In this document: positions 1-52,443 of the stretch, one piece after another | Numbering within the stretch: the stretch's first letter is position 1 | Layout of the letters: each line of letters begins with the position of its first letter | Source: Rubrivivax sp. | GTDB taxonomy: Bacteria > Pseudomonadota > Gammaproteobacteria > Burkholderiales > Burkholderiaceae_C | Direction of reading: 5' to 3' | Assembly: GCA_026785885.1 (NCBI GenBank) | Contig: JAJAZC010000034.1 | Span: forward strand, 1-52,443 | DNA length: 52,443 bases | Position numbers and translations under genes: made by a program | The notes under the pieces: generated by a model | Told to the model about the DNA's origin: nothing | Databases searched by the model: none | The model's input: the letters and a program-made list of their open reading frames with translations, nothing else

Positions 1-1
1 C

Positions 2-1003
2 GACGAAGGCTACGCGACCTTGTTCCGCACCCTGCAAGGCTATGCCCGCAGCCCTAACTTCGGGGGCATCCTGCTGGTGGGGCTGGGGTGCGAGGTCATG
101 CAGATCCCCGACCTGATCGGCGCGGGCCGGATGCGCGGCGACGGGAATTTCCGCTACATGACGATCCAGCAGACGGGGGGCACCCGAAAGACGATCGATC
201 GCGGGGTTGCAGTGCTGCGCGAGATGGCGGCGGTAGCGAACCGCGTCCACCGCCAGCCCTCCGGCATCGGGCATCTGATGGTCGGGATGCAGTGCGGCGG
301 GTCGGACGGCTATTCCGGCATCACCGCCAACCCCGCGATGGGGGCGGCGTCGGACCTGCTGGTAGCACACGGCGGCACCACGATCCTGTCCGAGACGCCC
401 GAGATTTACGGGGCCGAGCACCTGCTGACCCGCCGCGCCGTATCGCCCGAGGTCGGCATCAAGATCGTCGACCGCATCCGCTGGTGGGAGGATTACACCA
501 CGCGGCTGGGGGGCGAGATGGACAACAACCCCTCACCCGGCAACAAGAAGGGCGGCCTGACCACGATCCTCGAGAAGTCGCTGGGCGCGGTGGCGAAGGG
601 CGGCACGGCGCCCCTGACGCAGGTCTACCGTTATGCGGAACCGGTCACCGAACGCGGCTTTGTCTACATGGACACGCCGGGCTACGACCCGGTGTCGGCC
701 ACAGGCCAGGTTGCCGGCGGCGCCAACCTGATCTGCTTCACCACCGGCCGCGGCTCGGCTTACGGCTGCGCGCCTTCGCCTTCGCTCAAGCTCAGCACCA
801 ACACCGCGCTGTGGCTGAAGCAGGAAGACGACATCGACATCGATTGCGGCGGCATCGTCGAAGGTCTGGACACGGTGGACGCCTGCGGCGAGCGCATCTT
901 CCAGCTGATGCTGGCCACCGCGTCGGGCCGCGCAACGAAGAGCGAGCAGCACGGCTACGGCCAGAACGAGTTCGTGCCCTGGCAGCTGGGCGCGGTGATG
1001 TAG
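2..1003 (+). CDS. UxaA-family altronate/galactarate dehydratase, C-terminal part (5' end outside window)
   Basis: Frame open from the window edge (DEGYATLFRTLQGYARSPNFGGILLVGLGCEV...); GCDxxQ/GG-rich UxaA-like C-terminal domain with 'TTGRGSAYGCAPSPSLKLSTNT' motif. Confidence 0.85.
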   Translation, partial: DEGYATLFRTLQGYARSPNFGGILLVGLGCEVMQIPDLIGAGRMRGDGNFRYMTIQQTGGTRKTIDRGVAVLREMAAVANRVHRQPSGIGHLMVGMQCGGSDGYSGITANPAMGAASDLLVAHGGTTILSETPEIYGAEHLLTRRAVSPEVGIKIVDRIRWWEDYTTRLGGEMDNNPSPGNKKGGLTTILEKSLGAVAKGGTAPLTQVYRYAEPVTERGFVYMDTPGYDPVSATGQVAGGANLICFTTGRGSAYGCAPSPSLKLSTNTALWLKQEDDIDIDCGGIVEGLDTVDACGERIFQLMLATASGRATKSEQHGYGQNEFVPWQLGAVM

Positions 1004-1220
1004 TCCGCGGCGCCAACCGCAAAACCGTCGTGGATGCAAACCCGGTGACACCCGGCCGGTTGAGCGCGCAACGACGGCGTTGTCAAGACCGGACTGGGAC
1101 AGTGTCTGCGACGAAAAGCGACTGACCCGCCCGACAGCTAACGCGGCGCTAACGCCACGACCCTAAGAACCAGGCTTCCGCGCGGGCAAGCCGCGTTCGC
1201 GCTAACGAGAGAGGCACCCT

Positions 1221-2687
1221 ATGAGTCAATGCCCTGCCCCACGTCATCCTCCACTCAGGTTGATCGGCTTGATGCTGGCTGCTTCGCTCTCGACCGTGCT
1301 GCTGCCAGGCTGCGGCGGGAACGGGAGCGCAAGCGGTGGGTCCACCCCGCTCGGGGCAGCACCGGCGCCACCGGCATCGGCGCCCACCGTCAGCGTAGCG
1401 CCGGCCATTACGGCGCAGCCATCGAGCCAGAGCGTGACTGCACCGGCCGCGACGACTTTCGTTGCGGCGGCCAGCGGCACGCCGAGACCAGCGCTGCAGT
1501 GGCAGTTGTCGTTGAACGGCAGCAGCTGGTCCGACATCGCCGGTGCCACCTCGAGCAGCTATGCAGTGGCCGCAACGGCCGTTGGCGACAACGGCCGGCA
1601 GTTCCGCGTGGTGGCCACCAACAGCGCCGGCAGCGCCAGCAGCAACGCGGCCACCCTGACCGTCACGGCCGCGCCCATGCCTGCAGTTGCCAGCGCCAAG
1701 ATCGCGGCTGGTGAAGAGCACACCTGCGCCATCCGCAACAACGGCTCGCTGGCTTGCTTTGGCTACAACTCGTCAGGCCAGATGGGCAACGGCACGTTCA
1801 CCGCCGCCACCACACCAACGACCGTGCCGTTGCCTGAAGCCACCGTCGCGGTGGCGGCCGGATACAACAGCACCTGCGCGATAGGCACCAGCGGCACGCT
1901 TCGCTGCTGGGGTGGCCTGATGGGCTCATTGCGCACGCCGGAGGTGGTGGCCGGCAACAACGGCATCGACGTGGGTGGCGGTGGCATTCGCGCAGTGACG
2001 GTCGGACGCCTGCATGCCTGCCTGCTCACGGTATCGGGCCGCGTGTGGTGCTGGGGTTCCAACAGCCTGGGGCAACTCGGCAACGCCAGCAACCTCTACA
2101 GCGCCACGCCGGTGCTCGTGCAGGGTGCGGTGGGCGTCCTGCTCAACGACGTCGTTAGCATTTCTGCAAGCGACTGGCAGACCTGCGCGTTGTTCAACAC
2201 CGGTTCGGTGATGTGCTGGGGCCAGGACCCCGCCAGTTCACAGTCGATCGCGATCCGCATCGGCGCTTTGCCGGCGGCCACCCAGGTCAGCGGCTCGTGC
2301 GCCTTGCTGGCCGACCGCACAGTGCGCTGCTGGAACGGCATCAGCAACACCATCCCGACCGCCATCGCAGGGCTCGCCGACGTGTCCTTGATCGGTTACG
2401 GCGCCCCGAATTGCGCCGTGCAAGCTGGTGGCATCGTTCAGTGCTGGTTTGCCGGCGGGGCCGTCAACGCGCCGGTGTACGCGGTGCGCGAGCCACCGGC
2501 CCCGGTAGCGGGCCTGGGCGGCGTCGGCGCGCTGGCCACCGGCGGCAGCCACACCTGCGCACTGCGCACCGATGCGGCGTTGCTGTGCTGGGGGTCCGGC
2601 CGCTATGGCCAGCTCGGGCTGGGTGACATCGCGGGGCGCACGACCCCGGCGGCCTTGCCGCACAGCATCGGCTGGGCCATGCCTTGA
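1221..2687 (+). CDS. Secreted lipoprotein with Ig-like domain and RCC1-type repeats
   Basis: Signal peptide with lipobox (LLPGCGG); repeated 'xxCAIxxxGxLxCWGxNxxGQLGNG' RCC1 motifs. Confidence 0.8.
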   Translation: MSQCPAPRHPPLRLIGLMLAASLSTVLLPGCGGNGSASGGSTPLGAAPAPPASAPTVSVAPAITAQPSSQSVTAPAATTFVAAASGTPRPALQWQLSLNGSSWSDIAGATSSSYAVAATAVGDNGRQFRVVATNSAGSASSNAATLTVTAAPMPAVASAKIAAGEEHTCAIRNNGSLACFGYNSSGQMGNGTFTAATTPTTVPLPEATVAVAAGYNSTCAIGTSGTLRCWGGLMGSLRTPEVVAGNNGIDVGGGGIRAVTVGRLHACLLTVSGRVWCWGSNSLGQLGNASNLYSATPVLVQGAVGVLLNDVVSISASDWQTCALFNTGSVMCWGQDPASSQSIAIRIGALPAATQVSGSCALLADRTVRCWNGISNTIPTAIAGLADVSLIGYGAPNCAVQAGGIVQCWFAGGAVNAPVYAVREPPAPVAGLGGVGALATGGSHTCALRTDAALLCWGSGRYGQLGLGDIAGRTTPAALPHSIGWAMP

Positions 2688-2807
2688 GAGCGGTCACAGT
2701 GCAGACCATGCCGCAGCACTACCCGCACTAGCGCAGCACCCGCGGACGCCGTCCACCGATGCCTGACACTCGGGAGCTCGGCATATGACACGGAGCTTCG
2801 GTGCACC

Positions 2808-3437
2808 ATGCAATACCCCGCCTACGACCCGCAGTCAGCCATCACGCCACTGACCGCTGAAGAGATCGCTGCACTCGATGCGCTGCTGCAACGCCTGGAG
2901 GCCGACACGGCGATGAGCCTGGACGGCGTCGACGGCTATCTCACCGCCTTGGCGATCGGCCCTGCGGCGATGCGCAGCATGCCCACGTCCGATTGGCTGC
3001 CGCTGATCTGGGGTGGCGACCCGGCCGGCTTGGATGAAACCGCGCCTTTTGCCACCAAGCGCCAGCGGAAGAACACGGTAGTGATGGCACTGCGCCACCT
3101 GCGCCATCTGAGCCAGTTGCTGCACGAGAAGCCCGATGAATGGGAGCCGATCTTCAGCATTGCCGAGCAGGGCGCCGACGAATGGGCCGACGCGCGCGAG
3201 TGGTGCATGGGCTTTTTGCAGGCGGTCGATCTGATGCCCGACGCCTGGAGCGACGCGTGGGCAGACCCGGCGTTGGCGCCGGTGGTGGCACCGCTGGTGG
3301 CACTCGGCGGCGGCCTCGATGGCGCGCCAGCGCCACAAGGCCAGACCCCGGACCTGGACGACCCCGCGGTGTGCGACGAACTCAGCCGCGCGGTGCCCGA
3401 CGCGGTGTCAGCGCTGCAGATGCGGTTTGCAAGTTAG
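2808..3437 (+). CDS. UPF0149 / YecA-YgfB family protein
   Basis: 'ALDALLQRLEADTAMSLDGVDGYLTALAIGP...DEWADAREWCMGFLQAVDL' family signature. Confidence 0.8.
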   Translation: MQYPAYDPQSAITPLTAEEIAALDALLQRLEADTAMSLDGVDGYLTALAIGPAAMRSMPTSDWLPLIWGGDPAGLDETAPFATKRQRKNTVVMALRHLRHLSQLLHEKPDEWEPIFSIAEQGADEWADAREWCMGFLQAVDLMPDAWSDAWADPALAPVVAPLVALGGGLDGAPAPQGQTPDLDDPAVCDELSRAVPDAVSALQMRFAS

Positions 3438-3555
3438 CCCGCGGGCTCATTTGTCCATTAGCTCATTAGCCCATCAGCCCATCAGCCCATTAGCTCGTGG
3501 GCCTGCGAGCCCGTGAGCCCATGAGCCCATGAGCCCGTTGACGCATTAGCCCGGC
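3437..3555. repeat. Degenerate short tandem repeat (unit about 9-10 bp, AGCCCATNA-like)
   Basis: gctcattagcccatcagcccatcagcccattagctcgtgggcctgcgagcccgtgagcccatgagcccatgagcccgtt directly after the 3437 stop. Confidence 0.85.
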
Positions 3556-5219
3556 GGCCGATTTAGCAGATTGCGGCCCAGCGCCTCGGCAGCCTCAATG
3601 CCGTCGACACCGGCGCTCATGATGCCGCCGGCGTAGCCCGCGCCTTCGCCGGCCGGGTACAGGCCACGAACGTTGAGGCTTTGTCTATCGTGCCCCCGCG
3701 TGATGCGCAGCGGCGAGGAGGTGCGTGTCTCCACGCCGGTGAGCTCCGCGTCGGCCTGGCTGAAGCCGGGGATCTGTCGCTCAAAGGCCGGCAGCGCTTC
3801 GCGGATGGCGGCCAGCACATCGGGCGGCAGGCTGGGCCGCTCTGCATCATTGAGGTCGGTCAGCCGCACGCCGGGCTGGTACGACGGCAGCACGCTGCCG
3901 AAGCTGCTGGAACGCTGGCCTTTAATGAAGTCACCGACCAGCGCACCGGGCGCGTGGTATCCGCCTTCGCCCAGCTCGAAAGCGCGCGCCTCCCACATGC
4001 GCTGGAAGGCGATGCCGTCCAGCGGGTTGACCGCCGAGCCGGCGATGCCAGGTGTTTGCCTGTAGGCCTGCGGGCTGATGCCGACAACGATGCCGGCGTT
4101 GGCATTGCGCTCGTTGCGGCTGTACTGGCTCATGCCGTTGGTGACCACCAGTCCGGGCTCGGACGTGGCCGCCACCACCGTGCCGCCGGGGCACATGCAA
4201 AAGCTGTAAACGCTGCGCCCGTTGCTGGCGTGGTGCACCAGCTTGTAGTCGGCCGCACCGAGCAGCGGGTGCCCGGCGCTGCTGCCGAAGCGCGCGCTGT
4301 CGATCAGGCTTTGCGGATGCTCGATGCGAAAGCCGACCGAAAACGGCTTGGCCTCCATGAACACACCGCGGCGGTGCAGCATCTCGAAGGTGTCGCGCGC
4401 GCTGTGCCCGAGTGCCAGAACCACGTGCTCGGCGGCCAGCGTCTGCCCGTCTTGCAGCACCAGCGCGCGCACCGCGCCGGCTTCGATCTGCACGTCGACG
4501 ACCTGCTGCTGGAAGCGCACCTCACCGCCCAGCGCTTCGATGTCGGCACGCATCTTCTCGATGATGCCGACGAGGCGGAAGGTGCCGATGTGCGGCTTGC
4601 TGACATAGAGAATTTCCTCCGGCGCGCCGGCTTTGACAAACTCGGTCAGCACCTTGCGCGTCAGGTGGCGCGGGTCGCTGATCTGGCTCCACAGCTTGCC
4701 GTCGCTGAAGGTGCCGGCGCCGCCTTCGCCGAATTGCACGTTACTGGCCGGGTCCAGCACACCGCGGCGCCACAGGCCCCAGGTGTCTTGTGTGCGCCGG
4801 CGCACGTCCTTACCGCGCTCCAGCACGATAGGCATCAGGCCCATCTGCGCCAGCACCAGCGCAGCGAACAGACCGCAGGGGCCGAAGCCTATGACCACCG
4901 GCCGCAGCCGGCCGTTGTTCAGACAGTCGGCGCGAAAGTCCACAGGCGCCTGCGCCGCGAGCCGGTAGCGCGTGTCCGGCGCCGGCTTGATGTGCAGATC
5001 GCCGCTGTGTCGGGCCAGCACCGCGGCTTCGTCTGCCACCGCACAATCTACCGTGTAGATAAGCACGATGGCCGCCTTGCGCCGCGCGTCATAGGCGCGC
5101 TTGAAAACGGTCAAGCCTTTGAGCGCTGTACCGGGTACAGCAAGCCGCGCCAGCACCGCAAGACGCAAGGCGTCCTCGGGGTGGTCCAACGGCAACCTAA
5201 GTTCAGTGATGCGCAGCAC
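3546..5219 (-). CDS. NAD(P)/FAD-dependent oxidoreductase (uncharacterised FAD-dependent dehydrogenase family)
   Basis: 'PVVIGFGPCGLFAALVLAQMGLMPIVLERG' dinucleotide-binding motif; 'GLYPAGEGAGYAGGIMSAGVDGIEAAEAL' C-terminal FAD motif. Confidence 0.9.
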   Translation of the reverse strand: MLRITELRLPLDHPEDALRLAVLARLAVPGTALKGLTVFKRAYDARRKAAIVLIYTVDCAVADEAAVLARHSGDLHIKPAPDTRYRLAAQAPVDFRADCLNNGRLRPVVIGFGPCGLFAALVLAQMGLMPIVLERGKDVRRRTQDTWGLWRRGVLDPASNVQFGEGGAGTFSDGKLWSQISDPRHLTRKVLTEFVKAGAPEEILYVSKPHIGTFRLVGIIEKMRADIEALGGEVRFQQQVVDVQIEAGAVRALVLQDGQTLAAEHVVLALGHSARDTFEMLHRRGVFMEAKPFSVGFRIEHPQSLIDSARFGSSAGHPLLGAADYKLVHHASNGRSVYSFCMCPGGTVVAATSEPGLVVTNGMSQYSRNERNANAGIVVGISPQAYRQTPGIAGSAVNPLDGIAFQRMWEARAFELGEGGYHAPGALVGDFIKGQRSSSFGSVLPSYQPGVRLTDLNDAERPSLPPDVLAAIREALPAFERQIPGFSQADAELTGVETRTSSPLRITRGHDRQSLNVRGLYPAGEGAGYAGGIMSAGVDGIEAAEALGRNLLNRPPG

Positions 5220-5280
5220 GACGAAGCGCAGTCAAGCTTGCCGCCGCGGAACCGGCTTTGCCGGGCCGCTGGCGGACGGC

Positions 5281-5325
5281 CCCCTCGGGGGGGCAGCGAG
5301 CGCTAGCGAGCGTGGGGGCTCACCT
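5281..5325. repeat. Intergenic hairpin/repeat element copy 1
   Basis: cccctcgggggggcagcgagcgctagcgagcgtgggggctcac; near-copy at 14783-14824, also just 3' of a minus-strand gene. Confidence 0.6.
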
Positions 5326-5492
5326 TAGCCGCCGTTCTTCGGGCGCTTGCCAGGGTTTTTCTTGCTGCGCGTGTGCGAGCCGCGCTCCAGGCTGATCTTC
5401 TGGCCGCGTTTGGTGGTGACGGTCACACCAACGGGAGCGGCGGGACGGGGGCTGGCCTTGCGGTCGGCTTCGGTGACGATCTTGTTGCCCAT
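5325..5492 (-). CDS. Small basic hypothetical protein (MGNKIVTEADRKA...RPKNGG)
   Basis: 55-aa ORF starting at ATG 5492, Lys/Arg-rich. Confidence 0.55.
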   Translation of the reverse strand: MGNKIVTEADRKASPRPAAPVGVTVTTKRGQKISLERGSHTRSKKNPGKRPKNGG

Positions 5493-5607
5493 GGGGTGGC
5501 TCCGGCGAGTGAACAAAACCCGCGATTAGGCCACAAGTCGTGGCTGCAGCCGGACCGCGTTCGTAGCCATGTCGGGTGCTGCGGCCCGCGGCGTCCGCGC
5601 CGGGCGG

Positions 5608-6489
5608 CTACTTCGCGTCGAAGGTGTTGCACTGCTTGACGCTGCCGCCGTCCAGCCCACGCTTGAACCACGTCATGCGCTGCTGGCTGCTGCCGTGCGT
5701 GAAGCTTTCGGGCACGACACGGCCGCTGCCGGCCTTTTGCAGAGTGTCGTCACCGACCTTGGCGGCGGCGTTGAGCGCTTCTTCGATGTCGCCCTGCTCC
5801 AGCCAGCCCTTGCCGCGCTGCGAGTGGTGCGCCCACACGCCGGCCAGGCAATCGGCCTGCAACTCCACGCGCACCGACAGCGCGTTCATTTGCTGCTGCG
5901 AAACCTTGCCGCGCAGGGCGTCCACCTTGGCGGTTATGCCCATCTGGTGCTGCAGGTGGTGGCCGACCTCGTGCGCCACCACATAGGCCTGCGCAAAGTC
6001 ACCCGGCGCGCCCATGCGGCGGCTCAAGGTGTCGAAGAAGTCCAGGTCGATGTAGACCTTCTGGTCGCCCGGGCAGTAGAACGGGCCCATGGCGCTTTGC
6101 CCGGTGCCGCAGGCCGTGGGTGTGGCGCCACGGAACAGCACCAGCTTGGGCTCGACGTAGCGGCTGCCCGCCTGCTGCATTACCTGGCCCCACACCTGCT
6201 CGGTATCGCGCAGCACCACGCTGACAAAAGCCGCGGCCTTGTCGCCGGCCGGCGGTGGCCCGGCCGGCGCTTGCTGCACCTGCGGCGCGGCCTCCATGCC
6301 ACCACCGCTGAGCAAGCCGAGCACCGTCAGCGGGTTGATGCCGAAGACCCAGCCCGCCACCAGCGCGACGGCCACCGTGCCCAGGCCGATGCCGCGCCCG
6401 CCGATGCGCATGCCGCCCCCACCCAGCCCGGGGCCCTGGCTCCGGCGGTCTTCGACGTTGCTGCTCTGGTCCTGCCCTTCCCATTTCAT
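5608..6489 (-). CDS. Neutral zinc metallopeptidase (YpfJ-like)
   Basis: 'MKWEGQDQSSNVEDRR...' N-terminus and HEVGHHLQ metalloprotease motif. Confidence 0.92.
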   Translation of the reverse strand: MKWEGQDQSSNVEDRRSQGPGLGGGGMRIGGRGIGLGTVAVALVAGWVFGINPLTVLGLLSGGGMEAAPQVQQAPAGPPPAGDKAAAFVSVVLRDTEQVWGQVMQQAGSRYVEPKLVLFRGATPTACGTGQSAMGPFYCPGDQKVYIDLDFFDTLSRRMGAPGDFAQAYVVAHEVGHHLQHQMGITAKVDALRGKVSQQQMNALSVRVELQADCLAGVWAHHSQRGKGWLEQGDIEEALNAAAKVGDDTLQKAGSGRVVPESFTHGSSQQRMTWFKRGLDGGSVKQCNTFDAK

Positions 6490-6597
6490 GACGGTCTCCT
6501 TGGCCGATGCAACGGCGTCAGTCACTTCGAGCGGCAGACGGCAAGCCGCGCGCCCATGTTCGGCGCAGGCTGCGGCCTACGGGCCCTGCCGCGCCGA

Positions 6598-7173
6598 TCA
6601 GGTCTTGGGCAGCGTGACGCCACGCTGGCCCTGGTATTTGCCGCCGCGGTCCTTGTAGCTGACCTCACAGACGTCGTCAGGGTCGCTTTCGAAGAACAGC
6701 ACCTGCGCGCAGCCTTCACCGGCGTAAATTTTGGCTGGCAGCGGCGTCGTGTTGCTGAACTCCAGCGTCACAAAACCTTCCCACTCGGGCTCGAAAGGCG
6801 TGACGTTGACGATGATTCCGCAGCGCGCATACGTGCTCTTGCCCAGGCAGATCGTCAGCACGTTGCGCGGAATGCGGAAGTACTCCAACGTGCGCGCCAA
6901 TGCAAAGCTGTTGGGCGGGATCACGCAGACGTCTTTGTTGATGTCGACAAAGCTGTTTTCGTCGAAGTTCTTCGGGTCCACCACGATGCTGTGGATATTG
7001 GTGAAGACCTTGAACTCCGGCGCACAGCGAATGTCGTAGCCGTAGCTGCTGGTGCCGTAGCTGACGATGCGCGCGCCCTCGGCGTTGGTGCGCACCTGCC
7101 CGGGCTCGAACGGCTCGATCATGCCGTGCTGCTGGGCCATGCGGCGGATCCACTTGTCGCTCTTGATGCTCAT
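6598..7173 (-). CDS. dcd: dCTP deaminase
   Basis: '[28 protein letters not shown]...[18 protein letters not shown]...' Dcd signature. Confidence 0.97.
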
Positions 7174-7223
7174 CGTCGGCCCTGCTGTGCTGCGCAATTC
7201 TAGGAGGCTGCTCCCGCCTGGCT

Positions 7224-8084
7224 TCAGCGCGGCGCGCTGGGAAAAAACAGCGGCTCGCCTCCGATGCGGTAGGACGCAATGGCCGCCTGCCCCTTGGGCC
7301 CCGTGAGCCAGTCGGCAAAGGTCTGCGCCAGCGCCTGCTTCACATGTGGGTGGCGTGCCGTATCGACGACCATCACGCCGTATGCGTTGAACAAGCGCGC
7401 GTCGCCTGCCACCAGCAGCTGCAACTCAGCGCGGTTCTTGAAGGCCAGCCAGGTTCCCCGGTCGCTGAGGGTGTAGGCGTTGCTGGATGACGCCATGTTC
7501 AACGCCTGACCCATGCCGCAGCCGCATTCGCGGTACGTCGCCGGTTTGCGGGTTGCCAGGTCGATACCGGCGGCAGGCCACAGCCGCAGTTCGGCAGCAT
7601 GGGTGCCGCTCTTATCGCCGCGCGATACAAAGGGCGCGCTGCCGGCCGCCACGCGGGCCAGTGCTGCGGCGATGCCTTTGCCGCGCACGCCGGCTGGATC
7701 AGAGGCCGGCCCGATCAGCACGAAGTCGTTCTGCATGACCGGTATGCGCTTTCTCGCAAAACCGTCGGCAACGAACTTCTCCTCGGCCGCCGTGTCGTGC
7801 ACCAGCACCGCGTCTGCGTCACCGCGACGGGCCATGTCCAGCGCTTGCCCGGTGCCGACCGCCACGACACGCACGTCGATTCCGCTGGCCTGTTTGAACA
7901 GCGGCAGCAGATGGCCGAAGAGGCCGGATTGTTCGGTCGATGTGGTCGAGGCCAGAACGATGAAACGCGCGCTGTCCTGCGCCGCAGCGGGGCCCGCAAT
8001 GACCGCAATGACCGCAATCAAAGCCCATGCCCGTGCCGATGCCCGTGCCGATGTCAGCAGGGCGGTGCTTCGCTTCAGACCCAT
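7224..8084 (-). CDS. tupA: Tungstate-type ABC transporter substrate-binding protein
   Basis: '[54 protein letters not shown]' typical of TupA. Confidence 0.85.
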
Positions 8085-8779
8085 GGCAATTCTCCTTTCA
8101 CAAACAGCGCGGCCTCAGGTGGCAAGGCACCGTTGAAAAAGCCATCCACCGGCAGGTCGGCCACGACACGGCCAGCCTCCAGGTAAATAACGCGGCTGGC
8201 CAAACGTTTGGCCTGGCCCAGGTTGTGGGTGGTGAAGACCAGCGTCACGCCGTCGCGGGCCAGCGATTCGATCAGCGCCTCGACCTCGCGCTTGGCACTC
8301 GGGTCCAGGCTCGCGGTGGGCTCGTCCAGCAGCAGCACATCAGGCGCCAGCGACCAGGCGCGCGCCAGCGCCAGCCGCTGCTGCTGGCCGCCGGACAGCG
8401 TGCGCGCAGCGCGGTCTGCCAGCGCTGTCAGGCCCATGCGCGCAAGTGCTGCAGCACAGCGCTCGGCCCGCTGCACGCGTGGCACCCGGTGCAGCCACAG
8501 CGCCAGCAGCAGGTTGCGGCGCACCGACAGGTCGATGAAGAAGGGGCGCTGAAACAGCATCGCCAACATCGGCGCGGGTGCGCTCGTGTCCAGCCGGCGC
8601 GCGGGGCTGGGCAGCAGGCCGTGCAGCAGCCGCAACAGCGTCGTCTTGCCACTGCCGTTGGCGCCCACCAGCGCCAGCCGCTCGCCGCGGTGCAGCGTCA
8701 GCGAAATACCGCGCAAGGCGCTGACGCTGCCGAAGGCCACATCGGCCTTGTCCAGCGTGATGAGCGGTGTTGTCGTCAT
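8075..8779 (-). CDS. tupC: Tungstate-type ABC transporter ATP-binding protein
   Basis: Walker A GANGSGKTT, signature LSGGQQQRLALARAW, Walker B LLLDEPTASLD; in tup cluster. Confidence 0.85.
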   Translation of the reverse strand: MTTTPLITLDKADVAFGSVSALRGISLTLHRGERLALVGANGSGKTTLLRLLHGLLPSPARRLDTSAPAPMLAMLFQRPFFIDLSVRRNLLLALWLHRVPRVQRAERCAAALARMGLTALADRAARTLSGGQQQRLALARAWSLAPDVLLLDEPTASLDPSAKREVEALIESLARDGVTLVFTTHNLGQAKRLASRVIYLEAGRVVADLPVDGFFNGALPPEAALFVKGELPWV

Positions 8780-9492
8780 GCCCAGACCTGCTGCGGCAAC
8801 AGCCGCGCGCGCCCCGGCAGCCGTGCCGCCAGCAGCTGGATCAGCCCGACGACGGCCAGCAGCACCAGCCCCAGTGCCAGCGCCAGCGGCAGATCGCCCT
8901 TGCTGGTTTCCAGCGCGATGGTGGTCGTCATCACGCGCGTAAAACCGTCGATGTTGCCGCCGACGATCATCACCGCACCGACCTCCGCGATGGCGCGGCC
9001 GAAGGCCGTCAACAGCACCGTCAGCACACCCAGCCGCAGGTGCAGCAGCATCAACAGCGCGGCCGTGAACGGCCCGGCGCCGAGTGAGCGCAGCTGCTCA
9101 CCGCCCTCGGTCAGACCGTCCAGCACCAACCGACGCGACAGCGCGGCGATCAACGGCACGACCAGAATGCTTTGCGCGATGACCATCGCCGTCGGCGTGA
9201 ACAGCAAGCCCCAAGAGCCCAGCGGCCCAGAACGGCTGAGCAGCAGATACACCAGCAGCCCCACGACCACCGACGGCAGCGCCAGCAGCGTATTGACCGC
9301 CCACACCAGCACCCGGTGGCTGGGAAAGCGCGCCACCGCCAGCCAGCTGCCCAGCAGCAGCCCGAACAGAGCGCCGATCGCGCAAGCCGTCAAGCTCACG
9401 CGCAGCGACAGGCCGACGATGGCCAGCAGCCGCGCGTCGGCATCGACGACCAGGCGCGCGGCGAGCTGCAAACTGTCGGTGAGCGTATTCAC
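8776..9492 (-). CDS. tupB: Tungstate-type ABC transporter permease
   Basis: Multi-TM permease with 'GRAIAEVGAVMIVGGNIDGFTRVMTTTIALETSKGDLPLALALG'; GTG start at 9492; 4-bp overlap with next gene. Confidence 0.85.
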   Translation of the reverse strand: MNTLTDSLQLAARLVVDADARLLAIVGLSLRVSLTACAIGALFGLLLGSWLAVARFPSHRVLVWAVNTLLALPSVVVGLLVYLLLSRSGPLGSWGLLFTPTAMVIAQSILVVPLIAALSRRLVLDGLTEGGEQLRSLGAGPFTAALLMLLHLRLGVLTVLLTAFGRAIAEVGAVMIVGGNIDGFTRVMTTTIALETSKGDLPLALALGLVLLAVVGLIQLLAARLPGRARLLPQQVWA

Positions 9493-9716
9493 ATGGGGAC
9501 TGGGACTGGGACTGGGACTAAGACTGCGGCTGAGACTGGACCGCAGCCGGAGCAGAGCCGGGCAGAGTCAGCGCGGGGCGCAGCGGGCGACACAGCAGTG
9601 GATGCAGCGCGGTGGTCCGATGCCGTGCCACCGCGGGTTCTCGTCGGCCGTGCTGCGGCATTGTGAGCAAGGACTGGCGCGTGGTGCCGCCCACCGGCGC
9701 CGGTCAGAATGCATCC

Positions 9717-11015
9717 GTGCCTGAACTCGGCCCCTCCCCGTTGGTCACTGGCCAGGAACTGCCGGTTGCCGATGCACGCGCCGCGATCCACGCCGCCGTT
9801 GCTGCTTTCATTCGGGCAACCCGCGCCGTCGATGGCCAGGAGACCGTGCCGCTGGCCGCAGCAGCCGGCCGCGTGCTGGCGCGCGATCTGGTCTCGCCCA
9901 TCGACGTGCCGGCACACGACAACTCGGCGATGGACGGCTACGCGCTGCATGGCGCCGATCTGCAAGCCGTGGCTGCCACCGTACTGCACGTGCTGCCCGG
10001 CACGGTCTTCGCCGGCACGCCGCACAGCGCCAGCGTGGCGCGCGGCCAGGCGCTGCGAATCATGACCGGCGCGGTGATGCCGCCCGGGCTGGACACCGTC
10101 GTGCCGATCGAGCTGTGCCGCGTCGACGGTGCCGTGCTTACGCTTCAGCCCGGCGGGCTAAGCGCCGGCGACAACCGCCGCCACCGCGGCGAAGACCTGG
10201 CGCAGGGTCAGCCTGCGCTGCTGGCCGGGCGTTGGCTGCGGCCGGCCGATGTGGGCCTGGCCGCGTCGCTGGGCATCGCCGCTTTGGGTGTCAGGCGGCC
10301 ACTGCGCGTGGCGCTTTTTTCCACCGGCGATGAACTGCGCGATCCTGGCCAGGTGCTGCCGCCGGGCTGCATCTACGACAGCAACCGCGCCAGCCTGCGC
10401 GCCGCGCTGCAGCGACTCAATGTGCAGGTGCTGGATTTCGGCCTGGTGCGCGACGACCCGGCCGCACTGCGCCAGACGCTGCAGCACGCAGCGGCTAACG
10501 CCGATGCGGTGCTGACAAGCGGCGGCGTCAGCATGGGCGACGCAGACCACGTCCGCGACGTGCTGGCCGCCTTCGGCACGGTGGCCTTCTGGAAGGTTGC
10601 GATGCGGCCCGGGCGGCCGTTTGCATTTGGCCCGCTACACATGGCCGACGGCCGGCCCGGGCCGCTGCTGTTCGCATTGCCCGGTAACCCGGTGGCCGCC
10701 TTGGTGACGTTTTATGCCCTCGTGCGTGATGCGCTGCTGCTGTTGGCCGGCGCGCTTCCGATGCCGCTGCCGGTGCTGCAAGCGCGCAGCGTGGCTGCCA
10801 TCCGCAAACGCCCCGGTCGCACCGAGTTTCAACGTGCAGTCGTCGAGCCGGCCAACGACGGCAGCGGTTTTCAGGTCCGGCTCACCGGCTCGCAAGGCGC
10901 CGGCATTCTGCGCAGCATGAGCGAGGCCAACGCGTTGGTGGTGCTGCGCCAGGAGCAAGGCGCAGTGGCTGCGGGTGAAGCTGTCGACGTGTGGCTGTTC
11001 GACGGGCTGGTGTGA
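9717..11015 (+). CDS. moeA: Molybdopterin molybdotransferase
   Basis: 'DVPAHDNSAMDGYAL...FSTGDEL...IYDSNRASLRAAL...TSGGVSMGDADHVRDVL...MRPGRPFAFG...LPGNPVAALVTF'; start codon uncertain (GTG 9663 or 9717). Confidence 0.93.
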   Translation: MPELGPSPLVTGQELPVADARAAIHAAVAAFIRATRAVDGQETVPLAAAAGRVLARDLVSPIDVPAHDNSAMDGYALHGADLQAVAATVLHVLPGTVFAGTPHSASVARGQALRIMTGAVMPPGLDTVVPIELCRVDGAVLTLQPGGLSAGDNRRHRGEDLAQGQPALLAGRWLRPADVGLAASLGIAALGVRRPLRVALFSTGDELRDPGQVLPPGCIYDSNRASLRAALQRLNVQVLDFGLVRDDPAALRQTLQHAAANADAVLTSGGVSMGDADHVRDVLAAFGTVAFWKVAMRPGRPFAFGPLHMADGRPGPLLFALPGNPVAALVTFYALVRDALLLLAGALPMPLPVLQARSVAAIRKRPGRTEFQRAVVEPANDGSGFQVRLTGSQGAGILRSMSEANALVVLRQEQGAVAAGEAVDVWLFDGLV

Positions 11016-11100
11016 GCAGCAACAAGGCGGTTTACAAGGGCCGTCTCTCGATGCGAAGTCACGCGCGAGGGCTGAACCCCGCGGTGGCTGAACGGCAGCT

Positions 11101-12072
11101 TCAGCCAGCCACCACGCGCATCACGGCGCCGGCTTTCAGGCCTGACCCCGCACCGAACTCCGCACCGAAGTCCGCAACCGAGCCGCCGCGCTGCGGCTCG
11201 GGCTCGGCATCGAAACGCTCAAACCCGCAGTAGCACAAGAAGTGCCGGTTGGCCGCACGGCCAAACAGCGCCATGCCGAGCTTCGCAGCCAGCGCGTGCC
11301 CCATGGCCGTCACGCCGTTGCGCGACACGATGATCGGCACGCCCAACTGCGCGGCCTTCATCACCATCTCGCTGGTCAGGCGGCCGGTCGTGTAGAAAGC
11401 TTTGTCACTGCCGGCCACGCCGTGCAGGGCCATCCAGCCGGCAATGGTGTCGATGGCGTTGTGGCGGCCTACGTCCTCCACGAACATCAGCATCTCACTG
11501 GCCGCACCGCGTATGCCAAACAGCGCGCAGCCGTGCACCGAGCCGGCCTTGCGGTGAATGCTGTCCTGCTGGCGCATGGTCTCCAGCATGCGGTGCAGCG
11601 TGCTCTGGCGGATGCGCGCGGTGGCGGCATCCGGCAGCGCCACGGTATGCAACTGCTCCATCGCATCGCCGAACACGGTACCCTGCCCGCAGCCGGTGGT
11701 GACGACGCGGTGCGCCGTCTTGGCGGCGATGTCCTGCACACCGCGGTGCGTGCGCACAGCCGCAGCGCTGACGTCCCAATCGACCGTGACCGACTCGACC
11801 GCGCTCACATCGTCGATCAGGCGCTGGTTGCGCAGGTAGCCCAGCACCAGCAGCTCCGGCCGTGCGCCCAGCGTCATCAACGTGACCAGCTCGCGCTTGT
11901 CGACGAAGATCGTCAGCGGGCGCTCGGACGGAATCGCGATGTCGCGATGGGCGCCGTATTCGTCCTGCACGGTGATCTGGCGCAGCAACTCGCAGCGGGC
12001 GTCGGTCAGGCGCGGGGCGCCGGGGACCGTGGGCAGGTCCGCCAGAGTGGCGCTGACTTGCGACAGGCTCAC
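11101..12072 (-). CDS. fdhD: Formate dehydrogenase accessory sulfurtransferase FdhD
   Basis: 'VFVEDVGRHNAIDTIAGWMAL...FYTTGRLTSEMVMKAAQLGVPIIVSRNGVTAMGHALA'; GTG start overlaps upstream stop by 4 bp. Confidence 0.93.
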   Translation of the reverse strand: MSLSQVSATLADLPTVPGAPRLTDARCELLRQITVQDEYGAHRDIAIPSERPLTIFVDKRELVTLMTLGARPELLVLGYLRNQRLIDDVSAVESVTVDWDVSAAAVRTHRGVQDIAAKTAHRVVTTGCGQGTVFGDAMEQLHTVALPDAATARIRQSTLHRMLETMRQQDSIHRKAGSVHGCALFGIRGAASEMLMFVEDVGRHNAIDTIAGWMALHGVAGSDKAFYTTGRLTSEMVMKAAQLGVPIIVSRNGVTAMGHALAAKLGMALFGRAANRHFLCYCGFERFDAEPEPQRGGSVADFGAEFGAGSGLKAGAVMRVVAG

Positions 12073-12584
12073 TTCCTGGCCGGCGGCGTTGCTTGCGTTG
12101 CTGGCGCGGCGGGTGTCGTTGCCGGCGTGGAGTTGCTGGCCGTTGCAGGCGCGGTGCCCGCGGTCTGCGGCGTTTTGGCGTTGGGGGGGCCCACTGCAGT
12201 CGCAGCGGGCGAGTGGGCGCCCGCGGCTTCCAGCGGCGGGGTGGCCGCCGCTGGCGTGTACACAAACGCGCCGGGGTCGGTACAGGCAGCGGCGCCCGGG
12301 TCCGCCGGCTTCACGTCCTTGCCGTCTACCTTGGCCCGCGCAAAGTAGCTGGCCGCGACCTGGTCGATGCTTTTGCACAACTGGTAGGTGCCCACCTTGG
12401 TGTCGTAAGCAGCCTTGGCCGCGGCCTGCGCTGCCTTGGCCTTGGCTTCGTCGTTGGGTGCCGGCAACTTGCCATGCGCAAGCGGTGCTGACAGTGCGAG
12501 CGCGAGTGCGGCAACAGTCGCGGCGACAGTCGCAGCAAGCGGCGCCAAGCGCGACGCAGATGTGTTGGTTGCAGCCATCGTCAT
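12069..12584 (-). CDS. Exported Ala/Pro/Thr-rich hypothetical protein in FDH operon
   Basis: Hydrophobic leader MTMAATNTSASRLAPLAATVAATVAALALALSAPLAHG; position between FDH gamma and fdhD. Confidence 0.65.
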   Translation of the reverse strand: MTMAATNTSASRLAPLAATVAATVAALALALSAPLAHGKLPAPNDEAKAKAAQAAAKAAYDTKVGTYQLCKSIDQVAASYFARAKVDGKDVKPADPGAAACTDPGAFVYTPAAATPPLEAAGAHSPAATAVGPPNAKTPQTAGTAPATASNSTPATTPAAPATQATPPARK

Positions 12585-12601
12585 TGCCTCCAAACCAGTT
12601 T

Positions 12602-13774
12602 TCAAGACAAGCCCGCCGACGGCAGCGGCGCCACTGCGGCGCCCGTGCCGGCCGCTGCCGTGCGCTGCGCCGGTATGCGGCCGGCGCGCACGTCCTCGTA
12701 CCACCAGGCGTGGTGTTCCTGCGCCCAGGCTTCATCGACGTACCCGCTTCGCATGGCCTGGTAGCTGCCCTTCATGCCGATGGTGCCGATGTAGATGTGG
12801 CCGATGAACATGGTCATCATCAGCACACCGGCCACAGCGTGGACCATGTGCGCAATCTGCATCTGCCCGCGGGTGTCGCCCAAGCCGGGCACCAACCCGT
12901 TGAGCACCAGGCCGGACGCTACGACCAGCAGGCCGAGGAACAACACACCGCCCCAAAACACGACTTTTTCGCCGGCGTTGAAGCGGTGCGACGGCACCTC
13001 CTGCCCGCTCAACATGCCGCCGCCGCGCTTGAGCCAATGCCAGTCGCCACGTGCTGGCAGGTTGTCGCGCACGAAGGTCAAGAAGACGACCACCAACGAC
13101 ACGGCAAACACCGGGCCGACAAAGTTGTGGATGTTCTTCAGCGCATATGCCAGCCAGCCAAACAACGTGGCGCCCAGCACCGGCAGCAGCAAGGTCTTGC
13201 CGAAGGCCAGCACCAGGCCGGAAAGGGCCAACAGCACAAAGGCCACCGCGTTGGCCCAGTGCGCCGAGCGCTCGAATGGCGTGAAGCGCTCGATGCGCCG
13301 GCCGGTGTCGGCATGGCGGCCGCCCAAAGCGCCCTTGCGCCAGTAGAAGACGGCAATGGCGCCGGCCACGATCAACAGCAGCGCACCGCCGTAAGGAATG
13401 ATCCAGCGGTTGCGCACCTGGCGCCAGGCTTCGCCGGCGCTGGCCAGGCGCGAGCCCGGGTACTGCACAAAGGGTTGAATCAACACGCCCATCTCCGCCC
13501 CGGGCAACGAGGTCGTACCGCCCTGGTCGCGCACCGCACGCCAGACCGGCGCGTTGTTGCCGGGCTGCGAACGCGCGCGCTCGGCATTGCTTTCATCGGG
13601 CCTGGGTTCGGCCGGCGCCACGAAGCCGGCAGGCGGCCCGGGTTGGGCGCCAGGCGCTGCGGTCGGTACGGCCGGCTCTGCCGTCTGCGCCATGGCAGGC
13701 GGCAGCAGCACGGAGCCGAGCACCAGCACGGCACCGGACAAGAGCTTGAACATGCGGCCGGAGATCATCGGCAT
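12602..13774 (-). CDS. Formate dehydrogenase gamma subunit (cytochrome b)
   Basis: 'RRIERFTPFERSAHWANAVAFVLLALSGLVLAFGK...NIHNFVGPVFAVSLVVVFLTFVRDNLP...' FdnI/FdoI-like. Confidence 0.93.
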   Translation of the reverse strand: MPMISGRMFKLLSGAVLVLGSVLLPPAMAQTAEPAVPTAAPGAQPGPPAGFVAPAEPRPDESNAERARSQPGNNAPVWRAVRDQGGTTSLPGAEMGVLIQPFVQYPGSRLASAGEAWRQVRNRWIIPYGGALLLIVAGAIAVFYWRKGALGGRHADTGRRIERFTPFERSAHWANAVAFVLLALSGLVLAFGKTLLLPVLGATLFGWLAYALKNIHNFVGPVFAVSLVVVFLTFVRDNLPARGDWHWLKRGGGMLSGQEVPSHRFNAGEKVVFWGGVLFLGLLVVASGLVLNGLVPGLGDTRGQMQIAHMVHAVAGVLMMTMFIGHIYIGTIGMKGSYQAMRSGYVDEAWAQEHHAWWYEDVRAGRIPAQRTAAAGTGAAVAPLPSAGLS

Positions 13775-13850
13775 CCTTTGCGCTGGTGGATCGGGCGGTG
13801 CGGGGGTCGGCGTGCGTCGAGCCGGATTGGGCCGATTGCGTACCGCGGCA

Positions 13851-14081
13851 TCAACGCGCCGACGTGCGGGCGTACTCGTTTTGCCCCTGCGAGCGCGCTT
13901 TCAGCTGCGCCTCCCAACTGGCGTTGTCGCCGGCTTTCCAGCCCGGTGCCGTGTGGGTGCCGGTGTTGCCGGCCGAAGGATCGACGTCGGCCTTGCGGGT
14001 GCCGCTGGACTGTGGCTTCTCGGCACAGGCCGCCAGCAGCAGCACAACGGCCAGCAAGACCGGCAGCCGGGCCGAGCTCAT
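13851..14081 (-). CDS. Small lipoprotein in FDH operon
   Basis: 'MSSARLPVLLAVVLLLAACAEKPQ' lipobox; start overlaps the beta subunit stop. Confidence 0.65.
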   Translation of the reverse strand: MSSARLPVLLAVVLLLAACAEKPQSSGTRKADVDPSAGNTGTHTAPGWKAGDNASWEAQLKARSQGQNEYARTSAR

Positions 14082-14734
14082 GACTTCTTGACCTCGGGCT
14101 GGCTACTGTTGCCGTTGCCGCTGCCGGTGCCTTTGCCGTTGCCCGTGATCGGCTTGCCGTAGGCCGTGCCCCAGCCCCAGACCTCGCTGCCCTTGCCGCG
14201 TGTCAGCACGCGGGTGCGGAAGATGTCGGCCACAACATCACCGTCACCGCCCAGCAGCGCCTTGGTGCTGCACATCTCGGCGCAAGCCGGCAGCTTGCCT
14301 TCGGCCAGCCGGTTGCGGCCGTACTTTTCGTTCTCGGCCGCGCTGCCGTTGGCTTCAGGCCCGCCCGCGCAGAAGGTGCACTTGTCCATCTTGCCGCGCA
14401 GGCCGAAGGCTCCGTTGCTGGGGAACTGCGGCGCGCCGAAGGGGCAGGCGTAGCTGCAGTAGCCGCAGCCGATACAGGTGTCCTTGTCATGCAGTACGAC
14501 GCCTTCGGCGGTGCGATAAAAGCAGTCCACCGGGCACACCGCCATGCAGGGCGCGTCACTGCAGTGCATGCAGGCCACGCTGATACTTTTCTCGCCAGCC
14601 ACGCCGTCGTTGAGCGTTACCACGCGACGCCGGTTGACGCCCCACGGCACCTGGTGCTCTGCCTTGCAGGCGGTGACGCAGCCGTTGCATTCGATGCAAC
14701 GCTCGGCGTCGCAGATGAATTTCATGCGTGCCAT
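14078..14734 (-). CDS. Formate dehydrogenase beta subunit, 4Fe-4S ferredoxin-type
   Basis: 'MARMKFICDAERCIECNGCVTACKAEHQVPWGVNRRRVVTLNDG...' with multiple CxxCxxC motifs. Confidence 0.95.
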   Translation of the reverse strand: MARMKFICDAERCIECNGCVTACKAEHQVPWGVNRRRVVTLNDGVAGEKSISVACMHCSDAPCMAVCPVDCFYRTAEGVVLHDKDTCIGCGYCSYACPFGAPQFPSNGAFGLRGKMDKCTFCAGGPEANGSAAENEKYGRNRLAEGKLPACAEMCSTKALLGGDGDVVADIFRTRVLTRGKGSEVWGWGTAYGKPITGNGKGTGSGNGNSSQPEVKKS

Positions 14735-14782
14735 TGATGGCTCCTGAGACGTGAACTCGAGCCGCCCCGAGGCAGGCAACGG

Positions 14783-14824
14783 CCGCCTCGAGGGATAGCG
14801 AGCGTAGTGAGCTTGGGGGTCAGC
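14783..14824. repeat. Intergenic hairpin/repeat element copy 2
   Basis: gccgcctcgagggatagcgagcgtagtgagcttgggggtcag; similar to 5281-5325. Confidence 0.5.
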
Positions 14825-14825
14825 G

Positions 14826-17789
14826 TCATGCCGCCCGCTCGACCTGGCAAACGGTGGTCTTGGTTTCTTGCATCATGGTCACGCTGTCGTAGCCGTAGGT
14901 AGTGGCCGTGTTGACCGCCTCACCGCGAACGATCGGCGCCGCGCCCTTCGGGTAGTGCGCCAACATGTCCACGCCTTGCCAGTGGCCGGCAAAGTGGTAG
15001 GGCATGAAGGCGGTGTCGCTGCCCACGCGCTCCGTCACTTGTGCCTTGACCTTGATGCGCGCCCCGGTGGGCGTGCTGACCCAGACGTCCTCGCCGTTGC
15101 GGATGCCGCGGTCGTTGGCTGCTTTCGGGTTGATCTCGATGAACATGTGCTGCTGCAGCTCGGCGAGATAGCGGTTAGAGCGTGTCTCGTCGCCGCCGCC
15201 TTCGTACTCCACCAGGCGGCCGCTGGTCAGGATGATCGGAAACTTCTGGCCGATGTCCTTGTTCTTCTCCTGCACCGACTTGAACAGCGTAGGCAGCCGC
15301 CAGAACGCCTTGCGGTCGTCATGGGTCGGGTACTTCGCCACCAGCTCTGGGCGCGTCGAATACAAAGGCTCGCGGTGCTGCGGAATCGGATCGGGGAAGT
15401 TCCACACTACCGCGCGCGCCCGTGCGTTGCCGAAGGGATGGCAGCCGTGGTTTTTCATGGCCACGCGGATGATGCCGCCGGAGCTGTCGGTCTTCCAGTT
15501 CTTGCCTTCGGCCTTCTTCTGCTCGTCTTCGGACAACTCGCCCCACCAGCCCAACTTCTTCAGCAGCAGGTGATCGAATTCCGGATAGCCGGTGGTCAGG
15601 TCGCAGCCCTTGGAATGTGAGCCGTCGGCCGCCAACAGCGACTGGCCGTCACGCTCGACGCCGAAGTTGGCGCGGAAGTTACCGCCGCCATCCATCACGT
15701 GCTTGGAGGTGTCGTACAGGATGTGCGTGCCCGGGTGCTTCATCTCGGGCGTTCCCCAACAGGGCCAGGGCAGGCCGAAGTAATCGCCGTCCAGCTGGTA
15801 GCCGGTCTCCTTGTCGATGCCACCTTTGGCACGCAGCGTGTTGACGTCGAAGACGTGCATGTTGCGCATGTGGGCCTTCAGCCGCTCCGGGCTCTGCCCG
15901 GTGTAGCCGATGGTCCAGACCGAGCGGTTGATTTCGCGCAGGATGTCCTCCGGCAAGGGCTCGTCCAGACCCTTGACCTTCTGCATCTTGTAGTTCTTGA
16001 CCAGCTGCTCGCCGAAGCCCAGCTTTTGCGCGAGCTGGTACATGATCATGTGGTCACTGCGCGATTCGAACAGCGGGTCGATGACCTTCTCGCGCCACTG
16101 CAACGACCGGTTCGATGCGGTGACAGAGCCACTGGTCTCGAACTGCGTACATGCCGGCAGCAGGTACACGGCGCGCTTCGGGTTCAGGTCTTCGGCCATG
16201 CCCGGCATCGCGGCCATGGCTGCGGTGGCCGATGGGTACGGGTCCACCACCACCAGCAGATCCAGCTTGTCCATGGCCTTCTTGAGGTCGAGGCCACGGG
16301 TCTGCGAATTGGGTGCGTGGCCCCAATAGAACATGCCGCGCAGGTTGCTGTCCTGGTCGATGAGCTCGTTCTTCTCGAGCACGGCATCGAACCACCGCGA
16401 GACAGTCAGGCCCGCCTTGCTCATCATGCCCGGCGCGTACTGCTTCTTCATCCACTCGAAGTCCACGCCCCAGGCAGCGGCAAAGTGCTTGAACGATCCC
16501 TCGGAAAGGCCGTAGTAGCCAGGCAACGAGTCCGGGTTGGAGCCGACGTCGGTGATGCCCTGCACGTTGTCGTGGCCGCGGAAGATGTTGGCGCCACCGC
16601 CACTCTTGCCCACGTTGCCCAGCGCTAGCTGCAGCAGGCAGGAGGCCCGCACCATGGCGTTGCCGATGGTGTGCTGGGTGTGACCCACGCACCAGACCAG
16701 CGTGCTGGGCCGGTTCTCGGCCATCGTCTTGGCAACCTGCAAGCACTCGGCCTCGGTGACGCCCGAGGCCTCGAGCACCTTGTCGGGCGTCCACTTGGCG
16801 AGCACCTCTTCGCGCACCTTGTCCATCGCCCAGACGCGGTCGGCGATGTACTGCTTGTCTTCCCAGCCGTTGTTGAAGACGTGGTACAGCACGCCATAAA
16901 GAAACGGAATGTCGGCCCCCGAGCGCATGCGCACGTACTGGTCGGCCTTGGCTGCCGTGCGGGTGAACCGGGGGTCCACCACGATCATCTTGCAGCCCTT
17001 CTCCTTGGCATGCAGCATGTGCAGCATCGACACCGGATGTGCTTCGGCAGCATTGCTGCCGATGTACATCGCAGCCTTGCTGTTCTGCATGTCGTTGTAC
17101 GAGTTGGTCATCGCACCGTAGCCCCACGTATTCGCCACACCGGCGACTGTTGTGGAGTGGCATATTCGTGCCTGGTGATCGCAGTTGTTACTGCCCCAGA
17201 AGGACATCCACTTTCTGAGCAGGTACCCCTGCTCGTTGTTGCTCTTGCACGAGCCGACGATGAAGACGCTGTCGGGGCCGCTTTCGCGCTTCAGCTCCAG
17301 CATGCGGGCGCTGATCTCGTCCAGCGCCACATCCCAAGTGATGCGCTCGTACTTGCCGTTCACGAGCTTCATCGGGTACTTCAGCCGGAACTCGCCGTGC
17401 GCGTTGTCGCGCACCGCCGCACCTTTGGCGCAATGCGCACCCAGGTTGATGGGCGAGTCGAACACCGGCTCCTGGCGCACCCAGATGCCGTTTTCGACCA
17501 CGGCGTCGATGGCACAACCCACCGAGCAGTGGGTGCAGACCGTGCGCTTGACTTCGACCTTGGCACCTCCCGCAATGGCTGCGCCCGCCTTCTCGACAGC
17601 GTCGGCCTTGCGTACCAGCGTGAGTTGCGATGCGGCGATGCCCACCCCGAGGCCCAGCCCGGAGCGGCGCAAAAACTTGCGCCGGTCCATCGTGGGCAGC
17701 GCGCGGGCCAAGCCCCGCGCCAGACCGTCGACCAGCGTCCGCGTCGGCGGTGCCGCCCCGTGCGCGGGCGACGTGCGTGTCAAGAGCAT
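14826..17789 (-). CDS. Formate dehydrogenase alpha subunit (Mo/W-bisPGD), candidate selenoprotein with Sec encoded by TGC at 17160-17162
   Basis: TAT signal (MDRRKFLRRSGLGLGVG), CTHCSVGC 4Fe-4S site, 'DHQARICHSTTVAGVANTWGYGAMTN' catalytic motif where E. coli FdnG has U. Confidence 0.96.
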   Translation of the reverse strand: MLLTRTSPAHGAAPPTRTLVDGLARGLARALPTMDRRKFLRRSGLGLGVGIAASQLTLVRKADAVEKAGAAIAGGAKVEVKRTVCTHCSVGCAIDAVVENGIWVRQEPVFDSPINLGAHCAKGAAVRDNAHGEFRLKYPMKLVNGKYERITWDVALDEISARMLELKRESGPDSVFIVGSCKSNNEQGYLLRKWMSFWGSNNCDHQARICHSTTVAGVANTWGYGAMTNSYNDMQNSKAAMYIGSNAAEAHPVSMLHMLHAKEKGCKMIVVDPRFTRTAAKADQYVRMRSGADIPFLYGVLYHVFNNGWEDKQYIADRVWAMDKVREEVLAKWTPDKVLEASGVTEAECLQVAKTMAENRPSTLVWCVGHTQHTIGNAMVRASCLLQLALGNVGKSGGGANIFRGHDNVQGITDVGSNPDSLPGYYGLSEGSFKHFAAAWGVDFEWMKKQYAPGMMSKAGLTVSRWFDAVLEKNELIDQDSNLRGMFYWGHAPNSQTRGLDLKKAMDKLDLLVVVDPYPSATAAMAAMPGMAEDLNPKRAVYLLPACTQFETSGSVTASNRSLQWREKVIDPLFESRSDHMIMYQLAQKLGFGEQLVKNYKMQKVKGLDEPLPEDILREINRSVWTIGYTGQSPERLKAHMRNMHVFDVNTLRAKGGIDKETGYQLDGDYFGLPWPCWGTPEMKHPGTHILYDTSKHVMDGGGNFRANFGVERDGQSLLAADGSHSKGCDLTTGYPEFDHLLLKKLGWWGELSEDEQKKAEGKNWKTDSSGGIIRVAMKNHGCHPFGNARARAVVWNFPDPIPQHREPLYSTRPELVAKYPTHDDRKAFWRLPTLFKSVQEKNKDIGQKFPIILTSGRLVEYEGGGDETRSNRYLAELQQHMFIEINPKAANDRGIRNGEDVWVSTPTGARIKVKAQVTERVGSDTAFMPYHFAGHWQGVDMLAHYPKGAAPIVRGEAVNTATTYGYDSVTMMQETKTTVCQVERAA
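17121..17159 (-). promoter_or_regulatory. Candidate bSECIS-like hairpin immediately 3' of the catalytic TGC codon
   Basis: On minus strand: TGC CAC TCC ACA ACA GTC GCC GGT GTG GCG AAT ACG TGG GGC. Upper stem UCGCC/GGCGA (5 bp), GGUGU loop, lower stem CUCCAC/GUGGGG (6 bp incl. one U-G); 18 nt from codon to apical loop. Confidence 0.55.
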
Positions 17790-17849
17790 GCTGCCTCCTG
17801 TTGAGAAAGCGATTGATCGTCGCGTTGTGGCGGGCCGCAGGCTGCGGCT

Positions 17850-18068
17850 TCAGATCCGCGCTGTGGCGTAGTACTGTTTGACGTGCTCGGTGAGTTGGTA
17901 GCCGTCTGCAGTTTCCGCGGCCTCGACGGCCGGGGCCGGGGCCGGCTGGATCTTCGAGCCAGCCGCAACGGCTGCGATGGCACCGACCGCCCCGGCGACT
18001 CCGGCGCCCATGAAGACCGTCCGCCGGCTCAGCGCCGGGGCGATAGAAGAGCTAGAGTCTTTGGGCAT
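17850..18068 (-). CDS. Formate dehydrogenase region TAT-target small protein
   Basis: 'LSRRTVFMGAGVAGAVGAIAAVAAG...YQLTEHVKQYYATARI', first gene of FDH operon. Confidence 0.85.
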   Translation of the reverse strand: MPKDSSSSIAPALSRRTVFMGAGVAGAVGAIAAVAAGSKIQPAPAPAVEAAETADGYQLTEHVKQYYATARI

Positions 18069-18106
18069 GAAGCGGACCTCCGGGTGAAGATGAAAGCTAA
18101 GCGCAG

Positions 18107-18151
18107 GCGCACACCGGCCACTTGGCTATTACCTATCAAGATGGTGTGCGC
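18107..18151. promoter_or_regulatory. Perfect 9-bp inverted repeat in divergent fdh/sel intergenic region
   Basis: GCGCACACC (18107-18115) ... GGTGTGCGC (18143-18151), 27-bp spacer. Confidence 0.5.
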
Positions 18152-18380
18152 ATCAAGCGGGCTGACCCTAGCTGTTGTGCTGCAGCAGGCGAGGTATTGC
18201 CCAAGGTCGTCCAAACAGGCGCTGCGGGTGGCAGCAGACGGCCGCAGCGTGGGGCTTCGCGGCTGCGGCACCGGCCGCGCTTGGGACAGGCCACCGCCAT
18301 AATCTGCGGGTGCTCGCCCCCACCCGCCGACCCCACCTGCCGCCCACTTCAGAAGCCGCACCCTCGAGCAGGCCAGCACC

Positions 18381-20312
18381 TTGATCATCGGCACTGCAGG
18401 TCACATCGACCACGGCAAGACCTCGCTCGTCAAGGCGCTGACTGGCATCGACGCTGACCGGCTGAAAGAGGAAAAAGAGCGCGGCATCACCATCGACCTC
18501 GGCTTCGCTTATCACGCGCTGCCTGACGGTGAGGTGCTGGGCTTTGTCGATGTGCCCGGCCACGAGAAGCTGGTGCGCAACATGCTGGCCGGAGCCACCG
18601 GCATAGACCACGTGATGCTGGTCATCGCCGCCGACGACGGCCCGATGCCGCAGACGCGTGAGCACCTGGCCATCCTGCACCTGTTGGGTCTGTCGCAGGG
18701 CGTGGTGGCCTTGAGCAAGTGCGACCTCGTCGGGCCAGAGCGGCTGGCTGCGGCCCTGGCCGAGGTGCAGCAGCTGCTGGCCGGCAGTGTGCTGGCCGCT
18801 GCACCCGTGCTGCCCGTGTCATCGCTCACCGGCCGGGGTATCGCTGAACTAGCAGCGCACTTGGCACGTTCGCGGGTGCCGCTGCCAGACGGTGCGGCAA
18901 GCGGCCAATTTCGGCTGGCCATCGACCGCAGCTTCACGCTGGCCGGCATCGGCACGGTGGTTACGGGTACCGCAGTGGCCGGGCAGGTTGCAGTGGGCGA
19001 CAAGTTGATGCTTTCGCCGAGCGGGCAGGCCGTGCGCGTGCGCGGCCTGCACGCTCAGAACCACCGCGCCGACAGCGGCCACGCCGGCCAACGCCTGGCG
19101 TTGAACCTGGCGGGCGTCGAGAAAAACGGGGTCCGCCGCGGCGACTGGCTGCTGGCCGAGGCCCTGCACGCGCCGACCCAGCGCATAGCCGCGCGGCTGC
19201 AGGTGCTGGCCAGCGAGCCGCGGCCGCTGGCACACCGCACGCCGCTGCACCTGCACCTGGGTGCACAAGACGCCGGCGCGCGCGTCGTGCTGCTGGAAGG
19301 CAAGGCGATCGAGCCCGGCGCCAGCGCCTGGGTCGAGCTGGAGCTCGAACGCCCGATCGGCGCGCTGCACGGCGACCGTTTCATCGTGCGCGACCAGTCG
19401 GCTTTGCGCACCGTGGGCGGCGGCAGCGTCACCGATGCCTTTGCACCCGACAGCCGGCGCCACCGCACGGAGCGCGTGGCATCGCTGATGGCGCTCGACC
19501 AACCCACGCCCGCCGCCGCACTGGCCGCCGCAATGGCGCTGGAGCCCGCCGGCGGCATCGACGCCCAAGCCTTTTGTACGCAGTGGAACCTTACCGAAGG
19601 CCAGCGCCAGGCGCTGCTGGCCGCGCTGCCGCACCGCGTGGTGCAGGGCGCAGGGGACGGCGGCCACGCGCTGCTGTTTGCGCCGGCACAGATGGATCGC
19701 TACAGCGCCGCGCTGGCCGCACACCTCGGCGCCTGGCACCGCAAGCAACCCGACAGCCCGGGGCTGACACAAGAGCAGCTGCAGCGCGCCGTCCGCGACA
19801 GGCCCGCCAACGCGGTGTTTGCGCTGCTGCTGCGCCAACTCGTGAAGGACGGCGTGCTCAAGCGCAGCGGTGCCCAGCACGCGCTGCCCGGGCACGACCC
19901 TTCACTGCAGGGCGTGGACAAACAGATCTGGGAACGTCTGAAGCCCTGGCTGGACGAAGGTGGCATTCACCCGCCGCGGTTCAGCGACCTGTTGCTGCGC
20001 GACCGCAGCCTGCGCAAGGACCAGTTGCTGCGCGTGCTGGAGCGGCTGCAGCGCATGGGCGCGGTGCACGCGGTCGGGGCCGAGTACTTCATCCTAACGC
20101 CGCACCTGCTGGACCTGGCGACCCGGGCCTACCTGCTGACCGAGGCCGACGCCAACAGGCGGCTCAACGTCAAGGAGCTGCGCGAGAGCACCGGCATCAG
20201 CCGGCACCTGTCGGTGCCGCTGGTAGAGTATTTCGATCAGATCGGGCTGACCAAGCGTGATGAGGTCGGGCGCCATTTCAGGCGCGACCCGCGCAAGGCG
20301 CTTGTCACCTGA
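18381..20312 (+). CDS. selB: Selenocysteine-specific elongation factor SelB
   Basis: '[43 protein letters not shown]' and C-terminal winged-helix region; TTG start. Confidence 0.97.
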
Positions 20313-20328
20313 TGCACCTGTTTTTCTT

Positions 20329-20425
20329 GGAGGAGGATCGACTCCCGGTGGGGCGTCCGGTCTGCAAAACCGGGTGGGGCTGCCCTGCGGTCCCAGGTGG
20401 GTTCGACTCCCACCCCCCTCCGCCA
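20329..20425 (+). tRNA. selC: tRNA-Sec with non-canonical GCA anticodon (20364-20366), CCA encoded
   Basis: Between selB and selA; 97 nt; 8-bp acceptor (one A-C mismatch), 6-position D stem (one A-G mismatch), anticodon arm CCGGT-CTGCAAA-ACCGG, long variable arm GGGGCTGC-CCT-GCGGTCCC, T arm GTGGG-TTCGACT-CCCAC, G discriminator, CCA; lines up with E. coli selC apart from U34 to G34 at the anticodon. Confidence 0.9.
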
Positions 20426-20457
20426 TCGGTCCGTTCAACAAAGTGACCCGGGCCACG

Positions 20458-21888
20458 ATGACCACTGCCAGCCTGCGCCCGCCGGCTACGGACAAGCTGC
20501 TGGACAGTGACGCGATGCGTGCACTGGCCTTGCAGCACGGCCGCGTCGCGCTGTTGGCGGTGGCGCGCGAAGCGCTCGGGCACTGGCGCGCGCAGACGCC
20601 GCAACAGGCCTTCGAGCCGGCACCGTTCGAGGCCCGCTGCAGCGCCGCGTTGCAGCAGCAGGCAGCACCCGCTTTGCGGCCGGTGTTCAACTTGACCGGC
20701 ACCGTGTTGCACACCAATCTGGGCCGCGCGGTGATGGCGCCCGAGGCCATAGCGGCCGTCGTGGCCGTGATGCGGGGCGCGTCCAACCTCGAGTACGACC
20801 TGGCCGCTGGCGGGCGCGGCGACCGCGACGACCATGTCGACGGGCTACTGAAGGAACTCACCGGCGCCGAGGCCGCCACCGCAGTCAACAACAACGCCGC
20901 GGCGGTGCTGCTGGTGCTGGCAGCCCTGGCCGATCGCAAAGAAGTGCCGGTGTCGCGCGGCGAGCTGATCGAGATCGGCGGCGCCTTTCGCATCCCCGAC
21001 ATCATGCGCAGGGCCGGCGCCAAGCTGGTCGAGGTCGGCACCACCAACCGCACCCATCTGCGCGACTTCGAAGAAGCCATCGGCCCGCGCACGGCGCTGG
21101 TGATGAAGGTGCATGCCAGCAACTACGCCATCCAGGGCTTCACGGCCAGCGTGCCGGTGACTGAGCTGGCCGCGTTGTGCAAGGCCCGTGGCCTGCCGTT
21201 TGTCGAAGACCTGGGCAGCGGCACGCTGGTGGACCTGACGCGCTGGGGCCTGCCGGCCGAACCGACGCCAGCGCAGTCCATCTCAGCCGGCGCCAACGTC
21301 GTCACCTTCAGCGCCGACAAGCTGCTGGGCGGCCCGCAGGCCGGCCTCATCGTCGGCGACAAGCTGTTGATTCAGAGGATCAAGAAGCACCCGCTGAAGC
21401 GCGCGCTGCGGCTGGACAAGATGACGCTGGCAGCGTTGGAAGCCACGCTCAAGCTCTACCGCGACCCCGACCGCCTAGCGCAGCGCCTGCCCACGCTGCG
21501 CTTGTTGACGCGTACTGAAGCCGACATCCGGCTGCAGACCGAACGCCTGGCACCGGCGCTGGCGCAGGCGCTCGGCACGCGCTGCCAGGTGCAGGTGCTG
21601 GCCTGCCGCAGCCAAATCGGCAGCGGCTCGCTGCCGGTGGACCGGCTGCCCAGTGCTTGCCTGGCCATCGGTGCTGCAGCTGGCGGCAACGGTGTCGTCA
21701 AGGCTGGCAGCAAGCGCGCCGGCAGCCTGCCCGATCGCTTGGCCGAAGCGATGCGCGCGCTGCCGCTGCCGGTCATCGGCCGTATCGAAGACGGCCAGCT
21801 GCGGTTGGACCTGCGCTGCCTCGACAGCGCCGACGCCGAAGCGGCTTTCGCCGAGCAGCTGCCGCTGCTGGCGCAAGCAACGCTTTAA
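20458..21888 (+). CDS. selA: L-seryl-tRNA(Sec) selenium transferase
   Basis: '[19 protein letters not shown]...[14 protein letters not shown]...[15 protein letters not shown]'. Confidence 0.97.
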
Positions 21889-22244
21889 CCCGGACTGTCT
21901 GGCTGCCCGGGGCTGGCGCGCGAATCAGGCGGTTCGGGCATCTCTGGCTGGTCCACCAAGTCGTCGTCCAGCAGGCCCAGTGCCCGCGCCTGCAAGATCG
22001 TGCGCTGGCGCGCCAGTGGCGAACGTGCCAGCTCCACCACCTCGTCAATGCACACGTTCAGGTCGTCGCCTAGGGCGAAGTGCGGGTCGCTGTGGAACAG
22101 CTTCTTCAGCGCTTCATTGCGCACCCGCGGGTCGACGCCGGGGGCCGTGAAAGGGCGGTAGTCGGACTCGGGCGTCAGCCCCGCCACGTCGTCCAGTGTC
22201 AGTTGCGGCACGTTCGGCGGCGGTGCTGGTTGCGCGTCAGTCAT
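21885..22244 (-). CDS. DUF3306-like short protein
   Basis: '[34 protein letters not shown]' shared with the 23115 gene. Confidence 0.7.
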
Positions 22245-22809
22245 GGCCCGGCCCCGGCTGCCCTTCCTGCTGCGATTTTTGCTGCGATTGCTGCTGCGGT
22301 TCCTGCTGCAAACCGGCTGTTGACTGCCGCTCGCGCTCTTCCGGAGTCAGGAACGACATCGCACGCACCTTGCGGCCGGTGTCGGGCCTGAAGTGGGTGT
22401 TGGTGAAGACGCGCAGCCACTCGCACAGCTCGGCCTCCAGCGGCACGTTCTCCACCACCTCTTCGGCCGTCATGCGGCGGTCGGCTTCGATGTAGGACAG
22501 GCTCACACCGGTCAGCTTCAGCACCGAAGCATCCGCTTCGTCGGCCAGCCACGACACGAACCACACGGGTTGCCCCGAGGTCAGGTTCAGGAAGTAGCCT
22601 TTGCACTCATCAGCAAACAGCGCCACGGTGAAGCCGGGGTATAGCCAGCGCGAGACCTTGCCGTCGTCGTGCAGGCAGCGCGGAACGGTGCCGAAGCTGC
22701 CTTGGTCGGGCACCACTTCCAGCAGCGTGAAACGCCAGGCTTCCCACACGTTCGGGTTGGCAGTGCGCTCGATCACCACCGCTACCGCCACGGCATCCCG
22801 GGTCTTCAT
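22237..22809 (-). CDS. DUF3305-like protein
   Basis: 'VAVVIERTANPNVWEAWRFTLLEVVPDQG...PGFTVALFADECKGYFLNLTSGQPVWFVSW'. Confidence 0.75.
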   Translation of the reverse strand: MKTRDAVAVAVVIERTANPNVWEAWRFTLLEVVPDQGSFGTVPRCLHDDGKVSRWLYPGFTVALFADECKGYFLNLTSGQPVWFVSWLADEADASVLKLTGVSLSYIEADRRMTAEEVVENVPLEAELCEWLRVFTNTHFRPDTGRKVRAMSFLTPEERERQSTAGLQQEPQQQSQQKSQQEGQPGPGHD

Positions 22810-23114
22810 CGGCAAGTCCCGGCGGATGGGTGCAAACGCATCGTGCGAGTCTAGGGCAGTGATGGTTGGGCGCTGTGGCTCGGGCGGCGTCGGGCTGTGG
22901 GTGCGCCGAGTCGTTGCACCCGCACCAAGGCCCTGCTGCAGCCGCCGCGGGTACTCCCGGTGTTGTCGCCAGGGCCATCCCTGTGCCGATGCCGGCACCC
23001 CTTTCCTACAATTGGCTACGGCTTTCGAGCGCTGGACCGCCTGGGCCGCCACCAAGGGCCGGCGACCGCCCGGTGCCGTGAAAGTTGCACCGCCAATCCG
23101 AGCCTTGATGCCCG

Positions 23115-23780
23115 ATGCCTATTGAAGCCGACGATCCCGGATTCCTGTCTCGCTGGTCGCAGCGCAAGACGCTGCAGCGCAAAGGCGTGGCGCTTATTGA
23201 GCCCGTGGCACCAGCCGCGGTCGAACCCGCCGCGGTTGATCTGGTATCGGTTCAGCCGGCAGCTTTGACGACTCAGCCCGCTGCTGACCTTGCACCACCC
23301 GACCTTGCACCGGCCGACGCGGCGCCCGGGCCGCCCGCCGCCCCGGCCCAGCCCGCGCCCTCGCTGGCCGACGTGGCCTTGCTCACGCGTGAATCGGACT
23401 ACACCCGTTTCTTGAGCCCAGGCGTACAGCCCGAAGTGAAGAACGCGGCGCTGGCCAAGCTTTTCACCGACCCGCACTTCAATGTCATGGACCGCCTGGA
23501 CGTCTACATTGACGACTACGGCAAGCCCGACCCGCTGCCTGCCGGCATGTTGCGCCAGATGCTGCAGGCGCATGTGCTGGGCCTCTTCGACGCCGAAGAA
23601 GTCGACCCGAAGCTGGCGCCCCCTGCCCCCACCCCAGCGACGGCCAACGCAGCCGCGCTGCCGCTGCACCCAGAACCGGCCCCCGATGAAGACACTGATC
23701 TGCAACTGCAACCAAACGATGGCGCTGGACGCCCCGGCCTTGAGGCAGGCGCTGGCGAAGACGCCGGGCAGCCACACTGA
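23115..23780 (+). CDS. DUF3306-like protein
   Basis: 'FLSRWSQRK' N-terminus plus 'LTRESDYTRFLSPGVQPEVKNAALAKLFTDPHFNVMDRLDVYIDDYGKPDPLP'. Confidence 0.8.
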   Translation: MPIEADDPGFLSRWSQRKTLQRKGVALIEPVAPAAVEPAAVDLVSVQPAALTTQPAADLAPPDLAPADAAPGPPAAPAQPAPSLADVALLTRESDYTRFLSPGVQPEVKNAALAKLFTDPHFNVMDRLDVYIDDYGKPDPLPAGMLRQMLQAHVLGLFDAEEVDPKLAPPAPTPATANAAALPLHPEPAPDEDTDLQLQPNDGAGRPGLEAGAGEDAGQPH

Positions 23781-25959
23781 TGGGCTGGACACCGTCCACA
23801 CGCTGCTGTGCCGACGCGAGGCGCCGGCTTTCCAACGCGCGGCCACCGCCACCAGCAACAGCGGCGACGAATTGCTCGTGGCCTGCACGCAGGAAAGCCG
23901 CCTGTTCCTGGAGCTCAACGAGCAGACCGCAGGCGCGGCCAGCATCGCAGAGCGGCCGATCCGCTTCGTCAACATCCGCGAAAGCGCCGGTTGGTCGCGC
24001 GATAAAGACAGCGCAACGCCCAAGATGGCGGCGCTGCTGGCCATGGCTCAACTGCCGCCACCCGACCCGGTACCCACCGCCAGCTACCGCTCAGCCGGCC
24101 GCTGCCTGGTGGTGGGCCCAGCCGATGCCGCCGAGCGCGCCGCAGCGCTGCTGCAGGACCGGCTCGATGTCAGCGTGCTGGTCACTGCACCGGGCAGCGC
24201 CATGGCCCAGGTGCACGCCCGCGCTACGCACACCGGTGAGTTGACAAGCCTCGTCGGCTGGCTGGGCCAGTTCAAGGCCGAGTGGAGCAACCGCAACCCG
24301 ATCGACCTCGACCTTTGCACACGCTGCAATGCCTGCGTAGACGCATGTCCGGAAGGCGCCATCGGCCTGGACTACCAGATCAACCTGGACGCCTGCCGCA
24401 ACCACCGCGACTGCGTACGCGTGTGCGATGCAGCCGGCGCCATCGACTTTCAGCGCGAGCCGCTGGTGCAGCAAGACAGCTTCGACCTGGTGCTGGACTT
24501 GCGCGCAGCCCCCGCCTTTGGCCAGCACCAGCCGCCGCAGGGCTACTTCCATGTGCCACCCGAGTCGCTGCCCCCCAACCAGGCCGTTAGCAGCGCGCTG
24601 ATGGACGCGGTGCTGCAACTGCGTGAACTGGTCGGCGAATTCGAGAAGCCGCGCTTTTTTCGCTACCAGCACAGCCTGTGTGCGCACAGCCGCAACGAGC
24701 TGCAGGGCTGCACCGCGTGCATCGACGTCTGCTCCACCAGCGCCATCCGCAGCGACGCCTCGCGCAAAGGCAAAGGCAAGACCGAGCTCTTCGGCGGTGT
24801 CATCGTCGAGCCGCACCTGTGCGTGGGCTGTGGCGCCTGCGCCACCGTGTGCCCCAGCGGTGCGATGGGCTACGCCTACCCCGGCACGGTGGACCAGGGC
24901 AAACGGATGCGCACGATGTTGACGGCCTACGCCCACGCCGGCGGCCGTGATGCAGCGCTGTTGATCCACAGCGAAGGCGCAGGCCGCGCGCTGATCGAAG
25001 CCTTGGGCCGCGGTGCGCGCGTGGCGCACGGCGTGCAAGCCAAGCAGGCCAAGCAAGCTGGGCAATCGTCGCCGGCCAGGCACGGCCCGCTGCTGGGCCT
25101 GCCGCAGCGCGTGCTGCCGGTGGCCGCGTGGCACACCGCCAGCGTCGGCATCGACCTCTGGTTGGCAGCGATCGCACAAGGGGCCAGCCAGGTCTGGGTG
25201 CTGTTGACGGATGAAGAAGCGCCGCAGTACCGCCAGGTGCTGCAAGAGCAAATGGCAGTGGCGCAAGCCATCCTCAGCGGCCTGGGTTTCGCCGGCACGC
25301 ACCTGCGGTTGATCGACGTGGATGGCCGCGGCACCGACGCGCTGCCGTGGCTGGACGGCGCACTGCGTGCAGCAGCCGCACAAACCGTCGTGCGCCCAGC
25401 CGCGTTTGCCGCCCAGGCCGACAAGCGCGCCACGCTGGACCTGGCGCTGGACCACCTGCTGGCCCAGGCGCCGGCCTTCGACGATGCGGCCGGCGCTGCG
25501 ATCTCACTGCCCGCCGCCGGCGCGCCGTACGGCACGCTGCTGGTGGACACAAGCAAGTGCACGCTGTGCCTGAGTTGCGTCAGCGCTTGCCCCGAAGCTG
25601 CGCTGGCCGACAACCCCGACAAACCGCAACTGCGCTTTATCGAGAAAAACTGCGTGCAATGCGGCCTGTGCGCCACAACCTGCCCGGAGGACGCCATCAC
25701 TCTGCAGCCGCGGCTGTGGCTGGCCGACGGCGGCAAGGCGCGCCGCAACGCGCGTGTGTTGGCCGAGATGGAGCCCTACCGCTGCATCAAGTGCGCCAAG
25801 CCATTCGGCACCCTGCTGGCCATCGAGAAGATGCTGTCCAAGCTGTCCGGCCACGCCGCTTTTCAGGGCGCTGCAGCCGCGCGGCTGAAGATGTGCGGTG
25901 ACTGCCGTGTCGTCGATCTGTACAGCAACCCCGCCGAAGTCCGTATCCAGGATCTTTGA
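23686..25959 (+). CDS. Multi-cluster 4Fe-4S polyferredoxin (FDH-associated)
   Basis: 'CTRCNACVDACPEGAI', 'CVGCGACATVCPSGAM', 'CTLCLSCVSACPEAAL', 'CVQCGLCATTCPEDAI'; ATG at 23686, 95-bp out-of-frame overlap with the preceding gene. Confidence 0.9.
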   Translation: MKTLICNCNQTMALDAPALRQALAKTPGSHTDGLDTVHTLLCRREAPAFQRAATATSNSGDELLVACTQESRLFLELNEQTAGAASIAERPIRFVNIRESAGWSRDKDSATPKMAALLAMAQLPPPDPVPTASYRSAGRCLVVGPADAAERAAALLQDRLDVSVLVTAPGSAMAQVHARATHTGELTSLVGWLGQFKAEWSNRNPIDLDLCTRCNACVDACPEGAIGLDYQINLDACRNHRDCVRVCDAAGAIDFQREPLVQQDSFDLVLDLRAAPAFGQHQPPQGYFHVPPESLPPNQAVSSALMDAVLQLRELVGEFEKPRFFRYQHSLCAHSRNELQGCTACIDVCSTSAIRSDASRKGKGKTELFGGVIVEPHLCVGCGACATVCPSGAMGYAYPGTVDQGKRMRTMLTAYAHAGGRDAALLIHSEGAGRALIEALGRGARVAHGVQAKQAKQAGQSSPARHGPLLGLPQRVLPVAAWHTASVGIDLWLAAIAQGASQVWVLLTDEEAPQYRQVLQEQMAVAQAILSGLGFAGTHLRLIDVDGRGTDALPWLDGALRAAAAQTVVRPAAFAAQADKRATLDLALDHLLAQAPAFDDAAGAAISLPAAGAPYGTLLVDTSKCTLCLSCVSACPEAALADNPDKPQLRFIEKNCVQCGLCATTCPEDAITLQPRLWLADGGKARRNARVLAEMEPYRCIKCAKPFGTLLAIEKMLSKLSGHAAFQGAAAARLKMCGDCRVVDLYSNPAEVRIQDL

Positions 25960-26601
25960 ATGAGCATGACCGCGCAATCCATTGACCTGGCCACCGACGG
26001 CCTGCAGGCCGACAGCGAAGAACTCGCGCGTGCCGAGCTCTACGGCCTGTTGTCGCGGCTGTGGCTGGCGCCGCCCGATGCGGCTTTGCTGCAGCAGTTT
26101 GCGCACGCGGTGACGCAGGCGCCCGAACGCGGCGCGCTGCTTGAAGCTCCTTGGCAGGCACTGGTGCATGCACTGCGCCAGACCACGCCCGAGGCTGCGA
26201 CGGCCGAACATCAGGCGCTGTTTCACGGCGTCGGCAAGCCCGAGGTCTTTGCTTACGGCAGCTACTACCTCACCGGCTTTCTCAATGAAAGGCCGCTGGC
26301 TGCGCTACGCACGGACCTGGCCGCTCTGGGCCTTGCACGCGACACCGCGGCGCTGGAAACCGAGGACCACATCGCCTATCTGTTCGAGGTCATGCGCTAC
26401 CTGATTGCGGGTGACGACGTGGGCATCAGCAACCTCGAGCAGCAGCGCCGCTTCTACCGCAGCCACCTGCAGCCTTGGGGACACCAGTTATGCGATGCCG
26501 TGCTCGCGCAGCCGCGCGCCGAAGTCTGGCGCGCCGTGGCCGTGTTCACGGCGGCCTTTCTGGCGATCGAGACGCAAGGCTTCGACTTGCTCGAAACATG
26601 A
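25960..26601 (+). CDS. TorD-family molybdoenzyme chaperone
   Basis: 'LARAELYGLLSRLWLAPPDAALLQQF...EAATAEHQALFHGVGKPEVFAYGSYYLTGFLNERPLAALR'. Confidence 0.88.
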   Translation: MSMTAQSIDLATDGLQADSEELARAELYGLLSRLWLAPPDAALLQQFAHAVTQAPERGALLEAPWQALVHALRQTTPEAATAEHQALFHGVGKPEVFAYGSYYLTGFLNERPLAALRTDLAALGLARDTAALETEDHIAYLFEVMRYLIAGDDVGISNLEQQRRFYRSHLQPWGHQLCDAVLAQPRAEVWRAVAVFTAAFLAIETQGFDLLET

Positions 26602-26652
26602 CGACGGAAGCACCACGACAAAACATCCCACCCGACACATGACGCAAGACAC

Positions 26653-27270
26653 ATGACGACCGACATGAGCGGCATCGCACCCGGGCAGATTACCGGCCTG
26701 ATCCTCGCCGGCGGCCGCGGCACGCGCATGGGCGGTGTCGACAAGGGCTTGCAGAACCACCACGGCCTGCCGCTGGCGTTGCATGCTCTGCTGCGGCTGC
26801 AGCCCCAGGTGGGCACGGTGCTGATCAACGCCAACCGCAACCTGGCGGCCTATGAATCGATGGGCGCGCCGGTGTGGCCGGATCCGCTGCCAGACCACCC
26901 GGGGCCGCTGGCCGGCTGGCTGGCCGGGCTGGAGCATTGCGAGACGGCGTACCTGCTGACCGTGCCTTGCGACACGCCGGCTTTCCCGCTCGATCTGGCC
27001 CAGCGCCTGAGCGCTGCACTCCATGCTGAAGAGGCCGACATCGCGATGGCCGCAACGCTGCAAGACGGCCAGGTGCAGCCGCAGCCGGTGTTTTGCCTGC
27101 TGCGCACCACGCTGATGGAAAGCCTGGTGCGCTACCTGCAAGATGGCCAGCGCAAGATCGACCGCTGGACTGCGCTGCACCGTTGCACGACGGTGGTCTT
27201 CGACGACACAGCCGCGTTCTTCAACGCCAACACCGCCGACGAACTGCGCACGCTGCAACAGCCCCGCTGA
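26653..27270 (+). CDS. mobA: Molybdenum cofactor guanylyltransferase
   Basis: '[34 protein letters not shown]...[14 protein letters not shown]...[10 protein letters not shown]'. Confidence 0.94.
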
Positions 27271-27331
27271 CAACGCAGACCGGCTGCAGCAGCGCGGCTG
27301 TGAAACGGCCACTCACCGGTGCACTCCAACC

Positions 27332-27403
27332 GCGGTTCAGCGGTTCAGCGGTTCAGCGGCTCAGCCGATCAGCGGCTCAGCCGATCAGCCGCACCGCCGC
27401 GCC
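27332..27403. repeat. Short tandem repeat array (CGGTTCAG / CAGCCGATCAGCGGCT units)
   Basis: cggttcagcggttcagcggttcagcggctcagccgatcagcggctcagccgatcagccgc between convergent mobA and panE-like gene. Confidence 0.85.
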
Positions 27404-27416
27404 GCGCTTGCCGGCA

Positions 27417-28424
27417 CTACACCGGCTGCACCACCAGCCGCCCCTGCTGCGCCGCCAGCCCGCGTGCCAACAGGCTGGTGGCCGCGTAGACGGCCGCAAT
27501 CGTCGGCGTCGGCGTGGCGGTGATCTGGCCGAGCTCGATCACCGCGCCGACCAGGGCTTCGAGCTCCAGCGCGCGGCCGGCTTCGACGTCCTGCAGCATG
27601 CTGGTCTTGTGCGCACCCACCGCTTCGGCGCCGGCGATGCGCTGCTCCAGACTGATCTTGAAGCGCACGCCCAGCGCTTCGGCCACGGCCTGCGCCTCAG
27701 CCATCATCGTCGCGGCCAGTGCGCGCGTAAGCGGGTAGCGGCAGATGTCCTGCAGCGTCGCGTGGGTCAAAGCGCTGATCGGATTGAAGCTCAGGTTGCC
27801 CCACAGCTTGACCCACAGCTCGCTGCGGATGTCGCGCGCAATTAGCGCCTTGAAGCCGGCCTGCATGAAGGCCTGGCTCAGTGCTTCGATGCGCGGCGTG
27901 CGCTCGCCGCTGGGCTCGCCCAGGCTGAAGCGGTTGCCCTCGATCAGCTTGACGACGCCTGGCGCCACCAGCTCGGCGGCCGGGTAGACGACGCTGCCGA
28001 TGATGCGGCGCGGCTCGATGGCTGCAGCGATTGCGCCGTCGGGATCGACAGCGCGCACCGGGCGGCCTTCATGCGCGCCGGGCAGAGCGTGGAAGTACCA
28101 CCACGGCACGCCGTTAATCATCGTGACCACCATCGTGTCGGGGCCGAAAAGCGCCGGCAGCTCGCCCATCACGTCGCGCAGCTGGTGCGCCTTGAGCGTG
28201 ATCAGCACCGCGTCCTGCGGACCGGCCTCGGCCATGTGCTGCACGGCGCGCACGCCTGCCGCGTGCTGCTCGGTGCCGTCGTCCAGCAGCAGCTTGAAGC
28301 CGTTGCTGTTGATCGCCTCCAGGTTGCGCCGGCGCGCAATGAAGATGACCTGCTGGCCAGCCAGCGCCAGCCGCGTGCCCAGATAACCGCCGATGGCACC
28401 GGCACCGACGATGGCGATCTTCAT
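27417..28424 (-). CDS. 2-dehydropantoate 2-reductase family protein
   Basis: 'MKIAIVGAGAIGGYLGTRLALAGQQVIFIAR...ALIARDIRSELWVKLWGNLSFNPISALTHATL'. Confidence 0.9.
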   Translation of the reverse strand: MKIAIVGAGAIGGYLGTRLALAGQQVIFIARRRNLEAINSNGFKLLLDDGTEQHAAGVRAVQHMAEAGPQDAVLITLKAHQLRDVMGELPALFGPDTMVVTMINGVPWWYFHALPGAHEGRPVRAVDPDGAIAAAIEPRRIIGSVVYPAAELVAPGVVKLIEGNRFSLGEPSGERTPRIEALSQAFMQAGFKALIARDIRSELWVKLWGNLSFNPISALTHATLQDICRYPLTRALAATMMAEAQAVAEALGVRFKISLEQRIAGAEAVGAHKTSMLQDVEAGRALELEALVGAVIELGQITATPTPTIAAVYAATSLLARGLAAQQGRLVVQPV

Positions 28425-28445
28425 GCCGACCTCATGTGGTCCTGG

Positions 28446-29957
28446 TCAGCCTTCACCGGGCCGCGATTTGCCGCTGAGGCCTGCGCGCACACGCCCCACC
28501 AGCGGCCACACCAGCAACACGATGGCCAGCGCAAAGATGCTGCCCACCAACGGGTTGGACCAGAAGATAGACAGCGAACCTTGCGACAGCAGCATGGATT
28601 GGCGGAAGCTGGCTTCGGCCATGTCGCCCAGCACCAAAGCCAGCACCAGCGGCGCCATCGGGTAGCGCAATTTCTTGAACAGATATCCCAGCACACCGAA
28701 GACCAGCATCGTCGCGACGTCGAACAGGCTGCTGTGCACCGTGTACGCGCCGATGGCGCAGATCACGATGATGACCGGCGCAATCACCGCAAACGGAATG
28801 CGCAGGATCGCGGCCCACCAGGGCACCGTGGTCAGCACGACGATGAGACCGACGATGTTGCCCAGGTACATGCTGGCAATCAGACCCCAGACGAAGTCCT
28901 TCTGCTCGATGAACAACATCGGTCCGGGTTGCAGGCCCCAGATCAAAAGGCCGCCCAACAGCACAGCAGCGGTCGGCGAGCCGGGGATGCCCAACGTCAA
29001 CATCGGCAGCAGTGCCGAAGTGCCCGCTGCGTGGGCTGCGGTTTCCGGTGCGATGACGCCTTGGATGTCGCCCTTGCCGAAGTTTTGCGGGTTGGCCGAC
29101 ATGCGCCGCGCCATGCCGTAGCTCATGAAAGAAGCCGGCGTGGCGCCACCCGGCGTGATGCCCATCCAGCAGCCGATGGCGGTTGAGCGCAGAAAGGTCT
29201 TCCAGTGCTTGGCAATGTCCTTCCAGGTCTGCAGCACGACGCCGAAGCTGATGCGCGCGGACTTGCCCTTGAACGCGAGGCCCTCCTCCATCGTCAACAG
29301 AATTTCGCCGATGCCGAACAGCCCAATCACGGCGATCAGGAAGTCGAAGCCCTTGAGCAGCTCCGGCGATCCGTAGGTCATGCGCAGCGTGCCGGTCACG
29401 CTGTCCATGCCGACGGCAGCGAGTGCAAAGCCCAGCATCATCGCGGCCAGCGTCTTGGCAGCCGGCTCCTTGCTCATGCCGACGAAGCTGCAGAAGGTCA
29501 GCAGCTGCACCGCAAAGAACTCTGCCGGCCCGAACTTCAGTGCAAAGCGCGCCAACAGCGGCGCCAGGAAAGTTATCAACACCACCGCAAACAGTGCGCC
29601 GACGAAGGACGACGTGAAAGCCGCCGTCAGTGCCTGCGCAGCCTTGCCCTGCTGCGCCATCGGATAACCGTCGAACGTGGTGGCCACACTCCACGGCTCA
29701 CCGGGAATGTTGAACAGGATCGACGTGATGGCGCCGCCGAACAGCGCACCCCAGTAGATGCAGCTCAGCATGATGATGGCCGAGGTCGGGTTCATGCTGA
29801 AGGTCAGCGGCAGCAGGATCGCAATGCCGTTGGCACCGCCCAAGCCCGGCAGCACGCCGATCAGCACACCCAACGTGATGCCGATCAACATGAACATCAG
29901 GTTGGGCAGCGTGGCCGCGACGGCAAAGCCGTGTGCGAGGTTGCTGAGCTCGTCCAT
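28446..29957 (-). CDS. tctA: Tripartite tricarboxylate transporter permease TctA
   Basis: 'GITLGVLIGVLPGLGGANGIAILLPLTFSMNPTSAIIMLSCIYWGALFGGAITSILFNIPGEP'. Confidence 0.94.
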   Translation of the reverse strand: MDELSNLAHGFAVAATLPNLMFMLIGITLGVLIGVLPGLGGANGIAILLPLTFSMNPTSAIIMLSCIYWGALFGGAITSILFNIPGEPWSVATTFDGYPMAQQGKAAQALTAAFTSSFVGALFAVVLITFLAPLLARFALKFGPAEFFAVQLLTFCSFVGMSKEPAAKTLAAMMLGFALAAVGMDSVTGTLRMTYGSPELLKGFDFLIAVIGLFGIGEILLTMEEGLAFKGKSARISFGVVLQTWKDIAKHWKTFLRSTAIGCWMGITPGGATPASFMSYGMARRMSANPQNFGKGDIQGVIAPETAAHAAGTSALLPMLTLGIPGSPTAAVLLGGLLIWGLQPGPMLFIEQKDFVWGLIASMYLGNIVGLIVVLTTVPWWAAILRIPFAVIAPVIIVICAIGAYTVHSSLFDVATMLVFGVLGYLFKKLRYPMAPLVLALVLGDMAEASFRQSMLLSQGSLSIFWSNPLVGSIFALAIVLLVWPLVGRVRAGLSGKSRPGEG

Positions 29958-30111
29958 ACGTCAGGCCAGCCCGGCCGCCCAAAGGGCCTGACACGCCCCG
30001 TCGGGGGGCTGAGACCCGCGGCTCCAAGTCCGCCTGCGCGGACCTGGACGGGCCGAAGGCCGCGCGACTCCGGCGCGCGGTAGCGGACGCAGAAAGTGTG
30101 GAAGCCGCATC

Positions 30112-30678
30112 TCAGAGCCCCAGAAGCCTCTCCAGCGGGCCCTTGGCCAACGGCACGAGGAACCAGCGCTCGAAGACCAGGAAAAACAGCAGCGGCACGC
30201 CCAGCGCCACCGGCAACAACACCGGCCAGCGGTAGCGGCCGTGTTTGCGCATGAAGTAGCCGATCAACAGCGCTGACGCGACGTAGATGCCCAGCACGAC
30301 GATGGCGCCGACGTAGATCACGATCGGCACCAGCACCGACACCACCATCGCGACTTGGCTGCGCTCGGCAAACACCGTGTCGTCCCGGCGCCAGCGCAGC
30401 AGCTGGCGAACGAAGATGCTGCCGCTGGCCGCCACCAGGATCAGGCCGATGTAGAACGGAAAGTAGCCCGAGCGCGGGCCGTCTTCGGCCCAGCCGATGC
30501 CCACGCGCAGGCTGTCGGCGACCACCGCAATGCCGATGGCCAGCAGCAGCGCTGAGACGGCCAGCTCGGGCCCGCGGGCACGCCAGGTGGCCGGGTCAGG
30601 GGCAGGGGCAGGGGCCGCGTCAGAGGCAGCGGCTGGCCTGCCGTCGCCGCCCACCTTGCTGCCCCCCCCGCCGCTCAT
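30112..30678 (-). CDS. tctB: Tripartite tricarboxylate transporter TctB family protein
   Basis: Four-TM small protein between tctA and tctC; ATGA overlap with tctC. Confidence 0.88.
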   Translation of the reverse strand: MSGGGGSKVGGDGRPAAASDAAPAPAPDPATWRARGPELAVSALLLAIGIAVVADSLRVGIGWAEDGPRSGYFPFYIGLILVAASGSIFVRQLLRWRRDDTVFAERSQVAMVVSVLVPIVIYVGAIVVLGIYVASALLIGYFMRKHGRYRWPVLLPVALGVPLLFFLVFERWFLVPLAKGPLERLLGL

Positions 30679-31766
30679 TGCGCGATGAAACCGGCGTCGC
30701 GCATCAGGGTGCGGTGCAACTGCTCGTTGCGGCCCAGCCAGTCGAAGAACTCCTTGCCGGACAGCGCCGTGTCGTTGAAAGCGCCCTTGGCCAGAAAGTC
30801 CCTCCACTCGGGCAGCGCGCGCACTTTGGCAAACAGGTCCAGATAGAACTTCACCTGGTCAGGCGCCACACCCGGCGGCATGAAGATGCCGCGCAGCATC
30901 AGGTAGTCAGCCGGCAGCCCGGCCGACGCGCAAGGCGGCACGCTGGCCCAGCTTTGCGTGCCTGTGAGCACGGCCTTGTAGGGCATGGGCTGCTTGTCGA
31001 AGACGCACAACGGGCGCAGCTTGCCGGCGCGCCAGTGCGACTCAGCCTCGATCGGGTTGTTGACCGTGGAGTCGATGTGCTTGCCCACCAACTGCACCGC
31101 CACCTCGCCGCCGCCTTTATACGGGATGTAGGTCAGCTTTTTGCCGGCGGCTTTCTCGATCATCACGGTGATGATCTGGTCTTCTTGTTTGGAGCCGGTG
31201 CCGCCCATCTTCATGCTCTTGTCGGCACCGCCGCGCACCGCGTCGACATACGCCTTGGCGGTCTTGTGCGGCGATTCCTCGTTGACCCACAGCACGAACT
31301 GGTCGAGCGCCAGCATCTGTACCGGCGTCAGATCACGCCAATTAAAAGGCACGCCGGTGGCCAGCGGCGTGGTGAACAGGTTGGACAGCGTGATGACGAT
31401 CTTGTGCGCGTTGCCCTTGTCGCCTTTGACATCGAGAAAGCCCTCGGCTCCCGCACCGCCGGACCGGTTGACAACGATGATCGGCTGCTTCGTCAGGTTG
31501 TTCTTGGCGGCCACGCCCTGGATGAAGCGGGCCATCTGGTCGGCACCGCCGCCGGTGCCGGCCGGCACCACGAACTCGATCGGTTTGGTCGGCTCCCAGG
31601 CATGCGCCATCGGTGGCGCGGCTCCCAAGGCTGCAGCGGCCAGCAGCAACGCTGCTGCAGTGCCGTGGCGCTGGCGCTGGCGCTGGCGCTGCAGCAAAGA
31701 AGCCGCTAGCTGGCCCGAAAAACCCGCGCGAATAGCAGGCGCAATAGTAGGCAAAGTCCAACGCAT
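30675..31766 (-). CDS. tctC: Tripartite tricarboxylate transporter substrate-binding protein
   Basis: 'PIEFVVPAGTGGGADQMARFIQGVAAKNNLTKQPIIVVNRSGGAGAEGFLDVKGDKGNAHKI'. Confidence 0.92.
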   Translation of the reverse strand: MRWTLPTIAPAIRAGFSGQLAASLLQRQRQRQRHGTAAALLLAAAALGAAPPMAHAWEPTKPIEFVVPAGTGGGADQMARFIQGVAAKNNLTKQPIIVVNRSGGAGAEGFLDVKGDKGNAHKIVITLSNLFTTPLATGVPFNWRDLTPVQMLALDQFVLWVNEESPHKTAKAYVDAVRGGADKSMKMGGTGSKQEDQIITVMIEKAAGKKLTYIPYKGGGEVAVQLVGKHIDSTVNNPIEAESHWRAGKLRPLCVFDKQPMPYKAVLTGTQSWASVPPCASAGLPADYLMLRGIFMPPGVAPDQVKFYLDLFAKVRALPEWRDFLAKGAFNDTALSGKEFFDWLGRNEQLHRTLMRDAGFIAQ

Positions 31767-31945
31767 GTCATCTCCTGGAACAACGTGAGTCACATGGAAG
31801 GGCCGCATCGTCGGGCCGACGGTGCTGTGCGCACAGCCGCTTTACAGCGATTTACAGCTGGCCGGCAAGCGCTTAACTCTAGGGTGGGGTGCGGCTTGCA
31901 GCCACACGGTGTTTGTGCTGATACACAAGCGACGGCTTGGCGCCG

Positions 31946-33484
31946 TCAGACCAGCCCCAGCTTCTGCGCCAGGCCGATGCGCTGCAGCTTACCGGTGGCG
32001 CCCTTGGGAATCTCGTCCATGAAAAGAATCTTCTTCGGCACCTTGTAGTCGGCCACACGCTGGCCAACAAAGGCCTGCAACTCGCGCTCTGTCACTGCCA
32101 GCCCTTCGCGCAGCACGACGCAGGCCGCTACCTCCTCACCGAGCTTGTCGTGCGGCATGCCGAAGCACACCACCTGCGCCACCGCCGGGTGGTCCATCAA
32201 CACTTCGTCGACCTCGCGCGGGCTGATCTTTTCGCCACCGCGGTTGATGATCTCCTTCAGCCGGCCGGTGATGCTGATGTAGCCGCCTTCATCCATCACG
32301 CCCTGGTCGCCGGTGCGAAACCAGCTGCTCGCGTCGCCGGAGGTAAATGCTTCGGCATTGGCCTGCGCATTGTTTTCGTAGCCGGCCGTAACGTTGGCGC
32401 CGCGGATCACGATCTCACCGGTGTTGGCGAGCCCGGTGCCGCGCGGCAGCAGCGTGCCGTCCCCGGCCATGATGACCACCTCGGGCCCCGCAGCCAGTCC
32501 CACGGTGCCGGGTTTGCGTGTGCCGGGCGGCAGCGGGTTGCTGGCCATCTGGTGCGTGGCTTCGGTCATGCCGTAGGACTCGATCAACGGCGCGCCGAAG
32601 ATTGCTTCGGCCTCGCGGATGACCTGCGGCGGCATGCTCGATGACGACGAGCGCATGAAGCGCAGCGGGTGTCGCCGAATAACGTCCAGGTTCTTCGGCG
32701 CGCGCGATGCGATCGCCTGGTGCATGGTCGGCACCGCCGTGAACCAGGTGGGTCTGGCTTCGTCCATCCAGCCGAAGAATTTCAGTGCGTTGAAGCCCGG
32801 GGTGCAGAAGACCTGCGAGCCAGCAGCCAGCGGCGCCAACACGCCGGCAATGAGGCCGTGGATGTGGAACAGCGGCATGATGTTCAAGCCGCAGTCGTCG
32901 GGGCGGAACATCAGCGTGTTGCGGATGTTCTGCGCGCTGGCGGCCAGATTGCGCTGGCTCAGCGGCACGATCTTCGGCCGTGACGTGGTGCCCGACGTGT
33001 GCAGCAGCATCGACACGTCGTCGGGCTCGGCCAGTCCACCCTGCGTCGTCGGCGCACCGGGCTGCAGATTGAGGCGGAAGGCCCCAGCGCCGGCCTGCAC
33101 ATCGGGCAGCAACTCGATCAGCCGCACGCCCAGCTTGAGGGCGGCAGCCACCGCGGGCGTTGCGCTGCCCTGTTCGACGATCAGCGCCTTGGCCTTGAGG
33201 TCGGCCAGGTAGAACTCGAACTCGTCGGCGCGGTAAGCCGGGTTCAGCGGCGCGCTGGTCACGCCGCTGGCGCAGGCGATAAAGCAGCTGGCCATCTCTG
33301 GCCCGTTGGGCAACACGATGGCCACGCGGTCGTTGCGGCCGATGCCGACACTGTTAAGTGCGGCCAACGTGGCAGCGATCAGTTGCCGCAGTGCGCCAAA
33401 AGTCAGCGGCGTACGGTTAGGGGCCGACAGCGCCGGTGCCGTATCGGCCCCGGCCGCGAGCAATTCATGCAACACCAGTTTCAT
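31946..33484 (-). CDS. AMP-dependent acyl-CoA synthetase/ligase
   Basis: 'MLLHTSGTTSRPKIVPLSQRNL', 'SYGMTEATHQM', 'GYISITGRLKEIINRGGEKISPREVDEVL', C-terminal 'PKGATGKLQR'. Confidence 0.92.
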   Translation of the reverse strand: MKLVLHELLAAGADTAPALSAPNRTPLTFGALRQLIAATLAALNSVGIGRNDRVAIVLPNGPEMASCFIACASGVTSAPLNPAYRADEFEFYLADLKAKALIVEQGSATPAVAAALKLGVRLIELLPDVQAGAGAFRLNLQPGAPTTQGGLAEPDDVSMLLHTSGTTSRPKIVPLSQRNLAASAQNIRNTLMFRPDDCGLNIMPLFHIHGLIAGVLAPLAAGSQVFCTPGFNALKFFGWMDEARPTWFTAVPTMHQAIASRAPKNLDVIRRHPLRFMRSSSSSMPPQVIREAEAIFGAPLIESYGMTEATHQMASNPLPPGTRKPGTVGLAAGPEVVIMAGDGTLLPRGTGLANTGEIVIRGANVTAGYENNAQANAEAFTSGDASSWFRTGDQGVMDEGGYISITGRLKEIINRGGEKISPREVDEVLMDHPAVAQVVCFGMPHDKLGEEVAACVVLREGLAVTERELQAFVGQRVADYKVPKKILFMDEIPKGATGKLQRIGLAQKLGLV

Positions 33485-33558
33485 CGCGTGTGGGCTCCAT
33501 CGGCCCCTGGGGCGCCTAGGTGATAGCTCCGTCGGAGCTGCGTTGCAAAGCAATCCGC

Positions 33559-34656
<1,098 letters not shown>

Positions 34657-34769
34657 GGGCTTCGTAACTCCGGTGACGTGTACAGCAGCGCTGGTTCAGC
34701 GATGCAGTCTATCGAAGCTCTGCGTGACCGCGCTGCCGCCGCTGCTCCAGACCTGCCATTCGCTCATTC

Positions 34770-36249
34770 GTAAGCGGCCAGCGACACCACCTTGACGAAT
34801 GGTGTGTCGCTTATGCGGTCGACGAGATCAGTCGTGTGGCTGCCAGAGATGCGGCAGCAGTTCGTCGATGCGGCTGTTCAGGTGCGTTGGCAGCCGGGTA
34901 AGCACGTCCTTGAGGTGGGCCCACGGGTCATGCCCGATGAGCTTGGCTGATTGCACCAGGCTCATGACCACGGCCGCACGTTGGCCGGCCAGTTCACTGC
35001 CGGCGAACAACCAGGCCTTGCGGCTCATCGCCCACGGCCGCATCACATTCTCGATGTGGTTGTTGTCCACCGGCACCCTGCCGTCGTGCAGATGCGCCGT
35101 CAACGCGATCTTGTCTGGCGCATCGCCAGCCGCGCGTCGGCCGTCAACGCTTGTACCTCGCGCTCGACGCGGTAGATCAGCGCGATGCGCTGCACCGCCT
35201 GCAGCGCCACAGGGCTCTGGTTAACCTTGATCAACTCGTCGAACTTGCGCCTCGAGTGGACCAGACAGCCTGCAGCCGTTCGGTCGTCTTGCCTGAGCAC
35301 GCTGCTCATAGCCCTTGAACTCGTCGCGCACCAGCGTGCCCGCCCAGCCGCGCAGGAACGCCGTCGGATATTTCGCCCCCGGCCGACGCAGAAGTCGTAC
35401 GCCACACCGGGCTGCGCATCGAAGCCGCCTCGCGCATAGACCCAGACCTAAGCTCGTCTCGTCTTGCCCGCCTTCGGGTCCAGCATGTGCACGTTCGAGC
35501 GTGCGTCGATGGCCTCTTGCCGTTTGTACGGCAGGGGACTCGACGAAGCGGCTCACCAACGTGTGCGCTATGAGCGCCTGCAGCGGGCATGCCGCTGTCG
35601 ATGATCTGCGGCTCGACCGGCTCTTGCACCAGTATTTGGCAGCACCGGCAGGCCCACTTGCCGCGAATGTGGCGGTGCACGAAGAACCGGGCGGGATGAT
35701 GTCCAGCTGCTCGTTCACGTCCTCGCCCACGCGCTGCATCGGCTGGCCGCAGTCGGCCGTCGGGCAGCTGGTGTTCTCGGGCTCGTGGTGATGCTCGACG
35801 CGCTTCAGGTAATCAGGCAGTGCTTGTCGCTTGGGCAAGCGCTTGGGCTCAACCGGCGGCGGTGTCGGCGCTGTTGTGGATGTAGCGGCCTGCGCTTGCA
35901 GCGCTTCGAGTCGCGCTTGCAGGCTCGCCTCATCGGCCGCCAGCGTCTCCTCGAACAACTGGCGCTGCTCGTCGTTCATCGCCTCGGTGCGGGCTGCAAA
36001 CTTCCACGCCCTCAGCCGCGCCAGCGCGAACGTGATGCGCCGGGTCTTGGCGTCCTTCAACGTGATGGCTCGGTCGCGCTCGGTGATCTGCTGGCTTTGC
36101 GCGGCGATTCGTTGGCACTGCGCATTGATCTGCGCAAACATCTGCGCGGCCACTTCGGCCAGCGCCGCAGGGCTCCGGCCGTGCAGGTCCTGAGCCTTGA
36201 ATTGCGGCGCTGTGAATGCGCGCGCTTGTGTCCCGTCCCGCGTGCTCAT
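34770..36249 (-). pseudogene. Degraded IS66-family transposase remnant with one end (GTAAGCGG at 34770)
   Basis: Fragments in several frames: N-part 'DYLKRVEHHHEPENTSCPTADCGQPMQRVGEDVNEQLDIIPP', middle 'DDRTAAGCLVHSRRKFDELIKVNQSPVALQAVQRIALIYRVEREVQ', C-part 'DGRVPVDNNHIENVMRPWAMSRKAWLFAGSELAGQRAAVVMSLVQSAKLIGHDPWAHLKDVLTRLP'. Confidence 0.9.
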
Positions 36250-36332
36250 TTCCCCCTTCGCAGTTGGCCGCTGTTCCAAGCACGGGAGGTAATGCTGGCA
36301 CTGAGTGAGTCAATTGCACCGGAGCAGTCCTG

Positions 36333-36822
36333 ATGAGCAAAGGCAATCTGCTGTCGTTCGAAATCGGCAGCACGCGGTGCGACTGGACCTACGACGCGAT
36401 GAACCGCGTGTTGACCGAAGGCCAGGGCGCTGCCGTTGATCTGAGCTTGGAGTACGCGCTCGGTCTGCTGAAGAAGACCACCGACGCCAGCGGCCGGGTG
36501 GCCGAGCACACCGTGTTCGACTCACTGGGCCGCGTCAAGCAAACACAGGTGCGCCAGGCCGGCGTGCTTAAGAGCACGAGCGATAGCGCCTACGACACCG
36601 CCGGCCGGCTGGCCAGCGTTGCCGATTCGGTCTCGGGCGGTTTGAGCTACACCTACGACCAGCGCTTCGATGCCGTGGCTTCAGAGACCTCATAGTGGGG
36701 TGGCAAACCCGGCTGCCGCACAACAGGTCGGCTTCGACTACGACGGCGCGGATCGCCGCGCCAGGCTTACCCTGGCGAACGGCATCAGCCTGGACTACGC
36801 TTGGGACGATGCAGACTAGCTC
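36333..36822 (+). pseudogene. RHS-repeat protein fragment
   Basis: 'CDWTYDAMNRVLTEGQG', 'TTDASGRVAEHTVFDSLGRVKQTQ', 'DSAYDTAGRLASVADSVSGGLSYTYDQRF' then after the stop 'VGFDYDGADRRARLTLANGISLDYAWDDAD'; stop-interrupted, no N-terminus. Confidence 0.85.
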
Positions 36823-36867
36823 GGCGGCATCACCTGCAAACTGGCGCGCGCGACGGCGGCGTCGCTG

Positions 36868-37068
36868 GTGTTGGCCATCGCACTGGTCCTGCTCGTTCCG
36901 ACGTTGATGTGGGCCGGGTTGCTCTGGGGCTTGGCCGTGGACGGGTTCGAAGCCTTTACGGCCGAAGCCGTGCTGGTGGCGACGGCAAACTTCATCGTGC
37001 ACGGCGGCGGCTATGCGCTGACGCTGGCCTGCCTCGTTGGCCCGCTGGCTTGGGCCGGACGCTTCTGA
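36868..37068 (+). CDS. Small two-TM membrane protein downstream of RHS remnant
   Basis: MLAIALVLLVPTLMWAGLLWGLAVDGFEAFTAEAVLVATANFIVHGGGYALTLACLVGPLAWAGRF; two hydrophobic segments. Confidence 0.4.
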   Translation: MLAIALVLLVPTLMWAGLLWGLAVDGFEAFTAEAVLVATANFIVHGGGYALTLACLVGPLAWAGRF

Positions 37069-37122
37069 TCGCTCACTCGTAGGTCGGGCCATGGCCCTCG
37101 CACCGATCCTAGAATCAGCCGC

Positions 37123-39255
<2,133 letters not shown>

Positions 39256-39358
39256 AGACACCGGGCGCAGCGGGTCGCCCCGCCCAGCCACCATTTTTGA
39301 TGCACCCGTCGTCCGCAGATCGGTTTGTTTGCAGATGTGCAGGGCGAACAATCGGGGC

Positions 39359-42031
39359 ATGTCGAATCGCCCTGCGCCAGACGGCGGAACGCTGCTCGAA
39401 CGTGATGCGGAACTGCACGCGGTAGAGACGAGCCTTGCCGCCTTGCGGGCCACCGACAACCCGGGCGGCAGCTGCGTGCTGATTCATGGCGAAGCCGGCG
39501 CCGGCAAGACCGCGCTGATGCACGCGGTGCGCCAGCGCAGCGGCGCCGACATCGAATGGCTGTGGGGCGCCTGCGAGCCGCTGCTGGCGGCGCCCGCGCT
39601 CGGGCCGCTGATCGACCTGCTCGACCGCCTGGGGCCAACGCTGTCGCAGGCCGTGCGCTCAGGCCAGGCCACGCCCGATGTGCTCAGCGGCATGTTGGCC
39701 ATGCTGCGCGACCGCGCCCGCCCTGCCGTCCTGATGATCGACGACGTGCAGTGGGCCGACAGTGCCACCATCGACTTGCTGCGCTACCTGGGCCGGCGCA
39801 TCCACCAGACGCGGGCTTTGCTGGTGCTGTGCTGGCGCGACGACGCCCTGCCGGCCGACCACGCGTTGCGCGGCCTGCTGGGTAGCTTGCCGCCGCAGCG
39901 CACGCTGCGCCTGCAGCTGGCCGCGCTAAGCGCGGACGCGGTGGCCGCTTTGGCGCAGCGCGCCGGGCACAGTGCCGTGGGGCTGCACGCCGCTACCAGC
40001 GGCAATGCGTTCTTCGTCACCGAGTGGCTGGCCGGCGACGGCCGCGGCTTGCCGGCGTCCGTTCGCGACGCGGTGCTGTGGCGTGCCACCCAGCTGTCGC
40101 CGGCCGCGCGCGATGCCCTGGCCTTGGTGAGCGTGGCGCCGGCTGGGCTGGAGGCCGGCGTCGTCGATGCTGTCATCGACGGCGCCGCACTGGCGCTGGA
40201 TGAATGTGTGGTCGCCGGTCTGCTGCAGCGCGACGGCGCGCTGCTGCGCTTTCGCCACGAGCTGGCGCGGCAAAGTGTGTTGTCAGCGTGCGGCTCGGCC
40301 CGCAGCGTGGCCTTGCACGGCGCGGTGTTCGACGCCCTCAGCAACGCCGGCGCCAGCACGGCGCGGCTGGTGCACCACGCCGAGATGGCCGGCTTGCCGC
40401 GCGCCGTCGTGCAACTGGCGCCGTTGGCTGCGTCTGAGGCGGCCGATGCCGGCGCACACCGCCAGGCCGCGGCGCATTACGCGCTGGCGCTGTCGCATGC
40501 CGAAGAAACCAGCGCCGATCAGCAGGCCGCATTGCTGGTAGCCCACGCCGACGCCAGCATGGCGCTGCACCGGCTTGACGACGCACGGCGGTCGCGCCAG
40601 CGCGCCTTGGCCCTGCACCAGCATTTGCACGAGCCGCTGGCGGCAGGCCTGGACCTGCGCGCGCTGGCCCGCATCGAATGGTTTCGCGGCGACATCAGGC
40701 AGGCTAAGCAACATGCAGCGGCGGCCATCGAGCTCTTGACGCAGCAGGCAGCAGCGCATGAACTGGCGCTGGCCCACGCCACCATGGCCCACCTGCACCT
40801 GGCCGACGAAAGCCCGGCCGGGGCGCTGGATTGGGGTCGGCGGGCGCTGGCCTGGTTTGAGGCCGACGGCGACGAGGCCGGCGTCGGTTATGCGCTCAGC
40901 ATCGTCGCTGTTGCCGAGCTGATCCGCGACGACCAACCGCGCGGCCGGCGGTGGCTTGAGCGCAGTTTGGCCACCGCCCTGCAACCCGCCCTGCAACCCG
41001 CCCTGCAACCCGCCTTGCAACGCGAGCCCGCGGAGACGGTGTCGCGCCTGTATGCCAGCGTGGCTACGATGGCGCTGGTGCACCGGCGCTTCGACCGCCT
41101 GCATGCAGCTTGCGTTGCCGGCATCGCGTATTGCGATGCGCGCGGCCTCGATCTGTACGCCGCGCGCTTGCATATTCGGCGCGCGGCCGGGTGGATCGAA
41201 CAAGGCCTGTGGCCCGATGCGCGCCGCGCCTTGCAGGCGGTGCAGGGCACCCCCGAGCTGGCGCAGCGCGAGGTCGAGGAATCGTCGCACCTGCTGGCCC
41301 TGCTCGGCCTGCGTACGGGCGACCCAGCGGCTGCCGAGGCCTGGGCCGCGCGATTGGCCAAGAGCGTCGAGCCCGGCCGAAACGTCTGGTACGCGCCGCA
41401 GGCCACGGCGCTGGCCGAAGCCGCCTGGCTCTTGGGCGACAGCCCAGCGGTGCGGCGCATTGCCGAGCCTGCACTCGCCGCGGCACGCCGGACCGGCGAG
41501 CGCTGGCGCATCGGCCAACTGGCCTGCTGGTTGCAACGCGCAGGCCATGCAGCGGCCCTGCCGGCCGATCTTGCGGCGGACGTGGCGCCACCTTGTCGGC
41601 TCGAACTGATGGGCGACTTTCGCGGCGCTGCGGCGGCCTGGGGCGCCCTGGGCTGCCCTTACGAACAAGGGCTGGCGCTGCTGAGCGGCAACAACGGCGG
41701 TATCCACGACAGCGACGCCAAGCGCGAAGCATTGACGCTGTTCGACGCTCTCTGCGCCTTGCCGGCGGCGCGGCTGGCGCGCCAGGCGCTGCGCCCACTC
41801 GGCATCCGTGACGTGCCGCGCGGCCCGTACAGCGCCGTCCGACAAGACCCGCAAGGCCTGACGCCGCGTGAGCGGACCGTGCTCGGGCTGCTGCAGCACG
41901 GCCTGAGCAACCGCGCCATCGCGCTGCAGCTGCACCGCTCGGAACGTACCGTCGAACAGCACGTGGCCGCAATACTGGCCAAGCTCGGCCAGTCGCGCAC
42001 CGAGCTGCTGCGCCCGGGCGTCGATAAATAG
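39359..42031 (+). CDS. LuxR-family (LAL-type) regulator with AAA ATPase domain
   Basis: Walker A HGEAGAGKTAL, Walker B VLMIDDVQWAD, C-terminal HTH 'LTPRERTVLGLLQHGLSNRAIALQLHRSERTVEQHVAAILAKLG'. Confidence 0.93.
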   Translation: MSNRPAPDGGTLLERDAELHAVETSLAALRATDNPGGSCVLIHGEAGAGKTALMHAVRQRSGADIEWLWGACEPLLAAPALGPLIDLLDRLGPTLSQAVRSGQATPDVLSGMLAMLRDRARPAVLMIDDVQWADSATIDLLRYLGRRIHQTRALLVLCWRDDALPADHALRGLLGSLPPQRTLRLQLAALSADAVAALAQRAGHSAVGLHAATSGNAFFVTEWLAGDGRGLPASVRDAVLWRATQLSPAARDALALVSVAPAGLEAGVVDAVIDGAALALDECVVAGLLQRDGALLRFRHELARQSVLSACGSARSVALHGAVFDALSNAGASTARLVHHAEMAGLPRAVVQLAPLAASEAADAGAHRQAAAHYALALSHAEETSADQQAALLVAHADASMALHRLDDARRSRQRALALHQHLHEPLAAGLDLRALARIEWFRGDIRQAKQHAAAAIELLTQQAAAHELALAHATMAHLHLADESPAGALDWGRRALAWFEADGDEAGVGYALSIVAVAELIRDDQPRGRRWLERSLATALQPALQPALQPALQREPAETVSRLYASVATMALVHRRFDRLHAACVAGIAYCDARGLDLYAARLHIRRAAGWIEQGLWPDARRALQAVQGTPELAQREVEESSHLLALLGLRTGDPAAAEAWAARLAKSVEPGRNVWYAPQATALAEAAWLLGDSPAVRRIAEPALAAARRTGERWRIGQLACWLQRAGHAAALPADLAADVAPPCRLELMGDFRGAAAAWGALGCPYEQGLALLSGNNGGIHDSDAKREALTLFDALCALPAARLARQALRPLGIRDVPRGPYSAVRQDPQGLTPRERTVLGLLQHGLSNRAIALQLHRSERTVEQHVAAILAKLGQSRTELLRPGVDK

Positions 42032-42191
42032 GTGCTGCAGCGCCGAAAGTCGGGTACCGGTGCCGTGTCGGCGCGGCGCTTCACTCCATAGCCTTCAGGC
42101 ATCCCATCGAATCAGCGGTGGGTGTTCTTCGAAGCGGGCCGCAGCCCCTGCAGCAGACCGCTTCGATCCCCAAGTCCTTTGGAGCATCGAC

Positions 42192-42651
42192 ATGCCTTTC
42201 TTTGATGACATGGCCACTGCGCTGGCCGAGTACCCGGTGGCCGACGTAACGCTGGAAATCGTCGACGTGGTGGTGCCCGGCAGCGCACGCAATGTCAACG
42301 AGGTTGCCACTTTCCGCGTGCGGGTGCACAACAACGGCCCACTCAACCTGATCAACGTGAGCGCGCGTTAGGGCCCAGAACGGTGCCCTGGTGCAGAGCG
42401 GTGGGGCTGCACAGCCGTTCGTGTCGGAGTTCGTCACCCAGGCGCTACCGTTGATCCGTCCGAACAGCGCACAGCTGACGGTCGGCAGCAACTTGCAGGT
42501 CAAGGCACCGCCGGGTGCGCAGGCCTCCAGGACCCTGGTCAAAGCCACGGTGGCAGGCTGGGACGCCAGCCTCGACCCGATCCTTAACGGCCGCAGTGAC
42601 CCGCTCGACACCCCGAGCGGCACGTATGCCGCCGCGGTGGTGATCTCCTGA
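42192..42651 (+). pseudogene. Hypothetical protein interrupted by apparent frameshift near 42360-42371
   Basis: Frame 0 'MPFFDDMATALAEYPVADVTLEIVDVVVPGSARNVNEVATFRVRVHNNGPLNLINVSAR*', continued in another frame as 'QNGALVQSGGAAQPFVSEFVTQALPLIRPNSAQLTVGSNLQVKAPPGAQASRTLVKATVAGW...'. Confidence 0.5.
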
Positions 42652-42734
42652 GGCACATTGCCTCGGTGAGCACGACTTCTCAGCCGCGCAGCACGTTCAT
42701 GGCCCATTCGACCGCACCAGCGTCCTAGTGGGAC

Positions 42735-44034
42735 GTGGCAGCCGTACGCGAACGCTTTGTCTTCGCCGAGGCCGGCCGCGTCACCACCAACAACGCCGCC
42801 AACACCCAGCCGCCGCGCGCATTGCTGGCACTGATGCAGCGCCTGGCGCCGTTGTACGACAACGTGCACCGCGGCCAGCCGACAGCGTCGCAGCACACGA
42901 CGCGCCTCTTCGAAGCTACGTACGACGACATCGCGGCCTTCGTCGGCGCGCCGGGCCGCAGCAACGTCGTGCTGGTGCGCAACACCACCGAGGCAATCAA
43001 CACGGTGATGTACACGCTGCTGACCCAGTTTCGCGAGGGCGACAACATCGTCACTACGACGATGGAGCGCAACTCCAACTTCGTGCCGTGGTTCGCGCTG
43101 TGCAACCAGATCCTGCCGCGGCTCGGCCGCCGGGTGTCGCTGCAGCTTGCGCGCGTCGATGCGCTGAGCGGCGAGCTCGATCTTGCGCACCTGGCTTCGC
43201 TGGTCGACGCGCGCACCAAGCTCGGGGCCTGCACGGCGGCGTCCAACTTCCTCGGCACCCAGAACCCGCTGGCCGACGTGTCGGCCGTCGCCGCGGCCAG
43301 CGGCTACCTGCAGCCGGGCGGCGAGCGGCGCTCGTATCTGCTGATCGATAGCGCGCAGTGGGTGCCGTCACACGCGGTCGACATGCAGGCGCTGGGCGCC
43401 GACTATCTGGCGTTTTCGTTCCACAAGATGCTGGCGCCGTTTGGCGTGGGTGCGCTGGTGGCGCGCGAGGAGCGGCTGACGCAGTCGCTGCCGTTTCTGT
43501 ACGGCGGCGACATGGCGGACGATGGGGGCGTCTGCGCCGACCGTGTCTCCTACAACGACTTGCCATGGGAGTACGCCGCTGGCACGCCCAACATCCTCGG
43601 CGCAGGCGCTGCGGCTGCTGCCGGACCTGGCCCCGACGCCGAATGAGGCTCACCACTTCGACACCGCACGACCGCTGCAACGCGACACGGTCGAGCAGGC
43701 CATGGGCCGGGTCACGGTCTGGTGCCGCCAGCTCACGTCGCATGCATTGCAGCGCCTGGCGGCGGTGCCGGGCCTCACGATATACGGCCCGCCCGATGCG
43801 GCACGGCGCAGCGCGTTAGTGGCCTTCAACGTGGCCCGCCAAGATGCCCAGGTGCTGGCTGTGGCGCTCAACGACGCCGGCGTCAAAGCCCGAGGGGGTT
43901 GCCACTGCGCAAGCCTGGCGCACCGCGCAATGGGCATCGAGGCCAGTTGCCGCCTCAGCTTCCATGTCTACGACACGCTGGACGACGTGGACCGCTCGGT
44001 CGATGCCTTGGCAGACGTTGTCGCTGGCCGCTGA
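42735..44034 (+). pseudogene. Class V aminotransferase, frameshifted near 43600
   Basis: Frame 0 runs to '...LPWEYAAGTPNILG' then out of frame; homology-like continuation in frame 1 'SAQALRLLPDLAPTPNEAHHFDTARPLQRDTVEQAMGRVTVWCRQL...ARGGCHCASLAHRAMGI'. Confidence 0.85.
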
Positions 44035-44134
44035 CCCCGACCAACGCGCAGCCCGGAACCGGGCCGGTGGCCGAGCACCGCGCCACCGCAGCAGCGCCCG
44101 GGGCACGAGCGGCCCGGCGTTCCGTTCTTCCGGG

Positions 44135-44656
44135 TCAGTTGCGACCGCCGCCTTGCAAATCGCGCGGGTCGTCAGCCATGGCAGTGCTCAGTACCTGACG
44201 CTTTGCGTCGAAGGTCACGCTGAACAGCTTGGACGTCTGCCCGTCGGCTTTGAAGCGCCAGTCCCAAACCTCTTCGTTCTTTAGCGCATAGGGCGTGGTC
44301 TTGGCCGGGCGGCCGAGCAGCTCGCGCACCTGCTGCTGCGTCAGGCCGGGCTGCACTTTGGCGAAGTTGTCGGGGCTGAGCAGCTGGCGCAGCGAGCTCA
44401 TCCGCCCATCGGGCCCGATCTGAATCACGTAATTGGCCCAGCCCTCGGGCTGACGCGGGTAGTCCATCGTGCGCGTGCCGTCGGCTGCAACCGTCACGGT
44501 GACCGGGTCACCGAACTGCTTGCGCACGTCGACCTCGGTCGACACGCCCTCTTCCAGTTTGCCCACGCGTTGCGGATCACAGGCCACGGCACCGGCTGCC
44601 AAGGCCAGGACCACAACCAACCTGCCGAGAGACAACCTGTGCTCAGCCAAACGCAT
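44135..44656 (-). CDS. SmpA/OmlA (BamE-like) domain lipoprotein
   Basis: Lipoprotein signal (ALAAGAVACD); 'LEEGVSTEVDVRKQFGDPV', 'VQPGLTQQQVRELLGRPAKT' motifs. Confidence 0.85.
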   Translation of the reverse strand: MRLAEHRLSLGRLVVVLALAAGAVACDPQRVGKLEEGVSTEVDVRKQFGDPVTVTVAADGTRTMDYPRQPEGWANYVIQIGPDGRMSSLRQLLSPDNFAKVQPGLTQQQVRELLGRPAKTTPYALKNEEVWDWRFKADGQTSKLFSVTFDAKRQVLSTAMADDPRDLQGGGRN

Positions 44657-44716
44657 GCGCCACCCCCGCTAAAATCAACAATTGGATTTTGCCCCTGCCC
44701 TCAACAGCCCTGCACC

Positions 44717-44923
44717 ATGCCCTTGTTCTGGAAGCCCTACAAGTCCGACATCTCGAGCTTCATCGACGACCTGAAGGCCAAGAACCCGACGCTCGAGCAA
44801 GACCAGCGGGCCGGCCGCGCACTGCTGTGGGACCGCAACCTGGACCGCAACGCGCAGGCCGAGTGGCAGGACGCGGGCGTCAAGCAGGAAGCCTACGTCT
44901 ACCAGACCAACAAGCGCGACTGA
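44717..44923 (+). CDS. DUF3460 family protein
   Basis: 'MPLFWKPYKSDISSFIDDLKAKNPTLEQDQRAGRALLWDR...' directly upstream of scpA. Confidence 0.85.
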   Translation: MPLFWKPYKSDISSFIDDLKAKNPTLEQDQRAGRALLWDRNLDRNAQAEWQDAGVKQEAYVYQTNKRD

Positions 44924-44949
44924 GACGTCAGAAGCGCCGGCCGAACGGT

Positions 44950-45786
44950 TTGAACGCTGAACAACTGGCGCCGGTGGCGGCCGAGCCGCAGCCGCACGTG
45001 GTCGACCAGATCGCTGTTGCGCGCCTGTACGGCGAGCCGCTGTTCCGGCTGCCGTTGGACCTGTACATCCCGCCCGATGCGCTGGAGATTTTTCTCGAGG
45101 CCTTTGAAGGCCCGCTCGATCTGCTGCTGTACCTGATCCGCAAGCAGAACTTCAACATCCTGGACATCCCGCTGGCCAGCGTGACGCGGCAGTACCTGGA
45201 GTACGTCGAGCAGATTCGCCAGCACAACCTCGAGCTGGCCAGCGAGTACCTGCTGATGGCGGCCATGCTGATCGAGATCAAAAGCCGCATGCTGCTGCCG
45301 CCCAGAAAAGGCGCCGACGGGACCGAGGCCGAAGACCCACGCGCCGAGCTCGTGCGCCGGTTGGTGGAGTACGAGCAGATCAAGCTGGGTGCCGCCAAGC
45401 TCGACCGGCTGCCGCTGGTGGGGCGCGACTTTCTGCGCGCGCAGGTGCACATCGAGCAAAGCCTGGCGCCGCGTTGGCCAGAGGTCAACGCCGACGATCT
45501 GCGCCAGGCCTGGCGCGAGATCCTGCAGCGCGCCCAGCTCAGCGCGCACCACACCATCACGCGTGAGCAGCTGAGCGTGCGTGAGCACATGAGCATCGTG
45601 CTGCGGCGTTTGCAGGGGCGGCGTTTTGTCGAGTTTCACGAGCTGTTCGACACCACCCGCGGCACACCGGTGCTGGTGGTGACCTTCCTTGCGCTGCTTG
45701 AGCTGAGCCGCGAACGCCTGCTCGAAGTGACGCAGGCCGTCGCCTTTGCGCCGATTTACGTGCGCCTGGGCTTCACGCCCAACTGA
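44950..45786 (+). CDS. scpA: Segregation and condensation protein A
   Basis: 'FEGPLDLLLYLIRKQNFNILDIPLASVTRQYLEYVEQIRQHNLELASEYLLMAAMLIEIKSRMLLP'; start (TTG 44950) uncertain. Confidence 0.93.
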   Translation: MNAEQLAPVAAEPQPHVVDQIAVARLYGEPLFRLPLDLYIPPDALEIFLEAFEGPLDLLLYLIRKQNFNILDIPLASVTRQYLEYVEQIRQHNLELASEYLLMAAMLIEIKSRMLLPPRKGADGTEAEDPRAELVRRLVEYEQIKLGAAKLDRLPLVGRDFLRAQVHIEQSLAPRWPEVNADDLRQAWREILQRAQLSAHHTITREQLSVREHMSIVLRRLQGRRFVEFHELFDTTRGTPVLVVTFLALLELSRERLLEVTQAVAFAPIYVRLGFTPN

Positions 45787-45833
45787 CGCCGATCCGACGC
45801 CGGTTCGACGTCCAACCGAAAGATTGCGCACCC

Positions 45834-46802
45834 GTGTTCAAGAACGCCCTTTTGTTTCAGATCGACCAGTGGCAACAGCCGACGCTGGAGCAATTCGAGC
45901 AGCGCCTGGACGGCGCACGCTTCGTTGCCTGCGGCGCTACGCAACCCGAAAGTGCCGGCTGGGTGCCGCCGCGTGGCGACAAACACGGCATCCTGGCCGA
46001 GAACGTGGCCGGGCAGATCATCCTGAAGCTGCGCACAGAGACCAAGGCCGTGCCGTCGTCGGTCGTCAAGACCGAGCTGGAAGCGCAACTGGACACCATC
46101 GAGCAGCAAACCGGCCGACGGCTCAAAGGCAAAAAAGCCCGAGAGATCAAGGACGAGATCGTGCAAAGCCTGCTGCCGCGCGCCTTTCCCAAGCGCAGCG
46201 GCACGCTGGTCTGGCTGGACGTGGTGTCGCAACGGGTTCTCGTCGACGCGCCGAGCCTGAAGCGGGCCGATGCGGTGCTGACGCGCCTAGCCGAGCTGCT
46301 GGGCGGCGGCCTCAAAATGAGCCCGCTGCAAACGGCACTGTCGCCGACCACAGCGATGGCGGCCTGGCTGGCCGACAAGGAAGCGCCCACCGGCTTTACG
46401 CTGGACCGGGACTGCGAATTGAAGCAACCCGACAGCGAAAAAGCCACCGTGCGCTACGCCCGCCACACGCTGGAAATCGACGAGGTCGGCGAGCACATCA
46501 AACAGGGCAAGCTGCCGACGCAGTTGGGCCTGACCTGGGCCGGGCGCGTGTCCTTCGTGTTGAGCGAGGCCGGTGCCATGCGCAAGATCAAACTGCTGGA
46601 CGGCGTGCTGGAAAGTCGCGCGCCCAACGCCGGAAGTGACGACGACGGCTTCGATGCCGATGTGGCTATTGCCACCGGCGAGCTGCAGCGCCTGATCCCC
46701 GATTTGGTGGCCGCGCTCGGCGGGCCGCTCGTGCGGGCGCCGGGGCCGGGCGCGGATACCGTGTCCGCGGGCGCGGCACCGTGGGACGCCGTGCCGGCCT
46801 AA
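45834..46802 (+). CDS. rdgC: Recombination-associated protein RdgC
   Basis: 'MFKNALLFQI...CGATQPESAGWVPPRG...ETKAVPSSVVKTELEAQLDTIEQQTGRRLKGKKAREIKDEI'. Confidence 0.96.
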   Translation: MFKNALLFQIDQWQQPTLEQFEQRLDGARFVACGATQPESAGWVPPRGDKHGILAENVAGQIILKLRTETKAVPSSVVKTELEAQLDTIEQQTGRRLKGKKAREIKDEIVQSLLPRAFPKRSGTLVWLDVVSQRVLVDAPSLKRADAVLTRLAELLGGGLKMSPLQTALSPTTAMAAWLADKEAPTGFTLDRDCELKQPDSEKATVRYARHTLEIDEVGEHIKQGKLPTQLGLTWAGRVSFVLSEAGAMRKIKLLDGVLESRAPNAGSDDDGFDADVAIATGELQRLIPDLVAALGGPLVRAPGPGADTVSAGAAPWDAVPA

Positions 46803-46833
46803 GGCCAGCGGCGGGGCGTGATGCGGCCTGGCT

Positions 46834-47223
46834 TTAGTGCAGCGGCCCGCGCCCACCACCGGCCGACGGCGTGTTGCTGCTTTGGCCAACGCTGCTCTTG
46901 GCCAACAGCGCCTTCGGGTCGACGCCGGCAAACAGCGCCGCAGCGCGCACCTTGATCTCCAGCAGCTCGTTGGCGGTCACCGAATACTGCCCGGTGGTCT
47001 TGTTGACCTGCACACCGAACTCCACGTCCTTGCCGGCGTTGGACAGCACACCGCTGGTGAACTCGTAGTCGTCGTTCTCCCACGGGTAGCCGGCGGTGCC
47101 GGTGTCGTAGTCCTGGTATTCCACGCGCTCGATCTCGCCACTGGCCAGGTTCAACAGTGCGCTGGCGGTGATCACTTCGTCGGACAGCTCATCGGTGAGC
47201 GTGATCGGTACTTTCAAGTCCAC
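46834..47223 (-). CDS. Hypothetical protein
   Basis: 'VDLKVPITLTDELSDEVITASALLNLASGEIERVEYQDYDTGTAGYPWENDDYEFTSGVL...' GTG start at 47223. Confidence 0.6.
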   Translation of the reverse strand: MDLKVPITLTDELSDEVITASALLNLASGEIERVEYQDYDTGTAGYPWENDDYEFTSGVLSNAGKDVEFGVQVNKTTGQYSVTANELLEIKVRAAALFAGVDPKALLAKSSVGQSSNTPSAGGGRGPLH

Positions 47224-47287
47224 GGCGGTTCCTGAAGACGCCGGCCCGGTGCCGGCAAGGCCGCGATTCTGCACCGCAGCTGCAGGC

Positions 47288-50041
47288 TCAATGCGCTTCG
47301 TCCCAGTTGGCCCCAACGCCCACTTCGGCCAGCAGCGGCACACGCAGTTGCGCCACGCCGCCCATCAGCTGCGGAATGGCGTCGCGGGCCCAGGCCAGCT
47401 CGGCATCAGGCACCTCCAGCACCAGTTCGTCGTGCACCTGCATCACCATGCGCGTTGCGCGTTGCTGGTCGTCCAGCGCCTGCTGCACGGCAATCATCGC
47501 CAGTTTGATGAGGTCGGCCGCGGTACCCTGCATCGGCGCGTTGATGGCCTGGCGCTCGGCCCCGGCCTTGCGCGGGCCGTTGCCGGAGTTGATCTCCGGC
47601 AGCCACAGGCGGCGGCCGAACGCCGTCTCGACATAACCGCGCTGCTTGGCCAGCAGGCGCGTCTGGTCCATGTAGCGCTTCACACCAGCAAAGCGCGCGA
47701 AGTACTTGTCGATGAAGTCCTTGGCGGCCTTTTGTTCGATGCCCAAATTGCTGGCCAGGCCGAAGGCGCCCATGCCGTACATGAGCCCGAAGTTGATGAC
47801 CTTGGCGTAGCGCCGCTGTTCACTGGAGACCTCGTCCGCCGGCGTGCCGAAGACCTCACTCGCGGTGGCGCGGTGCACGTCCAGCCCGCGCTCGAAGGCC
47901 CGCAGCAGCGCCGCGTCTTCGCTAATGTGGGCCATGATGCGCAGCTCGATCTGCGAGTAGTCCGCGCTCATGATCACGTGGCCCGGCGGCGCGATGAAAG
48001 CCTCCCGTATGCGCCGGCCTTCCGGTGTGCGGATGGGGATGTTCTGCAGGTTCGGGTCGTTGCTGGACAAGCGCCCCGTCACCGCCACGGCCTGCGCGTA
48101 ATTGGTGTGCACGCGGCCGGTGGCCGGGTTGACCATCAACGGCAGCTTGTCGGTGTAGGTGCCCTTGAGCTTGGACAGGCTGCGGTGCTCCAGGATGCGC
48201 GCCGGCAGCGGGTAGTCGACTGCCAGTTCGGCCAGCACCTCTTCGTCGGTGCTGGCAGCACCGGTGGCGGTTTTCTTCTTCACCGGCAGGCCGAGCTTGC
48301 CGAACAGAATCTCGGCGATCTGCTTGGGGCTGCCCATGTTGAAAGGCTGGCCGGCTATGTCATAGGCCGCCTGCTCCAGCGCCACCATGCGCTCAGCCAG
48401 CGCCTGGCTCTGGCGCGCCAGAGCCCCGGCATCGATCAGCACGCCGTGGCGCTCAACGCGCTGCAGCACGGCGCTGACCGGCAGCTCGATGTGCTCGTAG
48501 ACATAGCGCAGCCCAGCGTCAGCAGCCACACGCGGCCACAGCGTCTGGTGCACGTGCAGCGTCATCTCGCTGTCTTCACCGGAGTACTCGGCAGCGCGCG
48601 TGATCTCCACCTGTGCAAACGGAATCTGGTTGGCGCCCTTGCCGCACAGATCTTCGTAGCTCAGGCCCTTGCGCCCGAGGTGGCGCTCAGCCAGCGCCTG
48701 CAGGCCATGCGTGCGGTGGGCTTCCAACACGTAGCTCTGCAGCAGCGTATCGTGCCGGTAGCCACGCACCTGGATGCCGGCGTTGGCCAGCACGTGCAGG
48801 TCGTACTTGATGTTTTGGCCGACCTTGGCGCGGCTGGCATCTTCCAGCCACGGCTTCAGGCGCGCCAGCACCGCGTCCATCGGCAACTGGTCGGCTGCAC
48901 CGGGGTAGCTGTGCGCCAGCGGCACATAAGCAGCACGGCCCGGCTCGGCGGCGAAGCTGATGCCGACGATGCGCGCGCGCAGCGCATCCAGGCTGTCGGT
49001 CTCGGTGTCGATGGCCACCAGCTCGGCGGCCTGCAGCACGACCAGCCAGGCGTCCAAGCGCTCCCAGGTGGTGATGGTTTCGTACTCGCGTGCGACCGCC
49101 AGCGCCGGGGCTTGCGGCTCATCGGCGCGGCGCTCTGCCGGTATCTCGGCAACCGGCTCGCTGCTGCGGCCCAGCGCCACCTCCAGCTCCTTGCGCCAGG
49201 CCTTGAAGCCGAAACGTTCAAAGAAGGCCAGCAACCCTTCGCGGTCGACCTCGCGCAGTGCCAGTGCTTCCAATGCCGGCCAGTCGGCGATGTGGTCGGC
49301 CAGCTCGCAATCCTTCACTACAGTGATGAGCTTCCTGCCCAGCGGCAGCCAGTCCAGCGCCCGGCGCAGGTTCTCGCCGGCCACGCCTTTGATGTTGCCG
49401 GCGTTGGCCACCACGCCGTCCAGCGAGCCGTAATCGGCAATCCATTTGGCCGCCGTCTTGGGGCCGACCTTATCGACGCCGGGCACGTTGTCCACGCTGT
49501 CGCCGATCAGCGTCAGGTAGTCGACGATGCGATCGGGCGGCACACCGAATTTGACCTTGACGCCCTCGACATCGAGCGTCTCGTTGCTCATCGTGTTGAT
49601 CAGCGTCACCTGGTGCGTGACCAGTTGCGCCAGATCCTTGTCGCCGGTGCTGATGATGACCCGGTGGCCGCTTCTCGCGGCAACGCAGGCCAGCGTGCCG
49701 ATGGTGTCGTCAGCCTCGACGCCGGGAACCTCCAGCACGGGCCAGCCCAGCAGCTTGACGACCTCGTGGATGGGCTCGATCTGCTGCGCCAGCGGCTCGG
49801 GCATCGGCGCGCGGTGGGCCTTGTAGTCGGCGTACAGCGCGTCGCGGAAGGTCGGCCCTTTGGCGTCGAACACACACACCGCGTGCTCAGCCGGGTACTG
49901 CTCGCGTAGCCGCTTCAACATTGCCACCATGCCGTGGATGGCACCGGTCGGCACGCCACCGGAACGCAGGTCCGGCATCGCGTGGTAAGCGCGGTAGAGG
50001 TAGCTCGACCCGTCTACCAACAGCATCGTCTTGTTGCTCAT
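47288..50041 (-). CDS. polA: DNA polymerase I
   Basis: 'MSNKTMLLVDGSSYLYRAYHAMPDLR', 'SADYSQIELRIMAHISEDAALLRAF', 'GRRLWLPEINSGN', 'MVMQVHDELVLEVP'. Confidence 0.98.
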   Translation of the reverse strand: MSNKTMLLVDGSSYLYRAYHAMPDLRSGGVPTGAIHGMVAMLKRLREQYPAEHAVCVFDAKGPTFRDALYADYKAHRAPMPEPLAQQIEPIHEVVKLLGWPVLEVPGVEADDTIGTLACVAARSGHRVIISTGDKDLAQLVTHQVTLINTMSNETLDVEGVKVKFGVPPDRIVDYLTLIGDSVDNVPGVDKVGPKTAAKWIADYGSLDGVVANAGNIKGVAGENLRRALDWLPLGRKLITVVKDCELADHIADWPALEALALREVDREGLLAFFERFGFKAWRKELEVALGRSSEPVAEIPAERRADEPQAPALAVAREYETITTWERLDAWLVVLQAAELVAIDTETDSLDALRARIVGISFAAEPGRAAYVPLAHSYPGAADQLPMDAVLARLKPWLEDASRAKVGQNIKYDLHVLANAGIQVRGYRHDTLLQSYVLEAHRTHGLQALAERHLGRKGLSYEDLCGKGANQIPFAQVEITRAAEYSGEDSEMTLHVHQTLWPRVAADAGLRYVYEHIELPVSAVLQRVERHGVLIDAGALARQSQALAERMVALEQAAYDIAGQPFNMGSPKQIAEILFGKLGLPVKKKTATGAASTDEEVLAELAVDYPLPARILEHRSLSKLKGTYTDKLPLMVNPATGRVHTNYAQAVAVTGRLSSNDPNLQNIPIRTPEGRRIREAFIAPPGHVIMSADYSQIELRIMAHISEDAALLRAFERGLDVHRATASEVFGTPADEVSSEQRRYAKVINFGLMYGMGAFGLASNLGIEQKAAKDFIDKYFARFAGVKRYMDQTRLLAKQRGYVETAFGRRLWLPEINSGNGPRKAGAERQAINAPMQGTAADLIKLAMIAVQQALDDQQRATRMVMQVHDELVLEVPDAELAWARDAIPQLMGGVAQLRVPLLAEVGVGANWDEAH

Positions 50042-50097
50042 GCCGTGATTGTGGCGCCGCGGGTTTTGGCCATCAGGCGCTGCGTAGAATCGCTTCA

Positions 50098-50466
50098 ATG
50101 TCTTCCCTACTGCGCGTTGCCACAGCTCTGCTGGCCATCGTCGGCTGCTTGCCTGCTTCGGCGCAGACCGGGGCGCAGACCGCTGCAACTGGCGCGGTAA
50201 CTGCCGCGGGAACGGCGGCATTGACGGCGGCTGGTGCTGCGTCTGCGCCGGCCCGGCGTGCCATGCGGCCGCACATCACCGTGATCGAAGACGACAACGC
50301 CCGAATCGAAGAGATTCGCGGGCGCAACGGCGTCGAGCGGGTGGTGGTGCAGAGCAAGATCGGCGGCGTGCGGCCGTATCAGATTCAGGCGCCGACACTG
50401 GGGCGCGACCCCTCGCAGGAGCGCGGCAACGCCGGCCGTCCCGCCTGGTCGATCCTGAACTTTTGA
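50098..50466 (+). CDS. DUF2782 family exported protein
   Basis: Signal peptide then 'PHITVIEDDNARIEEIRGRNGVERVVVQSKIGGVRPYQI'. Confidence 0.75.
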   Translation: MSSLLRVATALLAIVGCLPASAQTGAQTAATGAVTAAGTAALTAAGAASAPARRAMRPHITVIEDDNARIEEIRGRNGVERVVVQSKIGGVRPYQIQAPTLGRDPSQERGNAGRPAWSILNF

Positions 50467-50473
50467 CCGCACC

Positions 50474-51442
50474 ATGGCGGTCTACACTGAGGTCCGCTTC
50501 GACGAGGCCGATGCGCTGTTCCTCCGCCTGGGCCTAGGCGCGCTGACCGATCTGCAGGGCATTCGCTCCGGCATCGAGAACACCAACTACTACGCCAGCA
50601 CGGCCAGGGGCCAGTGGGTGTTGACGCTGTTCGAGCGCCTGAGCGCAGAGCAACTGCCGTACTACCTGCAGCTGATGCAGCACCTGGCGGCCGAAGGCAT
50701 CCCGGTGCCGGCGCCCCAGCCCGCGCCGGGTGGTGAATTGCTGCACCACGTGGCCGGCAAACCCGCTGCCGTGGTGACGCGGCTGCCCGGCAGCCACCGC
50801 CTGCGCCCGGACGCCCGGCATGCAGCACTGGTGGGCCAGATGCTGGCGCGCATGCACCGCGCCGGCCAAAGCTTTGCGCTGCAACAGCCGCATCTGCGCG
50901 GCCTGGATTGGTGGCTGGAGACGGCGCCCACCATCCGCCCGCACTTGGCGCCGGAGCAACTGGCCTTGCTGGACGACGAGCTTGCTTTCCAGCAGCACCT
51001 GGCGCAATCGCCCGCCGGGCAGGCGCTGCCGCGCGGGCCGATACACGCCGACCTGTTTCGCGACAACGTGATGTTCGACGACACCGCCGGCGGCGACCGG
51101 CTGTGCGGCTTCTTCGACTTCTACTTTGCCGGCACCGACGCGCTGCTGTTCGACGTGGCGGTGTGCCTCAACGAATGGTGCACGGACCTTGTCAGCGGCC
51201 AGCTCCATGAGCACCGCGCCAGCGCCTTCATGGCTGCCTACCAGCAGGAGCGTCCGTTGAGCGCCGGTGAGGTGCGCGCGATGCCGGCGCTGCTGCGCGC
51301 CGCGGCACTGCGCTTCTGGATCAGCCGGCTGTGGGACTGGCATTTGCCGCGTCGTGCAGCGCTGTTGCAGCCCAAGGACCCCGGCCATTTCGAGCGGGTG
51401 CTGCAAGCCCGCATTGCCCTGCCCTGGCACCCGAGCGTCTGA
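50474..51442 (+). CDS. thrB: Homoserine kinase (choline-kinase-like fold)
   Basis: 'MAVYTEVRFDEADALFLRLGLGALTDLQGIRSGIENTNYYAST...GPIHADLFRDNVMFDD...GFFDFYFAGTDALLFDVAVCLNEWC'. Confidence 0.95.
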   Translation: MAVYTEVRFDEADALFLRLGLGALTDLQGIRSGIENTNYYASTARGQWVLTLFERLSAEQLPYYLQLMQHLAAEGIPVPAPQPAPGGELLHHVAGKPAAVVTRLPGSHRLRPDARHAALVGQMLARMHRAGQSFALQQPHLRGLDWWLETAPTIRPHLAPEQLALLDDELAFQQHLAQSPAGQALPRGPIHADLFRDNVMFDDTAGGDRLCGFFDFYFAGTDALLFDVAVCLNEWCTDLVSGQLHEHRASAFMAAYQQERPLSAGEVRAMPALLRAAALRFWISRLWDWHLPRRAALLQPKDPGHFERVLQARIALPWHPSV

Positions 51443-51522
51443 ACCCCGTCAGGCTATCGGCATATCGGCCTATCCCCGGCGCTGTGCACCGGCCTTCGAC
51501 TTTCGAAACCCTGAACAACCGC

Positions 51523-52362
51523 ATGGCCCTGATCCTGAAGACCGCCGAATCTGCGCGTGGCGCGCGCTGGGTGGGCGACGGCTGGCGTTTGTTTGCACGC
51601 CGGCCACTGGCCTTCACGGCGCTGTTTGCGGTGTTCCTGTTTGCTGCGCTGGTGGTCAGCCTGGTGCCGTTGCTGGGCGGGCTGGCGCAGATGATGTCGC
51701 TGCCGCTGCTGAGCCTGGGCTTCATGGTGGCCAGCCAATCGGCGCTGCTGGACGGGCCGGTTCATCCGCGCCAGTACATCGAGCCGCTGCGCACCGACGC
51801 GCGCCGACGCCGTGCACTGTTGCTGCTGTGCGCGGGCTACGGCGTGGCCGCCCTGGTGATCCTGTGGCTGGCCGACGCGGTGTCCAACGGTGCCTGGGGC
51901 CGGCTGCAGGAGTTGATGGCAAAAGGCGAGGCTGCGCAGCCGCAAATCGACGCACTGTTGTCCGAACCCGGCGTGACCACCGGCGCGCTCCTGGCAGTGA
52001 CGCTTGGCGCGCTGCTGTCGGTGCCCTACTGGCATGCACCGGCGCTGGTGCATTGGGGCGGCCACAGTGTCGGGCAGGCGCTGTTTTCCAGCACGTTGGC
52101 GGTGTGGCGTAGCAAAGGCGCGTTTTTCGTCTACGCGATGGCCTGGGTCGGCAGCATCGTCGTCTTCGGCATCGTCGCCGCGCTGGTGATGGGCTTGCTG
52201 GGTCTGCCGCAATTGGCGGGTGTGCTGGGCGTGCCGGCAGGCCTGGTGTTCTCAGCCGTGTTCTACATCTCGCTGCTGTTCACCTTCAACGACAACTTCG
52301 GCGGCACACCACCGCTGACCGACGACGAAGTGGCCACCAAGCCGGATTCGCTGAATAGCTAA
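51523..52362 (+). CDS. Multi-TM membrane protein (BPSS1780-like)
   Basis: 'ARGARWVGDGWRLFARRPLAFTALFAVFLFAALVV...' with several TM segments. Confidence 0.75.
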   Translation: MALILKTAESARGARWVGDGWRLFARRPLAFTALFAVFLFAALVVSLVPLLGGLAQMMSLPLLSLGFMVASQSALLDGPVHPRQYIEPLRTDARRRRALLLLCAGYGVAALVILWLADAVSNGAWGRLQELMAKGEAAQPQIDALLSEPGVTTGALLAVTLGALLSVPYWHAPALVHWGGHSVGQALFSSTLAVWRSKGAFFVYAMAWVGSIVVFGIVAALVMGLLGLPQLAGVLGVPAGLVFSAVFYISLLFTFNDNFGGTPPLTDDEVATKPDSLNS

Positions 52363-52443
52363 CTGGCCCTCGCGCGTGAAATCGCGCTCGGGCCTTCGCC
52401 TGGCGAGCGAGTCCTTCCGGAGTCGCACGTCCCGGCTCAGCCC

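Follow-up and report, generated by a model that had tools for sequence, protein, structure and literature searches.

Can a sense codon for cysteine specify selenocysteine (Sec) in a natural bacterial gene? The question is raised by a locus of Rubrivivax sp. in which the alpha-subunit gene of a formate dehydrogenase (FDH) carries TGC at the position aligned with Sec and lies next to a tRNASec gene with the anticodon GCA. The window, by which we mean the whole analysed stretch of 52,443 nucleotides, comes from an assembly of 3.33 Mb in 227 contigs that is 90% complete. With high confidence, we consider it to contain a complete module for decoding Sec, with UGC as the Sec codon at position 210 of an FDH3-type alpha subunit. 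Charging of the tRNA, binding of SelB and incorporation of Sec are inferred, and no selenium data are available; the parts of the module (Table 1), their linkage, the frozen sequence element and the match between codon and anticodon are observed in the DNA.

Table 1. Features of the candidate Sec-decoding locus, in window positions
Feature	Position	Strand	Basis
fdhD, sulfurtransferase for FDH maturation	11101..12735	-	PF02634, 239 bits
FDH gamma, cytochrome b subunit	12602..13774	-	TIGR01583, 166 bits, cut-off 115.85
FDH3 beta, iron-sulfur subunit	14078..14779	-	NF038355, 335 bits, cut-off 240
FDH3-type formate dehydrogenase alpha subunit, 987 aa, candidate selenoprotein (Sec at residue 210)	14826..17789	-	ORF and translation; Molybdopterin oxidoreductase domains
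Island spanning codons 206-225 with frozen synonymous sites; rare CGA-ATA directly before TGC	17115..17174	-	Codon entropy, rare codon frequencies
Codon and bSECIS	17121..17162	-	Fold, pair counts, covariance model R1 match of 60.5 bits
Codon 210 = TGC, proposed Sec codon of FDH3 alpha	17160..17162	-	tblastn alignment with TGA of FdnG-type FDHs
selB, Sec-specific elongation factor	18381..20312	+	TIGR00475, 387.8 bits, cut-off 242.25
selC, tRNASec, anticodon GCA at 20364-20366, G73	20329..20425	+	Rfam RF01852, 65.9 bits, curated cut-off 47
selA, Ser-tRNASec to Sec-tRNASec synthase	20458..21888	+	TIGR00474, 571 bits, cut-off 267.9; start codon picked from sequence

The FDH cluster on the minus strand faces away from the plus-strand sel genes, among which selC is situated between selB and selA. 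All three are intact, and selD is found on another contig of the same genome. The initial annotation had placed TGC at the Sec position by alignment with E. coli FdnG, and this placement holds: codon 210, in the context ARI-C-HSTTVAGVANTWGYGAMTN, is paired by tblastn with the in-frame TGA of FdnG-type FDHs. The gene itself, however, is not of the FdnG type; it belongs to FDH3 and descends from Cys enzymes. The closest solved chain, FdhA of PDB 9vap, is homologous over its full length and shares the ARICHSTTVAGVANTWGYGA motif; it is a Cys enzyme for which no Sec module was considered, whereas the alpha subunit of the window is a candidate Sec enzyme. The closest named FDH relatives come from Rubrivivax, Aquincola, Piscinibacter and other Burkholderiales, and many are MAGs. 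At the far end of the cluster, the fdhD ORF encodes 544 aa, with the FdhD domain restricted to residues 270-508, and its first half is probably due to an over-long ORF or else to a fusion.

The hairpin predicted downstream of codon 210 folds as claimed, with a lower stem CUCCAC/GUGGGG (17157-17152 with 17127-17122), an internal loop, the strands UCGCC/GGCGA, a GGUGU loop (17141-17137) and a codon-to-loop distance of 18 nt; U17 is at 17146 and the upper stem pairs 17145-17142 with 17136-17133. It meets the description of a bacterial SECIS, that is, a hairpin directly 3' of the codon, carrying U where the bulge is expected and GU within the apical loop. As evidence, the hairpin taken by itself proved to be weak. 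The whole structure is formed in none of 88 Cys-FDH controls, but dinucleotide shuffles fold about equally well (z = -0.27 with a 56-nt and -1.27 with a 46-nt segment), and column-wise synonymous sampling yields energies as low in 7% and 3% of cases, so fold energy was dropped as evidence. Moreover, in 17% of the controls the upper stem and a GGTnT loop are already present, this part being almost fixed by the protein sequence. These weaknesses are what could be expected of an ordinary Cys formate dehydrogenase that happens to lie beside an unrelated or decaying Sec module, with the hairpin a by-product of protein sequence and codon bias; that most of the family runs Cys-coded FDH3 without selC points in the same direction. 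Given the shuffles and the controls, the claim had to rest on comparison.

Canonical UGA-type bSECIS elements of FdnG-type FDHs provide the first comparison. U17 and the loop at positions 22-26 share their register with 14 distinct UGA-type SECIS from the same family, and both types have a hairpin directly after the codon, a 4-bp upper stem and an nGUnU loop at equal distance. The element of the window differs in having UGC instead of UGA, GGUGU instead of AGUCU or GGUCU in the loop, a 6-bp lower stem of its own and a host gene from another FDH subfamily. Between the GCA and UGA groups, two of the four pairs (18-30 and 21-27) differ at both bases; in the pair counts, 98.4% of cells are paired and 10 cells are two-sided, with much lower values for slid controls. 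Inside the GCA group the pairs are invariant, and covariation is therefore seen only in comparison with the UGA SECIS. The 42-nt element varies there only at positions 12, 15 and 42, all unpaired in the proposed structure. A search with the covariance model R1, built from the elements of both groups, gave one 60-bit match per selC-GCA genome, always in FDH3 alpha, and only 28 and 24 bits in two genomes of the same genus as the window (G196 and G270, respectively). Besides FDH, model R1 found no convincing SECIS in the selC-GCA genomes; a SECIS unlike the model would escape this search. SelD was considered as a second UGC selenoprotein and rejected, since no unusual conservation was seen in the codons flanking its Cys.

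The second comparison concerns synonymous sites. Across 26 FDH genes taken from genomes or contigs with selC-GCA, mean synonymous entropy falls to about 0.15 bit in the 15-codon intervals that start at codons 206-208 (codons 206-222). These are the lowest values among 615 intervals, and the gene as a whole averages 0.68. In 105 control FDH3 genes of relatives, the entropy of codons 208-225 is 1.02 against a gene mean of 0.89, i.e. above average. Not all of the control genomes had their selC status checked; the controls include one carrier of the island (L129), and the comparison is therefore conservative. For most pairs of GCA-group genes, only ~60-75% of the codons at identical residues agree once the island is set aside. 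Directly before TGC, two rare codons are invariant, CGA (2.5% of Arg codons in these genes) and ATA (1.2% of Ile codons). The hexamer CGAATA occurs twice around the codon, at 17163-17168 before TGC and at 17131-17136 beyond the upper stem, and neither copy varies within the group.

The initial annotation had stated that a hairpin conserved no further than its amino acids demand would refute the claim. The claim survived: the sites are frozen only in the presence of selC-GCA, or where the selC locus is lost at a contig end. Conservation beyond amino-acid constraint in the Sec-type genes and its absence in the Cys genes are as expected of a SECIS; an ordinary Cys FDH3 should have no extra synonymous constraint at its active-site Cys, and here this site falls in the lowest-entropy interval of the gene. 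Because the frozen sites are confined to the selC-GCA group, where selA, selB and selC are intact and the SECIS model detects no other strong target, only a slight chance remains for an ordinary Cys enzyme with an incidental hairpin.

A slimmer chance still is left to a conserved island with a role unrelated to Sec; it might, for instance, hold a promoter inside the gene or a regulatory RNA site, or lie at a recombination hot spot by which its sequence is held uniform. The conservation does run further than a minimal SECIS, to GCA CGA ATA on the 5' side of the codon and to TAC GGT after the hairpin, which leaves the upstream CGA-ATA unexplained. However, the island is centred on the exact Sec codon and keeps U17 and the loop in the register of UGA SECIS. 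Furthermore, the flanking codons diverged normally, and a plasmid collection queried with selC and the island yielded no copy of the island, only distant relatives. The sole carrier without a visible selC-GCA is L129, a sibling of the GCA-group genes on a 5-kb contig that ends inside selB, so that its selC cannot be seen.

Sec decoding at codon 210 is further supported by the linkage between codon and anticodon. A strong selC is present in ~80 of 301 genomes of the family, and the fetched loci comprise 76 with UCA and four with GCA (the window; G095, from the same genus; G038; and G243). Wherever an FDH motif lies in reach of a UCA locus, the codon is TGA in an FdnG-type gene, in every case; at the GCA loci it is TGC in FDH3. 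Thus, the anticodon of tRNASec matches the codon, GCA being found with UGC in all selC-GCA genomes or contigs where both could be read. FDH3 itself occurs in 147 of the 301 genomes and is otherwise an ordinary Cys enzyme, with no stop inside the gene among the matches listed. The genome scan for FDH3 added 80 loci, three of which (L121, L122 and L178) carry the DNA island of the window, and all three genomes have selC-GCA. In G309, G314 and G316 the island is missing and selC has UCA, and the same-genus genomes G196 and G270 have an ordinary FDH3, no selC above 66 bits and no full SelB. A metagenome scan blind to FDH, which used only a pattern for long-arm tRNAs with GCA, yielded at least 43 contigs with tRNA of the selC-GCA type. 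Among the matches listed, the full codon-210 motif is contained in 19 contigs, and all 19 read CGAATA TGC CACTCCACNACNGTCGCCGGTGTGGCGAATACGTGGGGN; a twentieth contig picked by its tRNA stops partway through the motif and matches over the part it contains.

Two side observations were made among these relatives. The MAG G301 contains both GCA (L247 or L404) and UCA (L233, L410 or L447) tRNASec together with two distant SelBs, no UGA gene being recognised near the UCA copy; contamination is possible since this genome is a MAG. In two relatives of the UCA type, L043 (near 6795, reverse) and L045 (6225-7817), a gene for a family-5 solute-binding protein (PF00496) adjoining selB has an in-frame UGA in the context GNW-U-VIDEPGPWGTGPF, followed by identical DNA in both; judging from these sequences, it is a candidate UGA selenoprotein.

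The GCA-anticodon tRNASec adjoining the FDH genes, as reported in the initial annotation, is real by its Rfam score, G73 and a 9-bp variable arm, and it is the sole tRNASec above the Rfam cut-off in the genome, the lower matches being Ser, Tyr, Arg, Gly and Phe tRNAs. Across 28 distinct relatives, this type has G73 (28/28), an 8-bp acceptor stem, a 5-bp T stem, a 6-bp D stem and the same variable arm, as required of tRNASec with its 13-bp acceptor/T branch. The copy of the window has one acceptor mismatch; such single mismatches are common in selC-GCA copies, affecting pair 6 in 13 of 28 and pair 8 in 7 of 28. As foreseen in the initial annotation, standard annotation would miss the candidate selenoprotein, for it shows an ordinary cysteine enzyme, and ARAGORN labels the tRNA as tRNA-Cys GCA. 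The least credible alternative, in which this tRNA, like selC* tRNACys, is charged with Cys and SelB delivers Cys, can appeal to that label and to the GCA anticodon as an identity element of CysRS, yet it is contradicted by G73 in place of the U73 of selC* tRNACys (PMC7609411) and by an intact selA, and it would have SelB bring Cys to a Cys codon without evident purpose. According to PMC7609411, selC* tRNACys shares with the selC of the window a tRNASec-like body, the GCA anticodon and an association with SelB; it differs in its 8/4 body and in decoding Sec UGA codons as Cys, in contrast to the 8/5 body and the proposed reading of UGC as Sec here. A pattern search found no normal tRNA-Cys in the window's own incomplete genome and found one of 74 nt in four of six related selC-GCA genomes. 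On four metagenome contigs (L255, L303, L317 and L322), GCA tRNAs with a long variable arm have a normal 7/5 body and discriminator U; these are class-II-like tRNA-Cys, not tRNASec.

In the proposed mechanism, SerRS would charge tRNASec(GCA) with Ser, as inferred from G73 and the tRNASec body, and SelA would turn Ser-tRNASec into Sec-tRNASec using selenophosphate from SelD. SelB would then carry Sec-tRNASec and bind the hairpin right after codon 210, so that Sec is predicted at that one UGC, and other UGC codons, having no SECIS, would stay Cys via normal tRNA-Cys. Sec insertion at UGC, as the initial annotation had predicted, is supported as an interpretation by the synonymous conservation and the co-occurrence with selC-GCA. 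Since Cys-tRNACys also reads UGC, a failed Sec insertion should give a Cys enzyme and not a truncated one. As the gene descended from Cys enzymes, ordinary tRNA-Cys probably competes at this codon, and a selenium-dependent mixture of Sec and Cys forms is likely, by inference, in a ratio that remains unmeasured. By analogy with the solved Cys-type FdhA and the many Cys FDH3s, the Cys form may be expected to work. In E. coli, weak 75Se labelling was obtained from UGC plus a SECIS even with a UCA tRNA (PMC3834832).

The phylogeny bears on how this arrangement arose. The FDH3 genes with the element form one clade (SH-aLRT 99%), which under midpoint rooting lies beside and most simply within Cys FDH3, and the SelB proteins of the GCA group fall together in a single clade (100% support) placed among the UCA-type SelBs. 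Across the class, the codon-210 site of FDH3 is TGT or TGC in all 29 genes read. A UGA-coded FDH3 ancestor was not found among the family matches listed, and the only stop among 47 class members is a TAA in one fragment. As the element clade is nested in Cys-coded FDH3, Sec was probably gained without codon change; the simplest reading of sequences and trees, though inferred, has selC switching from the UCA to the GCA type and a Cys gene gaining a SECIS with its codon unchanged. The FDH-sel cluster may have been transferred as one unit, since the window and G095, of one genus, fall in different branches and G196 and G270 are without the clade. A fuller hypothesis, evenly balanced between acceptance and doubt, is that the anticodon switch and the SECIS conferred Sec on an ancestral Cys codon and created a fail-safe gene, which would make the Sec form under ample selenium and a functional Cys enzyme otherwise. 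The rare codons CGA-ATA may slow the ribosome and favour SelB, which is a guess.

Sec at Cys codons with tRNASec(GCA) has already been described in Aeromonas salmonicida (Mukai et al. 2016, 10.1002/anie.201511657), and the present case is therefore not the first of its kind. This work is known here through PMC10778597, PMC11415595 and PMC8124441, which name the codon as UGU, as UGC, and as UGC/UGU in some bacteria, respectively. By these accounts, both systems combine a GCA-anticodon tRNASec, SelB and a SECIS to read a Cys codon as Sec; the present group differs from that of Aeromonas in being a Burkholderiales clade with its own SelB and an FDH3-type gene nested in Cys-coded relatives. Some Burkholderiales tRNASec(GCA) may already be listed in the supplement of Mukai et al. 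What is added appears to be how broad and how deep the clade is, the origin of its gene in Cys-coded FDH3 and the comparative evidence for a SECIS on a sense codon, as judged from a literature search that did not include Mukai et al. 2016 itself. In the UAG-coded Sec of Geodermatophilaceae, as far as PMC5330540 relates it, the tRNASec anticodon and the Sec codon likewise depart together from the usual pair; the codon is a stop codon there and a sense codon here.

If the inferred Sec incorporation is correct, the locus represents a local expansion of the genetic code at a sense codon, fixed across a deep bacterial clade. Catalogues of selenoproteins based on UGA would overlook such cases, and Sec insertion at a sense codon would be directly useful to protein engineers. 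For the FDH3 family, the finding suggests a possible route from a Cys enzyme to a selenoenzyme without a stop-codon stage.

Follow-up and report, generated by a model that had tools for sequence, protein, structure and literature searches.

A formate dehydrogenase with a predicted UGC selenocysteine codon and a linked tRNA-Sec with a GCA anticodon in Rubrivivax-like bacteria

The window analysed here, a stretch of 52,443 nucleotides (contig JAJAZC010000034.1) from Rubrivivax sp., contains a gene for a formate dehydrogenase (FDH) alpha subunit that, judging from comparative sequence analysis, is very probably a selenoprotein whose selenocysteine (Sec) codon is UGC, decoded by means of a tRNA-Sec with a GCA anticodon, SelB and a SECIS element; the system would have arisen once, from a Cys-containing FDH3, in a Rubrivivax-like lineage. 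The original prediction was that UGC stands for Cys at the Fe-S ligands and for Sec at the active site within one mRNA, and comparative genomics strongly supports this dual reading through the combination of tRNA-Sec(GCA), SelB and SECIS.

The FDH3-type alpha subunit gene occupies positions 14826-17789 of the minus strand and encodes a 987-aa protein with a TAT leader; in-frame TGA codons are absent. The predicted Sec codon is the TGC of residue 210 (17160-17162, minus strand), located in the context NNCDHQARI-C-HSTTVAG. In chain 9t1s, an F420 formate dehydrogenase, the residue aligned with residue 210 is the non-standard X (DHCARL-X-HSATV), and in FdhA 9vap it is a Cys; on this alignment, residue 210 is the active-site Sec/Cys position of the family. 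Ordinary cysteines of the same protein are encoded by TGC as well. The Fe-S motif VCTHCSVGC (17513-17540, minus strand) lies in the stretch gtc tgc acc cac tgc tcg gtg ggt tgt gcc (VCTHCSVGCA), with TGC at residues 85 and 88 and TGT at residue 92, while Cys120, the fourth Fe-S ligand, is encoded by the TGC at 17430-17432 (minus strand) within ggt gcg cat tgc gcc aaa ggt (GAHCAKG). The codons earlier read for these two motifs (tgc, tgc and tgt for CTHCSVGC, and tgc for GAHCAKG) are thus the ones present. Altogether, the open reading frame contains 16 Cys codons, 13 of them TGC (residues 85, 88, 120, 181, 203, 210, 266, 349, 367, 384, 729, 783 and 981) and three TGT (residues 92, 547 and 677). 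A high number of TGC codons in a GC-rich gene is expected by chance; chance does not explain the lack of variation in the DNA surrounding codon 210, nor the GCA anticodon of the neighbouring tRNA-Sec, both described below.

Downstream of the alpha gene, in the same operon and on the minus strand, are genes of the FDH3 beta subunit (4Fe-4S; 14078-14779; NF038355), the cytochrome b gamma subunit (12602-13774; TIGR01583) and the FdhD sulfurtransferase (11101-11985). A minus-strand ORF at 17850-18068 codes for the small protein with a twin-arginine leader that FDH3 operons typically contain. Transcribed divergently from the operon, on the plus strand, are selB, coding for the Sec-specific elongation factor with winged-helix domains (18381-20312; TIGR00475), a tRNA-Sec gene (20329-20425) and selA, coding for L-seryl-tRNA(Sec) selenium transferase (20458-21888; TIGR00474), so that the Sec-decoding trio selA, selB and selC is complete at 18381-21888. 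The tRNA, which has a long variable arm, matches the Rfam model RF01852 over its full length with 65.9 bits (the cut-off being 47 bits) and is the sole match above the cut-off in the window genome. Its anticodon loop, CUGCAAA, carries the anticodon GCA (20364-20366) and not UCA, and would read UGC and, by wobble, UGU. The tRNA is therefore a decoding variant, and because of the same anticodon ARAGORN labels it as tRNA-Cys. The 3′ end, CCTCC-G-CCA, has the discriminator G73 (Ser identity) and not U73; a five-pair T stem (GTGGG/CCCAC) is possible, and the tRNA lacks the combination of U73 and an 8/4 body with a bulged A that characterizes selC* tRNAs.

Two types of tRNA-Sec gene occur in related genomes: most have the UCA anticodon, and GCA is found in 22 genomes. 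These 22 include the named genomes of Rubrivivax sp. (among them A210) and Piscinibacter aquaticus (strain KACC 15278), as well as metagenome-assembled genomes (MAGs) deposited as Azohydromonas, Leptothrix or Aquabacterium or under broader names. Wherever contigs of GCA genomes span the region, selB-selC is divergent to the FDH3 operon. A search of 11 GCA genomes revealed no TGA-containing FDH among the matches listed, though weak matches may be missed; TGA-type FDH is present in at least 22 of 27 UCA genomes. Of the 11 GCA genomes searched for selD, eight have a match above the cut-off; the genome of the window, with a completeness of 89.9%, gave none. Nine genomes were tested for ordinary tRNA-Cys(GCA) genes, and six have them (G001, G006, G037, G050, G108 and G116); the search pattern detected none in G002 and G046, nor was one found in the incomplete window genome.

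All 22 genomes with tRNA-Sec(GCA) have an FDH3 gene that carries a conserved nucleotide element. In the window, the conserved block covers codons 205-230 around the Sec codon (17100-17177, minus strand). From CGA-ATA-TGC through GTCGCCGGTGTGGCGAATACG, the DNA of the GCA genomes hardly varies even at synonymous sites and can be written as CGA ATA TGC CAC TCC ACN ACW GTC GCC GGT GTG GCG AAT ACG TGG GGN TAC, with variation only at N and W. All 22 distinct regions that have the SECIS core contain CGA-ATA-TGC, and none of the 49 distinct FDH3 regions lacking the core does, counts that refer to related sequences and not to independent events. In these 49 regions the encoded peptide is nearly identical, synonymous codons vary freely and CGA ATA is absent. 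Codons 228-241 (alignment numbering) of the SECIS clade are the lowest of 909 synonymous-diversity windows (0.063 vs. a gene mean of 0.304), while the same codons vary freely in Cys FDH3 genes. One genome, G006, is the only one with both FDH3 copies; the element is present in the sel-linked copy (L118, contig C80) only, and the second copy (L048, contig C64) serves as an internal control. Three genomes contain the element but yielded no tRNA-Sec; in these, FDH lies on a short contig of 4-5 kb. Parts of the SECIS sequence (GGTGTGGCG) are also seen in five Cys FDH3 genes (L090, L097, L100, L103 and L281), which have neither CGA-ATA nor the AAT codon.

Directly 3′ of the Sec codon, the block can be folded into a hairpin, CUCCAC..UCGCC-GGUGU-GGCGA..GUGGGG (17122-17157, minus strand), with a lower stem CUCCAC/GUGGGG, an upper stem UCGCC/GGCGA and a loop GGUGU. 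U17, G23 and U24, counting from the U of the codon, are present in the same register as in the SECIS of E. coli fdhF, and in a related genome the UGA-type fdnG shows GGU at the corresponding place. On this folding, the hairpin is a predicted SelB-type SECIS. The RNAalifold consensus gave -22.5 against -7.1 kcal/mol, with an apical closing pair probability of 0.93 against 0.19. The alignment consensus fold also yields a closing stem and a predicted small hairpin, GGCA-CGAAUA-UGCC (17159-17172, minus strand), which holds CGA ATA together with the Sec codon. The uniformity of the sequences leaves no covariation by which the SECIS hairpin or the small hairpin could be tested. When 59 nt were folded as a single sequence, a long hairpin spanning the codon was obtained; in wider context the SECIS fold mostly replaced it, and the 59-nt fold on its own was no better than shuffles (z -0.5). 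The rare codons CGA and ATA do not occur elsewhere in the alpha gene of the window, counted from its ATG. The hexamer CGAATA, invariant in the clade, flanks the Sec codon on both sides, as CGA ATA (17163-17168) and within GCG AAT ACG (near 17127-17135).

Could the enzyme instead be an ordinary Cys formate dehydrogenase, with the GCA tRNA being a decaying tRNA-Sec or an unrelated minor tRNA-Cys? The Cys-only state of the wider FDH3 family and the ARAGORN label agree with such a view. However, the same anticodon recurs in 22 genomes, in which SelB and SelA are open over their full length at roughly 60-79% identity, and strict synonymous conservation is seen only where tRNA-Sec(GCA) is present; we consider this explanation very unlikely. 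Another possibility is that the conserved block acts as a regulatory RNA or a pause site and has nothing to do with Sec, the rare CGA-ATA codons slowing the ribosome to allow folding or cofactor loading. It would account for conservation that reaches upstream of the codon, beyond what a minimal SECIS needs, but it leaves unexplained both the strict co-occurrence with tRNA-Sec(GCA) and the E. coli-like register of U17, G23 and U24; we rate it as slightly less probable still.

The alternative to which we give the least credence is that the Sec-like tRNA is charged with Cys, as selC* tRNA-Cys is, and that SelB inserts Cys at codon 210. Such tRNAs exist (Mukai 2017, in PMC7609411), and the tRNA of the window shares with them the GCA anticodon, the Sec-like body and a position next to selB. 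But selC* tRNAs, according to that source, have U73 and the 8/4 body with a bulged A, whereas the tRNA of the window has G73 and adjoins selA, and its predicted amino acid is accordingly Sec and not Cys.

The phylogeny bears on how a UGC Sec codon may have come about. In the protein tree, SECIS-bearing FDH3 genes form one clade (SH-aLRT 97), and all FDH3 relatives around it, outgroups included, have Cys codons. The SelBs of the GCA systems likewise form one clade (support 100). In a class-wide search covering 33 genomes with FDH3, no TGA form of FDH3 was seen among the matches listed, and the 19 non-window FDH3 sites that were read have TGC or TGT and no element. Since the SECIS genes form one clade within a Cys family and the GCA SelBs form one clade, the most likely history is that a Cys codon already in place acquired the Sec meaning, with codon and peptide unchanged and only synonymous substitutions and a change of the tRNA anticodon taking place; this direction of gain is read from FDH3 genes of one class, and Sec may have been present in a more distant ancestor.

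Taken together, the data suggest the following scheme. SerRS would serylate tRNA-Sec(GCA), SelA would convert the seryl-tRNA to Sec-tRNA-Sec, and SelB would carry the latter and dock on the SECIS hairpin that directly follows codon 210. Because SelB docks on the adjoining SECIS, Sec would be delivered to UGC 210 only, and the remaining UGC codons, which have no hairpin, would receive Cys from EF-Tu and ordinary tRNA-Cys. The scheme would have had a single origin, when the anticodon of tRNA-Sec changed from UCA to GCA in a Rubrivivax-like lineage whose FDH3 already had Cys (UGC), and the SECIS would have been built through synonymous substitutions. We regard it as likely that UGC was kept and the anticodon moved to the codon, that the SECIS and a second, 5′ element (the CGA-AUA-UGC hairpin) evolved by synonymous changes throughout, and that Cys serves as a fallback when selenium is short. 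Competition at codon 210, as supposed in the original prediction, is to be expected because ordinary tRNA-Cys(GCA) genes are present in most of the genomes tested, and since Cys-tRNA-Cys can also read this codon, some mixture of Cys and Sec enzyme would result. A mixed or Se-tunable pool is plausible because the ancestral enzyme contained Cys and missed decoding would still yield a full-length protein.

Recoding of Cys codons by tRNA-Sec is already known. According to later summaries (PMC10778597, PMC8124441 and PMC11415595) of the work on Aeromonas salmonicida (Mukai et al. 2016, Angew Chem 55:5337), anticodon variants of tRNA-Sec convert Cys codons to Sec; the recoded codon is given as UGU in the first of these, as UGC/UGU in the second and as UGC, with a GCA anticodon, in the third. 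As in A. salmonicida thus summarized, a tRNA-Sec with a Cys anticodon would here insert Sec at a Cys codon marked by a SECIS, and the GCA anticodon together with TGC at the Sec site, the mark of such recoding, was found in 22 genomes. The present system belongs to another lineage than that of Aeromonas, and its origin was most likely independent. The Rubrivivax-like group is thus a new lineage for this type of recoding, although the 2016 paper may already list tRNAs of the group; our literature search found no paper that names Rubrivivax with tRNA-Sec. What looks new is the direction of evolution together with the 5′ element.

With UGA-Sec formate dehydrogenases (E. coli fdnG and fdhF, and the Burkholderiales fdnG located beside tRNA-Sec(UCA)) the system shares SelA, SelB, a SECIS 3′ of the codon and an FDH client. 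It differs in that the codon is UGC and the client is FDH3 and not FdnG, and in that a missed Sec would give Cys and not truncation. The FDH3 (FdhA) Cys enzymes belong to the same family and have the same active-site peptide, but lack the SECIS, the CGA-ATA codons and linked sel genes, all of which are present in the window.

There are thus 22 genomes in which one sense codon appears to hold two meanings in one mRNA, with natural controls provided by Cys genes of the same family and, in one genome, by a Cys paralogue that has no element. The case suggests a route to selenocysteine that needs neither a stop codon nor a change of the active-site peptide, and the coexistence of Sec and Cys forms becomes testable. 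Since ARAGORN calls the tRNA a tRNA-Cys and the enzyme looks like an ordinary Cys protein, standard annotation likely misses the system.

A search with the SECIS pattern (up to three mismatches), capable of detecting only similar SECIS, gave one match per genome, the FDH, and no second UGC-Sec gene. In a plasmid search, the matches listed comprised only FDH relatives and a selA, and none spanned most of the locus. On contig C264 of G021, a UCA tRNA-Sec with a GCA-like anticodon arm (L115) is located between selA and a TGA-type fdnG; the contig gave no selB match. Two MAGs have both UCA and GCA tRNA-Sec, each with its own selB (L121 on C10 and L041 on C207 of G046; L190 and L201 of G116). No selenoprotein gene was seen beside the UCA copy of G046 among the ORFs tested. 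In these two MAGs, either two Sec codes operate side by side within a cell or the assemblies are contaminated.

What the first reader, a model, noticed from the sequence alone, without database searches (positions are those of the whole stretch)
20329..20425. tRNA-Sec with a Cys (GCA) anticodon between selB and selA
The 97-nt tRNA has tRNA-Sec hallmarks (8-bp acceptor, long D stem, long variable arm, G discriminator) and lies 16 nt after selB and 32 nt before selA. Its anticodon loop is CTGCAAA (20362-20368), giving GCA where canonical tRNA-Sec has TCA (E. coli loop CTTCAAA). One U34 to G34 change would retarget it from UGA to UGC/UGU. The anticodon stem is perfectly paired. Reassignment of Sec to non-UGA codons, including Cys codon UGU in Aeromonas salmonicida, has been reported (Mukai et al. 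2016, from memory). I cannot tell whether this anticodon or lineage was already covered there.
Basis: partly seen in the sequence, partly recalled or inferred. Interest (0 to 1): 0.96.

Follow-up and report, generated by a model that had tools for sequence, protein, structure and literature searches.

The report
Selenocysteine tRNA retargeted to cysteine codon
In a group of Rubrivivax-like bacteria the tRNA that normally inserts selenocysteine at a stop codon has switched to a cysteine codon, and its target, one codon of a formate dehydrogenase gene marked by a conserved RNA hairpin, is found in this same window; such recoding was known from a few other bacteria, but here UGA, UGC and UGU versions of one gene can be compared.

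Summary
At 20329-20425, between selB and selA, lies a bona fide tRNA-Sec (Rfam RF01852, 65.9 bits; G73) with anticodon GCA. It is not a sequencing error or a decaying copy: 22 species-level genomes and 31 metagenome contigs carry it, with G73 kept in all 31 distinct full-length tRNAs. Divergent from selB, at 14826-17789(-), is an FDH3-type formate dehydrogenase whose catalytic codon is TGC, followed at canonical SECIS spacing by a hairpin. In all 22 genomes chosen by their tRNA, 14 codons (208-221) around that TGC are frozen at synonymous sites, apart from two loop wobbles, and include the rare codons CGA-ATA. The corresponding codons vary freely in Cys-type orthologues of genomes without this tRNA (z about -7). 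Metagenomes hold the same gene and hairpin with TGT, next to tRNA-Sec(ACA), and with TGA. Codon and anticodon match in every pair found. Best reading: SelB and the SECIS direct Sec to one UGC, while canonical tRNA-Cys reads all others. Sec insertion itself is inferred, not shown. Recoding of Cys codons is already known (Mukai 2016), so this is a new member of a known kind. The UGA/UGC/UGU series nested inside Cys-FDH3 is the unusual part.

The parts
20329..20425 (+). tRNA-Sec gene (selC) with anticodon GCA (20364-20366), G73 and encoded CCA
   Evidence: ARAGORN, Rfam RF01852 65.9 bits; pair counts in 31 distinct relatives
18381..20312 (+). selB, Sec-specific elongation factor (643 aa) with GTPase, beta-barrel and SECIS-binding winged-helix domains
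   Evidence: TIGR00475 387.8 bits (cut-off 242); PF25461, PF09106, PF09107
20458..21888 (+). selA, L-seryl-tRNA(Sec) selenium transferase (476 aa)
   Evidence: TIGR00474 571.7 bits (cut-off 268); PF03841
14826..17789 (-). FDH3-type molybdopterin formate dehydrogenase alpha subunit, the inferred selenoprotein (987 codons)
   Evidence: next to the FDH3 beta subunit
17160..17162 (-). catalytic codon 210, TGC, inferred to be recoded to Sec
   Evidence: position equivalent to the TGA of fdnG/fdoG-type genes in L075, L080-L082; TGA or TGT at the same codon in metagenome orthologues
17122..17157 (-). SECIS-like hairpin: lower stem CUCCAC/GUGGGG, internal loop, apical stem UCGCC/GGCGA, loop GGUGU (codons 211-223)
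   Evidence: fold; frozen synonymous sites; energy controls
17163..17168 (-). conserved rare codon pair CGA-ATA just upstream of the recoded TGC (function unknown)
   Evidence: 22/22 in carriers; CGA is 2.0% of Arg and ATA 1.5% of Ile codons elsewhere in the same genes
14078..14779 (-). FDH3 beta (Fe-S) subunit
   Evidence: NF038355 335 bits (cut-off 240)
25960..26601 (+). TorD-like chaperone, probably for maturation of the Mo enzyme
   Evidence: NF003442 weak match (39 bits, below cut-off 132); inference from context

Best explanation
This is a Sec-insertion system whose Sec codon is the Cys codon UGC. SerRS charges tRNA-Sec(GCA), SelA converts Ser to Sec with selenophosphate from SelD, and SelB carries Sec-tRNA-Sec(GCA) only to a UGC followed by the SECIS in the mRNA of the FDH3 formate dehydrogenase 0.6 kb away. 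There it competes with Cys-tRNA-Cys on EF-Tu instead of with RF2. All other UGC/UGU codons are read by ordinary tRNA-Cys. Shown here: the tRNA, the anticodon, selA/selB/selD, the TGC at the catalytic site, the SECIS-like constraint, and the codon-anticodon matching across relatives. Inferred: actual Sec insertion, the Sec:Cys ratio, and the fail-safe consequence that selenium shortage would give full-length Cys enzyme rather than a truncated one.
For: (1) tRNA-Sec identity: RF01852 65.9 bits and G73 in 31/31 distinct relatives. (2) Complete machinery: selA and selB, selD in the own genome on contig C212, 423 bits, and over the cut-off in 21 of 22 genomes searched. (3) TGC at the catalytic codon, with the loop GGU at codon +7 and a U in the middle of codon +5, as in the UGA genes fdnG/fdoG. 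(4) In 22 carrier genomes picked by their tRNA and not by this sequence, codons 208-212 and 215-221 are each one single codon. In 34 Cys-type FDH3 genes most of the corresponding third positions vary. The excess constraint is the deepest in the gene: z -7.5, -7.1 and -6.5 for three window sizes, lowest value elsewhere about -0.1 against -0.36. ACC, 53% of Thr codons in these genes, never occurs at the two variable loop codons (0 of 44). (5) Co-occurrence in 401 family genomes: SECIS pattern in 6, namely all 5 genomes with an intact tRNA-Sec(GCA) plus one 61%-complete MAG, while 190 genomes have FDH3. (6) Codon-anticodon matching: 22 genomes and 31 contigs UGC/GCA, 2 contigs UGU/ACA, none mismatched; UGA versions also exist. 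(7) A separate canonical tRNA-Cys(GCA) in eight carriers.
Against: No protein or selenium data. A UGC read as Cys would give the same protein sequence apart from that residue. The RNA fold alone is only moderately unusual (rank 191 of 2928 windows; 3.6% of random synonymous versions fold as well), so the case rests on constraint and covariation, not on energy. The lower stem is not kept in the distant UGA homologue L270. tRNA-Cys was not found in the own MAG (89.9% complete) with an exact pattern. The carriers are one clade, so the counts are not independent.
Confidence: 0.9

Rival explanations
1. It is a selC*-type tRNA-Cys: a tRNA-Sec-shaped tRNA charged with Cys by CysRS that delivers Cys.
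For: Anticodon GCA is a CysRS identity element; selC*-type tRNAs exist in Nitrospirae, Firmicutes and others, and appear in the same scan ending in ..TCCA (PMC7609411).
Against: selC* tRNA-Cys carry U73 by definition (PMC7609411); all 31 distinct tRNAs here carry G73. The tRNA lies between selB and a full-length selA. Delivering Cys to a UGC that tRNA-Cys already reads would need no frozen SECIS, and the UGA and UGU versions of the same gene would be unexplained.
Confidence: 0.04
2. The FDH3 UGC is plain Cys. The tRNA-Sec(GCA) serves another gene or is a relic, and the frozen stretch in FDH3 is some other RNA element, for instance a pause or regulatory site.
For: Cys-type FDH3 with TGC and no hairpin is widespread (190 of 401 family genomes have FDH3). 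The CGA-ATA pair and the invariant TAC-GGT codons downstream are not explained by the canonical SECIS alone.
Against: The frozen stretch has the position and loop of a SECIS, occurs only with this tRNA, and the one codon free to change within it is the recoded one, TGC/TGT/TGA, matching the anticodon where the tRNA is seen.
Confidence: 0.05
3. Sequencing error, pseudogene or decaying locus.
For: Acceptor A6.C and D-stem A13.G mismatches in this copy.
Against: The same anticodon in 22 genomes and 31 metagenome contigs; the mismatches are shared by relatives; stems, loops and G73 otherwise kept.
Confidence: 0.01

Closest known systems
Sec recoding of the Cys codon UGU by tRNA-Sec(ACA) in Aeromonas salmonicida (Mukai et al. 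2016, Angew Chem; not held here, known through PMC5756416, PMC10778597, PMC8124441)
   Same: tRNA-Sec anticodon variant matched to a Cys codon that is followed by a SECIS; selA/selB/selD machinery
   Different: Here UGC with GCA, in an FDH3-type enzyme of Rubrivivax-like Burkholderiales, plus UGU/ACA and UGA forms of the same orthologous gene. PMC8124441 says UGC is also among the known cases; whether this clade was listed in 2016 could not be checked
Canonical bacterial tRNA-Sec(UCA)/UGA system of formate dehydrogenases (fdnG/fdoG/fdhF)
   Same: tRNA-Sec fold, G73, SelA, SelB, SelD, SECIS directly after the codon with GGU loop at codon +7
   Different: Sec codon UGC instead of UGA; competitor is tRNA-Cys instead of RF2; target is FDH3 instead of FDH-N/O/H
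UAG-Sec with tRNA-Sec(CUA) in Geodermatophilaceae (PMC5330540, citing Mukai 2016)
   Same: natural anticodon swap with a matched codon in FDH
   Different: stop codon rather than sense codon
selC* tRNA-Cys (PMC7609411)
   Same: tRNA-Sec-like structure, GCA anticodon
   Different: U73 and Cys identity; here G73
Cys-type FDH3, e.g. FdhA of PDB 9vap (closest solved chain)
   Same: orthologous fold and active-site motif DH.ARICHSTTVAGVANTWGYGA
   Different: no SECIS constraint in the Cys-type Burkholderiales genes compared; no tRNA-Sec(GCA)

Membership tests
tRNA-Sec | tRNA-Sec covariance model above gathering score | tested here: met
   65.9 bits against 47
tRNA-Sec | G73 discriminator, long acceptor/T stack (8+5), long D stem and variable arm | tested here: met
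   G73 in 31/31; stems counted; positions 6 and 8 of the acceptor are mismatched in part of the relatives
tRNA-Sec | UCA anticodon | tested here: not met
   GCA; a variant anticodon is the point of the finding and is accepted for this family (PMC5330540)
Sec recoding at Cys codons (Mukai-type) | anticodon complementary to a Cys codon used at a Sec site | tested here: met
   GCA and TGC at FDH3 codon 210; ACA with TGT in L299, L309
Sec recoding at Cys codons (Mukai-type) | SECIS right after the codon | tested here: met
   hairpin at canonical spacing, frozen synonymous sites z about -7; binding by SelB not tested
Sec recoding at Cys codons (Mukai-type) | selA, selB and selD present | tested here: met
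Sec recoding at Cys codons (Mukai-type) | Se found in the protein (75Se or mass spectrometry) | not testable with these tools
   needs a culture
selC* tRNA-Cys | U73 | tested here: not met
   G73 in 31/31
FDH3 formate dehydrogenase | FDH3 beta subunit partner and Mo-enzyme alpha subunit | tested here: met
   NF038355 335 bits; PF00384, PF01568, PF04879

The most novel reading that the evidence does not exclude
A Cys-type FDH3 regained Sec inside a Cys radiation, and its Sec codon then moved between UGA, UGC and UGU in step with the tRNA-Sec anticodon. With UGC/UGU the gene makes a mixed Sec/Cys enzyme whose ratio follows selenium supply, a fail-safe that UGA cannot offer. The clade would then be a natural record of how a codon is captured by a rare amino acid and passed on.
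Probability: 0.4. Interest if true: 0.82.

Novelty: new member of a known kind. Interest (0 to 1): 0.66.

Why it matters
Sense codons carrying two meanings by context are rare. Here one orthologous gene exists with UGA, UGC, UGU and plain-Cys versions in close relatives, with matching tRNAs where these are seen. That makes the order of codon capture, the competition between Sec-tRNA on SelB and Cys-tRNA on EF-Tu, and the benefit of Sec over Cys in one enzyme directly testable, in part with strains that carry names in public collections (Rubrivivax sp. A210, Piscinibacter aquaticus KACC 15278). It also shows that annotation tools call such genes tRNA-Cys and the selenoprotein an ordinary Cys protein, so the trait is invisible in databases.

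Tried and rejected
A first tRNA-Cys pattern had a wrong spacing and found nothing in any genome; the corrected one worked. Mukai 2016 itself (PMC4833512) is not held, so lineage-level priority is unchecked. Considered and rejected: selC* tRNA-Cys (G73), pseudogene or read error (recurrence), a second UCA tRNA in the own genome (none over the cut-off). A UGA fdnG/fdoG-type FDH was sought in the carriers as a possible conflict: none in the window's genome; one in G418, which has its own tRNA-Sec(UCA) on the same contig, and a C-terminal fragment in G416. RNA folding energy alone was judged too weak to prove a SECIS. The metagenome contigs were fetched with the hairpin as query, so they were left out of the constraint test. 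Direction of change within the Sec clade (UGA first, or UGC first with UGA as a reversal) is not settled: the tree puts UGA basal with support 83-90 only, and codon plus anticodon steps tie.

Full report
Observation. The window holds a single tRNA, 20329-20425(+), anticodon GCA at 20364-20366, which ARAGORN calls tRNA-Cys and Infernal scores as tRNA-Sec with 65.9 bits, full-length. It sits 16 nt after selB (18381-20312, TIGR00475 387.8 bits) and 32 nt before selA (20458-21888, TIGR00474 571.7 bits). SelB keeps the winged-helix domains that bind SECIS RNA in this family. selD is elsewhere in the genome (contig C212, 423 bits). No second tRNA-Sec passes the cut-off in the genome.

Not an error and not decay. 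A scan of one genome per species for tRNA-Sec-shaped genes with a non-U34 anticodon returned, besides selC*-type tRNA-Cys, a clade of Burkholderiales assemblies named Rubrivivax, Leptothrix, Aquabacterium, Piscinibacter and Azohydromonas with the same tRNA. With the family search and after removing duplicates this gives 22 genomes. In 31 distinct full-length tRNAs G73 is invariant, and anticodon, T and D stems are kept apart from a few A.G cells at one D-stem pair. Acceptor pairs 6 and 8 are mismatched in part of the set, the window's A6.C included. The fifty family relatives checked by ARAGORN outside this clade have UCA or no call.

The target. The gene divergent from selB, 14826-17789(-), is a Mo formate dehydrogenase alpha subunit next to an FDH3 beta subunit (NF038355). 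Its catalytic codon 210 is TGC, at the position where fdnG/fdoG-type genes of the same family have TGA. Downstream the RNA can form CUCCAC/GUGGGG around an apical UCGCC-GGUGU-GGCGA hairpin, with GGU at codon +7 and a U in the middle of codon +5, the places of the loop GGU and the bulged-U codon in the UGA genes compared.

Constraint test. In the 22 genomes, which were chosen by tRNA and not by this sequence, codons 208-212 and 215-221 are each one single codon: CGA ATA TGC CAC TCC .. GTC GCC GGT GTG GCG AAT ACG. In 34 Cys-type FDH3 genes most of these positions vary. Relative to the Cys set this is the strongest synonymous constraint in the gene, z -7.5, -7.1 and -6.5 for 14, 16 and 20 codons. 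CGA and ATA make up 2.0% and 1.5% of their families elsewhere in the same genes. Only the wobbles of codons 213 and 214 vary, and ACC, 53% of Thr codons elsewhere, never occurs there; they lie in or next to the predicted internal loop. Folding energy alone is less telling (mean -16.4 against -11.9 kcal/mol in Cys genes; 3.6% of random synonymous versions do as well).

Codon-anticodon matching. The SECIS pattern with any TGN occurs in 6 of 401 family genomes: the five with an intact tRNA-Sec(GCA) and one 61%-complete MAG. FDH3 itself occurs in 190. In metagenomes, 80 contigs with the hairpin have TGC 70, TGA 5 and TGT 5. Thirty-one TGC contigs carry tRNA-Sec(GCA). Two of the TGT contigs, L299 and L309, carry tRNA-Sec(ACA), confirmed by Rfam at 69 and 68.4 bits. 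Two TGA contigs, L307 and L314, share the whole context including CGA-ATA and are 78-79% identical in protein; L307 has selB divergent next to the gene as in the window. No mismatched pair was found. The MAG G418 has two systems, GCA with FDH3-TGC and, on another contig, UCA with an fdnG/fdoG-type TGA gene.

History. In a maximum-likelihood tree, FDH3 genes with the hairpin form one clade (support 98) nested among Cys-type FDH3. Within it UGA is basal (83-90) and UGU lies inside UGC (99). So Sec was most likely gained within a Cys radiation and the codon then changed. Whether UGA came first is open. In near relatives with UCA (G276, G251, G318) the same selB-selC-selA operon carries a solute-binding protein gene with an in-frame TGA instead.

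Mechanism. A GCA anticodon would therefore not misread other UGC codons, and a canonical tRNA-Cys(GCA) is present in eight carriers (not found in the own MAG with the exact pattern). At the FDH3 site the competitor is Cys-tRNA, so product without Sec should be full-length Cys enzyme, a form that exists on its own in relatives. This last step is inference.

What is known. Full texts at hand state that some bacteria use UGC/UGU with tRNA-Sec anticodon variants (PMC8124441), that A. salmonicida has tRNA-Sec ACA (PMC5756416), and that ten sense codons are recoded in nature including UGU (PMC10778597), all citing Mukai et al. 2016, which is not held. The finding is therefore a new member of a known kind. 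Its distinctive part is the matched UGA/UGC/UGU series in one orthologous gene. Whether the 2016 survey listed this clade could not be checked; searches for Rubrivivax or Burkholderiales with these terms found no such paper.

Noticed in passing
L126:87-180, L133:1391-1484, L148:4591-4683, L165:1629-1721, L181:5033-5126: tRNA-Sec genes with anticodon ACA (Cys UGU) and apparent G73 beside selB (and selA in three) in actinobacteria (Herbidospora, Nonomuraea, Planomonospora): a separate lineage of Cys-codon tRNA-Sec; its target genes were not sought.
   Followed up: partly
L068:5297-6892, L069:11241-12791, L070:5494-7113: In sister UCA operons a solute-binding protein gene directly upstream of selB has an in-frame TGA (..NAEG[NQ]W-TGA-VIDEPGPWGTGPFVL); the 42 nt from the TGA on are nearly identical in the three, so probably a selenoprotein with its own SECIS.
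   Followed up: partly
L391 (G418 contig 194) and L236 (G418 contig 30): One MAG with two tRNA-Sec: GCA with FDH3-TGC and UCA with an fdnG/fdoG-type TGA gene; either a true dual Sec code or a binning mixture.
   Followed up: partly
L392 (G403 contig 10), 9784-9878: G403 also has a second tRNA-Sec, UCA, beside a selB with 41% identity and no FDH nearby; target unknown.
   Followed up: no
L243 (G417 contig 80): A second FDH3 copy in a carrier genome is Cys-type with ordinary codons and no hairpin, an internal control for the constraint.
   Followed up: partly
window:17163-17168 and 17145-17150 region (-): The rare pair CGA-ATA before the recoded codon, and invariant TAC-GGT codons 224-225 after the hairpin, are conserved but not explained by a canonical SECIS.
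   Followed up: no
window:20257-21888: An open frame runs through the tRNA gene in the frame of selA, reminiscent of the selB/selC overlaps described in PMC8124441; probably incidental.
   Followed up: no
L240 (Piscinibacter aquaticus KACC 15278): FDH3 is spread over several reading frames, and selD is split in the same genome: assembly indels or real damage.
   Followed up: no
L090:2127-2223, L107:2401-2490: selC*-like tRNAs with GCA anticodon and U73-type ends lie right before a selB homologue in a Nitrospira MAG and a Deltaproteobacteria MAG.
   Followed up: no
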